DNA of 64,000 nucleotides from Delphinus delphis (taxonomy: Eukaryota; Chordata; Mammalia; Artiodactyla; Delphinidae). How positions within the stretch are numbered: position 1 is the first letter of the stretch; the number at the start of each line of letters is the position of its first letter. Below the pieces are notes generated by a model. That model had not been told where the DNA came from, made no database searches, and was given only the letters and a program-made list of their open reading frames with translations. The DNA lies in assembly GCF_949987515.2 (NCBI RefSeq), contig NC_082700.1, positions 41,069,380-41,133,379 of the forward strand, read 5' to 3'. The position numbers were made by a program, and so were the translations under genes. Of the stretch, positions 1-64,000 are shown piece by piece.

Positions 1-1908
1 TTGTAGTTCCTCTTACTTCTGGTGTCTTCCCCCAGTGGGTGATGTTGGTTCAGTGGCTTGTGTAGGCTTCCTGGTTGGGGATACTGATGCCTGTATTCTG
101 GTGGTTAAGGCTAGATATTTTCCCTATGGTGGGCAGGGCCGTGTCCTTTGGTGTGTTTTGGGGTGTCTGTGAACTTAGTATGACTTTAGGCAGCCTCTCT
201 GCTAATGGATGGTGTTGTGTTCCTGTCTTGCTAGTTGTTTGGCATGGGGCATCCAGCATTAGATCTTGATGGCCATTGGGAGGAGCTGGGTCTTAGTGTT
301 GAGTTGGAGATCTCTGAGAGAGTTCTCATCGATTAATATTACATTGAGCCAGGAAGTCTCTGGTGGTCCAACATTCTGGGCTCTGCTCTCCTACATTGGA
401 GGCTTAGGACTGACACCCAGGTGGAGCACCAAGACCCTGCCAGCTGCAAGGCTTGGAAGAAAAGGAAGAAGAAGAAAGAAACAAACAGATGGAACCCCAA
501 AACAAATAGTAAAACAAAATTAAACAGAAAAAATCACACAAACAAACATACATACACTCACAAAAAGAGAAAAAAAAAGGAAGAGAGAAACCAAACCAAT
601 AAATAAACCCACAAATGAAAACAATCACTGAAAACTAAACTAAGATAAACATAACACCAAACCCCCGCCCCCCACAAAAAAAGAGGAAAGCAAACTACTA
701 GTCTACTATTGCCCCAAAGTCCACTGCTCCAATTTTGGTAATACTCATTGTCTATTCAACATATGTAAGGTTTACCAAGCCGACTGTGGAGATTTAATCC
801 ACTGTTTCTGAGGCTGCATTGAGAAATTTCCTTTTCTCTTCTTTGTTCACACAGCTCCTGGCATTCAGCTTTGGTTTTGGCCCTGCCTCTGCATGTAGGC
901 CACCCTCAGGCTTCTGTCTCTGCACAGACAGAAGGGGGTTAAAACAACAGCTCACTCAGGACAGGGAGTGGGAGGGGTAGAGCTCTCACTATTGGAATGT
1001 GGGGCTTGCTTGCAGTGGCAGAGGCTGGCATGACATTGCTACACTCTGAAGCATGCTGTGTGTGCTCCCAGGGAAGTTGGCCCTGGGTCATGGGACACTG
1101 GCAGTGACATGTTGCACAGGCTCCTGGGAGGGTGTGGGTAGTGACCTGCGTTTGCATAGAGGATCTTTGGTGGCAGTGGCAGCAGTGATATTTGTCCACA
1201 GTGCCCACGTCTGTGGTCTGAGATGATAGACATGGCTCACACCTATCTTTGGAGCTTGCTTAGGCCATGCTCTATCACCTGTGGGCACATGGATCAGGAA
1301 GCCCCTCTCCTGGCACACCCCAAGACAATGATCTCTTGCCTCTCTGGCAGGTCCAGACATTTTCCCATACTCTCTTCCAGCTAGCTGTGGTGCACTAGCT
1401 CCCTTCAGGCTGTCTTCACATAGCCAACCTCAGTCCTCTCCAGGCATTCTGACCTCTAAAGCCCAAGCCTCAGCTGCCAGCCCCCACCTGCCCCGGTGGT
1501 TTAGCAGACAAGCATCTCAGGCTGGTGAGTTCTGGTCAGTACAAATCCTCTGTGTGGGAATCTCCCTGCTTTGCCCTCTGCATCCCTGTTGGTGTGCTCT
1601 CCTCTGTGGCTCCAAAGCTCCCCCCCATCTCCAACAGTGAGGGGGCTTCCTAATGTGTGGAAACTTTTCTTCCTTCACAGCTCCCTCCCAGAGGTGCAAA
1701 TCCAGTCCCTGTTCTTTTGTTCTGTTTTTTTCTTTTGCTCTACCCAGGTATGTGGGGATTTTCTTGCCTTTTTGGAAGTCTGAGTTCTTCTGCCAGTATT
1801 CAGTAGGTGTTCTGTAGGAGTTGTTCAACGTATAGATGTATTTTTGATGTATTCGTGGGGAGGACGTTGATCTCCACATCTTACTCCGCTACCATCTTGA
1901 AGGTCTCC
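1..1908 (-). mobile_element. L1 retrotransposon, 5' end (5'UTR), continues past window start
   Basis: Read on the minus strand this starts at about 1908 with the typical L1 head (cttcaagatggtagcggagt) and runs as GC-richer 5'UTR to the window edge. Bases 1-280 resemble the ORF1-proximal 5'UTR of the L1s at 7.4-7.7 kb and 43.4-43.7 kb (shared 'ggcttcctgg', 'gcagggcc', 'gttgtttgg' blocks). Bases about 290-1908 do not resemble those elements and include a purine-rich stretch at 430-690. ORF1 and ORF2 would lie left of the window, so completeness cannot be judged. Reading frames of 60-120 codons here are chance frames in the UTR. Confidence 0.8.
1891..1900 (-). promoter_or_regulatory. YY1-like site at L1 5' terminus
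   Basis: The minus strand reads tcaagatggt, containing CAAGATGG, within the first 20 bases of the L1. In human L1 a YY1 site with the same core at the same place directs correct transcription start. Its role here is inferred from position and sequence only. Confidence 0.35.
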
Positions 1909-1910
1909 CC

Positions 1911-2092
1911 ACGTTGTACATTTTAAATATCTTACAATTTTGTCAGTAAAATAAAGCTGAAAAAAGAAAGTTATGAAAGTGATAATTAACTTGATTATGA
2001 TAATTATTTCACCATGTATAAGTATATCAAATCTGTTGAATGCAATAAATACAATTTTATTTTTAATTGTACTTCAATAAATCTGGGAAAAA
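1911..2092 (+). mobile_element. Old L1M 3' ends (two short pieces)
   Basis: Two stretches end in L1 3'-terminal wording: 'gttgtacattttaaatatc...aataaagctgaaaaaag' (1913-1970) and 'ataattatttcaccatgtataagtatatcaaa...tacttcaataaatctgggaaaaaaa' (about 1970-2092). The order and A-rich ends fit old L1M 3'UTRs on the plus strand. Subfamily cannot be set by eye. The L1 ending at 1908 appears to have landed inside this older sequence. Confidence 0.5.
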
Positions 2093-2771
2093 AATCATAA
2101 ATTGGAAGAAAAGAGAGAAAGAGAGTCCAAGGTCATGATTGTGGAACATTATACAGCAGCAGGGCAACCTGAATTCCCTGGAGAAAATGTCCCTATAGAG
2201 ATAATTTGAATACAAGTTGGTTAAAACAGGATAGAGCACATTAAGAAGGGCCGTAGGTGCCATGTCCTTATAAATTCCTGTTAGTACTCAAAGCGTATCT
2301 GAAAGGAAAAGGAAGTCTCATAATTTAGGTGAGTAAATGATGAATAAAAAATGACACTATTGTGACTTAACGTGAATTTGTTTTATCCATCCAGGTATTC
2401 TTAGATCATAAGATCTTGGGGAAGTTGAGGAATATCTCTAAGCAGATGATGCTTAAAATGTTCTCTTGCACCACCCTGAATGAATACACAAATGTTATCT
2501 ATCATATATTTTCATATTCATTAAGCCTTTTCATGATACTGTGGATATATCCCTAGCTCAGACAACAGTCATGAATAAAATAACTAAAGGAGTTAAACCT
2601 TTCATTTATTTATAACAAAATACTGAATTGTTGCTTCAGCTGGTAGTCTCAAAAATACTAATAGGTATAAGAAGGATGATGTGAGAATGTAGATGTAGAG
2701 CTGGAAAATCAACATACTGTGAAAGATGAGTCTATAATTCATCTTAAATTTGAAGAACTGCACATCATTTT
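2093..2771. other. Single-copy AT-rich DNA, nothing recognised
   Basis: No long reading frame, repeat signature, splice-bounded exon or hairpin was seen. Confidence 0.6.
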
Positions 2772-2950
2772 ATTTTACTTATTTTTTAATATAATTTTTA
2801 TTGGGGTATAGTTGTTTTACAGTGTTGTGTTAGTTTCTACTGTACAGTGAAGTGTAGTAGAGTTAGTTCCCTGTGCTATACAGCAGGTTCTTATTAGTCA
2901 TATATTTTATACTTATTAGTGTATATATGTCAATCCCAATCCCAATCATT
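2772..2950 (-). mobile_element. L1 3'UTR fragment
   Basis: The plus strand reads 'tttattggggtatagttgttttacagtgttgtgttag' then 'gttccctgtgctatacagcaggttc' and 'gtgtatatatgtcaatcccaatc', the complement of an artiodactyl/cetacean L1 3'UTR. About 170 bp. A weak 'atcatttt' repeat at each side (2764 and 2945) may be the target duplication. Confidence 0.75.
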
Positions 2951-3420
2951 TTTGACATGCTCACTTGACATATTTGCTCCAAACCACAAGACCCTTGATC
3001 TTTACAAGAAGACTGACCACATGTACCTTCACTTTGAGAGCTGAATTGAGCCATTACCATGAAGGTCTGTCATCTAATGGACTCCAATGAACATAATGAC
3101 TCCAGTTCATTGGGTTAATGATCTGTGAATAGAAAATTGTCTAAATAAAATTTGAGAACATAAATTCAGTGAATCATTCCCTTTTAAAAGTATATTTTTC
3201 TTTAGAAGATAAAAAGCTGAAAAGATCTTTTAAAATTCTTGCTTACACTATAATTACTGGATAAGCAGTATGAAATAAATAATTACTCATTTTACTAAAA
3301 GTCACTAGGTAATAATAGTCTGATGTTAAAAAATTAATTTTGAGGTGTTGCAGTATACCAAATTATTAATTTCTTAGGAGGAGATAAGAATATAACATGC
3401 CTGACTACAAGTAAATAAAA
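2951..3420. other. Single-copy AT-rich DNA, nothing recognised
   Basis: No coding potential or repeat signature seen. Confidence 0.55.
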
Positions 3421-4269
3421 GAACCTTGTTAGTGCTGGTGTACTGCACCAGCCTGGGTATCCTGCACTGGGAAGACAGACTCCCAGAATATCTTACTTTG
3501 AAAATCAGCAAGAGCCTTAAAGGGAAAGTGCAAAATCTCTCTACATCCCAGCTTAGAGGTAGTAGTTTGAAAGAAGTCTGGGTCAGACCACGTGCTCATT
3601 GTGGAGAGCCTAGTGGAGAGGCAGGTGGCAAAAAGGACTTGTCTGTGGATTGAGATGCTGGCATAAACTATTTTTTGGAGATTGTTTTGACACAATAACA
3701 CCAGTGTTAACAAGTGCAATTTCTGTATACTCCTTCTAGTCTATTAGCACTGAGACACTCCCTGTCCATCAGTGGGCCCCCAGCAGCTAAGAGACCCCAG
3801 GCAACACAGCTACCCATAAGGGATATGTCCCTGCCCATCAGTGGGACAGAAGTGGCTATACAGGAAGCGGTGCCAAATACCAGTGGGTCCACATCTATCA
3901 AAATGAGGCAATGGGGTTGGGTGTCATCTCTGTTTACCAGTGCACACAGAGTTTTTGGTCCTGCCACAACAGAAAGGTGCATGCAGCCTACATAAGGGTC
4001 AGTCCTAGAGTATATAGTTTTGGTGACCAGAGGAGAGCATCCTCCAGGGTCTAATAGGACATCTCCAATGTAAGCTTACTTCTCCAAGATAAGAAGATAT
4101 AACCAACCTATATAATATATAGAAATAAACACAGAAAATTAGGAAAGTTGATGAGACAGGAATATGTTTGAAATGAAGGAATAAGACAAAATTTCAGAAA
4201 AAGTCTAAAAAAAGCAGAGATAAAAAAATTGACCTGGTAAACAGTCCAAGGTAAGTTATAAAGATGCTC

Positions 4270-5020
4270 ACTGAAATTGAGAGAAGAATGCATGAGCATA
4301 GTGAGACATTCAATAATGTGTAAGATATTTAAAAAGAATTGAACAGAGCTAAAGGATACAAAAACTGAAATAAAAATACACTGAAAGGAATCATCAGTAG
4401 ATCAGGTGATATAGAGGACTAGATCAGAAATCTGGAAGACAGAGTAGTGGAAATCACCTACGCAAAACAGAAAGAAAAGAAGAATATTTAAAAATAAGGA
4501 TAGTTTAAGAGATATCTGGGAAAACATCAAGTATACTGACGTTCATATTAAAGGTGTCCCAGAGAAAGAAAGGGGTGAGAACTTCTTTGAAGAAATAATA
4601 CCTGAACATTTCCCTAAACTCAGGAAAGAAACTGATATCCTGTCCAGGAATGACAGAGTCCCAACCAAGATGAATCCAGAGAGACATGCACCAAGATATA
4701 TTATAATTCAAAAGGCAAAAATTAAAGATGAGTAAATATTAAAAACAGCAAGGGAAAATTAACCAGTTATGTAAAAGGGAACTTGCATAAGACTATCAGC
4801 TGACTTTTCAGCAGAAACTTTGCAGGCCGGAAGGGAGTGGCATGATATATTTAAAGTGCAGAAAAGAAAATAACCTACAAATAAGAATACTCTACCTGGC
4901 AGGTTATCATTTAGATTTAAAGAAGATTCTATAGGCAAGAGTTTTACAGACAAGCAAAAGCTAAAATAGCTCAGCACCACTAAAATGGCTTTACAAGAAA
5001 TGTTAAAGAGACTTCTCTAA
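4270..5020 (+). pseudogene. L1 ORF1 remnant (nucleic-acid-binding chaperone)
   Basis: L1 ORF1 makes a trimeric RNA-binding protein with a coiled coil, an RRM and a C-terminal domain. The DNA follows the ORF1 order: a lysine/glutamate-rich coiled-coil stretch (about 4270-4500), an RRM region (about 4510-4700, 'acgttcatattaaaggtgtc') and the C-terminal domain (about 4790-5020, with 'tcagcagaaactttgcaggc' and 'gttttacagacaagcaaaag'). Stops and frameshifts are frequent and no frame stays open beyond about 70 codons on this strand, so it is dead. Divergence is much higher than in the L1s at 37-41 kb. Confidence 0.65.
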
Positions 5021-5339
5021 GCAAAAAAAGGCCACAACTAGAAATATGAAAGTTAAAAAAGGAAAAATCTTACTGGTAATGGGAAAGATATGGTAAAGTT
5101 AGGGGAACAACCCTGTATAAAACTAGTATAAAGATTAAAAACACAAAAGTAAAAAAACAAAACAAAACAAAAAAACCCCACAAAAGTAGTATAATCAAAT
5201 AAAATTATAATAGGTTGTTAAGGGATGCACAAAATAAAAGATGTAAAATATGTCAAAAAATAAAACATAGGAGGTAGTAAAAATGTAGAGTTGTTAAAAT
5301 GTGTTTGAACTTAAGAGATTATCCACTTAAAATAATAAC

Positions 5340-5433
5340 ATAAATATATATTTATAATTTATAATAATTTATATATTTATAATATAATTTATATATTTAT
5401 AATATAATAATATAAATATATATATATATAGGT
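5340..5433. repeat. AT-rich low-complexity tract
   Basis: Nearly pure A/T, built of imperfect 'tatatttataatttata' units and ending in an (AT)n run. It lies in the inter-ORF part of the old L1. Confidence 0.85.
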
Positions 5434-5532
5434 TGTCATATACAGGACACACCTGTAGCCTACATACTACATACCTGTAGTAACCACAAAGCAAAAACAT
5501 ATAATAGAAAAATGCATACAAAAAGAGAGAGA

Positions 5533-5654
5533 AATCCAAACACAGCGCTAAAGACAGTCCTCAAATAAAAAAGAAGAGAGCACTTTGTCACAGCTCTCTT
5601 CTCTTTTTTTTTTTTTTTTTTTATTTGAGGACTGTCTTCAGTGCTGTGTTTGGA
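5533..5654. repeat. Fold-back inverted repeat at an L1 junction
   Basis: Left arm 5533-5581 (begins atccaaacacagcgctaaag, ends aagaagagagc) is mirrored by a right arm from about 5592 to 5654 (begins gctctcttct, ends gctgtgtttggat). The outer 33 bp of the arms match at 31 positions; a poly-T run widens the right arm. The loop is about 11 bases. The left arm is old L1 inter-ORF sequence; the right arm is an inverted copy of it sitting at the 5' end of the L1 insert 5582-5914. Confidence 0.85.
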
Positions 5655-5914
5655 TCTGGACATATATACACTACAAAATGTAAGGTAGATAGCTAGTGGG
5701 AAGCAGCCACATAGCACATGGAGATCAGCTCAGTGCTTTGTGACCGCCTGGAGAGGTGGGATAGGGAGGGTGGGAGGGAGGGAGACGCAAGAGGGAAGAG
5801 ATATGGGAACATATGTATATGTATAACTGATTCACTTTGTTATAAAGCAGAAACTAACACACCACTGTAAAGTAATTATACTCTAATAAAGATGGAAAAA
5901 AAGAAGAAAAAAAG
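5582..5914 (+). mobile_element. Short L1 3'-end insertion with 11-bp target duplication
   Basis: L1 3'UTR on the plus strand (about 5663-5895, with 'agatcagctcagtgctttgtgaccgcctgg', 'gttataaagcagaaactaac', 'taataaagatggaaaaaaa') ending in an A/G-rich tail. The duplication AAGAAGAGAGC lies at 5571-5581 and 5915-5925. The 5' 80 bases of the insert are not L1 3'UTR but the inverted copy of the target flank described for 5533-5654. Confidence 0.8.
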
Positions 5915-6218
5915 AAGAAGAGAGCTAAAGAAGATGAAAAGAACAGAAGGAATGACAAAACAATCAGAATAATTACATATCCATCACCAATTACCTTAAA
6001 TATAAAAGGACTAAATGCTCCAATAAAAGACATACAGGAACCAAATGGATAAAAGTATAAGAACTGTATATATGCTACCTTTAAGAGAGACAATTCAGAT
6101 CTAAAGGCACAGACAAAGTGAGAGGATGGAAGAAGTTATTCCATGCAAATGGAAATGGAAAAAAAAAAAGCTGGAGGAGCAAAACTTACAGAAGACAAAA
6201 TGGACAATTTAAACAAAG

Positions 6219-6425
6219 ACTGTCATTTTCACAACATTGATTCTTCCAATCCAAGAACATGGTATAACTCTCCAATTGTTTGTATCATCTTTAATTTCTT
6301 TCATCAGTGTCATAGTTTTCTGCATACAGGTCTTTTGTCTCCTTAGGTAGGCTTATTCCTAGGTATTTTATTCTTTTTGTTGCAATGGTAAATGGGAGTG
6401 CTTCTTTAATTTCTCTTCTAACTTA
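6219..6425 (-). mobile_element. L1 ORF2 fragment (reverse transcriptase region)
   Basis: From 'attttcacaacattgattcttccaatcc' to 'caatggtaaatgggagtg' the plus strand is the complement of an L1 ORF2 stretch on the 3' side of the reverse transcriptase catalytic motif. It abuts plus-strand L1 at 6218 with no visible spacer, which suggests inversion or recombination. Confidence 0.75.
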
Positions 6426-6714
6426 AATACTAATAAAGTGCTAAGGTTTATGTAATTCTAAACTAATTAAGGACAGTTCCAATGCAGCCAAAAGTAAATA
6501 ATAATAAATATAAAGAGAATCATTTTGCAGTACAGTGACTATGATTCTTAGAATTACAACATAGAAACTGTTTTGTGTAAAACTCAATAAATTTTCTTTT
6601 ACAATGCTATTGCAGTTTTGGAGAATAATTTGACAGTATTTACCAAAAAATCCACTGTTAAGATTTGACCCTAAATAAGGCAAAGTATTTGCCATTTGCA
6701 AATTTAACTGCAAG
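6426..6714. other. Unassigned AT-rich segment between L1 pieces
   Basis: No L1 wording recognised. It may be flanking DNA or L1 too diverged to read. An (AT)n run closes it at 6716-6731. Confidence 0.4.
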
Positions 6715-6731
6715 AATATATATATATATAT

Positions 6732-8298
6732 GATTGTTTTAAGCTGTTGTTCTCTTAATTTCAAATGCATTTCAAATATCCTGCATTTTTACTCTCCTCT
6801 TCTCATGATTACTGATTTACACAACACATTTGTGTGTGAATGATTTCCTACCTTTACTGTATGTTTGCCTTTACTGTTGAGCTTTTCAATTCATAATTTT
6901 CTGTTTTCTAGATGTGGCCTTTTCTTTTCCACCTAGAGAAGATGCTTTAGCATTTATGTGAAGTGGGTTTGGTGGTGCTGAAATCTTTTAGCTTTTTCTT
7001 GACTGTAAATCTTTTGATTTCCTCATCAAATCTGAGTAAGAATCTTGTTGGGTAGAGTATTGTTGGTTGTAGGTTTTTCCTTTTATCACTTTAAATATAT
7101 TGTGCCACTCCCTTCTGACCTGCAGACTTTCTGCTGAAATATCAGCTGATAACTTTATAGGGATTCACTTCTATATTATTTGTTGCTTTTCCCTTGTTGC
7201 TTTTAATATTTTCTTTCTCTCTCTCTTTTTTTTTTTTTCCAATTTGATTACTGTGTGTCTTTGCCTGTTCCTCTTTGGTTAATCCTGTGTGGTCTCAGGG
7301 TAGACTCTGACCTGTTTGTGGACTTTGTTCCCCTGGGTGCCAGATCACTGTTTTCTTGCTTCTGGTGTCTGCCCCCTGGTGGGCGAGGCTGCTCTTGTGA
7401 AGATCAGAGGCTGCTCTTCACAAGAGGCTTGTGAAGGTTTCCTGGTATGAGGTACAGTGCCATCCCACTAGTGCTTGGGGTTGGGTCTTGGCCCTCTGGT
7501 AGGCAGGGCCATGTCAAGTGTCACATATAGAGTGGTATGGGATCAGGACAACTTTAGGGAGACTGTCTGTTGATAGGTGTGTCTGTTCCCATCCTGTTAG
7601 TTGTTTTGACTTAGGCTTCCCAGCACTGGAACTTACAGGTTGTTGTGTGGGGCCAGATCTTGGTGCTAATTACCCATGCAAGATGCCTGCTTCCAGCAAG
7701 AGTTCAAGTAGATGAACACACCCTGATATTTCCACCACCAGCTTTTCTGACCACCAGAGAGAGCCACAGCTGCCCCTCACCTCCACAGGAGAACCTCCAA
7801 GACCAGCAGGTATGTCTAGTCCAGGCTTCTATGAAGTCACTGCTTTTGCCCTGGGTCCCAGTGCACACAAGACCTTGTGTTCACCATCCAAGAGTGGACT
7901 CTCTGTTTTCCCCAGTCCTGTGGAGCTCCTGCACTCAAGCTCCACTGGCCTATGAAGACAAATGCTCTGGGGTCTCCTCCCAATGCCAGACTCCCAGGCT
8001 GGGGAGCCTGATGTGGGGCTCAGAACTCTCATTCCTGTGGGAAAATTTCTGCTATATAATTCTTCTCCAGTTTGTGGTTCACCCAGCTGGGTGGCATGGG
8101 ATTTGATTATATTGTGAGTTTGCCCCTCTTACCATCCTGTAGGGTTTCTTCTTTTTGTCTTTGGCTATAGATTATATTTTTGGTAGGTTCCAGTCTTTTT
8201 ATCAATTGTTCAGCAGTTAGTTGTGATTTTAGTGTGCTTATGAGAGGAGGTAAGATCAAGGTCTGTCTAGTGTGTCATCTTGTCTCCAGTTCTCCTCT
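6732..8298 (-). mobile_element. L1 5' half: 5'UTR plus part of ORF1, internally deleted
   Basis: On the minus strand the element starts at about 8298 (ggagaactggagacaagatg), runs through 5'UTR to about 7300, then jumps directly into ORF1 C-terminal sequence (7280-6732, complement of 'tcagctgatatttcagcaga', 'acagtcaagaaaaagct'). Compared with the L1 at 42.2-43.4 kb, several hundred bases of ORF1 N-terminal half are missing at about 7290. The 5'UTR is colinear with that of the L1 at 43.4-44.3 kb. A frame of 153 codons at 7645-8106 is antisense to the UTR and not a gene. Confidence 0.8.
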
Positions 8299-9065
8299 TT
8301 TAAAAAAAAAATTTTAATCTTTTTGGTTTTCTTTTGTTAAGGCTTCCTTTTGTTCTTAAACTAAATGCATAGGTTACAAAATATTTAACCTATAAATATC
8401 TTCAGTATTTTAAGGTATACCTTGTAAGTTTGTTTCTATTTAAAGGAATATTCAGGCTTCCATGCTTTGGGGATTTATCCTTTGAAATTTCCATCATGAA
8501 TACTACTCACTGTTAAAGTTCTATCTTTGAGTTTACTCCCCAAAATTTTTTACAAAGCTATATAACTTTTAGTTTCCAGATATTACCACTATACAATTTG
8601 TTGCTTATTTATTTGACATTTCTTTCAGTCTAGTGTGTTAAAAGTTTTACTCACTCTGTATAAATAAAAATGCTTCCATGAAGAATTCAATATAGGAAAA
8701 GATTGTAATACTTTATTGTCATCTTTTATGATAAAAAATGATTCATAGTTTTAATTTTGATGAAACCCACACTTTTTAAAAAACAGAAATATTTTAATTG
8801 TAGCATTTTTTAAAAACTTGAAGTTTACATGAAAGCCTAGCGAAAATTAATTGTGTCCTCATTCAGCATACAAAAAGTATGATAACTCATTAATTAAAAA
8901 GAAGAAAAAAGTTTGAAGACCTACATATGTATTATATAATTTTTCCTCTATTTTCCATTTAAACATTTTAACATTGAACAGTCTTCAATGTTAAAGTTAT
9001 CATATGAATATTATATATGTAATATATTTCTTAGTGATAAAGCAAATATTATTTGTGCAATTTTA
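8299..9065. other. Single-copy AT-rich DNA, nothing recognised
   Basis: Long A/T stretches; no coding or repeat signature. Its last 16 bases (9050-9065) are the left target duplication of the following SINE. Confidence 0.55.
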
Positions 9066-9281
9066 TTTTATTTTATTATTATTATTTGATAGTACATGGG
9101 CCTCTCACTGTTGTGGCCTCTCCTGTTTTGGAGCACAGACTCTGGACACACAGGCTCAGCAGCCATGGCTCATGGGCCCAGCTGCTCTGCGGCACATGGG
9201 ATCTTCCCAGACTGGGGCACAAACCCGTGTCCCATACATTGGCAGGCAGACTCTTAACCACTACACCACCAGGGAAGCCCC
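9066..9281 (-). mobile_element. CHR-type SINE
   Basis: A tRNA-derived, Pol III-transcribed non-coding retroposon. The minus strand begins 'ggggcttccctggtggtgta', carries A- and B-box-like internal promoter sequence and ends in an A-rich tail. Flanked by a perfect 16-bp duplication TATTTGTGCAATTTTA at 9050-9065 and 9282-9297, so both ends are fixed. Several percent decay is seen, mostly at former CpGs. Confidence 0.95.
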
Positions 9282-9330
9282 TATTTGTGCAATTTTAGAT
9301 AATTGTTAATCTTAAGTAACAGGTCACCAG

Positions 9331-9357
9331 TATATATATATATATATATATATATAT
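9331..9357. repeat. (TA)n microsatellite
   Basis: 27 bases of pure TA alternation. Confidence 0.95.
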
Positions 9358-9834
9358 GACTTATTAAGTTTCCCATAAGAATTATTAATATAATTCTGAC
9401 TTATTTGAATTTCTATAGACTGACATAAACTTGATGTAATAATTTACAATGAAAGGAGTAAAGATTGCAAAAGATCATTGGGGATGTGTCCAGTGATAGA
9501 CAACAAATCTCACAAATGATAATCTCTGTTAACGCTGTGCTCTGCTCCAATAATTATCAATACTTTTGGAATGTATACTCAATAACCTTGAATTTTCAGG
9601 ACTCTATGTTGTATAAAACTATTAAGAATTTATTCCTGTTAATTGAATTTAGATGTCAAAGATTTGATGTGTGATGATGCAATTTAGAAACAGCAAATTT
9701 TATGTTTTTTTCCTAAGAAAATATATTTGAGAAATAACTAAAATGGTCTACCATAAACAGGAAGAAAATATGAATTGTAACCAATATAATAACAAGCAAA
9801 CCCTTACTATGTTATTAAAATATTTTAGTGAGAA
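9358..9834. other. Single-copy DNA, nothing recognised
   Basis: No signature on either strand; a 69-codon frame at 9465-9674 has no recognisable content. Confidence 0.55.
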
Positions 9835-9965
9835 ATTATTATATGCCACGTACCATTCTAAGTAATAATTTAATTCTCACGCCTCTATAAAGTTGTGTTC
9901 TTAGCCCAATTTTTCAGAAAAGAAAACTGAATCACAAAGAAATTAACTTAAGTAATGAGCATCCT
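9835..9965 (-). mobile_element. MIR SINE remnant
   Basis: Plus strand keeps the complement of the MIR core: 'attatatgccacgtaccattctaag', 'tttaattctcac', 'gaaaactgaatcacaaagaaattaacttaag'. Old and heavily diverged. Confidence 0.75.
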
Positions 9966-10194
9966 CTGAGTTACAACTTCTAAATTACAGAAAAGTACTT
10001 AGCATCCAGGTAATCTTCCAACAGAAGCTGTTTTCTTAATTTAATCAGTATTTTAGACTTCATTTTAAAGAAAAACATAGCCAGCATAAAATTTAATTAG
10101 TAACTCTTTAATAATGTTAGTAAAATTACAGTAGAATATCACTCAATTGTATGTGATTTCAATTCTATATTTCCTTTTCATGTACTGTGTCATT

Positions 10195-10300
10195 TAGCAA
10201 TTTCATTAAGTGGGTGTTCATATTGTCTTTGTTTCCCAGCTAAGCAAACTGAGGCACAGATTAAATCAATTGCCAAATATCACACAGTTAGGAGTGGACT
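10195..10300 (-). mobile_element. MIR SINE remnant
   Basis: The plus-strand words 'aagcaaactgaggcacagat' and 'atcacacagttaggagtgg' match the MIR core in reverse orientation. Confidence 0.75.
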
Positions 10301-11642
10301 GTATAATTTTTTTTTCTCTTAGTCGAATGTTGTTTGAGACTCAGTGTGTCAGTTTAGCAAATTCTGGTTATCCTATAAGTGGTATTTATAGTAGATATCT
10401 TTCACAGATTTTGTATGATGCCCGCCTTTCATCTGAGAAAGAATCTTAGAACTCTTTCACCTGAGAAATGTTCCTTCCCTGATTCCAATTATGTGATGAT
10501 AATTGGGAAATTCAAGTTCTTATCATCTCTTGTTGTCTAGTCAGATTAGTCTAGTGGTTGGCATTAGTTTCTAAATAATGCAGTTAATGCAGTCCTGTCT
10601 CCTAGACCTAGTTGATTGCTCCAGTAATAGGCATGTGGCCTGAATGAAAATAATTGGTTTTCTTCAATGTTTTTCTCCCTAAATTGGAACTGTAACAAAA
10701 AAGACAATATTTTAGATGTGAAAATTGAGAATGTTGACTAACATATTATCTTCCATGTATTGAAGGATGATCTGAAATAGGGGATACTGGAAGAGATATG
10801 CAGAATGAAGCAGAACCAAAAAAACCCTGATGTTATTTTCATATTTGTTTCCAATCATTTCTGTGTCTCAGACATATTATGGATATTTCCATAGATATTT
10901 GAGACTTCCAAAAGTTTTTTTTTCCATTGATTCAGTTACTTAGGAGTCTTTTCACTGCAAATAAAGGATTATAATAAATGCAATAATTATTTTCAGAGAG
11001 TACCTGAATGACAGGAGTGGCATAGGTTAGCCCTCGGTTTTAGTCACCTGTAATCTACATAAGCTTACGATGTTTACCCAACTAACAAAGAATTTATACT
11101 ATTGTTTAATATGGAAAATTAATTTCTATTATCCTATGTGGTGTGCACAAAAACAGCTTTAGAAAACTACTATTTTCATTAATCTGCAACTGTCAATGTA
11201 AGTAGTGCTTGTAATGAAAATTCTACTTTAAGACATATCCCTAAGATTCCAAACTCTCATATTCCAAACTCTTGAATTCCCTCATACATATAACTTCTAA
11301 GCCTTTTTTTTGTCAAAGAATGTTAACCAGAAATGGGAATCTGAAAAACAAGTAGAGATGATTACCTGAGTTCTCTCTGGTGTGAGTGCTCACAGGACAA
11401 AATATTTGTCTACTATCTCTTTTTGGCAAAAAAGAAGTTGAAGATTTACTCATACTGAAAACTCAGTAGATAACTTACAAAAGAACTTTCAATTTTAAGA
11501 AAAAAAAAAAAAAGACTGGTATTTTATTTCTGGTGATGCTAAAGTGTCCCAGGTAAAGATGTCATCTACCACTGAGGTCACATACTTAAAGAGGGAAATT
11601 AACGTGATCTTGAAAAGAAACTGACTTTAAAAATCTGCTTTC
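10301..11642. other. Single-copy DNA, nothing recognised
   Basis: About 1.3 kb with no repeat or exon signature that I can support; an A15 run is at about 11500-11514. Confidence 0.5.
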
Positions 11643-12030
11643 TTTTTTTATTGAAATATCATTAACATATTATATTAGTTTCAGTTGTACACATAATAAC
11701 TATATATTTGTATATATTGTAAAATAATTACCAGAATAACTTTTGTTAGCATTGATCACCACACATAATTACAAGTTTTGTGTGTGGTGAGAACTAAGCT
11801 CAACTTTCTCATATATAAAGAGTATTATTAACTATAATCACTATGGTGTACATGACATCTCCACAACTTATTTTATAACTGAAGTTTGTACCTTTCGATA
11901 ACTTTCACTCATTTAACCTACCCCCCCAATCCCCACTTCTGGCAACCACAAATCTGTTCTCTAACTCTAAGAACTCATTTAAAAACTAATTTTAGATTCC
12001 TCATATAATTGAGGGCATATGTATTTGCCA
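11643..12030 (-). mobile_element. Old L1 3'UTR fragment
   Basis: Plus strand is the complement of an older L1 3'UTR: 'ttattgaaatatcattaacatattatattagtttcag', then 'tggtgtacatgacatct' and 'ctggcaaccacaaatctgttctct'. Diverged and truncated. Confidence 0.7.
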
Positions 12031-12842
12031 AAAAGGATCTTCTTTTTAAAGGGGAAAAAAACCTTTTTAAACTTAGAATTTCAGAGGAAAAATGGCACAA
12101 ATATTCAGAGGAGTTGGTGAGTGCAGAGTCTATATGGATGACTTGAAGGTAAGAGTTTCTTCTTCAAGCAATAATAAAGCAGAATACATTGTTTACGAGA
12201 CTGTTGTAGACCAAAAATAGGGCAGTATTGTTTTTTGTTTGTTTGTTTGTTTAATGGAGAGAAATGGGTAGCAAGGCTACATGAACAGAAGGGCAATCAT
12301 TCTGGGTTAGATAGATTCCTGAGGAAAACTTGCAGGCAAAAGTTGTTCTTTTGTTGACTAGTCAGTGAAATTTGTCTATATATGCAAAGCTTACAGTTTG
12401 TTTATATCTTACCTCATTACAGAAAATAATTTGAGATAAATGCTTAAAACTAATAGTATTGCTCAGAAACTAGTTCCTGAATACTCCAGTTAGGATTTCT
12501 CAGCTCTATAATAAACCCTCATATCATTTAATATGGATCAATAAAATGTGTAGCTCTCTTTCTTATGTTCCTTATTGAAAATAGCACTATGTATAGACAA
12601 AATTGTTGTTCAAATTAGTAATGGGGTAAAAATATAAGAGATGGCATATAGGAGTAACAGGAAATGCTCACTTTCAAAATATATCTCCCAGTGGTTTGGT
12701 GAGTACAAAATTTTTAAGAAATGTTAGAAACTCATCCCCTTGATTTGTATTAATTTAGCATTCAGATTTTCCTTGTGTATAAAAATGGATAAAGTTGGAA
12801 ATTTTACCATATTAAACTTTATTCATCAGGCATTAATAGTAC
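12031..12842. other. Single-copy DNA, nothing recognised
   Basis: Only a short (GTTT)n run at about 12231-12254 stands out. Confidence 0.5.
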
Positions 12843-13048
12843 TTTTTTTTTTTTTTGCGGTATGCGGGCCTCTCACTGCCGTGGCCTCTCCCGTTGCGGA
12901 GCACAGGCTACGGACACACAGGCCCCGCGGCCATGGCTCAAGGGCTCAGCCGCTCTGTGGCATGTGGGATCTTCCCGGACCGGGGCACGAACCCCTGTCC
13001 CCTGCATTGGCAGGCGGACTCCCAACCACTGCGCCATCAGGGAATCCC
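12843..13048 (-). mobile_element. CHR-type SINE, well preserved
   Basis: Complement of the CHR body with many CpGs still intact (gcgggcc, cccgttgcgg, ccgcggcc), a T-rich left end being the A-tail. Duplication TAATAGTAC at 12834-12842 and 13049-13057. CpG content suggests this is one of the younger copies here. Frames of 70-100 codons through it are chance products of the GC-rich body. Confidence 0.95.
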
Positions 13049-13057
13049 TAATAGTAC

Positions 13058-13804
13058 ATCTTCTTGTCCAACAATAGGGTTCTGAAATATTGAGGCAGGT
13101 GCAAACTTAAAGAACAGTTGTGGGTAGTGGAGAAGGATGTGCAGTATTGGAGTAGAGAGAAAATAAAACTGTTTCTTTGGAAATCATTTTTTCTCTAGGC
13201 TTCTCTGACATTATAATTATTTTCTTTATCCCCCTTTCTTCCTACATTCTCTTTGCCTATTTCCTGGTTTCAAATATTATCCAGTAAGAAGGGCTCTCAG
13301 AAATTATCTTTATTATTGACCTCTCTGCTGAGTAGTAGCCCTTCACAACTGCTTTCTAGATAAATATACTTATTAACATAGCATTTTTTTTCTTTTGAGT
13401 ATATCACTTTCCTCTCCAACCTATGCATTTTGTGACAAAATTTTACTTCTGTGATACATAATAACTGAAATATTTATTCTTCCACCTTCTTGCCACACAA
13501 ATATTACCAAATATTACTAGGAATGCCACCTGATAACTCTCTCTTTTTCAACCTCTGCTTTCTAAAACAGACAGCTGGCAGTGTGCTCCACTATGAGTGA
13601 TGTGACTTGAATCTGAATGTCATGGATGCCATGGGTAAGTCACGTGAGCTTGTAAGATTCCTTAGTGACTAATACTACACCATATATTAAATGCCAAATG
13701 GATATTTATTGACTCAAAAAATAAACAATTTGACTTCTCTCTTCTGTATTATTTGTTTGTATAATATTCTTTGCCTACATAACTTGTTATTGGCAATCAA
13801 CAAA
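13058..13804. other. Single-copy DNA, nothing recognised
   Basis: No exon or repeat signature found. Confidence 0.5.
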
Positions 13805-14035
13805 TAAAATATAAAGCACTAGGCAATACCATTTCACATTCATCAAACTGATAATACTTTTAAAATAACAATTTTAGGGTAGCAGGGACAGGTGAGATTG
13901 GGGAACATTATGGACTCTGATATTCTCTCGATTAGAGTGTAAATGTGTATAATTATTTTGGAAAAGAGTTTACAATATCTAGTAAGTTTACAACACAGTG
14001 ATTTAACCTTAGTGAGACTCTCAAATCACATAAGT
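13805..14035 (+). mobile_element. Old L1M ORF2 3' fragment
   Basis: The words 'caataccatttcacattcatcaaactgataat', 'gggtagcagggacaggtgag' and 'tttggaaaagagtttacaat' follow, with decay, the order of the L1 ORF2 C-terminal region. No open frame remains. Confidence 0.6.
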
Positions 14036-14039
14036 TTAT

Positions 14040-14472
14040 TCTATTAGTCAGGGTTCTCCAGAAACAGAGCCATCAGATGAGACACAGAGAGAGAGAGTTT
14101 TTTTTTTTTTTTTTTTTAAGGAATTGGTTTATGTGATTGTTAGGAATGGCAAGTCTGAAACCCACAGGACAAGGCAGCAGGCTGGAAATTCAGTTAAGAG
14201 TTGAGGCTTATCTTCACAGTCTGCAGGACAGGCTAACATGCTAAAACCTCAGGTAAGTTTCCCTGCTGATGTCTTGAGACAGAATTGCTTCTTCAAGAAA
14301 TCTCAATCTTTCTTCTCAAGACCTTCAACTGACTGGTTAAGGCTCACTCATTGTGGGTGCTTTACTGAAAGTCAACTGTTAACAAATACTTTCATAGCAA
14401 CCTCTAGTCTAGTGTTTGACCAAGCAACTAGACACCATAGCATAGCTAAATTGACACATAAACATTAACTAT
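14040..14472. repeat. Old interspersed repeat of the 'gttctccagaaacagagcc' type
   Basis: Starts 'attagtcagggttctccagaaacagagcc', passes 'aaggaattggtttatgtgattgttaggaatggcaag' and ends 'tgacacataaacattaactatcaca'. This word order is common in mammalian genomes and marks a known interspersed repeat, but I cannot name the family with certainty. A T18 run at about 14099-14116 interrupts it. Its end was the target of the next SINE. Confidence 0.6.
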
Positions 14473-14487
14473 CACAAGTCATATTTT

Positions 14488-14704
14488 TAAAATTTATTTA
14501 TTTATTTATTTTTGTGGTACGCGGGCCTCTCACTGTTGTGACCTCTCCCGTTGTGGAGCACAGTCTCTGGACACGCAGGCTCAGTGGCCATTGCTCACGG
14601 GCCTAGCCACTCCACGGCATGTGGGATCTTCCCGGACCGGGGCACGAACCTGTGTCCCTTGCATCGGCAGGCAGACTCTCAACAACTGCACCACCAGGGA
14701 AGCC
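14488..14704 (-). mobile_element. CHR-type SINE
   Basis: Complement of the CHR body with tail at left ((ATTT)n-like) and head 'gggcttccctggtggtgcag' at right. Perfect 15-bp duplication CACAAGTCATATTTT at 14473-14487 and 14705-14719; it duplicates the last bases of the old repeat 14040-14472. Confidence 0.95.
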
Positions 14705-14719
14705 CACAAGTCATATTTT

Positions 14720-16024
14720 AAAAAGTTAAATATTTCATCCAAAAATTAATTTATTGAATTACTACAGTTTGGGGCTTTAATAGTTTGCCAAAACATCAGA
14801 CATAACATATAATAAGCTTAACAGAATGTCCCTCTTAATAAGAGTTAATTATATTATTATTTCTGAGGCTAAATAAAATATGCAGTTTAAAAGATTAAGG
14901 AATTAAGGTAGTTTCCAGTATAGCATAATTTATAAACTACATATGTTTTATGCCCATGGGGAGTTTGTTTGGAAGTCGTTTAAATATATTTATTTTGTTC
15001 TAAAGATAAAGGTCTACTGATATCTAAAGATATCTAAAGATAAAGGTCACCTTCTTAAATGTTGTGCCATTATTTTAACTACTACCTTTCATCATTATCA
15101 ATTGGTTTCTGGTTACATAGCTTGAAAACACCAAAGACAGTCCTATAGTTGTAGATGATACTCTTGATAAGAACTGACAAATGCTTACTGCTGTGTGATA
15201 ATGTTCTGGCCAAATTTGAAAAGGCTAATTCTTTGAACCTACCAAATAATTCAAGTTAAATGTTAATTTTTTTTTCTTCTAAATTAATCTTGCACGTCTC
15301 ATCCCTGAGTGGAAGTCTATTTCAAATGTAATAATGTCAAGACAACCCCAGTGCTAATATTGATCTAAAATATGTTGATATTTAATTAACAAAAGTTATC
15401 TGGGTGAGGGGGATAGTCACTATTGAGAACGAAAAGGAATATGCACATATGGATAGATCTATTTTAGATTAATTTTAATGAAATAACTGATTTATATCCA
15501 CGCTTTGGTGCTATGGACAATTTTTCTTTTCTTTTTTTTTTTTTTTTTTTTGCCTCAACACCAATTCACTATTTATAATTCTATTTCATGTGTTAGAAAA
15601 CAAAGCTAATACTATTGCATTACAGCCAATTACTGCCTTTCTATTTTGTTTTCATATACAAGTAGCTAACACAAAGAATAAAAATATTTAAAAAAATAAG
15701 AATAATTTAGATACTCTGAATAATTTACAACCTTTTGTAACACTCATTCCATGTAAGAGTAAACCCTGATATAAAAGAATTTGGTTGCATATTGATGGAG
15801 ACAGGTTTTACAATTGTCATGACTCACTGTTTTCTAGTAAATGCAGAAATTGTTCTGAGGTTAATCTTCCATATCAAAATAAAATGAGCAGCCACCTGCT
15901 CTAATGACTTCTCATTGCTCTGAAGTGGCTGATGAGCCAGACAGTAGCTGGAGAAGGAAATGCCTTATGATGCCAGTGGTTTGTTTACCTAATTCTACTT
16001 TAACTCATTTTACATGATTTTTCA
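14720..16024. other. Single-copy AT-rich DNA
   Basis: No repeat or exon recognised; a T-rich run at about 15523-15551. Confidence 0.5.
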
Positions 16025-16725
16025 AATGGTATTTATGGTTTTCTTCTAATTATAAAAGTAATGTATTTCCATTGAGAATACATAGAAAATTCACCTCCAT
16101 TTTGAACATTTAGAAATTTAGTAATTAATTTTCTTAATATTTTCAGTGCATATGTAATTTTAAATTAAAAAGGAAAAATATCATATGTACAATTTTCTAC
16201 CCACCATATTTCATTTAATAAACTATTGTGACTGCTTTATAATATTAAAATATTTGAAAAACATACTTTACTGATATTGTAATGTTTTTGCCTTTATCAA
16301 TATGGTAATTTATGTAACCAGCCTACCACTGTTCAAAATTTAAGTTGTTTCAATTTCTGGATAATATAAATTAATAGAACTTTAAATAGTACTTTAACCT
16401 ACAGGTTAAGTTTTTTTTACATGATGATTTTTGAAAAATTCAAACGTTTGCAATGCACATTGTCAACTTGCTTTCTAGAAATTTTAATCAACTTACATGA
16501 CCAGCAACACTGAATGAAACAGGCCATTCAGGTGTATCATTGCAACATATAAATTAACTACTAAATTCTATTTTTCCAAGTTAATACGTAGAAAATCATA
16601 TCACTTTGTGATGGTTTGCCAGTCTTTGACATTTCTTTGTGGTTGTCACATAATTTTTTTAAAAATTGTATTTCATCATTTGGGAATTGCCTATCCTTTT
16701 TTTTTTTGCCATTTTTTTTTAAAGG
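16025..16725 (-). mobile_element. Old L1M 3' end and ORF2 C-terminal part
   Basis: Plus strand carries the complement of an old L1M 3' region: 'ctaattataaaagtaatgtatttccattgagaa', 'catatttcatttaataaactattgtgac', 'tatggtaatttatgtaaccagcctaccactg', 'gcaacactgaatga', 'tttgggaattgcctatcc'. Strongly diverged. Confidence 0.6.
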
Positions 16726-17754
16726 AGTACCTCATATTACTAAAACCAAACCAAACCAAAACAAAATTAAAAATTCTATATGGATTAAGAATGTCTACAC
16801 TTTTCTGTCATGTATGTTCTAAATCTAAGTTCTAAGGTTATAATAAATTTTCAATACCACATATATTATTTTTGATGTCAAATTACTTTATTATAATTTA
16901 AACCACTAATTTTCTCTCCATGGTCTTTTACTTTATTATGTTTATAAATAGCATTAGAAAATATATGCATAGTACTGTTTAATATTTTAATATCACAATA
17001 TATATATGTTTCAGATTTTTAAAATTAAGATCATGACATATATATGCATATACAAAAGATCATAGCAAATATATATAAATTATCTATCCAACTAATTTCA
17101 TTTAATAAAATAAAGTGTTACAATTTTATGACAGTAAATATTTTGGAAATTAATTCTTATATTCTCTCTCTTCATCTCATTATTTCTTCCATAACTCACT
17201 TCTCTTTTCCTTGATTTTTGTCTTTAAGTTTAGTATTTTTTTTCTAGTACATCAAAAAGTTTTTAAGGATATGCTTTATTATTATTTTATTTGAGACATA
17301 TAACTTTTTCTCAAATATTCAACATTCATTTCACATTGTGAATGGATGTTCCCAAAATATGTTCTCAAATATTGTATTTATTTTAATGATTTTTTCTTTA
17401 TTTTTAAAATAGTGACTTTTCTTTCTTAGGACACTTGTGATTCTTTAGGTTGAGTTCAACATTATCTGTCTTCCTCTTCACTCTTTGATTCTTTACCCTT
17501 CATTTGAAGGGGTATATTCAAGTCTATCAATCACATTGACATCAGTTATTCTCTCCAAAGCATTTCTCCTCTAATTTTTTTTTATATTTTTCTATTAATT
17601 TTTAGTTTCCTTGTAATATTTCTGTATTTCATACCTCTAACTTTCACTTCATCTTTTATCTTCATATATGGCTTTATTTTTTGTTTCAATTTCTATTCTA
17701 TAGAAGCTAAACATTCTTTCATATTATTGGTGTTAATAATCTTTACAAATCTTT
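16726..17754. other. Single-copy AT-rich DNA, nothing recognised
   Basis: Several poly-T and TA-rich runs; no supported feature. Confidence 0.5.
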
Positions 17755-17770
17755 CTTCCATTATGTTTTT

Positions 17771-18082
17771 TTTTTTTAAGATGTTGGGGGTAGGAGTTTA
17801 TTAATTAATTAATTTATTTTTGCTGTGTTGGGTCTCCATTTCTGTGCGAGGGCTTTCTCTAGTTGCGGCAAGCGGGGGTCACTCTTCATCACGGTGCACA
17901 GGCCTCTCACTATCACGGCCTCTCTTGTTGTGGAGCACAGGCTCCAGACACGCAGGCTCAGTAGCTGTGGCTCATGGACCCAGTTGCTCCGCGGCATGTG
18001 CGATCCTCCCAGACCAGGGCTTGAACCTGTGTCCCCTGCATTAGCAGGCAGATTCTCAACCACTGCGCCACCAGGGAATCCC
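17771..18082 (-). mobile_element. CHR-type SINE, long form
   Basis: Head 'ggggattccctggtggcgca' at the right end; the left 3' part holds an extra module of about 60-70 bases ('gctgtgttgggtctccatttctgtgcgagggctttctctagttgcggc') absent from the other six copies, as in the long older CHR-1 form. Duplication CTTCCATTATGTTTTT at 17755-17770 and 18083-18098. Confidence 0.92.
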
Positions 18083-18098
18083 CTTCCATTATGTTTTT

Positions 18099-19069
18099 TA
18101 TATAGTTTTCCTATTGATTTTCTTCTGAGAATCAATAAGAAGCTTTCCTTTCCTTTTTCTATATGAATTTTTATATGTAGATTGTATTTTCTTTGAAATC
18201 ATTCTTAGTGAAATGAGGTTTACCCAGATTCTCTACTTGTTGGTAGTTCCAATGAGTCTCTGCATGACATTTCAACTTTCTTTGGAAACGCCATATTGTT
18301 TAGGAAAGGTGCAATATCTGGTGCTATCTTGCTTATATAGGCAGCTCACCAGACATTAAACATTTATTAACTCTCTGACACTTGATATAGTGTTAAACAC
18401 TGATCCTCAGTAGTCTGGAGAATCAAGCTATGAATATTTTGTGAGGACTATACACAATATAGATGTAAAATATCTGACGTATTTTCTGGTCCAAATTAGG
18501 CAAATAAATAACTGGAGTTATTACAATTCTATGGTGTTCAGCCATGTTCTGGGTTACAGTCTTGATTTTTTCTGTGCTGTTCAGTTTCTAGGTATTTTTA
18601 AAATTCTTGATGGGTGTGACTCTTCTAGTAACATGATCAGTTAAATTTCATGAATTTACTCATTAAAATTTTTCTTTCATGACAGAAGAGGTGCTGAACC
18701 TAAATAAGTCTATTTGATAACCAAAACTGGTTGTAGTGATTTAAGTGCAAAGGAGTCATAAGAAGGTTTTATGGAAGAATATGGAGGGAGGAATAAATAT
18801 TTTGATGAACTAAATGCTTATAACCATGCATGTGAACATAGTTTGTATTACATAATCCTCAATTTTCTAAAAGTGTGTTTAGAAAGTTTTTGAAAAGTCA
18901 GAGGTTATGAGAATTAGAATGCACTTTACATTTAGAAAATTTTTGACTATTTCTATTTCTTTTATTATATGATAATATAATAATGATAACATATTAATAA
19001 ATAATATTTATAAGTGTATATTGATAATAAAATGACAATATAATATTTTATTTTAATTATTAGCATTTT
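18099..19069. other. Single-copy DNA, nothing recognised
   Basis: AT-rich; no repeat or exon signature. Confidence 0.5.
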
Positions 19070-19083
19070 AAAAGCTTCTTTGG

Positions 19084-20311
19084 AGCATAGGTAAAACATT
19101 CTCTGACATGAATTGTACCAATGTTTTCTTAGGTCTCCCAAGGCAATATAAATAAAAACAAAAATAAACAAATGGGACCTAATCAAACTTACAAGCTTTT
19201 GCACAACAAAGGAAACCAAACAACAAAAACAACAAAAACTCCAAAAGACAACCTACAGAATGGGAGAAAATATTTGCAAATGATGTAACAGACAAGGGCT
19301 TAATCTCCAAAATTTACATATAACTCATACAACTCAACAACAACAGCAAAACAAATAAACCAATCAAAATATGGGCAGAACTTAATAGACATTTCTCCAA
19401 AGAAGACATACAGATGGCCAGTAAACACATGAAAAGATGCTCAACATCACTAATTATTAGAGAAATGCAAGTCAAAACTACAATGAGGTACCACCTCACA
19501 CTGATCAGGGTGGCCATCATTAAAATGTGTACAAATAACAAATCCTGGAGAGGATTTGGAGAAAAAGGAACCCTACTACACCACTGGTGGGAATGTAAGT
19601 TGGTACAGCCACTATGGGAAACAGTATGGAGACTTCTCAGAAAACTAAAAATAGAATTACAATATGATCCAGCAATCCCACTCTTGGGAATATATCCAGA
19701 CAAAGCTATAATTCAAAAAGATACATGCACCCATATGTTCATAGCAGCACTGTTCACAGTAGCAAAAACATGGACACAACCTAAATGTCTGTCAACAGAT
19801 GAATGGATAAAGACATGTGGTACATATATACAATCCAATACTACTCAGTCATAAAAAAAAGAACAAAATAATGCTATTTGAAGCAACATGGATACAACTA
19901 GAAATTATCATACTAAGTGAAGTAAGTCTGAAAGATAAAAACAAATATCATATGCTATCACTTATATGTGGAATCTAAACTACAGTGCAAATGAACCTAT
20001 CTACAAAACAGAAACAGACTCATAGAGAACAGACTTGTGATTGCCAAGGGGTGGAGCTAGGGAGAGGAATGGACTGGGAGTTTGGGGTTGATAGATGCAA
20101 ACTATTACATTTAGAATGGATAAGCAACAAGGTCTCAATGTATAGCACAGGAAACTATTGAATATCCTGTGATAAACCATAATGTAAAATAATATAAAAA
20201 CAGAATGTATATATGTGTATAACTGAGTCACTTTGCTGTACAGCAGAGATTGCCACAACATTGTAAATAAACTATATTTCAATTAAAAAATTAAAAAACT
20301 AATGAATAAAT
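19084..20311 (+). mobile_element. 5'-truncated L1 with target duplication
   Basis: Plus-strand L1 3' end: ORF2 C-terminal region followed by 3'UTR ('tcaatgtatagcacaggaaa', 'gctgtacagcagagattgcc') and an A-rich tail. Flanking repeats aaaagcttctttgg (19070-19083) and aaaagcttcattgg (20312-20325) match at 13 of 14 bases and fix both ends. Length 1.23 kb against about 6-7 kb for a complete element. Confidence 0.93.
19414..19854 (+). pseudogene. L1 ORF2 C-terminal remnant
   Basis: A 146-codon open frame equals the C-terminal segment of L1 ORF2p, downstream of the reverse transcriptase domain; the words [11 protein letters not shown] and STDEWIK mark it. The upstream endonuclease and RT were never copied because of 5' truncation, so it cannot be active. 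The frame being open so long suggests a moderately young insertion. Confidence 0.85.
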
Positions 20312-20355
20312 AAAAGCTTCATTGGTATGGGAATGATATTTATTAAAATTGTTGG

Positions 20356-20571
20356 ACTAGGGATTCCCTGGTCGCGCAGTAGTTGACAGTCCGCCTGCCA
20401 ATGCAGGGGACACGGGTTTGTGCCCCAGTCTGGGAAGATCCCACAGGCCGCGGAGCAGCTGGGCCCGTGAGCCATGGCCGCTGAGCCTGTGCGTCCGGAG
20501 CCTGTGCTCCACAATGGGAGAGGCCACAAGAGTGAGAGGCCCACGTACAGCAAAAAAAAAAAAAAGAAAAA
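20356..20571 (+). mobile_element. CHR-type SINE
   Basis: Head 'gggattccctggtcgcgcag', B-box-like 'gggtttgtgcccc', GC-rich body and A-rich tail. Perfect duplication AAAATTGTTGG at 20345-20355 and 20572-20582. It lies about 45 bases beyond the tail of the L1 19084-20311. Confidence 0.95.
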
Positions 20572-20779
20572 AAAATTGTTGGTCTAAGTTTTTTTTCTCT
20601 TATTCCATAAATCAAGATATTGATCAAATGCCCTTTCTCCAATTCTGACAGTTCACTGAAACTAAAAGAATTCTTATGACTATCCTATCTTCAAATTTTT
20701 AAAATTTTATTTACCAATTTTTCTGCTTTGAACAGTTATCTATGATTTTGAAAGCATGCAGACATTGGCATAGATTAGA

Positions 20780-21215
20780 TAGAGCTTCAAGCTATAGGTA
20801 CAGATCAAATTTGTCTGTACATATTGAAATAAATTTCTAGACACAAGACAGAGCCACTCCTTCCCAGAATACCACATCAGCAAACCAAGCTTTCCTGTTT
20901 CTGTAAATTCTGTGTTTGACCAGAAATCAAGTATATGCAGTCGCCAATCACCAAATACCAACTCATCTCTGGACTATATACTTGTTTCTTTGTTCTTTGA
21001 TCTTTCTAAATAAGGTCAGATTTGTAACCCCAGGCAATTTTTCCCTATTTTTATGTGCTGCTTCTAAGACTAAAACTCACTCATGCCCAAAATCATTCAG
21101 AAAGAGTGCTCTGTTGCTTCTAAGGCACTGTACTTCCTCAGTCCATGGATTGTTTTCCCTTGAACGAGGACATCATATTCTTTATTAAATTGTTTTACTT
21201 TTGATGTTTGACTGT
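20780..21215 (+). mobile_element. LTR-like segment of a decayed retrovirus-like element (5' copy)
   Basis: The last 100 bases (about 21110-21205) resemble 29845-29945: 23 identical bases (tccatggattgttttccctt plus 3) at 21142-21164, flanked by alignable 'ggcactg' and 'attgttttac'. A polyadenylation-type block and the spacing before a gag-like start support an LTR R/U5. The left edge is a guess. The AATAAA present in the other copy has decayed to aacgag here. Confidence 0.5.
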
Positions 21216-22398
21216 TTTGGTGACAAGAAGACAATTGAACCTGAAGACAATTGCTGAACATTCCAAGACAGCTCCCAAACACAGGCAAAGATACCCACAG
21301 AGCCTTTTGACGGGCTGCCTCTTCAACCACTCTCTGAGATCTCCAGTAAGGTTCTCTTGGATTGAATTCCACTTTTTTTGCATTCTGAGCTCTTCAAGTT
21401 TGTTTCTGTTAATGCTTCTGGGTGGAAAATTGCAGTGTGATAGACTCCATATTTTTTACAGTGAGACCTAGTGGGCCTCAACATTTGGGTTTGTGGCCAA
21501 CTTCATCTACCAGGTAAGTGTCTTCAAGAGGTCCTATATAGGTCTCAGTAGCTGTGTACAGGCAGCCAGAAACATTACATCTGTTTGAATTTGGTAGGAA
21601 TACTTCAAAAAGGGAAAATAATGGGTACCCCTCAATCTAAAGAAAGCAAGATGACAGCCACTGGAGGACTCAGAAAAGCTTTGAGGTAAATCCACAGCAT
21701 AAACTGGTAGAGGACTCAGGGAAATAAATTAACAAGCGATTTGGACCATTTTGACCACTGGAGCATCAAAATATAAGTAGGCACAAGTTAGAATATTAAA
21801 AGCCTTTAGTGCATCTGCCACTATAAAGAAATCTTCTCATGAAAGGCATAATATATCTGTTGTCAATGGGAATCTCAGAAGTCAAAGCCACAAAATTGGT
21901 AGACACACATCAAGCACTTGAGAGTTATTAGAACCCTCACCACCTAACTCTAAGACTCCTTTCCTAGGATAAGTTGGTCACAGAATGGGTTAGGTTGACA
22001 CTAGGTAACCTGCCAACCTCAAGAAAGTTTTCATTCAATAAGAAACACTGTAAAATACCATAAAATTCCTAATCCAGCAGCACATCCATCAATTTGGCTC
22101 TGAGGGACCCAAGGCTTAGCTATAGAAATGGGATCCTCAAGTTTAAAGAGTTGAGTGTGTCCCATTCCAGCATACCTGCTTATTTTATGTCTAAAAACTG
22201 TGGTTCTGGAAGATGTAGATATCTACAAAAATGGCAAAATCTTACTAAGATAACCTAGAATTTCAATGGTCATTATGGGAAATGTTCCAATTAGACAAGG
22301 TCAGTCATTTAAGAAGTGCACTTGAAAGCAGAGTCTCCCAAATCAAACAGAATGGGATATCTTTTATAATTGGCATGCAGAAGCCTTCAAAATCCTTT
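21216..22398 (+). mobile_element. Retrovirus-like leader and gag-like remnant
   Basis: Follows the LTR-like piece. Directly after it 'ttggtgacaagaag' could be a decayed tRNA primer-binding site (a tRNA-Arg type is possible, not certain). An ATG at 21621 opens a Met-Gly start of the myristoylated Gag type but meets a stop after about 22 codons (21690); the rest is broken in all frames. The segment ends at the insertion of the L1 22399-27050 and seems to resume at about 27051. The assignment rests on layout, not on a database match. Confidence 0.4.
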
Positions 22399-23864
22399 TT
22401 TTAAAATTAATTTTTATTGGAGTATAGTTGCTTTACAATGTTGTGTTAGTTTCTGCTGCACAACAAAGTGAATCAGCTCTACGTATACATATACCCCCTA
22501 TTTTTTAGATACCCTTCCCATTTAGGTCACCACAGAGCACTGAGTAGAGTTCCCTGAACTATACAGTAGGTTCTCACTAGTTATCTGTGTATATTTTATA
22601 TATAGTACTTATATGTGTCAATCCCAATCTCACAATCCATTCCACCCCTTCGTTCCCCCCTTGGTATCCATATGTCCGTTCTATATGTCTGTGTCTCTAT
22701 TTCCTCTTTTCAAATAGGTTCATCTGTATCATTTTTCTAGATTCCACATATAAGCAATATTACACAATATTTGTTTTTCTCTTTCTGACTTACTGTACTC
22801 TGTATGACAGACTCTAGGTCCATCCACCTCACTATAAATAACTCAATTTCATTTCTTTTGATGGCTGAGTAATATTCCACTGTATATATGTGCCACATCT
22901 TCTTTATTCATTCATCTGTTGAGGGACATTTAGATTGCTTCCATGTCCTGGCTACTGTAAATAGTGCTGCAATGAACATTTCGGTACTTGTATATTTTTG
23001 AATTATAGTTTTCTCTAGGTATATGCCCAGGAGTGGGATTTCTAGGTCATATGGTTGTTCTATTTTTAGTTTTTGAAGGAACCACCATACTGTTCTCCAT
23101 AGTGGCTGTATCAATTTACATTCCCACCAACAGGGTAAGAGGGTTCCCTTTTCTCCAAATCCTCTCCAGAATTGATTGTTTGTAGATATTTTAATGATGA
23201 ACCTTCTGACCAGTGGGAGTTGATACATCATTGTAGTTTTGATTTGCATTTCTCTAATACTTAGTGATGTTGAGCAGATTTTCATGTGTTTGTGGGCAAT
23301 CTGTATGGCTTCTTTGGTGAAATGTCTAGGTCTTCAGCCCATTTTTTGATTGGGTTGTTTGTTTTTTTTTTGATATTGAGCTGCATGTTCTGCTTGTATA
23401 TTGTGGAGATTAATCCCTTGTCAGTTGCTTTGTTTGTAAATATTTTCTCCCATTCTGAGGGTTGTCTTTTCATCTTGCTTATGGTTTTCTTTGCTGTGCA
23501 AAACTTTAAATTTAATTATGTCCCATTTGTTTATTTTTATTTTCATTACTCTAGGAGGTGGGTCAAAAAATGTCTCGCTGTAACTTATGTCAGAGTGTTC
23601 TGTCTATGTTTTCCTCTAAGAGTTTTATAGTGTCTGGCCTTACACTTATGTCTTTAATTCATTTTGAGTTTATTTTTGTGTATGGTGTTAGGAAGTGTTC
23701 TAATTTCATTGTTTTTCATGTAGCTGATTAGTTTTCCCAGCACCACTTATTGAAGAGACTGTCTTTTCTCCATTGTATACTCTTGCCTGCTTTGTCATAG
23801 ATTAGGTGACCATTAGTGCATGGGTTTATCTCTGGGCTTTCTACCCTGTTCCACTGATCAATAT

Positions 23865-23902
23865 TTCTTTCTTTCTTTCTTTCTTTTATTTTTTTTTTTT
23901 TT
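23865..23902. repeat. (CTTT)n and poly-T run
   Basis: About five CTTT units followed by a T-rich run inside the L1. Confidence 0.9.
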
Positions 23903-25823
23903 GTGCTAGTACTATACTGTCTTGATTACTATATGTTTGAAGTATAGCCTGAAGTCAGGGAGCCTGATTCCTCCAGCTCCGTTTCCTTTTCTCAAGATTG
24001 CTTTGGTTATTCAGGGTCTTTTTTGTTTCTGTACAAATTTTAAAATTTTTTTTGCTCTAGATCTGTGAAAAAATGTCCTTGGTATTTTGATATGTATTGC
24101 ATTGAATCTGTTGTTTGCTTTGGGTAGTATAGTCATTTTCACAATATCGATTGTTCCAATCCAAAACCAGTGTATATCTCTCCATCTGTTTGTGTTGTCT
24201 TTCTTTCAACAGTATCTTATAGTTTTCTGAGTAGAGGTCTTTTGCCTTTTTAGGTAGGTTTATTCCTAAGTATTTTATTCTTTATGTTTCAGTAATACTT
24301 GGGATTGTTTCCTTAATTTCTCTTTCTGATCTTCCATTTTTAGTGTTTAGGAATAAAAGAGATTTTTGTGTATTAATTTTGTATCCTACAACTTTATGGA
24401 ATTCATTGATGATATCTAGTTGTTTTCTGGTTGTATCTTTAGGATTTTCTATGTACAGTGTCATGTTAACTGCAAACAGTGACAGTTTTACTTCTTTTCC
24501 AATTTGGATTCCTTTTATTTATTTTTCTTCTCTGATTGCCATGGCTAGGAGTTCAAAAACTATGTGGAATAAAAGAGGTGAGAGTGGACATCCTTTTCTT
24601 GTTTCTGAACTTAGAGGAAATGCTTTCAGTTTTTCACCATTGAGAATGCTGTTTTCTGTGAGTTTGTCATGTATGGTCTTTATTATGTTAAGGTAGTTTC
24701 CCTCTATGCCAATTTCCTGGAGAGTTTCTATGATAAATTGGTGTTGAATTTTATCAAAACTTTTTCTACATCTATTGAGATGAGCATATGGTTTTTATTC
24801 TTCAATTTGTTAATATGGTGTATCATACTGGTTGATTTGCATATATTGAAGAATCCTTGTATCCCTCAGATAAATCCCACTTGATCATGGTGTATAATCT
24901 TTTCAGTGTGTTTTTGGATTCGGTTTACTAGTATTTTGTTAAGGATTTTTGTGTCTATGTTCATCAGTGATATTGGCCTGCAGTTTTCTTTTTTTGTGAT
25001 ATCCTTGTCTGGTTTCATATCAGGGTGATGGTGGCCTCATAGAATGAGCTTGAGTGTTTCATCCTCTACAATTTTTTGAAGAGTTTGAGAATAATAGGTG
25101 TTATCTCTTCTCTAAATACTTGATAGAATTCACCTGTGAAGCCACCTGGGTCTGGACTTGGGCTTGCTGGAAGAATTTTAGTCACAGTACTTGTGATTGG
25201 TCTGTTCTTATTTTCTGTTTCTTCCTGGTTCAGTCTTGGAAGGTACAACCTTCCAAGAATTTGTCCATTTCTTCCAGGTTGCTCATCTTTTGGCATATAG
25301 TTCTTGTAGCAGTCTCTTATGGCTCTTTGTATTTCTGTGGTGTCCATTGTAACTTCTCCTTTTTTCTTTCTGATTTTTTGATTTGTGCCCTCTCCCTTTT
25401 TTCCTGATGAGTCTGGCTAAACGTTTATCAGTTTTGCTTATCTCCTTAAAGAACCAACTTTTAGTTTCATTCATCTTTGCTATTGTTTTCTTTGTTTCTA
25501 TTTCATTTATTTCTGCTCTGATCTTTATGCTTTTTTTCACTTCTACTAACTTTGAGCTTTGTTTGTTCTTCTTTCTCTAACTGATTTAGATGTACAGATA
25601 GGTGGTTTATTTGAGATTTTTTCTTGTTTTTTGAGGTGGAATTGTATTGCTATAAACTCCTCTCTTAGAACTGCTTTTGCAGCATCCCATACGGTTTGGG
25701 TTGTCGTGTTTTGGTTGTCATTTGTTTCTAAGTATTTTAAAATTTCCCCTTTGATTTTGTCCATGATCCATTGGTTATTCAGTAGCATATTTTTTAGCCT
25801 CCATTTGCTTGTGTTTTTTGACA

Positions 25824-26239
25824 TCTATTTTGGAGTATAATTGCTTTACAATGTTGTGTTAATTTCTGTTGTATAACAAAGTGAATCAGCTATATGTATA
25901 CATATATTCCCATATCCCCTCTCTCTTGTGTCTCCCTTCCACCCTCCATATCCCACCCTTCTAGGTGGTCACAAAGCACTGAGCTGATCTCCCTGTGCTA
26001 TGCAGCTGCTTCTCACTAACTATCTATTTTAAATTTGGTAGTGTGTATATGTCAATGCTACCCTCTCTCTTCATCCCAGTTTACTCTTCCCCTCCCCCAT
26101 GTCCTCAAGTCCATTCTCTACATCTGCATCTTTATACCAGTCCTGTACCTAAGTTCATCAGACCTTTTTTTTTTTTAAGTTTCCATATATATGTGTTAGC
26201 ATATGGTATTTGTTTTTCTCTTTCTGACTTATTTCATTC
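25824..26239 (-). mobile_element. Nested L1 3'UTR insertion
   Basis: Begins 'tctattttggagtataattgctttac' and includes 'ggtggtcacaaagcactgagctgatctccctgtgctatgcagc', an L1 3'UTR on the minus strand. Host ORF2 wording stops at 25823 and resumes at 26240. Flanks tgcttgtgttttttgaca and tgtttgtatattttaca are a diverged target duplication. Confidence 0.85.
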
Positions 26240-27050
26240 TGTTTGTATATTTTACAGGTTTTTTTTTTCCTGTAATTGATTTCTAATCTCATAGCATTGT
26301 GGTAAGAAAAAGTTCTTGCTGTGATTTCAATTTTCTTAAATTTACCAATGCTTGATTTGTGATCCATGACATGATATACCCTTGAGAATATCCCTTATGC
26401 ACTTGAGAAGAAAGTGTATTTTGCTGCTTTTAGATGGAATGTCCTATAAATATCAATTAATTCTATCTGGTCTAATATGTCATTTAAGACTTGTGTTTCC
26501 ATATTAGTTTTCTGTCTTGATGATTTGTCCATTGTTGTAAGTGGAGTGTTAAAGTCCCTCACTATTTTTGTGTTATTGTCAATTTCTCCTTTTATGGCTA
26601 TTAACATTTATCTTGTATTGAGGTACTTCTATGTTGGGTGCATAAGTATTTATAATTGTTACATATTCTTCTTAGATTGATCCCTTGATCATTATGTAGT
26701 GTGCTTCCTTGTCTCTTGTGATAGTCTTTATTTTAAAGTCTATTTTCTCTAATGAGTATAGCTACTCCAGCTTTCTTTTGATTTCCATTTGCATGGAATA
26801 TCTTTTTCCATCCCCTCACTTTCAGTCTGTATATGTCCCTAGGTCTGAAGTGGGTCTCTTGTAAACAGCATACATACAGGTCTTGTTTTTGTGTCCATTC
26901 AGCTAGTCTGTGTCTTTTGATTTGAGCATTTTGTCCACTTACATTTAAGGTAATTATTGATATATATGTTTCTATAACAATTTTCTTAATTGTTTTGTGT
27001 CTGTTTTTGTATGTCTTTTCCTTTTTTGTGTGTTTTCTGCTATTTGGTAA

Positions 27051-28330
27051 AAAGGCTTTAAGATTCCACAATAGCTTCATTGAAAGATTGATTGCAAATG
27101 TCTGATGAAAAGTTACAGACATGAGTGGTATCTAAAACAAAAGATTATAATGACTCATAATATTCCTCTCTATTGTCCTTTTAGCTGAGTACTCAGTCTA
27201 ATAATCCTCTAACTGACTTTATTTTCTACTTTGAAGAGACTACAAGGCTATAAAGAGAAGTCCACCAAGTAAGTGGCCTTATTACTGCAACCAGGTCCAA
27301 GGCCAGAAACCTAAAACACCTGGACCTTCCCCTTTTTGCCTCCAAGGACCTCATCATCAAAACAATGACCAAGATCTTGATGTCTCATTTTCAATCATCA
27401 AAAACTTAGGGAAAAATATTATCCTCAGTGGTTTTGTCAAATCCTTCCACACCAACTCTAATGTCCCTTTGCTTATCCTCAGTGGAAGGATTCAATATAG
27501 ACCCCTCTGAGTATTAACAGGAATCAAAGAGATTCTCTGGTAAACTGCTACTAGTTATTATTTTAAACAGCCAGGGGGAAACTAAAATTAGAATTAGGGG
27601 AAAATCTTGCCAAGTATTTTAAATACTAGGGCTATACTCTCTACTTTAAACCCCACTTGCTTGGGAGCCTTCAGATGGGATCCTGGGAAAACTGGCTGGC
27701 CAGTGAAAAATTCCTACCAGAGAATTTTTACCAGATTCAGCTCTCCCAGCTCTCCTTAGGACCTTGTTGAGAAAGAAAGGTAAAATTTCACATTTTCCCC
27801 TCCTTTCCTAATCCAGATTTTTTGAATAAACAATCCAAATCCACTGTTCATTGATATTTTCTCCCCAATGTATGGCAATTGCCTTCTTAATTTGTCTCAT
27901 CTTTTGTTCTGAGAACTTTGCTTTGCTTTCTGCCTGCCCAAGGCACATGGCTTTTTGGTTCTCCCTTATACAGGCAGCTCACGTCTCAGGTTGGTGTCCC
28001 CAAAATATGGCCAACAGAAATGTGGGTTGCACTCCATCTGTAGCTAGTGGTCTACCAACTGTTGCCAACTCTCAAAGGAATCATCTAAGTCTTTTTTTTT
28101 TTTTTTGGCTATCTTTGGAAGTGGATGTTAATCTTGAGAGAATAGTATCTTTTGTACCCTCTTTGGGGATGCTTCTTGCATCCCTGGTGTTCAATACTGC
28201 CTGGAATATTTACTGTTTTTTCCAGCTGAAATTTGACAAGATATTTAAAATTATTTTTTTAAGTAGCTCTATGGTCAGAAGTTGTCCAAATTGGAAGCTG
28301 ACATTCAGAACATGGTAAGAATTTTTTTTA
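27051..28330 (+). mobile_element. Retrovirus-like internal remnant, 3' of the L1 insertion
   Basis: Not L1. Proline/leucine-rich words (about 27290-27360) and long alignable-looking but stop-ridden frames between the two LTR-like pieces suggest decayed internal retroviral sequence; gene order cannot be resolved. A 155-codon frame (27851-28318) includes a hydrophobic start but no motif that I recognise. T-rich run at 28091-28107. Confidence 0.3.
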
Positions 28331-28965
28331 AATACCTTTTTCCCTAAGCCAAAATGAAACTATGTACCCAGAGGTGGGAAAATATTCCAAGGACAACAGC
28401 TCTAAATCTAGAACACTGGAATCTTCTTTTTCTATTTTTTTTTCATTATCATATCCATCTTGTGGCTAAAATTTTAAAACAGAAGCTATGAGATCTCTGT
28501 TTGCATCCATGTGTATCTTTATGTATGTCTATACATGTATGTTATAGATGTGTGATTTTTCAACCTTAAATTGTATTGCCAAAATTAATTTGTAAAACAC
28601 TTTATTTAATTTACTTAAATAAAATCAAACATTTACATAAATCAAGTATACTCTCAGACATATGGAAGGTAAGCCAATTGTATTTCAAGTTCACATCGTC
28701 TAAGATAAACTTCAGTAGATCTAGGTTAAGTTGTTGGTTTAATTAAAGTAAGCATGTCTTTAGATTTATCAGCATTAAATACAACTTTTATTCTACCTAG
28801 GTTTACTAAAAATCAAATGAGCTCATGTTATCTCTGTCACAGAATTTGTCAGCAAGAAAGATAACTTAAGATGGTGGCTTGCTCTTCAATGTCTCATTTT
28901 TGAAGAGCAAAATTTTTGAAATTTTCATGAGTAATCTAAACATTATTGTTAAGAACAAGTAAATT
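28331..28965. other. Unassigned AT-rich DNA
   Basis: Lies between the two LTR-like pieces; no signature seen. Confidence 0.4.
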
Positions 28966-28977
28966 AAATAGATGTAA

Positions 28978-29182
28978 GATATGGGCTTCTCTGGTGGTGC
29001 AGTGGTTGAGAGTCTGCCTGCCGATGCAGGGGACATGTGTTCGTGCTCCGGTCCGGGAAGATCCCACATGCTGTGGAGTGGCTAGGCCCGTGAGCCATGG
29101 TCACTGAGCCTGCATGTCCAGAGCCTGTGCTCCGCAATGGGAGAGGCCACAACAGTGAGAGGTCCACATACCGCAAAACAAA
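28978..29182 (+). mobile_element. CHR-type SINE
   Basis: Head 'gggcttctctggtggtgcag', body to 'ccgcaaaacaaaaaa' with a short tail. Perfect duplication AAATAGATGTAA at 28966-28977 and 29183-29194. Confidence 0.95.
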
Positions 29183-29194
29183 AAATAGATGTAA

Positions 29195-29659
29195 CATAAA
29201 AATTTTCTTATTGTTGAAATTTTCAACAGTAATTTTGCTTTATGGTACATCTACTTAATAGTTTCCAAAATATTTTTGGTATCTTGAAACATTCAAGTTA
29301 TACTGAGGTAAGTTAAATGATGGATATTCATTGAATATCAAGATCATTTCCAAATAGGATAATACATTAATTATTGATCCTTGGTTTATCCACTTTTAGC
29401 TTCCTTATATAGAGGAACTAAATATATTTGAGCCTATTAGTAGACATGTTTTGTGAACATTGAAGATTTTACTGTGAGGGAGAATATACTTGTAGAAATT
29501 ATAAAATGTATTTATAAATTTTCCAGTCCACAGAATGCTACTGTAACAGTCCACAGTTGCTTCCTTCTTAACTTTCACTGGGAATAAAGGATTATATGGG
29601 TTAAGGTTTATAATCAATATATGTAATTAAAATTACTTTAAATAATAAGGGTGAAAGAA
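29195..29659. other. Unassigned AT-rich DNA
   Basis: No repeat or exon signature. Confidence 0.4.
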
Positions 29660-29950
29660 AATAATCTGTATGAAAGCCAAATGACTAGTTTCCCCAGAAT
29701 GGGGACAAAATAATAAAACAGGACAAAACTTGAATGAATATACAATGTTGTAGAAGATTTGTAGAAAGAGAATTTGAGAAAGGAATTTTATGTGTGACTA
29801 AGCTATGGTCAAACTTTTTCTTTCCAAACTGTTTGGGAAGAATACTCTACTGCTTGTATGGCACTGCCCTCTCCCAATCCATGGATTGTTTTCCCTTGAA
29901 TAAAGGACATCAAACATATCATGATTGTTTTAATTATGTCATTTGATATA
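29660..29950 (+). mobile_element. LTR-like segment, second copy, with AATAAA
   Basis: Bases 29775-29945 align by eye with 21060-21205, including 23 identical bases at 29878-29900 that run directly into an AATAAA at 29899-29904. This is the expected layout of an LTR polyadenylation site. The left edge is uncertain, and it could be a separate solo LTR of the same family rather than the partner of the copy at 20.8-21.2 kb. Confidence 0.45.
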
Positions 29951-30339
29951 CCACATGTGTTATTTCAATAATTTAAGATTTTTCAGTAATTTAAGCTTTT
30001 AAATATTTAGATCCAGTCAATATATTATAAAAATCTTGACATAAAAACTGAATGGTTTTTAAACCATGTATTTAAAACATGACCATAGAAACTATTTCAA
30101 CTATAATATTTTCAAATAGTTTACATTCTGATTTTAATAATAATAATCTTTGTGTAACACAATAAGAATTTGCACATATCTACATTATACTGATATATAC
30201 CTGTCAAATGTATATGTTTGCATTAGTTATGTTCTAAGCACATTTATTGAAATTTATGATATGGTGAGCATACATGCCATCTAGAAGTAAATATCTAGAC
30301 TATAAAACTACTATGTTAGAATTATGCATAAGGTTTTTC
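29951..30339. other. Single-copy AT-rich DNA, nothing recognised
   Basis: No signature on either strand. Confidence 0.5.
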
Positions 30340-30830
30340 AGGGAAAGGAGATAGCAATTAATTCTGTCACAAAGGAAATCATCATTTCACAAAGTTTGGA
30401 TCCTGACAGAAAAATGGCATTCTTCTAGAGTTAGATGTGGTGATAAGCATGAAGAGCATTTCAGGGAGGGAGTTAAAAATAAAGAGGCTAAAAGTAAAGT
30501 GGCAATTAATTTGTATGTGTTTTAGAAATGGTTTATAATTTGCTGTGCCCAGAAAATAGGGAGAGAATCAGAGGAGGGGAAGGAGTGGAAATTTAATCTA
30601 GGAAGGTAAATTGGAGCATATTATGAAGAGGTTTAAATACCAAACTAAAAACTTCAAATGCTGTTCTCCAAACCAAAGGAAACTTAATTATAGTGATTCT
30701 GTGATTGGGTTTGACAAAGAAAATTCTGACTGAAATACAAAAGACACACTTAAAGGCAAATAAAAGAAGTAGCCAGTGAGGAGATTTAGAAAGTTATTAC
30801 ATTATTTTATACAAAAAATAAAGCAAGGGC
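30340..30830. repeat. Very old interspersed repeat, family not named
   Basis: Word order 'gaagagcatttcagggaggga', 'gaggggaaggagtgg', 'gattctgtgattgggtttgac', 'agccagtgaggagatt' is that of a widespread old mammalian repeat. A related piece appears at 54.4-54.95 kb. Confidence 0.4.
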
Positions 30831-32621
30831 CTGTAAAATGAATGCTATGTAATTACCATTGGTGTAGATGGAATTCTGTGAAAAAAATTTCATAAGCTTT
30901 ATCAGTGAGACTTGTGAGAAAAGTGTACTTTAGGTGTATATATAATTATTTTGCTCTCATGCATACACATTTTCATAATTGTCAAGAGTATTTAAATAGT
31001 ACACTTGGTACACTAGTTGTTCTGTGGAATTTCAGACATCACCCAAATGTTGAGAAGAAAATCTGAGCAGATAGGAAGATTGAATTCTCATTATTCCATC
31101 TGTGTTTCCCTTAGTGCTATATATACACATATAATACATACACAGATTCAAACATGTATTTACATATTCATATACTGACATCATGTGCTTAAAGTATGCA
31201 TTTTATTAAATAATCTTAATGTAGCCCATTGGGAAACGCTTTTTCTTTAAATCTCTGCTGCTTATTGAATTACAACACTTCTCATACAGATTAACCATTT
31301 ATTATTCATTTTTAATTTTGTGTGTGTTTTATTTTTCCACAAGTACATATAACCATTCTATATGTCACTCTGTTGAAAATTTCTATTGTAGTTAGTGAGA
31401 GAAATAGAATACTCTCAATGATGAGAGAAATGCAGAGTTAAGTGCCAGAGTTTCTCAAATGGTAGAGTTTCACCAAATCTTAGGGAATGGGATAAATTTA
31501 AAAAAGCAGAGAGAGCACAAAAATATTTCTGGTTCAGAGAATAGTAACTATACTAATTTTAAATGTATATCTCACTGTGGATATTTACAAATTATAACTC
31601 TTAAGTATATCAAAATCATATATTAATATTGTGTTTATTATAAATGCAAATAGTAACATGAATAGAATTTGTGGAGATAAAACTGAAAAGAAATAATACA
31701 CCAATCCTAAGACTCATACACAACTATAGCTGCTAACTCTATTGTTCTTTTCATAGTTATGATTTTACAAAATGAACCAAGTTACATTCAGCTTTTTAAT
31801 GTCACATTATAAAAAACCATAAAAATGGCACAATCTATTTCCAGATTCCCTTTACAGTAATTTTCTTCAGGATTCATATTCATATACCAATAATTTGGAT
31901 TTGGGAGCATATTAAAATGTTTTCCTTCATAACTTTGATATGAACCTGCTATTGCCTTGAATTATTTTACAGGCTTGTTGAAATCCTACTCATCTTCAAA
32001 GTCCTCGTTCACATTATATACTCTAAACATAGCCTTCTGAAATGCCAACCAATAGGAAAAAATATTTTCTTATTCTAAGTAGACTATTATGTTTTCCAAA
32101 TATACTGACTCTAATTTCTAACCCGCTCAGGCACAGGGTCATGGTCTGATTCTGAAAAAATATTTTATACTTTGGATATTCTCAATATGTCCTTTTGTCA
32201 TTCCCTTAATATAATGGAATTGGCAAGTGCAAGATACACACTTTAAATATTCCATATATAAATTGACATACACATTCACACACAGGAACACATTTGCATA
32301 GCACATCAATACCTGAAATACAATATCTAAAACAAATTATCACAGTTTATAAACTACTTGATAAAACCAAAATCCTCCTCTAAAATATTTATATTGAAAA
32401 TAATAAATATGATTTTAGAATTGGCTTCCTACTGGGTGGAAATGGCACTACTGGCTGTGTGGCAAACCAGATCATCATTATTAATACTATTAGTCTTACC
32501 CAGTTAATTTATTAGGTTGGATAATCCTAGTATCAGAGTTAAAGTAACATTTGGGGATTTTTTAAATTGTTGTTGTTGCTGTTTTATGCTTTTGAGAAGG
32601 AGTCTTCAAAAACTGGAGGCT
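30831..32621. other. Single-copy AT-rich DNA, nothing recognised
   Basis: About 1.8 kb without supported features; ends in the left duplication of the next SINE (32611-32621). Confidence 0.5.
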
Positions 32622-32843
32622 GGGCTTCCCTGGTGGCACAGTGGTTGAGAGTCCGCCTGCCGATGCAGGGGACACGGGTTCGTGTCCCGGTCTGGGAAGA
32701 TCCCTCATGCCGCGGAGCAGCTGGGTCCGTGAGCCATGGCTGCTGAGCCTGCGCATCCAGAGCCTGTGCTCCACAATGGGAGAGGCCAAACAGTGAGAGG
32801 CCCACATACCTCAAAAAAAAAAAAAAACAAAAAAACAAAAAAC
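32622..32843 (+). mobile_element. CHR-type SINE, well preserved
   Basis: Head 'gggcttccctggtggcacag', A box-like tggcacagtgg (32634-32644), B box-like ggttcgtgtcc (32677-32687), body and an A-rich tail with C interruptions. Perfect duplication AACTGGAGGCT at 32611-32621 and 32844-32854. One of the best preserved copies; transcription by Pol III is possible but not shown. Confidence 0.96.
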
Positions 32844-32854
32844 AACTGGAGGCT

Positions 32855-34231
32855 TTGTGGAATTTTACCTTGTATTCTTTTATTCATCCTACATGAGCTT
32901 TGTCAACCTATTATTTGCAAAAAGTATTTTACCCTCCAAAATGATTTTGTTACCTTAAAATAGTACGTAATAGGTCATCAATAAATGTATAATAATATTG
33001 CATTTTTTGTCAAAATATGTCAACATTGTTCTAATTTTATCTGAATATATTGTCTTGCCTTAATTTGAAACAAGTGTAGGATATTTGTGATTGTCTCATT
33101 GTTCTGAATTACCTGGATGGAGAAATGTTATAAGTAGAAAGTGAGAGATAACAAGTGTATGTTTTGGAGTAAATAAACCACTTAATGTAATCTACATTGA
33201 TAGCAAAACAAGGTACAATGATTACATAAGACATTCTTAAAATACCTATACTCATTTCTTGGGTAATGGTTTAAGACTTTTATAGTAAAAAGAAAGGAAA
33301 GGTGAATAAACAAAACTTGCTATATTCTAGCAATATAGAATATTGCTGTGCTTCATAGGCACTGAGTGAGTAAATATTGCCAGTTTTTCACTTTTTCACA
33401 TTAAAAGGAATAAATCTTGATGGTGGCTAAAAATGAAAATATAAAAAACTTTCCAGAAAAAAATATAGATGTTGTCATGATTTTATTGTTATAGGTGCAA
33501 CATAAATCTTGAAGAATCCATTTTAGTCCCAAACACTTACAGCAAGACACCATTATTAGTGCATGTCATAAAATAAAACTGGACCAGAGCAAAGCACTTT
33601 GAAATGACTTTGGAAGAGAAATTATCCTAATATGAATTGAAGTCAACATTCTAATATAGTAAGATTTTTTAAACTATTATTCCTTGTATTTTTCACAATA
33701 CATTTGATATTAATTACCACAAAATATAGTTTTAATTAATTGCTATTATATTATTCAAGTGTAATATTATATTATTCAAGATATAACTAATAAAATGCAA
33801 AGATCATAAGAAAAAAATGTAAGTAAACTAAAAGCACATTCACCATGTGTTATTTATGCCTGTCACATAGTAAATGATCAATAATTGCTTGAAAACTGAT
33901 TAAGTTAAGCTTTTAAGAATCTTAGAAACAGCTGTATGCTTTAATTATTTTTTGTTATTTTTGTTATTTTTTTACAGTTTTAATTTTAGGTATATAATTT
34001 TCATTATACATGTGTGTATATAATTTGTATATAAATATTAAAATACAAATGAGATGAGGTATATATTTTTATATATATATTTAAAACATTTCTAAATAAT
34101 CCCAGCTGTGCAAATTTTACGATTTAACAGCAGTATTATTTTTTAAAATGTACCCTGTTTACTAATATTATTCTTCAACATAATTTTTTTTTTATTTTCA
34201 ACTTTTTATTTGTAGATTGTTTTAAATTTTT
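32855..34231. other. Single-copy AT-rich DNA
   Basis: Contains a local direct duplication of 'tattatattattcaag' near 33746-33780 and long A/T runs; no gene or named repeat seen. Confidence 0.5.
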
Positions 34232-34566
34232 AGGTTTTTAAAAAAAATTATATTATTTGGAGCATAGTTGATTAACAATGCTGTGCTAGCTTCAGGTGTA
34301 CAACAAAGTGGTTCAAATATACATCTATCTATTCTTTTTCAAATTCTTTTCACATTTAGGTTGTTACAGAATATTGAGTGGCATTCCCTGGACTATACAG
34401 TAGGTCTTTGTTGGTTATCTGTTTTAAATCAAGCAGTGTACATGTCGATCTCAAACTCCCACTCAATCACTCCCCACCACCCTCCTACTCGGTAACCATA
34501 AGTTTGTTCTCTTAAGTCTGTGAGTCGGTTTCTGTTTTTTAAGTAAGTTAATTTGTATTATTTTTT

Positions 34567-37528
34567 TTAGATTCCACATAATTGCAATATGATATGATAT
34601 TTGTCTTTCTCTGTCTGACTTCCTTCATTTAGTATGATAATTTCCAGGTCCATCCATGTTGCTGTAAATGGCATTAGTTTATTCTTTTTTATGGCTGAGT
34701 AATATTCCATTGTGTATATGTACCACATCTTCTTTATCCATTCATCTGTTGATGGACATTTAGGTCGCTCCCATGTCTTCACTATTGTAAGTAGTTTTGC
34801 AGTGAACACTGGGATGCATGTAGCCTTTTGAACCATGATTTTCTCCAGATATGGGTCCAGGAGTGGAATGGCTGGATCATATAGTAGCTCAAATTTTTGT
34901 TTCTTAATGAACCTCCATAACTGTTCTCTATAGTGGTTGTAACAAATTGCATTCCCATGAAAAGTCTAGAAGGGTTCCCTTTTCTCCATGCTGTAATCAG
35001 CATTTATTGTTTGTAGATTTTTTCATGGTGTCCATTCTGACTGGTGTGAGGTAATATCTCATTGTAGTTTTGATTTATTTTTCTCTAATAATTACTGATG
35101 TTGAACATCTTTTAATGTTCCTCTTGGCCATCTGGATGTCTTCCTGGGAGAAATATCTATTTAGGTCTTCTGTCCATTTTTTGATTGGGTAGTTTGTTTC
35201 ATTTGTTTTCGATATTGAGCCACATGGGCTGTTTGTAAACATTAGAGCTTAACCCCTTGTTGGTTACATCATTTGAAAGTATTTTCTCCCATTCTGTGGA
35301 TTGTATTTTTGTTTTGTTTATGGTTTCCTTTGCTGTGCATAAGCCTTTGAGTTTCATTAGGTCTCATTTGCTTATTTATTTTTTTTTAATTTCAACTACC
35401 TGATGACTCAGAAAAGATCTTGGTGCAATTTATGACAGAGAGTGTTCTGCCTATGTTTTCCTCTAAGAGTTTTGTAGTATACGATCTTACATTAGGTCTT
35501 TAATCCAATTTGAGTTTATTTTTGTGTATGGCATTAGAGAATGTTATAATTTCGTTCTTTCACATGTGGCTGTCCAATTTAACCAGCAGCACTTATTGGA
35601 GAGATTGTCTTTCCTCCATTGTATGGTTTTGCCTCTTTTGTTGCAGATTAATTGACCATAGGTGCATGGGTTTATTTCTGTGTTTTCTATCCTGTTCCAT
35701 TGATCTATATTTCTGTTTTTTGTGCCAGTACCATACTATTTTGATGACTGTAGTTTTGTAGTATAGTCTGAAGTTAGGGAGCCTGATTCCTCCAGCTGTT
35801 TTTCTTTTCAAGATTGCTTTGTGTATTCGACGTCTTTGTGTCTCCATACAAATATTAAGATTCTTTTGTTCTAGTTCTGTGCAAGATGCCATTGGTAATT
35901 TGGCAGGGCTTGCATTGAATCTGTATATTGCCTTGGATAACATATTCATGTTGACAGTATTGATTCTTCCAATCCAAGAGCATGGTATATCTCTCTATCT
36001 GTGTCATCTTCAATTTCTTTCCTAGCATATTATAATTTTCAGACTTCAGGTCTTTTGTCTCCTTAGGTAGGTTTCTTTCTAGGTATTTTATTCTTTTGAA
36101 TGCAATGGTAAATGAGATTGTTTCTTTAATTTCTCTTTCTGATCTTTCATTTTTATTTATAGAAATGCAACAGATTTCTGTGTATTAATTTTGTATCTTG
36201 CAAATTTACCAAATTTATTGATGAGCTCTATGTATAGTATCATGTCATCTGTAACAGTGAGAGTTTTACTTCTTTTCAAATTTGGACTCTTTTATTTATT
36301 TTTCTTCTATGATTGCTGTGGCTAGGACTGCAAACTATGTTGAATAAAAATTACAAGAGTGGGCATCCTTGTCTCGTTCCTGTTCTTAGAGGAAATGCTG
36401 TCAGTTTCTCACCATTGAGTATGCTATTAGCTGAAGGTTTGTCATATATGGCCCTTATTATGTTGAGGTATATTTTCTTTATGCCCACTTTCTGGAGAGA
36501 TTTTCAGAAATAGATTTGGAATTTTGTCAAAAGCTTTTTCTGCATATATTGAGATGATCGTATGGTTTTAATTCTTCAATTTTTTGAGGTGTTATATCAC
36601 AATGATTGATTTGGGATATTGAAAAATACTTTCATTGGTAGGATAAACCCCACTTGATCATGGTATTTGATGCTTTTCATCCATTGTTGGATTTGGATTG
36701 CTAGTAATGTGTTGAGAAATTTTGTATCTATGTTTATTATTGATATTGGCTTATAATTTTCTTTTTTGTGGTATTATTGCCTGGTTTTGGCATCAGGGTG
36801 ATGGTGGACTTATAGAATGAGTTTGGGAATATTCCTTCCTCTGCAATTTTTGCAGTAGTTTCAGAAGGATAGGTGTTAACTCTTCTCTAAATGTTTGACA
36901 GAATTTACATGTGAAGTCATCTGGTCCTGAACTTTTCTTTTTTGGAAGTTTTTAAACCACAGTTTCAATTTTAGTACTTGTGATTGATCTGTTCTTATTT
37001 TCTATTTATTCTTGGTTCAGTCTTAGGAGACGATACCTTTCTAAGAATTTGTCTATTTCTTCCGGGTTTTCCATTTTATTGGTATATAGTTGCTTGCAGT
37101 ACTCTCTTAAGATCGTTTCCATTTCTGTGGTGTTTGGTGTAAATTCTCCTTTTTCATTTCTAATCTTATTGATTTGAACACTCTCTCCTTTTTTCTTGAT
37201 GAGTCTGGCTAAATGTTCATCAATTTTGTTTATCTTTTCAAAAAATTAGCTTTTATTTTCATTGATAATTTCTACCATTTTTGTTTATATTTCATTTATT
37301 TCTGCTTTGATCTTTATGATTTCTTTCCTTCTACTAATTTGGGGTTTTGTTTGTTCTTTTTTCTCTAGTTGCTTTCATTATAAGGTTAAGTTGTATATTT
37401 GTGATTTTTTTTTTGTTTGTTTCCTGAGGTAAGATTGTATTACTATAAACTTCCCCCCCTAGAACCGCTTCTTTTGCATCCCATAGGATTTTGATTGTCA
37501 TGCTTTCATTTTCATTTGTCTCTAGGTA
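34567..37528 (-). pseudogene. Old L1 ORF2, reverse transcriptase and C-terminal part
   Basis: Continues the endonuclease part found at 41199-42000. The RT metal-binding aspartates are still encoded (complement of 36244-36249), but the two residues before them are changed and the frame is broken repeatedly. The C-terminal segment ends at about 34567 (frame 34567-34836 with STDEWIKKMWYIYTMEYYSAI-type text). Confidence 0.8.
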
Positions 37529-40500
37529 TTTTTTTAACATCTTTATCGGAGTATAATTGCTTTACACTGGTGTGTTAGTTTCTGCCTTATAACAAAGTGA
37601 ATCAGTTATACATATACATATGTTCCCATATCTCTTCCATCTTGCTTCTCCTTCCCTCACACCTTCTCTATCCCACCCCTCTAGGTGGTCACAAAGCACC
37701 AAGCTGATCTCCCTGTGCTGTGGCTGCATCCCTCTAGCTATCTATTTTACATTTGGTAGTGTATATATGTCCATGTCATTCTCTCACTTTGTCACAGCTT
37801 ACCCTTTCCCCTCCCCATATCCTCAAGTCCATTATCTAGTAGGTCTGTGTCTTTATTCCCCTCTTAAACCTAGTTTCTTCATGACCTTTTTTTTTTTCAG
37901 AATCCATATATATGTGTTAGCTTATGGTATTTGTTTTTCTCTCTCTGACATACTTCACTCTATATGACAGACTCGAAGTCCTTCCACTTCACTACAAAAA
38001 ACTCAATTTCGTTTCTTTTTATGGCTGAATAATATTCCATTGTATATATGTGCCACATGTTTTTTATCCATTCATCCAATGATGGACACTTAGGTTGCTT
38101 CCATCTCCTGGCTTTTGTAAATAGAGCTTCAATGAACATTTTGGTACATGACTCTTTTTGAATTATGGTTTTCTCAGGGTATATGTCCAGTAGTGGGATT
38201 GCTGGGTAATATGGTAGTTCTATTTGTAGTTTTCTAAGGAACTGCCATACTGTTCTCCATACTGACTGTATGAATTTATATTCCCACTAGAAGTGCAAGA
38301 GAATTCCCTTTTCTCCACACCCTCTCCAGCATTTATTGTTTCTATATTTTTTTATGATGGCCATTCTGATCAGTGTCAGACAAGATGGACTTAATTGATA
38401 TTTATAGGACATTCCATCCAAAAACAACAGAATACACATTTTTCTCAAGTGCTTATGGAATATTCTCCAGGATAGATCATATCTTTGGTCACAAATCAAG
38501 CCTTGGTAAATTTAAGAAAATTGAAATTGTATCAAGTAACTTTTCCTACCACAATGCTATAAGACTAGATATCAATTACAGGAAAAGATCTGTAAACAAT
38601 ACAAACACATGGAAACTAAACAACACACTACTTAATAATGAAGTGATCACTGTAGAAATCAAAGAGGAAATCACAGAATACCTAGAAACAAATGACAATG
38701 GAGACATTATGACCCAAAACCTATGGGATGCAGCAAAAGCCATTCTAAAAGGGAAGTTTACAACAATACAATCCTACCTTAAGAAACAGGAAACATCTCA
38801 AATAAACAACCTAACCCTGCACCTAAAGAAATTAGAGAAAAATCAAGAAGAACAATAACTAAATCCCCCCCAAAGTTAGCAGAAGGAAATAAGTCATAAA
38901 GATCAGATCAGAAATGAATGAAAAAGAAATGAAGGAAATGATCGCAAAGATCAGTAAAACTAAAAGCTGGTTCTTTGAGAAGATAAACAAAATTGATAAA
39001 CCATTAGCCAGGTTCATCAAGAAAAAAAGGGAGAAGACTCAAATCAATAGAATTAGAAATGAAAAAGGAGAAGTAACAACTGACACTGCAGAAATAAAAA
39101 AGATCACGAGGGATTACTACAAGCAACTCTATGCCAATAAAATGGACAACCCGGAAGAAATGGACAAATTCTTAGAAATGCATAACCTGCCAAGACTGAA
39201 CCAGGAAGAAATAGAAAATATGAACAGACAAATCACAATGACTGAAATTCAGACTATTGTGATTAAATATTTCCAACAAACCTAAGCCCATGACCAGATG
39301 GCTTCCCAGGTGAATTCTATCAAACATTTAGAGAAGAGCTAACACCTATCCTTCTCAAACTCTTCCAAAATATAGTAGAGGGAGGAACACTCCCAAACTC
39401 ATTCTGTGGGGCCACCATCACCCTGATATCAAACCAGACAAAGATGTCACAAAGAAAGAAAACTACAGGCTAATATTACTGATGAACATAGATGCAAAAA
39501 TCCTCATCAAAATACTAGAAAAAAGAATCCAACAGCACATTAAAAAGATCATACACCATGACCAAGTGTGTTTTATTCCAGGAATGCAAGGTTTCTTCAA
39601 TATATTCAAATCAATCTACATGATACATCATATTAACAAATTGAAGGAGAAAAACCATATAATCATGTCAATAGATGCAGAGAAAGCTTTCAACAAAATT
39701 CAACACCCATTTATGATAAAAACCCTGCAGGAAGTAGGCATAGAGGGAACTTTCCTCAACATAATAAAGCCCATATATGACAAACCCACAGCCAACATCA
39801 TCCTCAGTGGTGAAAAACTGAAACCATTTCCACTAAGATCAGGAGCAAGACAAGTTTACCCACTGTCACCACTATTATTCAACATAGTTTTGGAAGTTTA
39901 GACACAGCAATCAGAGCAGGAAAAGAAATAAAAGGAATCCACATCAGAAAAGAAGAAGTAAAGCTGTCACTGTATGCAGATGATATGATACTATACATAG
40001 AGAATCCCAAAGATACCAGAAAACTACTAGAGCTAATCAATGAATTTGGAAAAGTAGCAGGATACATAATTAATGAACAGAACCTCTAGCATTCCTATAC
40101 ACTAATGATGAAAAATCTGAAAGTGAAATTAAGAAAACCCTCCCATTTACTATTGCAACAAAAAGAATAAAATATCTAGGAATAAATCTACGTAAGGAGA
40201 CAAAAGACCTGCATGCAGAAAATTATAAGACACTCATGAAAAAATTAAAGATGATACAAATAGATGGAGAGATATACCATGTTCTTGGAAGAATCAACAT
40301 TGTGAAAATGACTCTATTACCCAAAGCAATCTACAGGTTCAATGCAATCCCTATCAAACTACCACTGGCATTTTTCACAGAACTAGAACAAAAATTTTGC
40401 AATTTGTATGGAAATGCAGAAGACCCTGAATAGCACAAACAATCTTGAGAACGAAAAATGGAGCTGAAGGTATCAGGCTCCCTGATTTCAGAGTATACTA

Positions 40501-41198
40501 CAAAGCTACAGTAATCAAGACAGTATGGTACTGGCACAAAAACAGAAATATAGATCAATGGAACAGGATAGAAAGCCCAGAGATAAACCCATGCACATAT
40601 TGTCACCTTATCTTTGATAAAGGTGGCAAGAATATACAGTGGAGAAATGACAGCCTCTTCAATAAGTGGTGCTGGGAAAACTGGACAGGTACATGTAAAA
40701 GTATGGGATTAGAACACTACCTAACACCATAAAAAAAAATAAGCTCAACATGGATTAAAACCCCAAATGTAAGGCCAGAAACTATCAAACTCTTAGAGGA
40801 AAACATAGGCAGAACACTCTATGACATAAATCACAGCAAGATCCTTTTTGACCCTCCTCCTAGAGTAATGGAAATAAAAATAAACAAATGGGACCTAATG
40901 AAACTTCAAAGCTTTTGCACAGCAAAGGAAACCATAAACAAGACCAATAGACAACCCTCAGAATGAGAGAAAATTTGCAAATGAATAAACTGACAAAGGA
41001 TTAATCTCCAAAATTTACAAGCTGCTCATGCAGCACAATAGCAAAAAAACAAACAACCCTTTCCAAAAATGGGCAGAAGACCTAAATAGACATTTCTCCA
41101 AAGGAGATATACAGATTGCCAACAAACACATGAAAGAATGCTCAACATCATTAATCATTAGAGAAATGCAAATCACAACTACAATGAGATATCATCTC
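37529..41198 (-). mobile_element. Younger L1 with inverted 5' part (twin priming)
   Basis: 3.67-kb insert inside the old L1. Its 3' part (37529 to about 38378) is minus strand: short tail, 3'UTR, ORF2 C-terminus. Its 5' part (about 38379-41198) is inverted, so it reads ORF2 on the plus strand. The inverted part ends at 'gagatatcatctc' and the minus part begins with the next ORF2 bases ('acactgatcagaatgg'), so nothing was lost at the inversion point. Duplication TCTCTAGGTA at 37519-37528 and 41195-41204, the second sharing 4 bases with the L1 end. Confidence 0.93.
38382..41198 (+). pseudogene. Younger L1 ORF2, inverted segment
   Basis: Plus-strand ORF2 from mid-endonuclease to near the C-terminus. 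Frames at 38373-38858 (SRIDHIFGHK, then SYH in place of SDH), 38914-39285 (linker to RT), 39482-39901 (RT fingers/palm) and 40445-40732 are separated by stops or frameshifts; an early stop lies at 39899. The RT catalytic YADD is intact at 39973-39984. Better preserved than the host L1. Confidence 0.88.
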
Positions 41199-42000
41199 TA
41201 GGTAGTTTTTGATTTCCTCTTGATTTTTTTCAGTGATCAATTGGTTGTTTAGAAGAATATTGTTTAGCCTCCTCGTGTTTTTGCCTTTTCCGGTTATTTT
41301 CTTGTAGATGATATCTGATCTCATAGCATTGTGTTTGGAAAAGATGCCGGGCATTATTTTAATTGTCTTAAATATACTGAGCCTTGTTTTGTGGCCCAAC
41401 ATGTAATCAATCCTGGAGAATTCTCCATGTGCTCTTGAGAAAAATGTGTAATCTGCTGCATTTAGATAAAATGCTCTATAAATACAAGTTAAATCCAATT
41501 GATCTAATATGTCATTTAAGCCCTTTGTTTCCTTATTGATTTTCTGTCTGGATGATCTGTTCATTGATGTAAGTCGGGCATTATAGTCTCCCACCATTAT
41601 TCTGTTACTGTCAATTTCTCCTTTTCCGGCTGTTAGCATTTGCCATATTTATTGAGGTGCTCCTATGTTTGGTGCATGTATATTTACAATTGTTATATCT
41701 TCTTCTTGGTTTGATCCCCTGATCAATATGTAGTGTTCTTCTTTGTCTCTTACTATAATCTTTAATTTAAAGTCTATATTTTTCTGATACGAGTGTTGCT
41801 ATTCCAGCTTTCTTTTGATTTCCATTTGCATGGAATAGCTTTTCACTCCCATCACTTTCACTGTGTATGTGTCTAGATCTGAAATGAGTTTCTTGTAGAC
41901 AGCATATTTATGGGGTTTTTTTTTTTTTTTTTTGTGCATCCATCCAGCCATCTCTGTCTTTTGGTTGGAGGATTTAATCCATTTATGTTTAAAGCAATTA
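41199..42000 (-). pseudogene. Old L1 ORF2, endonuclease part
   Basis: A 162-codon frame (41151-41639) holds the second half of the APE-type endonuclease, with SRIDYMLGHK; the SDH catalytic motif reads SKH near 41335, which should abolish nicking. The first half (to about 42000) is in other frames. It is separated from the rest of ORF2 by the younger L1. Confidence 0.8.
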
Positions 42001-42249
42001 TTCATATGTGTGTTCCTATTGCCATTTTTTTAATTGTTTTTTTTTTTGTTGTTGTTGTTTTTGGGTTTTTTTTTTTTTTGTAGCTCTTTTTTCTTCCCTT
42101 CCTCTTTTGTTCTCTTCTGTTGTGATTTGATGACTAGCTTTAGTGTTATGTTTGGAGTCCTTTTTCTTTTTTGTATATGTACCTATTGTAGATTTTCCAT
42201 TTGCGGTTCCCATGAGGTTTTTAAAATAGCAGTCTATATATAAACAAGA

Positions 42250-43390
42250 TTGTTTTAAGTTACTGGTATTTTAATTTCAAATGCATTTCCAATATCCTGC
42301 ATTTTGTGCTCCTCTTCTCACAATTACTGGTTTTGATATCATATTTGTGTGAAGATAATTTCCTATCATTATTTTATGTTTGCCTTTACTGGTGAGCTTT
42401 TCCATTCATAATTTTCCTGTATCTAGTAGGGTCTCTTCTTTTCCACCTACAGAATTTCCTTTAGCATTTCTTATAAAGCTGGTCTGGTGATGCTGAATTC
42501 TCTTAGTTTTTCTTGTCTGTAAAACTTTTGATTTCTCCACTGAATCTGAATGAGAGCTTTGCTGGGTAGAGTATTCTTGGTTTTAGGTTCTTCCCTACAT
42601 CACCTCAGACTTTCTGCTGAAAAATCAGCTGATAATCTTATGGTGAGTCACTTGTAGATTATTTGTTACTTTTCCCTTCTTGCTTTTACATTTTTTCTTT
42701 GTCTTTATTTTTTGTTAGTTTGATTACTAGTGTCCCAGTGTGTTCGTCCTTGTATTTATCCTTCCTGAAATTCTCTGTGCTTCCTGGCCTTTGGTGACTG
42801 TTTCCTTTCCCAGGTTAGGAAAGTTTTCCACTATTATCTGATTGAATATTTTCCCAGATTCTTTCTCTCTCTTCTCTTCCTTGGTCCCCTATAATGCTAT
42901 GTTGGTGCATTTAATGTTGTCCCAGAGGTTTCATAGACTGTCTTCATTTCTTTTCATTATTTTTTATTTATTCTGTTCTGTGGCACTGATTTCTACCATT
43001 CTGTCTTCAGACTCACTTATCTGGTCTTCTGCTTCAGTTACTCTGCTATTGATTCCTTCTAGTATATTTTTTAGTTCAGTTACTGTATTGTTCATTTTTG
43101 TTTGTTCTTTAGTTCTTCTAGTTCTTTATTAAACATTTCTTGCATCTTCTCAATATGTGCCTTCATTCTTTTTCTGAGATCTTGGATCATCTTCACTATC
43201 ATTGCTCTGAATCCAGTAGATTGTCTCTCTCCACTTCACTTAGCTGTTCTTCTTGAGTCTTATCTTGTTCCTTCATCTGGGACATATTCCTCTGCCATCT
43301 CATTTTATCTAACTTTCTGTGTTTGTGGTTTCTGTTCCACAGGCTGCAGGTTTGTAATTCTTGCTTCTTCAATCTACCCTCTAGAAGATT
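42250..43390 (-). pseudogene. Old L1 ORF1
   Basis: Minus strand follows ORF1 order: coiled-coil region rich in E/K/Q (about 43390-42960), RRM region (about 42950-42700) and C-terminal domain (42650-42450, complement of 'tcagctgatttttcagcaga' and 'acagacaagaaaaac'). No frame is open beyond about 80 codons. Confidence 0.75.
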
Positions 43391-44300
43391 AGGCTGTCTA
43401 AGAAGCTTGTATAGGCTTCCTGGTGGGAGGGTCTTGTTCATGCCCACTTGTGTGTGGAGCTGGGTCTTGTCCCTCTGGTGAGCAGGGCCATGTTCAGGAA
43501 GACTTTAATCAGCTTTTCTGCCAATGGGTGGGGCTTGTTCCCACCCTGTTGGTTGTTTGGCCTGAGGAATCCCAGCACTGGAACCTACAGTCTGTTAGGT
43601 CGAGCTAGGTCTTGGTGAGAAAATGGTGGTCTCCAGGAGTGCTCATGCCAATGAGTACTCACCAGAACTGCAACTACCAGTGTCTTTGTCCCCACAGTGA
43701 GCCAAAGCCACCTCCCGTCTCCACAACAGATCCTCCAATAATAGCAGGTAGTCCTGGTCTTGTTTATTATGAGGTCACTGCTTCACTCCCTGAGACCTGG
43801 TTCACATGAACAATGTGTGCACCCTCCAAAAGTGGAGTTTCTGTTTTCCTCAGTCCTCTGGAATTTCTATGATTAAACCCCACTGACTTTCAAAACCAGA
43901 TTCTCTGGGGACACCTCTTCCCATTGCCAGACAACCAAGCTGGGAAGCCTGACATGGGGCTCAGGACCTTCAATCCTATGGGAGAACTTCTGTGGTATTA
44001 TTAGTTTCCAGTTTGTGGGTCACCCACCTGGAAGGTGTGGGATTTGATTTTATCATGATTGTGCCCCTCCTACCCCTCTGTATAGCAAGAGATGTCTACT
44101 CAACACTCTGTAATAATGCCTCTGTTGTGGTTTCTTCTCTATCTTTGCATATAGGGTATCTTTTCTGGTAGGTTCCAGTGGGTTTTTTTGATAGTTGTTC
44201 AGCAGTTAGTTGTGATTTTTAGTGTCTTTATAAGATGGCCCAAAAGGAGCTTACGTCCTTTTACTCCAGCATCTTGCCAGCCAATTGCTTTAATTTTTTT

Positions 44301-46439
44301 TAATATCAAACAGCAATCTTACTATTAATATCCCCAAAGAATAACTCTTGTTTCTCACACTACCACTTGTCCCTCATTTCAGTAAATGACATGATCATCT
44401 TCTCATCCACAAACTCAAGCCAAAAACCAAAACAAACAAAGCCAAAGTCACTCTTTCTTACTTGCTTTGTCTTATATCTCTCAGCCAATTCTATCAATTT
44501 TACCTAAAAATATGCTCAAAAGCCTTCAGCTCTCTCTACATTCAGTACCACCACCTTAGAAAAAGCACCATATTTTTTTTTATCCTGGACCACCTTTATA
44601 ACCTCCAACACTGACCATTTTTTTGGACTCTACTCTCTAGTTTGCAAACAATGACTTAATACTGATTAAATAATAAATAAATTAAGCTATTGACTCCCTT
44701 ACTTAAAACTATTTGTGGCTTTCCATATCCTTCAGAAACTGCATGACTAATTGACACTTGTTATTTTGTTCTTACTGCAGAAGTGTCTCTTGTGATGCTT
44801 TCTCTAACTATATACTCTAAGGTAGGCCACAGATACTCTCTATCATAGTTCTCAAATTTATTTTATGTATAAGATACAACAATCAGATATCTGTTTTTGT
44901 TTGTGAGTTTTAAATTCCCATGGTAGGATAGAAGATGGACAGTAATTATTAAAAGTCAGACTATTACACCTTTGAAAGCTGGTGTAATATTCTGAATATT
45001 TTTTAATGTTCAATTATTGATAAATCTCAAGTGCCAGTTCTTCCTTTCTTGTTCCACATCTGGGCAAGTTAATAAGAAATCCTGCCCCCACCCCCCACCC
45101 AGTGCTACAAGACTTTCTAATAACACAAGCCCTGCATACTTTAGAATCCTCACCCTACTCCCACCCAGAATAAAGACCAGAGCCATTCACCTCTTTATTC
45201 TCTCAAGTCACTCCAGCCAATTTTGTAGCACCTTAGACATTGCACTGCTCTTTTCAGAAAGTCTCATAACGTAAAAAATTTTCATACTTCTCAGTGTGTG
45301 TTTAAGTTATGAGCATGGACATCTGGCCTATTTATTGGGAAGAGATCTATACAATCACCTTATGGCAACTACAGAGCTGTTCTTCTCTTATAGAGAATCC
45401 TAACAGCAAAATCATATTGTACCATACATATTTTCTTTATTCCCACAAGGTAATGTGGATATATTAAAATTATTTCTATGCATAATTTGAGCAATGTTGA
45501 AATTTTTTTTAAGTTTAGTTTTTTCAATTAAAGTATGCAGCTCAGATTCAAATCAAATCAGAGTTAATATTGTATTTGTAACATTAATGTGAAGTTATCA
45601 AGATATATTTTCATATTATGGCTCTCTATAGTGTATGTACTTATTGTTAAAATTAACAGTTTAGGTGAAATGAAGTTGTGCTCATTAGTAAACTGTGTAG
45701 TCTAAACATTTGGTAAGAAATTACCAAATAATTATTTTTTACAAACTAAAGTGTACTTAAGAAGATGTCATGTGAACATAGTAATATTCAGGGATTTATT
45801 GTGAGAATAAGAAAAGGTTGCCAAGCTGGGGTTTGAAATTTCAATGTAATCACATTTTTACAGTTATACCTGATGATTGCAAACTCTCTTACAATAATTT
45901 CAACTCAATAATACAACCATAAAGTCGAGAAAAAGTCACTCATCTTTATCTGTGGACACTAAAATACTTCAGGGTTCCAATACAAGGAAATCACACAAGG
46001 TAAACTTTTAAAAGACTGGCTTTAATTCAAATTGTGTTGATTAAAAGTTATTACTGAAGTTGATAAAAACATATTTTACTTTAGTACATATGTTGCATCA
46101 ACAAAATGAAAATTTTGCTACAGGGTCCCAGTTTCCATTTCTCTAGGAAGGAATGAGATTTTTACAGGAAGAGAAGTGTACCTAAAGAATATATCTGTGC
46201 ATTACTGAAAAGTTGTAGGAAGTGTGACTCTTTTCAGTGTTGAATGTGTTTAGCTTCTGTTAAATTAATGAATGATTTAACTAATATTAAGGCAAATATT
46301 GTTTAGTCTGTGTCCTGTAAATGCAGTCTAGACTTCATATACTTTATATATTATATTATGCATTGTAATTATGTACTAAAATATTTTTAATCTGATTCAG
46401 TACATAACATTCAGGCATATTAATTTTTTTTAATTTATC
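44301..46439. other. Mostly single-copy DNA
   Basis: 44690-44770 has weak L2-like wording ('cttacttaaaactatttgtggctttccatatcc'), not enough for a call. No exons recognised. Confidence 0.45.
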
Positions 46440-46495
46440 AGTCATTCATTTAACAGACATTTATTGAGAGCCAACTATGTGTTAGGTATTGTGTA
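46440..46495 (-). mobile_element. MIR 3'-end-like remnant
   Basis: The plus-strand text 'acatttattgagagccaactatgtgttaggtattgtg' is the complement of the MIR 3' end, though other old repeats share it. Confidence 0.4.
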
Positions 46496-46994
46496 ATTTT
46501 ATTGTTGCCATGCTTAAACATTTCTATGCTTCCAACTTTTGATAGATAAATGTTTTATTTTAGTGATTATCTGAGTGAAATTTTTACATACACTTTTGAA
46601 GTGCTGCAGTTGCTTTTACCCTTCTTTCGATTAATGTTTCCTCGACTTTTGTCTGGGTATTTTTGCTGAGCTGTTGACAGAAAAATCAACTTGGAATCCT
46701 GTTTAAAAATCAGAGTACAATCTCCACACCCCAGAAATTAAATAGTTTTATAGAGAATGTCAGGACTCAATATTTTCCTGCCAACTTGGCTAGAGATTTT
46801 TTAGGATACAATATTTGAGAATTGGAAAGTCATCTTTAATTATACAATAATCAAGGATTTAAAATCTAAACAGAATATATCCCCAAAATTTGTGAAATGC
46901 CTCCATGCCAACCTGTTAGCTAAACAAAGGGATTATTTGTTTACTAATCTCTAATATTTAATTTTAATTGATAATAATATGGAATATTTTATTT
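46496..46994. other. Single-copy AT-rich DNA
   Basis: No supported feature. Confidence 0.5.
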
Positions 46995-49900
46995 TCTCTT
47001 TAAGTTTTATTTTATATTGGAGTGTAGCTCATTTACAATGCTGTGATAGTTTCAGGTGATTCAGTCATACATATACATATACATATTTTAGATTCGTTTC
47101 CCATATAGGTTATTAAAAAAATATTGAATAGAGTTCCCTGTGCTATACAGCAGGTTCTTGTTGATTATCTATTATACGGATAGTAGCATGTATCTGTTAA
47201 TCCTAAACTCCTAACTTATCCCTCCTCAACCTTTCCCCATTGGTAACCATAAGGATGCTTTCAAAGTCTGTAAGTCTGTTTCTGTTTTGGAAGTAAGTTC
47301 ATTTGTATCCTTCTTTTTTTTTTTTTTTTTTTTTTAGATTCCACATATAAGTGATATCATATGATATTTGTCTTTGTCTGACTTCCTTCACTTAGTATAA
47401 TAATCTCTAGGTCCATCCATGCATAATGCCATGCAAATGGCATTATTTCATTCTTTTTTATGGCTGAGTAATATTTCATTGTACATGTGTACCACACATT
47501 CTTTATCCATTTATCTGTCGATGGACATTTACTTTGCTTCCATGTCTTGGTGATTTGAAATACTGCTGCAATGAACATTGGGGTGCATGTATCTTTTCCA
47601 ATTATGGTTTCCTCTTGCTATATGACTACAAGTGGGATTGATGGATCATTTGGTAGTTCTATTTTTAATTTTGTTAGGAACCTTCATGCTGTTCTCTATA
47701 GTGGTTGTACCAATTTACATTCCCACCAAGTATAAGAGGGTTCTCTTTTCACCACACCCTCTCCAGAATTTATTTTTTGTATACATTTTTTTATGATAGC
47801 CATTCTAAGCAGTGTGAGGTGATATCTCATTGTAGTTTGATTTGCACTTCTCTTATAATTATTGATGTTGGGCATTTTTTCATGTGCCTTTTGGCCATCT
47901 GGACACCTTCTTTGGAGAAATGTCTATTTAGGTCTTCTGCCAATATTTTTATTGTGTTTTGTTTGCTATTGAGCTGCAAGAGCTATTTGTAAATTTTAGA
48001 GATTAATTCCTTGTCAGCTACATCACTTGAAAATATGTTCTCCCATTTTGGGTGTTGTATTTTCATTTTGCGTATGGTTTCCTTTGTTGTGCAAAAGCTT
48101 TTGAGTTTAATTAGGTCCAATTTGTTTGTTTTTGTTTTAATTTCCATTACTCTAGAAGAAGACTCAGAAAAGATCTTGCTGTGATTTCTCTCAGAGAATG
48201 TTCTGCCTATGTTTTCCTCCAAAAGTTTTATAATGTCAGTCCTACATTTAGGTTTTTAATCCATTTTGAGTTTATTTTTGTATATGGCATCAGAGAATGG
48301 TATAATTTCATTCTTTTACATGTGGCTGTCCAGTTTTCCCAGCAGCACTTATTGAAGAGGCTGTCTTTCTTCCATTGTATATTCTTGTCTCCTTTGTCTT
48401 AGATTAATTGACCATAGGTGTGTGGGTTTATTTCTGGGTTTTCTATCCTCTTACATTGATCCATATGTCTGTCTTTGTTTTGAATACTATAGCTTTGTAA
48501 TATACTGTTTTGATTACTCTAGCCTCATAAAATGAGTTTGGGAGTATTCCTTCCTCTGCAGTTTTTTTTGAATAGTCTTACACAGATAGTTCTGTTTTTT
48601 TTTCATATTTTATATTTCTTCCTTGTTCAGTCTTGGAAGAGTGTACTCTTCTGAGAATGTGTCCATTTCTTCTAGGTTGTTCATTTTATTGGCATTTAGT
48701 TGCTTGTAGCATCTCTTATGACCCATTTTATTTCTGTGGTGTCAGTTTTAACTTCTTTTTAATTTCTAATTTTATTGATCTGGGTCCTCTCTCTCTCTCT
48801 TTTTTTTTTTTTTTTTTTGATGAGTCTAGTTAAAGTTTTATCAATTTTGTTTATATTTTCAAAGAACCAGATTTTCGTTTCATTGATCTTTTCTATTGTT
48901 TTGTTTCTATTTCATTTGTTTCTGCTCTGATATTTATGATTTCTCTTTTACTAACTTTCAGTTTTGTTTGTTCTTCTTTACCTAGTTGCTTTAATTGTAA
49001 GGTTAGGTTGTTTATTTATGATTTTTTATTTGTTTGTTTCCTCAGGTAAGAGTCACTGCTATAAACTTCCCTCTTAGAACTATTTTTGCTGTGTCCCATA
49101 GGTTTTGGATTGTTGTGCTTTCATTTTCATTTGTCTTTAGGTAGTTTTTGATTTCCTCTTTGGTTTCTTCAGTGATCCATTGGTTGTTTAGAAGCATATT
49201 GTTTAGCCTCCATGTGTTTGTATCTTTTCTAGTTTTTTTTTCCTTGTAGCTGATTTCTAATCTCATAGTGTTGTGGTTGGAAAAGATAGTTGACATGATT
49301 TCAATTTTTCTTAAGTTTAATGAGGCTTTCTTTGTGACCCAGTGTGTTATCTATCTTGGAGACTGTTGCATGTGCACTTGAGAAGAATGTGTATTCTACT
49401 GCTTTTAGATGGAATGCTCTATAAAAATCAATTAATTTCATCTGGTCTAATGTGTCATTTTAGGCCTGTGTTTCCATATTGATTTTCTTTCTGGGTGATC
49501 TGTCCATTAATGAAAGTGGGGTGTTAAAGTCCCCCACTATTATCATGTTACTGTCAATTTCTTCTTCGTTGGCTGTTAACATTTGCCTTATATATAGGGG
49601 TGCTCTTATGTTGGGTACATATATATTTACAATTGTTATCTCTTCTTCTTGGATTGATCCCTTGATCATTATGTAGTGTCCTTCTTTGTCTCTTGACTAC
49701 CTTTAAAGTCTATTTGTCTGCTATGTGTATTGCTACTCCACCTTTCTTTTGATTTCCATTTGCATGTAATAGCTTTTTCCATTCCCTCACTTTCAGTTTG
49801 TGTGTGTCCCTATATCTGAAGTGAGTCTCTTGTAGACAGCATATATATGGGTCTTTTTCTTTTTCTTTTCTTTTTTTTTCCATTCAGCTAGTCTAGGCCT

Positions 49901-50225
49901 TTTGGTTGGGATATTTAACCCATTTACATTTAAGGTAAGTATCAATATGTATGTTCTTATTGCCATTTTCTTAATTGTTTTGGATTTGTTTTTGTAGGTC
50001 TTTTTTCTTCTCTATCTCTTTGATGTCATGATTTGATGACAAATCAAATAATTTGATGTCTCTCATGATTTGATGTCTATCTTTAGTGTTGTATTTGGAT
50101 TGCTTTTTTATTTTTTAATGTATGTATATATTGGTGGATTTTTGCTTTGTGGTTACCATGTGTTTTTCATATATCCTACTTTCATATGTATATATGTATA
50201 ATTGTGCCTGTATGTGTGTATATGT

Positions 50226-50262
<37 letters not shown>

Positions 50263-50892
50263 GTTTTAAGTTGCTGATAACTTTATTTCAAATATATTTC
50301 CAATATCCTGAATTTATACTCTACTCCTGTCATGATGGTTGGTGTTGATATCATATTTTTGTGTGGATGATTTCCTACTTTAACTATATGTTTGCCTTTA
50401 CTGATGAATTTTCCCATTCACAATTTTCTTGTTCCTTGGTGAGGGCTTTTCTTTTTTGCCTAAAGAAGTTCCTTTAGAATTTATTGTAATGCTGGTTTGT
50501 TAGTGCTGATTCTCTTACCTTTTGCTTGTCTATAAAGCTTTTGATTTAGCTGTTTAATCTGAACAAGAGCCATGCTGGGTGGATTATTCTTGGTTGTAGG
50601 TTCTTCCCTATATGACTTCAAATATATTGTGTTACTCCTTCTCTCCTGCAGTGTTTCTGCAGACAGAGCAGCTGGAAACCATATGGGGATTCCCTTGTAT
50701 ATTATTTCTTGATTCTCTTGTTGCTTTTAATATTTTCTCTTTGTCTTTAATTTTTGTCAATTTGATTACTACGTGTCTCAGTGTGTTCCTCCTTGGATTT
50801 ATCCTGTATGGGACTCTGTGCCTCCTGGACTTGAGTTAGTGTTTCCTTTCTCACGTAAGGGACATTTTCAGCTATTATTTCTTTAAATATTT
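46995..50892 (-). mobile_element. Minus-strand L1 lacking most of the RT domain
   Basis: Complement of an L1 from 3'UTR (46995-47360) through ORF2 C-terminus, then at about 48520 a jump over roughly 1 kb of RT (the catalytic motif is gone), then thumb/linker, endonuclease (about 49100-49900) and ORF1 C-terminal part (about 50270-50892). It stops abruptly at 50892 where another L1 3' end begins. The endonuclease SDH reads SNH near 49275. Confidence 0.85.
50227..50258. repeat. (TG)n microsatellite
   Basis: 32 bases, uninterrupted, in the ORF1/ORF2 spacer of the L1. Confidence 0.95.
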
Positions 50893-52498
50893 TCTAGTTT
50901 CTGCTGTACAACAAAGTGAATCAGCTATATGTATACATATATCCCCTCCCTCCTGGACCTTCCTCCCAGCCCCCCATCCCACCAATCTAGGTCATCAGAG
51001 AGGACTAAGCTGAGTTCCCTGTGCTATACAGCAGGTTTGCACTAGCTATCTATTTTACACTTGGTACTGTATATATGTCAATCCTAATCTCCCTGTTTGT
51101 TCCACCCTCCATTTTCCATTCTGTGCACACATGTCTGTTCTCTATGTCTATGTCTCCATTTGTGCTCCAGAAATAGGTTCATCTGTACCATTTTTCTAGA
51201 TTCCACATATATGCATTAATATACAACATACGTTTTTCCCTTTCTAACTTACTTCACTCTGTATGACAGACTCTAGGTCCATCCACATCTCTACAAATGA
51301 CCCAATTTCGTTCTTTGTTATAGCTGAGTCATACTCCATTGTATATATGTACCACATCTTCTTTATCCATTCATCTGTTGTTGAACATTTAGGTTGTTTC
51401 CATGTCCTGGCTATTGTAAATAGTGCTGCAATGGACATTGGAGCACATGTGTTGTTTTGAATTATGGTTTTCTCAGGGTATATGCCCAGTAGTGGGATTG
51501 CTGGATCATATGGTAGTTCTATTTTTAGATTTTTAAGGAACCTCTATACTGTTCTCCATAGTGGCTGTATCAATTTACATTCCTACCAACAGTGCAGGAG
51601 GGTTCCCTTTTCTCCACACCCTCTCCAGCACTTATTGTTTGTAGATTTTTTGATGATGGCCATTCTGACCGGTGTGAGGTGATAACTCACTGTAGCTTTG
51701 ATTTGCATTTCTCTAATAATTAGTGATGTTGAGCATCTTTTCATGTGCCTCTTGGCCATCTGTATGTCTTCTTCAGAGAAATGTCTATTTAGGTCTTTCA
51801 CCCATTTTTTGGACTTTTTTAAATATATATATTGAGTTCAATGAGCTGTTTGTATACTTTGGAGATTAATCCTTTTTCTGTTGCTTCATTTACAAAAGAC
51901 CCTAAATAGCCAAGGCAATCTTGATAGAGAAAAACAGAGCTGGAGGAATCAGGCTCCCCAACTTCAGACTATACTACAAAGCTACAATAATCAATTCGGT
52001 ATGGTAATGACACAAAAAGAAAAATATAGATCAATGGAACAGTATAGAAAGCCCAGAGATAAATCCTTGCCTTTATGGTCACCCAATCTATGATAAAGCA
52101 GACAAGAATATACAATGGTGAAAAGATAGCCTCTTCAATAAGTGGTGCTGGGAAAATTGGACAACTACATGTAAAAGAATTAAGTTAGAACACTTCCTAA
52201 CATCATGCACAAAAAGAAACTCAAAATGGATTAAAGACATAAATGTAAGACTGAACACTATAAAACTCTTAGAGGAAAACATAGGAAGAATATTTTTTGA
52301 CATAAATTACAGCAAGATCTTTTTTGACCCACCTCCTAGAGTAATGAAAATAAAAACAAAAATAAACAAATGAGACCTAATGAAACTTAAAAGCTTTTGC
52401 ACAGTAAAGGAAACCATAAAGAAGACAAAAAGTCAGCCCCATGACTAGGAGAAAATATTTGCAAACAAAGCAGCAGACAAAGGATTAATCTCATATAT
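50893..52498 (-). mobile_element. Second L1 3' end with inverted 5' part
   Basis: 50893-51890 is minus-strand L1 3'UTR and ORF2 C-terminus; its terminal 45 or so bases and tail are missing at 50893. 51893-52498 is plus-strand ORF2 C-terminal text that, turned round, precedes it, so the element has a twin-primed layout. About 35 bases ('aaaggattaatctc' region) occur in both parts. No target duplication was found. Confidence 0.82.
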
Positions 52499-54394
52499 AC
52501 AATTTTAAAGAAATAATTGCACACAAATGTTCCATGTCCTTCTCAGTAAGAGATGTTCACATCTGTTTCAGGTTAGAGTTATTCATTTTGTTTGTTGTAA
52601 GTGATAAATATTGGTTAAATTATAGCAAAGTTTTTTACTCACTATTGAAATTATATTAATTTTGTTGTTTAATTTAATTTATTCACTATATTATTCATAA
52701 TATAGTGAAAAAATAATGATAATTATTTTGCTAAAAAGCCCTCTATTTTTATAAATTACTATATTTGGCTTGCTTATAGTTAATATTTTTATGTGCCTGT
52801 TCTAGTACTTTGGTAACTAAATTTACACTAGACACCTAATACATATATATAATACATCTTTCAATCATTTTTTTTTTGTCACCAGAATATATTGAGTAAA
52901 ATTACAAATCATCACTTCTTTGAGGCCTTGGTAGAATTTGTATTGTAAACTCACTCATTCTGTTGTCTTTTGGTGAGAGGGATTTTGTCTACTCTTTCAA
53001 AATTTTGTATTCTAAATGGTTGGTAAATTTTTTATTCTTCTTAGATGAACAGTTGTTTCTAAATATTATGTAAATTTAATTTAATTTCTTAAACATATGA
53101 TTTTAAAAGTTTGTGGCTTTCTGAATGTTTGGATAATCTTGAATATTAGCTTTATATTATTGACACCAAATTTATTAAATATGTGTTATGAGATTATGTT
53201 GTTAACTTTCTAAACTTTTTCTAGAGCTTTTTCCCCACTGTTACTTTTCATGCTCCATATTTATTTTTAAAGCATGTGTATTCTCTTTTTTTGGGTGGCA
53301 TTTATATATATATATTTTTACTAAAGGTCTCTTGTGATTAGCCTAAAACTACCTTTTAAAATTTTCTTGAATTATAATTTAGCTGAAAGCAAAATATTTG
53401 TTTGAGGATTATTTTCTCCCACAGAATTTTCCACTATCCTCTGTCTTCTATATTTTTAAATAAACAGTCTACTGAGATAAAATTTTTTTTCTTATGAAAA
53501 TAATGTATCTTTAAATTCTGACTTTTTAAAGTTTTTTTTGTGTATTTGATGCTCTGAAGTTTTATTAGAGTATATGTAGTTGATATCTTTTTATATAGCT
53601 TTCTGTTCATTTATAGTGGTTTCCAAATATGCACAGTGAAATCTATTGACAATCCTGAAAAATCTAAGCCATTATATTTTCAAATATTGCCTTTCTCCTA
53701 TTGTTTATATTTTCTCATCTTAGGACTTCTATTCCCATTACATACATTATGTCTTCTCATTCTGCTCTACATGTCTGTTAAGTTTTCTCATAATTATTTA
53801 ATTGTCTCTCTAACTTACTTCTGAGAAACTTCTTCAGATTATCATGTAGTTGACTGATTCTTTCTTCTTCTATTTTATTTATCCAGTCAGTTTTGTTTCA
53901 ATAATTCAATTTTCATGTCTAAAAATTGTTTTCCCCTTCAAATATTCTTGGTTTTTGATAATTTCTTATATTTATTTATAATATTTTGTGGGTTTCTTTT
54001 TTTTCATTTTTATTTTAATTTTATTTTCTGGTTTTGAGACAGAAAATTATAGTATGTAAAATCTTCAGGCTTCTATTATTGCTGTTTTTGTTTTTTTCTG
54101 ATTTAACTCATGTTGTGTCTATTCTTTACCTATGTATTTATTTTTTATTATTTTTGATTTGTATTTGGCTTAACTTCTCAAGTGGGAATCCTTAGGGCTC
54201 TTTGCCTTATCTATAGTTTATTAGCTTGAGTTTTCTGGATCACAAAGGAGGATTTCACACATTTTTTTTCCCATGAGAATGAGACTGTTTTTTAAATATT
54301 TTTTAAATCATTTTTGCACTTGTCATAATAATTAATTAATTAATCAATTAATGATTGACTTACATTTTTTAGTCTGAGCCATTGTTTTCAGGTT
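52499..54394. other. AT-rich DNA, possible very old L1 trace
   Basis: Between 53800 and 54010 wording such as 'tgactgattctttcttcttctattttatttatcc' recalls minus-strand old L1, but similarity is too weak to call. Confidence 0.35.
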
Positions 54395-54950
54395 TCTCAT
54401 TTATTCAATAAATATGATGCTTAATAAGTGCTAAGGAACACATTACATTATTAAATATTTACTGCATTTCTAATATGAATAAACCTATCAATGTTTTTGG
54501 TCCTGGGAATATGGTAATGAACAATACAGTCATGGTCTCAGATCTAATACTTTTGATGACTGGGATACATGCTAAACAAATAACTGATGATTTTTATTGA
54601 TAGTAATCATAATACTTAGTACAAAAGTGAAGTACAAGGATGCAGTAGGAGAGAAACTGGATCTAGGAGAGGGAGGAGTCTGATCAGGAATTATTTTCTT
54701 AGTCCAAAGAAAATTAAGGTCAAATTTAGGGAGTAAAAGATGCATTCAAAACTGAGGGTAAAGCATTTCTAAAAACTTTTAGTGTAATATGTTTGAAGAT
54801 AAGAAAGAGGGCCATTGTGGATGCAATGCTAGGAATGAATAGCTACAGAATGAATGAGGTAGGGACTGATTCAAGATGAAACACAGGAGGCAGCCTTTTG
54901 GACTATACTAAGACTATACATTATTGTTACTCTTAAATACACAAGTCAAA
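54395..54950. repeat. Very old interspersed repeat, family not named
   Basis: 'ttattcaataaatatgatgc...tcctgggaatatggtaatgaacaatacagtcatggtctc' followed by 'aagtgaagtacaaggatgcag' and 'gggaggagtctgatcagg' is the word order of a common old mammalian repeat related to 30340-30830. Confidence 0.45.
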
Positions 54951-55213
54951 GTGTTTATATATAGAACTAATACAGTCATATATGTGTTTTAAAATATCCC
55001 TCTTACTGTACTATGAAAAATTATATATTTGTATATGTAATTTTATGTATTATTTATTATATATACACACATATATTTTTGAATGTGATAAGTACAATAC
55101 TACTTCTAATTTCAAGAAGCTCCCTATGTGTAGTGGGTGAAATATTCAGTGGCTGTTTCTGCAAATTCAAGTGTCAGGATGAAATTTTAAAAGTATACCT
55201 GTGAGAATTTGTA

Positions 55214-55215
<2 letters not shown>

Positions 55216-55254
<39 letters not shown>
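55216..55254. repeat. (TG)n microsatellite
   Basis: 39 bases of uninterrupted GT; long and pure enough to be polymorphic. Confidence 0.95.
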
Positions 55255-55255
<1 letters not shown>

Positions 55256-55260
55256 TGTGA

Positions 55261-57970
55261 ACACATTTTGAGTGGGTCAAGGACAAGTTGAAAATAGGCT
55301 GAATACACAAATTAGCTGACTTAGCTTTAACGTGTTAGTCTTTGTTGATAGCACAAAATGATATTAAGTAAACTTCAATTTCAATAATACAAGGCTCAAA
55401 TGAATCAACATTAACTGCTGTCTTTGTGTTGGTTGATAACTAAGAAATCCAATCAATTTTCTAACTATTTTGAAATATCCAGATATTTGACTATAGTGCA
55501 TGAATTGTTTGGATGTTTTCACAGCTATTTTTATTTTTACTTTTTATTTTTCCTTTGGTGATTATAATCTAAAGCCTGTTTTAAGGGTTATACATTTCTC
55601 TGGTATTTTGCCATATAGATGTAGATTCACTTTTTTCTATGAAAATAAATATTCAAAATATTATCTCAATTCTGGCATTCATTCATTTCTTCCAAGCTTA
55701 ACTTTTCCTTATGTTCCTCTTTCATGCCTTGAAATTTAAATCATACAGACCCTGATTTCATTAAATTTCTCTTAATTAATATCTATGTAACATAGGGCAT
55801 GTTATATATCCAATCAACAACTTAGTTAATTTTATCTATGAGTTAGTACAATTAACTACCTCAGAGTGATGTTTCAAGCAATAATATTAGCTTTATATTT
55901 TCTTCTGTTTCCTTCAATTCAGCATTTATCAAAACTACCATACTACTTTCTGAAAGGTAGCAAATATCTATAAGCATTTTCATACATTTGCACATAATAA
56001 GCAAATGCTTAAAAGCAAAGCATTTTTCAGTTGAATACATTTTAAGCAGTTTTAAGAGTATAGAAAACATAAATAAAAACAGAGATTAAAAAGTATAGTT
56101 GGTAAATTTTTGAAAACTGATTAAATTCTAGCCATTTTCAGCAATGGAGAAATAAAGGAGATAGCAGAATGTAGCCAAATCCAAGCTGAGTTGTTGTATT
56201 TGTGTTAATTTTTATTCCCATATGTAGTAATATAAAAATAATATCAATTATTTTTTTAATTATCTTAACAATGATCACTCTCTAATTTAGCTTATAATGA
56301 CTGTTCTCTTAAATTGCATGATGTGGTTAAATTATATTAAATATATTCTGATGTCTTGTGCCTTAATATTATGTTTTAATGTCAAATAAACCAACCATGA
56401 CCTATTTTTCAGATTATCAACATCTCTCAAAATTAACATTTGCCTGAAATCAGGATAGGCCAATCATTAAATTATAATAATAATAAACAAGCTGCAGAGA
56501 TCTAACTTCAAATGTCTTTATAAAGAATCCAGAGTACAGTTACTCAAGTAAACTTTAACATTTATGGATATGAGCAAGAAAGCACTAACATATTTTTATC
56601 TCTGCCCATGATGTTAGGTAAGCAAATTAATGGTTTTGCTTTATGAGAAAATTGAAAAACTATTTTTTTCAATAAATTACTTTCAGTGAAACTAAAAATC
56701 TAGAAAAATCTGCTTCATAAAGAAAATTTCAAGACATTTTACTTTGATTTTAGGACCTCATGTGCCAATGTTTCTTCCTTAAGATAATTTTTGTCACACA
56801 GGAAATATACAGGTATTGTCTTTCCAACAATCTGTGTAGTTCTATAGAATTCATTCTTTATTTTCTTGTATAATCCTCAGCAGATATACCTCAGACCCAT
56901 TTAATTAGACAAGGAACTAAAAAATCCTACAAGGTATAAGTTGAAGTATGATAATTACTTTTGCTTCTTATACTTTGTAAAAAGAAAACTCACTGTAGTT
57001 TAAAATTACATAGATAATACTTATCAATGATTCCCAAGAACGTAACTTTTCTTTATAAAAACAGGCTCCTTGAATAGTAAAAAATTGCCTTAAGTTTGTC
57101 AGTCATAATTGTAAATGAAGTATATTAATATAGGAATACAGATTTTTGATTCTGACCTCTTTATTGTTACCAAGAGTCTAAGACAGGACCACTTCCAATA
57201 CCCTGCCACTGGGTAATGGAAATTACCATCAGACCACCATGTAGTAGCATTTGAGTATCCATAATTTCCTGCTAGGAGTCAAAATCATTTCTATTGCTAT
57301 GGTTATTTCTCAAAGAGGATACCACATTGTGCATGGTTGCCAAATATATGAAGATGAACCACATATAGCAAGGGCCACTTCCTATATTAGAATGATTCTA
57401 TAGAGTACTGCTCTTCAGCAAGTACTACTTTCAGACTAACATTATCCACTTAGAACAACCAGAAAACCTAGATAAAATATTCACTAATCTCTTTAAGTCC
57501 CTTTGAAAACTACCAAGGAAGATAAGGAAGATTTGTGGGGCTAAGCTCTTATCTGGTAGAGAAACTATGTTCAGAGAGGTGAGTCAACATTTGGAATGTG
57601 TTTCTCTTGAAACACAAGTAATACCTAAGATGAAGTGACATGAGAATAGATTTATGCAGACTCACAGAGGTGGTAAAACAAAAATTGAACTTTAGAGTCT
57701 TTATAGACTTTTAGTCTATACTTCAAAAATTCTACACCTTAGATGTAATGATGAATGGGAAATAAACCATGTCTCACAGAGACTGAAACTCATCTTCAAA
57801 TCTTATCAAATTACTACTGACTAAATTTTATCTAGAATTGCTCATGCCACTAGATTGATCACTAGAAGCAAAACTAAATGTCTTCTGGAGTAAGATAAAA
57901 TTGTTCAGTCTCAAATTATCTCTAATTTTCCCCAAATGTAATGACTTGTACTCAATCAAAAAAAAAAAAA
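55261..57970. other. Single-copy AT-rich DNA
   Basis: 2.7 kb with no repeat or exon that I can support. Frames of 69-79 codons (55500-55739 plus, 55861-56070 minus) have no recognisable content. Confidence 0.5.
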
Positions 57971-57974
57971 AAAA

Positions 57975-58560
57975 CACAAGCAATTATAAGAAAACTAGAT
58001 GAGTGAAAACAGAGAGAAAAAGGAAAAACAAAAAGAAAACCAAAACTATAGATACATACACAACACTTCCAGATAATGGAATTATCCTATGTGAACTTTG
58101 TAATATTTTTTCATTAATAAATTCAAGGAATTAAAAACAAGGTAGAAAATTTCAGCAGAAATGGAACTTATAAATGGAACTTATGCAAAAGGAAATTCTA
58201 GTGCCTAAAATACAAAAACATAAATTTAAGTACTAAATGCCTGAGTACAATAGCAAATTAGAAATACATGAAAACAGAATAATTAAATATAAAACTAGGT
58301 CAGAGTTAAATATTTATACTAATGGTAAAATAATTTTAATTAGAGAAAATGATGTAAGGGATATTACAGACATAGTGAAAATTATAATAAGCATGTAATT
58401 GAAGTCCCAGAATTACAATAGAGAAAATAAATCTGAACCAATGAAGAAAGTAAATAAATGGCTAAGAACATCCGAAACTCATGATAGACTCTAAGATACA
58501 AACACAAAAACACTAAGAACTCCAATCTGGACCAAAACAGAAAATACCACAACTAAGCAC
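57975..58560 (+). mobile_element. Old L1M ORF1 fragment
   Basis: 'ccagataatggaattatcc', 'aggtagaaaatttcagcagaaatgg', 'aggaaattctagtgcctaaaatacaa', 'agacatagtgaaaattataataagcatgtaattgaagtccc' follow the ORF1 order of an old L1M/HAL1-type element. Stops throughout. Confidence 0.65.
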
Positions 58561-59040
58561 ATTGCAGTTTCTGTTATATGTCACAACTAGATCCCAGTAA
58601 ACAGGCCAATACAAAGATTTACACACTACTGTGAGTAGTATTTGCCATTTGCTGAAAACTACCCATTTCAGATAATTGCTCTTAGACAAAAGAGAGCCAC
58701 CTCACTAAGGAGATTAACCTGTCCCCAAGTATAGACTCTCATGCAATTACTAACAAAGGTAAAAGGGATAGGAAAGGCTGGACTTCAAATTCTTTCCTTA
58801 GGTAGGTCTAATTCAATAAGGCAATTCATACTGCAGAGCTTCCTGGAACATCAGGTCGAAGTTAAATTTCAGCTGATATCACATTTTTAATTAGCTTTTT
58901 ATCATATCCCCCACCTTGCTTTGCTCACTATACTTTTCTTGAGAACACTTCCACAGTAAGCTCCACAAGAATCACTCCCTCAAGTTTTGTTTCAAGAGAA
59001 TACATCCTAAGACACACAGGATCTCATGTATTTTGAAAAC
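58561..59040. repeat. Insert within the old L1M ORF1, possibly an LTR
   Basis: L1M ORF1 wording stops at about 58560 and resumes at about 59045. The block between ends 'cacttccacagtaagctcc...agagaatacatcctaagacac', a cadence seen at the 3' end of some mammalian LTRs. Family and ends not established. Confidence 0.3.
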
Positions 59041-59270
59041 TAAACACAAGAAGAAAAAAATTTTAAAGAACTGAAGAAAAAACACATATCCTTCAAAGGA
59101 GCATTGAGAAAAATAACAGTGATTCCTCAATAGAAACACTGAAAACTAGATTTCAAGAAGATAAGCTCTTTCAAGTCCTGGAAGAAAATATGAAGTTGAA
59201 CAACATGCAGTTTTAGAATGATGACCATTTTCAGAAACAAAATTTTCAATATTAAAAGTCAAGATTACTC
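59041..59270 (+). mobile_element. Old L1M ORF1 fragment, continued
   Basis: 'gaagaaaaaacacatatcc', 'aaaggagcattgagaaaaataacagtgattcctc', 'tcaagtcctggaagaaaat' match the next part of L1M ORF1 (start of the C-terminal domain). Confidence 0.55.
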
Positions 59271-60489
59271 TGAAGAGAGAGGTGGTTTATGTTAAAAAAA
59301 AAAATTAATGTGGAAGAACTGTACCACATTCATGCTGAACTCTGACTTTAAAAAAATAAATAAAGCTTCATGTTCACTAATGTTTTGTAAATAGAAAATT
59401 TGGTTAGGGTTTTCTAAGTCTGTAGTCACTTGCCAAACACGATCAAAGGTGTGCCATTTGGCTTCTATTACAAGACGGGATCTGTGTGTACTCCCTTCTC
59501 CATAAATATTGATATTTTGAAAAAAGATCCGTTTGTTAAAATCTGAAGCTATGTGGATGAAAAAAAATTTCTGTAGGTTTTGCTTTAGGCCAGGTGTTAC
59601 TATTTTAATACCTTAAGTGAAGAAAGATGAATTAATTCTTAAGGAAAATAACACTGAACTTGTACCAAATTCAACTATTTTGATTCATCCATCCATGACA
59701 GTTATAAACTAGAATATCATTTAAAAAGGTATCTATGCTTCTGAGAAAGGAATATCACAACATGCCATCAGATAGAATCTAGTAGTTGTACAATCCCTAA
59801 GACAAGAAAATACTGAATCATAAGCCCTAACAATGACTTATATTTATTAGAGCAAAAAATTGAGGTACATAAATATATTTTCAGACAAACATAAACTGAT
59901 ATAATTTGTCTCTAGTAGACAAAGTGTAATATTAATAGGTATTTTATAGGAGGAAATTAAGTGATACAAGATGGAAGCTCAGAAGTTTAGGAAAGAAGAG
60001 CAAGAGAAAGTATAAAGTTATGGTAAACTTTCATGTGCATTGACTGTGTAAGAGAATACAATAATCTCATATTTGGTTAGGTCCTCTGAGAAACCAAAAC
60101 CAAGACAGGATTTAGTATGCGTTATTCATTAGAACTATTAGGGAAAATAACAGGGGTGTTGAAGAGCCTGGGAGAGATTGTTAGATTTCAATACAAGTCT
60201 AACCTCAAGTGAAGGAGAGAAGAAAGGAAGATTAGGTGAAAGTGTTAGGCTGCCCCATATATCCAAGGAAAATTTGGCAAGACAGAGGCCCTCAAGCCAA
60301 ACTCTACTCTTAAAGGATTTCTGTACCCCTTAGGAATGGGCTTGTGTCAGAAACATTTTAATGACCAACTATTGGCTGGAAGTAACTCATGGAAAGCCAG
60401 ACCTTGTGTGAAAACAGTGATCAGTTTCAGAGTTAAGTAGCTGGTGTGCTCAATAAAATAAATTCCCTGTACTTGAAGATATGATAATC
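59271..60489. other. Mostly single-copy DNA
   Basis: No supported feature. 60100-60440 is less AT-rich and may be an old LTR, but I see no clear signature. Confidence 0.4.
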
Positions 60490-61800
60490 ACATTATCATG
60501 GTATATACCTAGGAGTGGAAATGCTAGGTTATATAGAAGTTATATGTTAACATTTAAAAATCTGCTAAACTGTTTCTTAAAGTGACTGCAATATTTTACA
60601 TTCCCATCAAAGTCTATCAGAGTTCTAGTTTATTCCTCTCCCTGCCAACACATTGTATGGTCATCATTTTTAAATGTGAATCCATCTAATACATGTATAA
60701 TTGTATCTCATTACATTTTAAAATTAATATTTATGCTAAGCATCTTTTTATATGTTTATTTGTCATTTCATATATTTTTGGTGAATTGTCCAAACTTTTG
60801 TGCATTGTTATAATTCAAGTATAGTTGTCTTACAATATAATGTTAGTTTCAGGTATATAACATAGTGCTTTAATAGTTTATAGGTTATACTCCATATTAA
60901 TTTATTATAAAATATTAGCTATATTCCCTGTGCTGTATATTACATTCTTGTAACATTTATTTCATATCTAGTAGTTTGTACTACCTAAGCCTAACATTTA
61001 TTTTGTCCTCCCAACCTTCAGCCCTCTGTTTTGTTATATTTATTTGTTTTAATTTTTAGATTCCACATATAAGTAGACATATTTGTCATTTTCTGTCTGA
61101 GTTATTTCAGTAAGCATAATAACTTCCAGGTCATCCATGTTGTCACAAAAGACAAAATTTCATTATTTTTTATTGCTGAGTTTGTGCAGCTTTAAATTGG
61201 ATTGTTTGCCTTATTAAGTGTTAGAGTTGTTTTATACATATTCTTGGATACAACTCTTTCATCATATATATTGTTGCCAATAATTTACCAGTCTGAGATA
61301 TATCTATTAATTTTCTTAACAATGTATTTTGAAAAGCAAACTTTTCTATTAAATTTTGAGGAAGTCCAATTAATCACTTTTTATCCTTTTATGGGTCATG
61401 CTTTCGTTGTTGTATATAATCTTTGTACAACCTAAAGTTGCAAAGAGATTCTACTTTGTTTCTTCTGGAAATTTTATAGACATAGCTTTAATTTATGTCT
61501 CAGATCTATTTTGAGTTATATTTTTATATGAGTGAAATAAGGATCTATGTTCATTTATTTCTATATAGATATTCACAACCAGCATTGTGTTACAAAAATT
61601 ATGCTTTTTCATGAATAACCCTGACACTGTTGTTGAAAAATTAATTGGTCATATATGCATGGATCTGTTTTTAGATCATATGTCAATTTAAATTATTTGT
61701 GAGTTATGACATCAATACCACACTACCTCAATTATTGTAGCTTTATATTAAGTACTGGAATCAAGTACTGTAAGACTGACAAATTTGATTTTTATCAAAC
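60490..61800 (-). mobile_element. Old L1 ORF2 fragment split by another L1
   Basis: Plus strand is the complement of old L1 ORF2 C-terminal/RT-side text: 'tatacctaggagtggaaatgctagg', 'actgtttcttaaagtgactg', and after the insert 'aaattggattgtttgccttatta', 'ctcagatctattttgagtta', 'caataccacactacctcaattattgtagc'. Interrupted at 60805-61180. The satellite-like array begins directly after it. Confidence 0.75.
60805..61180 (-). mobile_element. Nested L1 3'UTR insertion with target duplication
   Basis: 'aattcaagtatagttgtcttacaatataatgttagtttcagg' to 'tcattattttttattgctgag' is minus-strand L1 3' end, about 376 bp. TTTGTGCA is found at 60797-60804 and 61181-61188, where the host L1 stops and resumes. 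Confidence 0.8.
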
Positions 61801-61804
61801 CTGT

Positions 61805-64000
61805 TTATAACAAGAAGAAATCCTCTATATTCATTATAGGAGAAATCTGTTTAACCTTAACTTCTGAAAAGCTTCCACTCCAATCACCTAAAATACACTT
61901 AGTCTCAACAATATGTAGAAAAATAAATCACTAAGTGTATCAAACTTGGGTATGATTTCCTTTCACTGAAAGAAGACTGCCAAGAAAAATTCTTGTGGAT
62001 GGCTGTATGAAAAGGTTTTCTGGTTACTATGTGAAATTCTCCATTTTACGCAGGTTGAAAATGTCTTTATTTCTATTTTCAGTTAGAAGCTTGAATGGAG
62101 AAAATGCTCAAATAAGCCTATAGAAACACTAGCGTTACATGTTTTTTAAATAATACTCTATCAACTTCAGTCATTTGGCATAAGTTCCTTATACTGAAAG
62201 AGGACTGTGCATCAAATTTATTTCATCTAGATTGTAAAAAACACATATATCTAGTATATGGAAAGATGTGCTTCCATGCCTTCTGAACAATTTTCAGTGA
62301 TGTTTGCTTTGAGAGCACAGACCTTAGTGCAGCTTTAAAGTAAACCTTAGAAAGTGTAGGTGTGCAGGTCTCAAGTATTTCAGTTCATGCACAAACTTGT
62401 GAGTGCAATTTCCGTATACTGAAAGAACACTGCATAAGTTTTCTTTCATTTGGATAGTGAAACACACACATATTTAAACTCTGGGAAATAAGTCTTTCCA
62501 GTCTGAAAGGCTCTCAATTCTATTTGCCTTTGGAACATAGACCTAAGCGTACCTTAAACTACAAAGAGCACTATTAACTTTCTCTTAAACTGTACACTAC
62601 ATACATCACACTCTTAATATCTCTTCCACTCATTGCAAGAATAGAATGCTTAGTTCACTTTGCCAGAAGCATGTTCCTCTATGTTCCTTATTTGATAGTA
62701 CTGTTTAACTATGCCTTCTGAAAGGCTTTTCTTCCATAAGCACACTTAGTTAACTTCATCACTCAGGAATATAGATAAGCTAGGCTTACAAGTATCAAAA
62801 AGAAATATTAAATATATCAAAACTAACTATAATTCGTATTACTGAAAGAACATTGCCAAGAAAACAACTTGGAGGTAGCTTTGTAAAAATGTCCTCTGAA
62901 TACTGTGGGAACTTCTTTGTTCTATGTGGGTAGAAAAGGCACTGGATTCTATTACCAAGTAACTGTGTTGAGGAAAAACTCAAAGAGCTTAGACTTTTAT
63001 TTGTCTGTTAAATAGTCAGGACCTGCTTCAGCCAGTTTGGGTAAGTTTCCTATACTGAAGAAAACAATACATAATTTCTTTCATTTAGCTTGTAAAAAAA
63101 AAATATTTGGGAAGCAAGTCCTTCCATGTCTTCTGAACTGTTTTCACTGATATACATCTTGAGAGTGCAGAACTTAGAGCAGCTTTAAAGTAAAACTTAG
63201 GAAGTATAGCTATTCAGGTCTCTCAAGTCTTTCAGTACGTGCTTATGCTTTTGGGTACAAGTTATATGTACTGAGAGAACACTGCATAAAATTTCTTTCA
63301 ACTAGCTTGTGAAAAATACATATATTTCCACTATGGGAAACAAGCTTAACTAGAGAGTTTGAAATATTCTCACTACTATTCACATTTGGAACATAAACCT
63401 AAGTGCAGTTTAAATTACCTCTAGAAAGAGCTACATTAAAGTTCTCTAAAAGTACACACTACATATATCACACTTCTAGTATATCTTTCATGAAATGAAA
63501 GAACATAGTGCATAGTACTTAGTTCACACAGAAAGAAGCAGTCTGCTACATTCCTTAGAAGATAATCCTGCTTAACTATGCCTTCTGAAAGGTTTTTCTT
63601 CGATTGTACTTAAGCACACTCAGTTAACTTCAACAACACATAGGAATACAGCAATGCTAGGTTTACACATATCAGAAAAAGAATTGCTAAATGTATCAAA
63701 CATGGGTAATTTTTCCTATTATTGAAAGAACACTGGCAGATCATCTACTTGGGATTAGCTTTGTATAAGGTCCTCTGAATATTGAGGGAAATTTTACCTA
63801 CTATGTGGGTTGAAAAGGCCTTTGATTCTACTCTCATTTGGTAACTGCATTGAGGAAAGTCTCAAAGAGACTATAGAAACCATAGAATTACACATATTTT
63901 ATATAACATATGACCTGTTTCATGAAACTGGGTTAAGTTCACAATACTGAAAGAACACTGTGCATCAAATTTCTTTCTTCAAGATTTAAAAAGTACATAT
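61805..64000. repeat. Higher-order tandem repeat, four diverged ~220-bp monomers per ~870-bp unit
   Basis: A marker close to ACTGAAAGAACACTG recurs at 61965, 62193, 62418, 62632 (decayed), 62841, 63054, 63270, 63494, 63721 and 63946: steps of 228, 225, 214, 209, 213, 216, 224, 227 and 225. Every fourth monomer is most alike: A to A is 876 then 880, B to B 861 then 892, C to C 852, D to D 862. Examples are 'cttctgaaaggctttt' after 'tttaactatgc' at 62704 and 63571, and 'gcagctttaaagtaaa' at 62330 and 63179. It starts part-way through a D monomer at about 61805 and leaves the window. No coding frame. The family is not recognised. Confidence 0.88.

What the first reader, a model, noticed from the sequence alone, without database searches (positions are those of the whole stretch)
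61805..64000. Unrecognised higher-order satellite-like array at the window end
Ten monomers of about 209-228 bp form a repeating A-B-C-D order with a unit of about 850-890 bp. Monomers of the same letter in successive units are clearly closer than neighbouring monomers, the mark of higher-order amplification known from centromeric alpha satellite and other satellites. The monomer length and sequence do not match alpha satellite (171 bp, CENP-B box) and I do not recognise it. It abuts an old L1 with no spacer, so an array edge may be captured. Two units would be about 1.74 kb, close to the reported length of the common cetacean satellite, but that is only a coincidence of size until aligned.
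Basis: partly seen in the sequence, partly recalled or inferred. Interest (0 to 1): 0.8.

Follow-up and report, generated by a model that had tools for sequence, protein, structure and literature searches.

The report
Fossil satellite DNA, once centromere-like
The window ends inside the decayed remains of a layered tandem repeat that is scattered over several chromosomes of this mammal and seems to keep the ghost of a centromere-protein binding site, so it may be the fossil of an extinct centromere repeat.

Summary
From 61,811 to the window end there are 11 head-to-tail units (9 complete, 207-229 bp) in the order D ABCD ABCD AB, period ~850-880 bp. The ABCD grouping is the best of 1,260 partitions. 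The array abuts a truncated L1.

The genome search, answered after repeated tries, shows more. The array is short (14.6 kb span, ~4.6 kb of repeat, two L1 insertions) and ends. The same order recurs in decayed blocks: nine loci on seven contigs carry the unit, and 82 of 87 scorable neighbours at seven of them keep the order. The '220-bp monomer' is itself a diverged dimer: a ~113-bp tandem repeat beside the C3 block, and at six further loci, matches all eight half-units of the 887-bp repeat.

Across A units one site looks like a CpG-decayed CENP-B box; no copy holds it intact.

Best reading: relics of an extinct satellite family, perhaps centromeric, inactive now. It is not alpha satellite by length and shows no sign of being L1-derived, coding, structured RNA or an ordinary interspersed repeat. 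Age, presence in other mammals and CENP-A binding are untested. Dfam/Repbase could not be searched, so prior cataloguing is possible.

The parts
60493..61808 (-). Old L1 fragment (ORF2 region read on the minus strand), interrupted at about 60818-61185 by a second L1 3' end; its truncated end abuts the array
   Evidence: Alignment to other L1 copies of the window to 61757, 61763 and 61792; a fourth, gap-rich alignment runs on to 61868; weak, untested similarity to ~61810. Naming as L1 ORF2 is by recall
61811..61964 (+). Monomer D (5'-truncated) at the array edge
   Evidence: 79 bits to the D profile
61965..62193 (+). Monomer A, unit 1
62039..62055 (+). Decayed CENP-B-box-like site in monomer A1 (1 mismatch on the decay-tolerant core)
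   Evidence: row C18_41131342; place
62194..62417 (+). Monomer B, unit 1
62418..62624 (+). Monomer C, unit 1
62625..62838 (+). Monomer D, unit 2
62839..63052 (+). Monomer A, unit 2
62915..62931 (+). Decayed CENP-B-box-like site in monomer A2 (0 mismatches on the decay-tolerant core; reads TTTG...TGGG)
   Evidence: row C18_41132219; place
63053..63268 (+). Monomer B, unit 2
63269..63492 (+). Monomer C, unit 2
63493..63719 (+). Monomer D, unit 3
63720..63943 (+). Monomer A, unit 3
63794..63810 (+). Decayed CENP-B-box-like site in monomer A3 (2 mismatches on the decay-tolerant core)
   Evidence: row C18_41133099; place
63944..64000 (+). Monomer B, unit 3, cut by the window end; the array continues to G000:C18:41145810 with two L1 insertions

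Best explanation
This is one relic block of an extinct, three-layer satellite DNA family. Shown: a ~113-bp tandem repeat, a ~220-bp unit that is a diverged dimer of it, and an ~887-bp higher-order unit of four such dimers (ABCD), present in decayed blocks on several contigs, with units too diverged for present homogenisation. Inferred mechanism: a 113-bp array was dimerised; the four-dimer unit was amplified by unequal exchange and spread between non-homologous chromosomes; homogenisation stopped; blocks were cut up by L1 insertion, inversion and deletion and drifted apart. Inferred more weakly: the higher-order form gained a CENP-B box in its A dimer and served as centromeric or pericentromeric satellite. 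Present function: probably none. The confidence below is for the relic-satellite reading; the centromeric step alone I put near 0.5.
For: Order: 82 of 87 scorable neighbouring pairs keep the ABCD cycle over 7 loci (C18 21/21, C3 18/21, C8 29/31, C8:26.74 Mb 9/9, C14 2/2, C1 2/2, C13 1/1); the letter profiles were built from C18, C3 and C8:27.9 Mb units, so the last four loci, 14 of 14, are independent. Hierarchy: the 113-bp profile matches the 887-bp consensus in register at seven places with E<=3.6e-5 and weakly (E 0.037) at the eighth; all eight half-units score z 5.4-12.7 against its consensus, while 14 of 16 pairs of a first with a second half have z<=1.8 (exceptions 2.8, and 6.0 for two segments that overlap by construction); reversed sequence gives 0 hits to it. 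Decay: unit-to-unit K2P 0.34-0.39 on C18; an L1 sits inside the array with a 14-bp perfect duplication at its ends and differs by K2P 0.15-0.32 from window relatives, a SINE nested in it by 0.13-0.21 (only matches with E<=1e-50). CENP-B box: consensus site 257 (A dimer) has one mismatch to the 9-base core (0.35% of 2,000 Markov sequences); in 29 aligned A units the two dinucleotides read CA 14/TG 3 and TG 13/CA 7/CG 2, products of CpG decay; 8 of 28 A units match the decay-tolerant core exactly against 0 of 27 B, 0 of 29 C, 0 of 23 D.
Against: No copy carries an intact CENP-B core: the minimum is 2 mismatches of 9 over 90 + 118 matched stretches, and window copies differ at 5 or more of 17 bases. 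The box was found on a second look after that negative scan. A decay-tolerant core arises somewhere in an 887-bp unit in 4% of 600 simulations and about 0.13 times per 887 bp of this window; only the joint criterion (core plus 17-base agreement) was never met (0 of 600; 0 in 61.8 kb). 12 of 29 sites do not read CG/CA/TG at the first dinucleotide, 7 of 29 at the second; with at most one mismatch C units also match (7 of 29). No locus was placed relative to a centromere. Known repeat content is small (27.6 kb of summed matches over 9 loci, including C3 113-bp copies).
Confidence: 0.68

Rival explanations
1. A relic satellite that was never centromeric (for example a subtelomeric, interstitial or macrosatellite-type array); the CENP-B-like site is chance.
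For: The site is decayed and was sought post hoc; decay-tolerant core matches occur about 0.13 times per 887 bp of window. No centromere mapping was possible.
Against: CA/TG alternation at both dinucleotides, restriction of exact decay-tolerant matches to A units, and the joint core-plus-17-base criterion absent from 600 simulations and 61.8 kb.
Confidence: 0.4
2. An old interspersed element that carries internal 220-bp tandem repeats, so that the scatter is transposition, not satellite spread.
For: Copies lie on many contigs in small numbers.
Against: Block ends fall at different places of the unit (C18 4 to 396, C14 395 to 173, C13 433 to 887, C9 191 to 479); units are repeated head to tail in several blocks; no collinear unique flank was seen, apart from 9 short unexplained matches between five pairs of loci.
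Confidence: 0.07
3. A functional non-coding locus (repeat-rich lncRNA, small-RNA cluster) kept by selection.
For: Order persists over deep divergence; one hairpin-prone stretch near 62276.
Against: No Rfam match at gathering score, no consensus RNA structure over 9 monomers, folding energies like the rest of the window, most conserved stretch not significant (permutation p 0.10), 24 of 28 gaps not multiples of three.
Confidence: 0.05
4. The decayed rim of a satellite that still has a homogeneous core elsewhere in this genome.
For: Weak gradient: the two inner units are closest in 89% of bootstraps; three C3 units are less diverged (K2P 0.20-0.26).
Against: The C18 array ends after about 5.5 units; in three answered genome searches the non-self matches longer than 60 bp have at most 81% identity. 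These searches score only best candidates and skip very common words, and unassembled satellite would be missed.
Confidence: 0.12

Closest known systems
Primate alpha satellite (monomeric flanks and HOR cores)
   Same: Head-to-tail monomers, HOR units made from diverged monomers, HOR types shared by chromosomes and a box-free monomeric layer beside box-bearing HORs (last two recalled); layered ageing as described for human chromosome 8 (PMC8099727, abstract and passages)
   Different: Base unit ~113 bp (not 171), no live homogeneous core found, units only 68-78% alike, no intact CENP-B box. Sequences were not aligned
New World monkey 343-bp centromere repeat
   Different: Here one step further: the diverged dimer was multiplied into a four-dimer unit and then died
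Common cetacean satellite
   Same: Two units here (~1.75 kb) are near its recalled length
   Different: Reported as L1-derived (PMC9659126 and PMC8909793, passages); this array gives only short hits to the L1-rich window.
Horse 37cen satellite
   Same: 221-bp unit, mammalian (PMC9024551, passages)
   Different: GC-rich, highly alike monomers, CENP-A-bound; this is AT-rich (34-36% GC) and decayed; resemblance is of length only

Membership tests
Satellite DNA with higher-order repeats | Head-to-tail tandem monomers | tested here: met
Satellite DNA with higher-order repeats | Monomers n positions apart closer than neighbours | tested here: met
   lag-4 score 484 v 109.5-197 at lags 1-3, 5-7; tree support 93-100
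Satellite DNA with higher-order repeats | Same HOR shared by arrays on several chromosomes | tested here: met
   82 of 87 neighbours in order over 7 loci; the contigs are 79-185 Mb long, taken as chromosomes
Satellite DNA with higher-order repeats | Near-identical HOR copies (ongoing homogenisation) | tested here: not met
   Unit K2P 0.34-0.39 on C18, 0.20-0.45 on C3, 0.28-0.48 on C8: a relic, not an active array
Satellite DNA with higher-order repeats | Large arrays (tens of kb to Mb) | tested here: not met
   Largest block found about 9 kb of matched repeat in 30 kb; loci found are a lower bound
Centromeric satellite | CENP-B box NTTCGNNNNANNCGGGN (motif recalled) | tested here: inconclusive
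   Absent intact; consensus 1 mismatch, CpG-decay pattern in A units
Centromeric satellite | CENP-A occupancy or location at a centromere | not testable with these tools
   Needs ChIP, FISH or a centromere map
Alpha satellite | ~171-bp monomer | tested here: not met
   Units of 207-229 bp and ~113 bp
Alpha satellite | Sequence similarity | not tested
   No alpha-satellite sequence was fetched or typed
Common cetacean satellite | Derived from L1 3' end | tested here: not met
   Only four 15-30 bp hits (best E 7e-4) to the first 59 kb of the L1-rich window; the satellite itself could not be aligned
Interspersed repeat | Common ends of the copies | tested here: not met
   Block ends differ in unit coordinates; no collinear unique flanks seen

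The most novel reading that the evidence does not exclude
This is the fossil of an ancestral mammalian centromere satellite, older than the L1 and SINE copies now nested in it, that followed the alpha-satellite path on its own (monomer without box, dimer, HOR with a CENP-B box) and then went extinct; its scattered blocks mark former centromere or pericentromere sites.
Probability: 0.3. Interest if true: 0.85.

Novelty: new member of a known kind. Interest (0 to 1): 0.66.

Why it matters
Centromere satellites turn over fast: one survey found no similarity of candidate repeats outside groups whose most distant members diverged about 50 million years (PMC4053949, passages). A relic family that keeps its layers, its order and the ghost of a CENP-B box on many contigs would let extinct centromeres be mapped and would test whether the monomer-to-HOR-with-box path of primates is general. 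The blocks on which Tandem Repeats Finder was run (window, C3, one part of C8, C6) escape it, so similar fossils may be overlooked elsewhere.

Tried and rejected
Rejected: coding repeat (no listed open frame of 90 aa or more in the array; 24 of 28 gap lengths not multiples of three); structured RNA; tRNA; segmental duplication of one locus (9 matches of 42-256 bp between five pairs of loci stay unexplained, none next to both arrays; one of 119 bp starts right after the C3 block but lies 6 kb from the C8 block). A 110-bp sub-repeat is not visible in the window alone (0 shared 9-mers at offsets 90-125); it emerged only from the C3 monomeric array. I first read the CENP-B box as absent and revised this only for the multi-locus consensus. 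A second box in the C dimer (consensus 701, 4 of 15 units mismatched) was dropped: by unit coordinates it lies about 13 bp off the homologous place.

Led nowhere: plasmid search (no match); viral-contig patterns (0 hits; 1 hit); prokaryote genome-contig pattern (43 hits, no more than chance gives for 16 bases); none of these 44 records contains the repeat. Letter profiles on reversed sequence gave 5 and 5 hits at E<=1, at most 9.9 bits, below the 25-bit cut used. Ten paper searches listed no description that I recognised as this repeat. I saw passages of PMC9659126, PMC9024551, PMC10919930, PMC8099727, PMC8909793 and PMC4053949, and listings of the rest. Dfam and Repbase were not available.

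Full report
WHAT IS THERE. From 61,811 to the window end lie 11 tandem units, nine complete, all on the + strand, in the order D ABCD ABCD AB. The unit repeats every 850-880 bp. The grouping is the best of 1,260 partitions of the nine complete monomers, letters group with 93-100 support, and offsets of 845-890 and 200-235 exceed those of 122 other slices of the window. No other match at E<=1 occurs in the window. The left edge falls inside a D unit at the truncated end of a minus-strand L1. L1 similarity can be followed to about 61,760-61,790 and weakly to about 61,810, where D similarity begins, so there is no clear spacer.

THE WHOLE ARRAY. The window is C18:41,069,380-41,133,379 of a 2.66-Gb assembly. 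The array runs from C18:41,131,190 to 41,145,810, about 4.6 kb of repeat or 5.5 units. Two insertions interrupt it. One is a 2.1-kb L1 with one part inverted. The other is a 7.7-kb L1 with a nested tRNA-type SINE and a 14-bp perfect duplication at its ends. After both, the unit resumes within about 30 positions of where it stopped; shortly after the second about 95 positions are missing. No further match was found up to C18:41,170,999. So this is a short, bounded block and not the rim of a large array on this chromosome.

THE FAMILY. Two answered genome searches with different copies gave nine loci of the 887-bp unit on seven contigs: C18; C3:17.71 and 112.64 Mb; C8:27.93-27.96 and 26.74 Mb; C1:155.29; C13:12.18; C14:57.33; C9:36.14 (checked by profile). 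C9 and C3:112.64 hold less than two monomers each. Of 156 monomer matches at E<=1, 114 were scored with confidence (at least 25 bits, 5 bits ahead of the next letter); 42 were set aside. The 114 give 87 close neighbouring pairs, of which 82 follow the ABCD cycle; the five exceptions are CA twice, AC twice and BD once. Profiles were built from C18, C3:17.7 and C8:27.9 Mb units; at the loci not used, 14 of 14 pairs keep the order. Reversed sequence gives no unit match. Units of C18 form one group; C3 and C8:26.7 Mb units fall among the C8:27.9 Mb units. The C8 block contains arms in opposite orientation. Flanks of the loci share dispersed repeats; nine short matches remain unexplained but none is collinear at two arrays.

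A DEEPER LAYER. Left of the C3 block, C3:17,708,520-17,710,449 is a tandem array of about 113 bp (13 clean monomers used, mean 66% mutual identity). Its profile matches the 887-bp consensus in register at seven places (E<=3.6e-5) and weakly at the eighth. Each of the eight half-units resembles its consensus (z 5.4-12.7), while first and second halves of the 220-bp unit mostly do not resemble each other (14 of 16 pairs z<=1.8; exceptions 2.8, and 6.0 for two segments that overlap by construction). The 220-bp monomer is therefore a diverged dimer, as reported for the 343-bp New World monkey repeat (PMC4053949, passages). The same 113-bp repeat, without clear four-dimer order, forms relic arrays at C6:96.83 Mb (21 profile hits), C8:1.99, C10:46.70, C2:124.47, C9:11.28 and C22:62.23 Mb. 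Further BLAST matches that I did not fetch lie on C1, C2, C3, C6, C8, C9, C10, C11 and C13. In total 11 contigs are confirmed by profile and a twelfth (C11) by BLAST only. Tandem Repeats Finder reports none of the blocks it was run on.

CENP-B BOX. A scan of the window copies was negative, and no matched copy at any fetched locus comes closer than 2 of 9 mismatches to the core. The multi-locus consensus, however, has at position 257, in the A dimer, CTTCATTGTATGCGGGT, one mismatch from the nine-base core (motif recalled). Order-1 Markov sequences reach this in 0.35% of 2,000 trials. The mismatch is TTCG to TTCA, a CpG product. Of 31 A units, 29 align there: the first dinucleotide reads CA 14, CC 4, TG 3, CT 3, TA 3, GG 2; the second TG 13, CA 7, AG 4, CG 2, others 3. 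Exact decay-tolerant core matches occur in 8 of 28 A units of at least 120 bp and in none of 27 B, 29 C and 23 D units; with one mismatch allowed, 17, 3, 7 and 1. The place is the best of 206 positions in A (22 of 29 copies with at most 2 mismatches; the next position 42% of 24). The majority base at each column gives 2 mismatches to the exact core. Against it: decay-tolerant core matches are not rare (9 in the 61.8 kb outside the array; 4% of 600 simulations); only core plus 17-base agreement together was never seen by chance. I hold the box as probable, not proven. The 113-bp consensus has no such site (4 of 9 mismatched), which parallels box-free monomeric and box-bearing HOR alpha satellite (recalled).

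AGE. C18 units differ by K2P 0.34-0.39. The L1 inside the array differs by 0.15-0.32 from its window relatives and the SINE inside that L1 by 0.13-0.21; seven SINE copies in the window differ by 0.19 on average. The array and most of its divergence thus seem to predate these insertions. With a recalled neutral rate of about 2e-9 per year this is of the order of 90 million years. Satellite regions can mutate more than 2.2 times faster (PMC8099727, abstract), which would give about 40. Branch lengths differ much between loci, so I give no firm date.

MECHANISM. Shown: three nested repeat levels, shared order across contigs, units too diverged for present homogenisation, later transposon insertion. 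Inferred: dimerisation, amplification by unequal exchange, spread between chromosomes, extinction. Inferred more weakly: centromeric or pericentromeric use through CENP-B. Layered ageing, in which new repeats push older ones outward, is described for human chromosome 8 and is the model I lean on.

LIMITS. The host is taken as a cetartiodactyl, perhaps a cetacean, from SINE type by recall. No other mammal could be searched. Genome searches score only best candidates and many requests did not complete, so locus counts are lower bounds.

Noticed in passing
L084 and G000:C2:124421628-124503420: The same pair of 113-bp-family monomers recurs at four places about 6-38 kb apart, which looks like a local segmental duplication.
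   Followed up: no
G000:C8:27950899-27955848 (L065): Two satellite arms meet head-on at about 27,953,850; the unit left of the joint differs from the two inverted units by K2P 0.39 and 0.46, so the inversion or palindrome is old.
   Followed up: partly
G000:C8:27927391-27929372 (L062): Two three-unit variants (D-A-C, B missing) occur beside the normal four-unit order, as in HOR deletion variants of alpha satellite (recalled).
   Followed up: partly
L071:2422-2559: A 58-bp minisatellite (2.4 copies) about 3 kb left of the 113-bp array on C3.
   Followed up: no
window 59292-59612 (-): A 106-aa open frame that reads protein-like but has no Pfam match (E<=0.1) and no PDB match better than E 0.14.
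   Followed up: partly
window 1-60000: AT-rich stretch with many L1 fragments (recognised by recall in the frames) and tRNA-type SINEs (7 copies compared); no gene was recognised, though only 7 frames were scanned against Pfam.
   Followed up: partly
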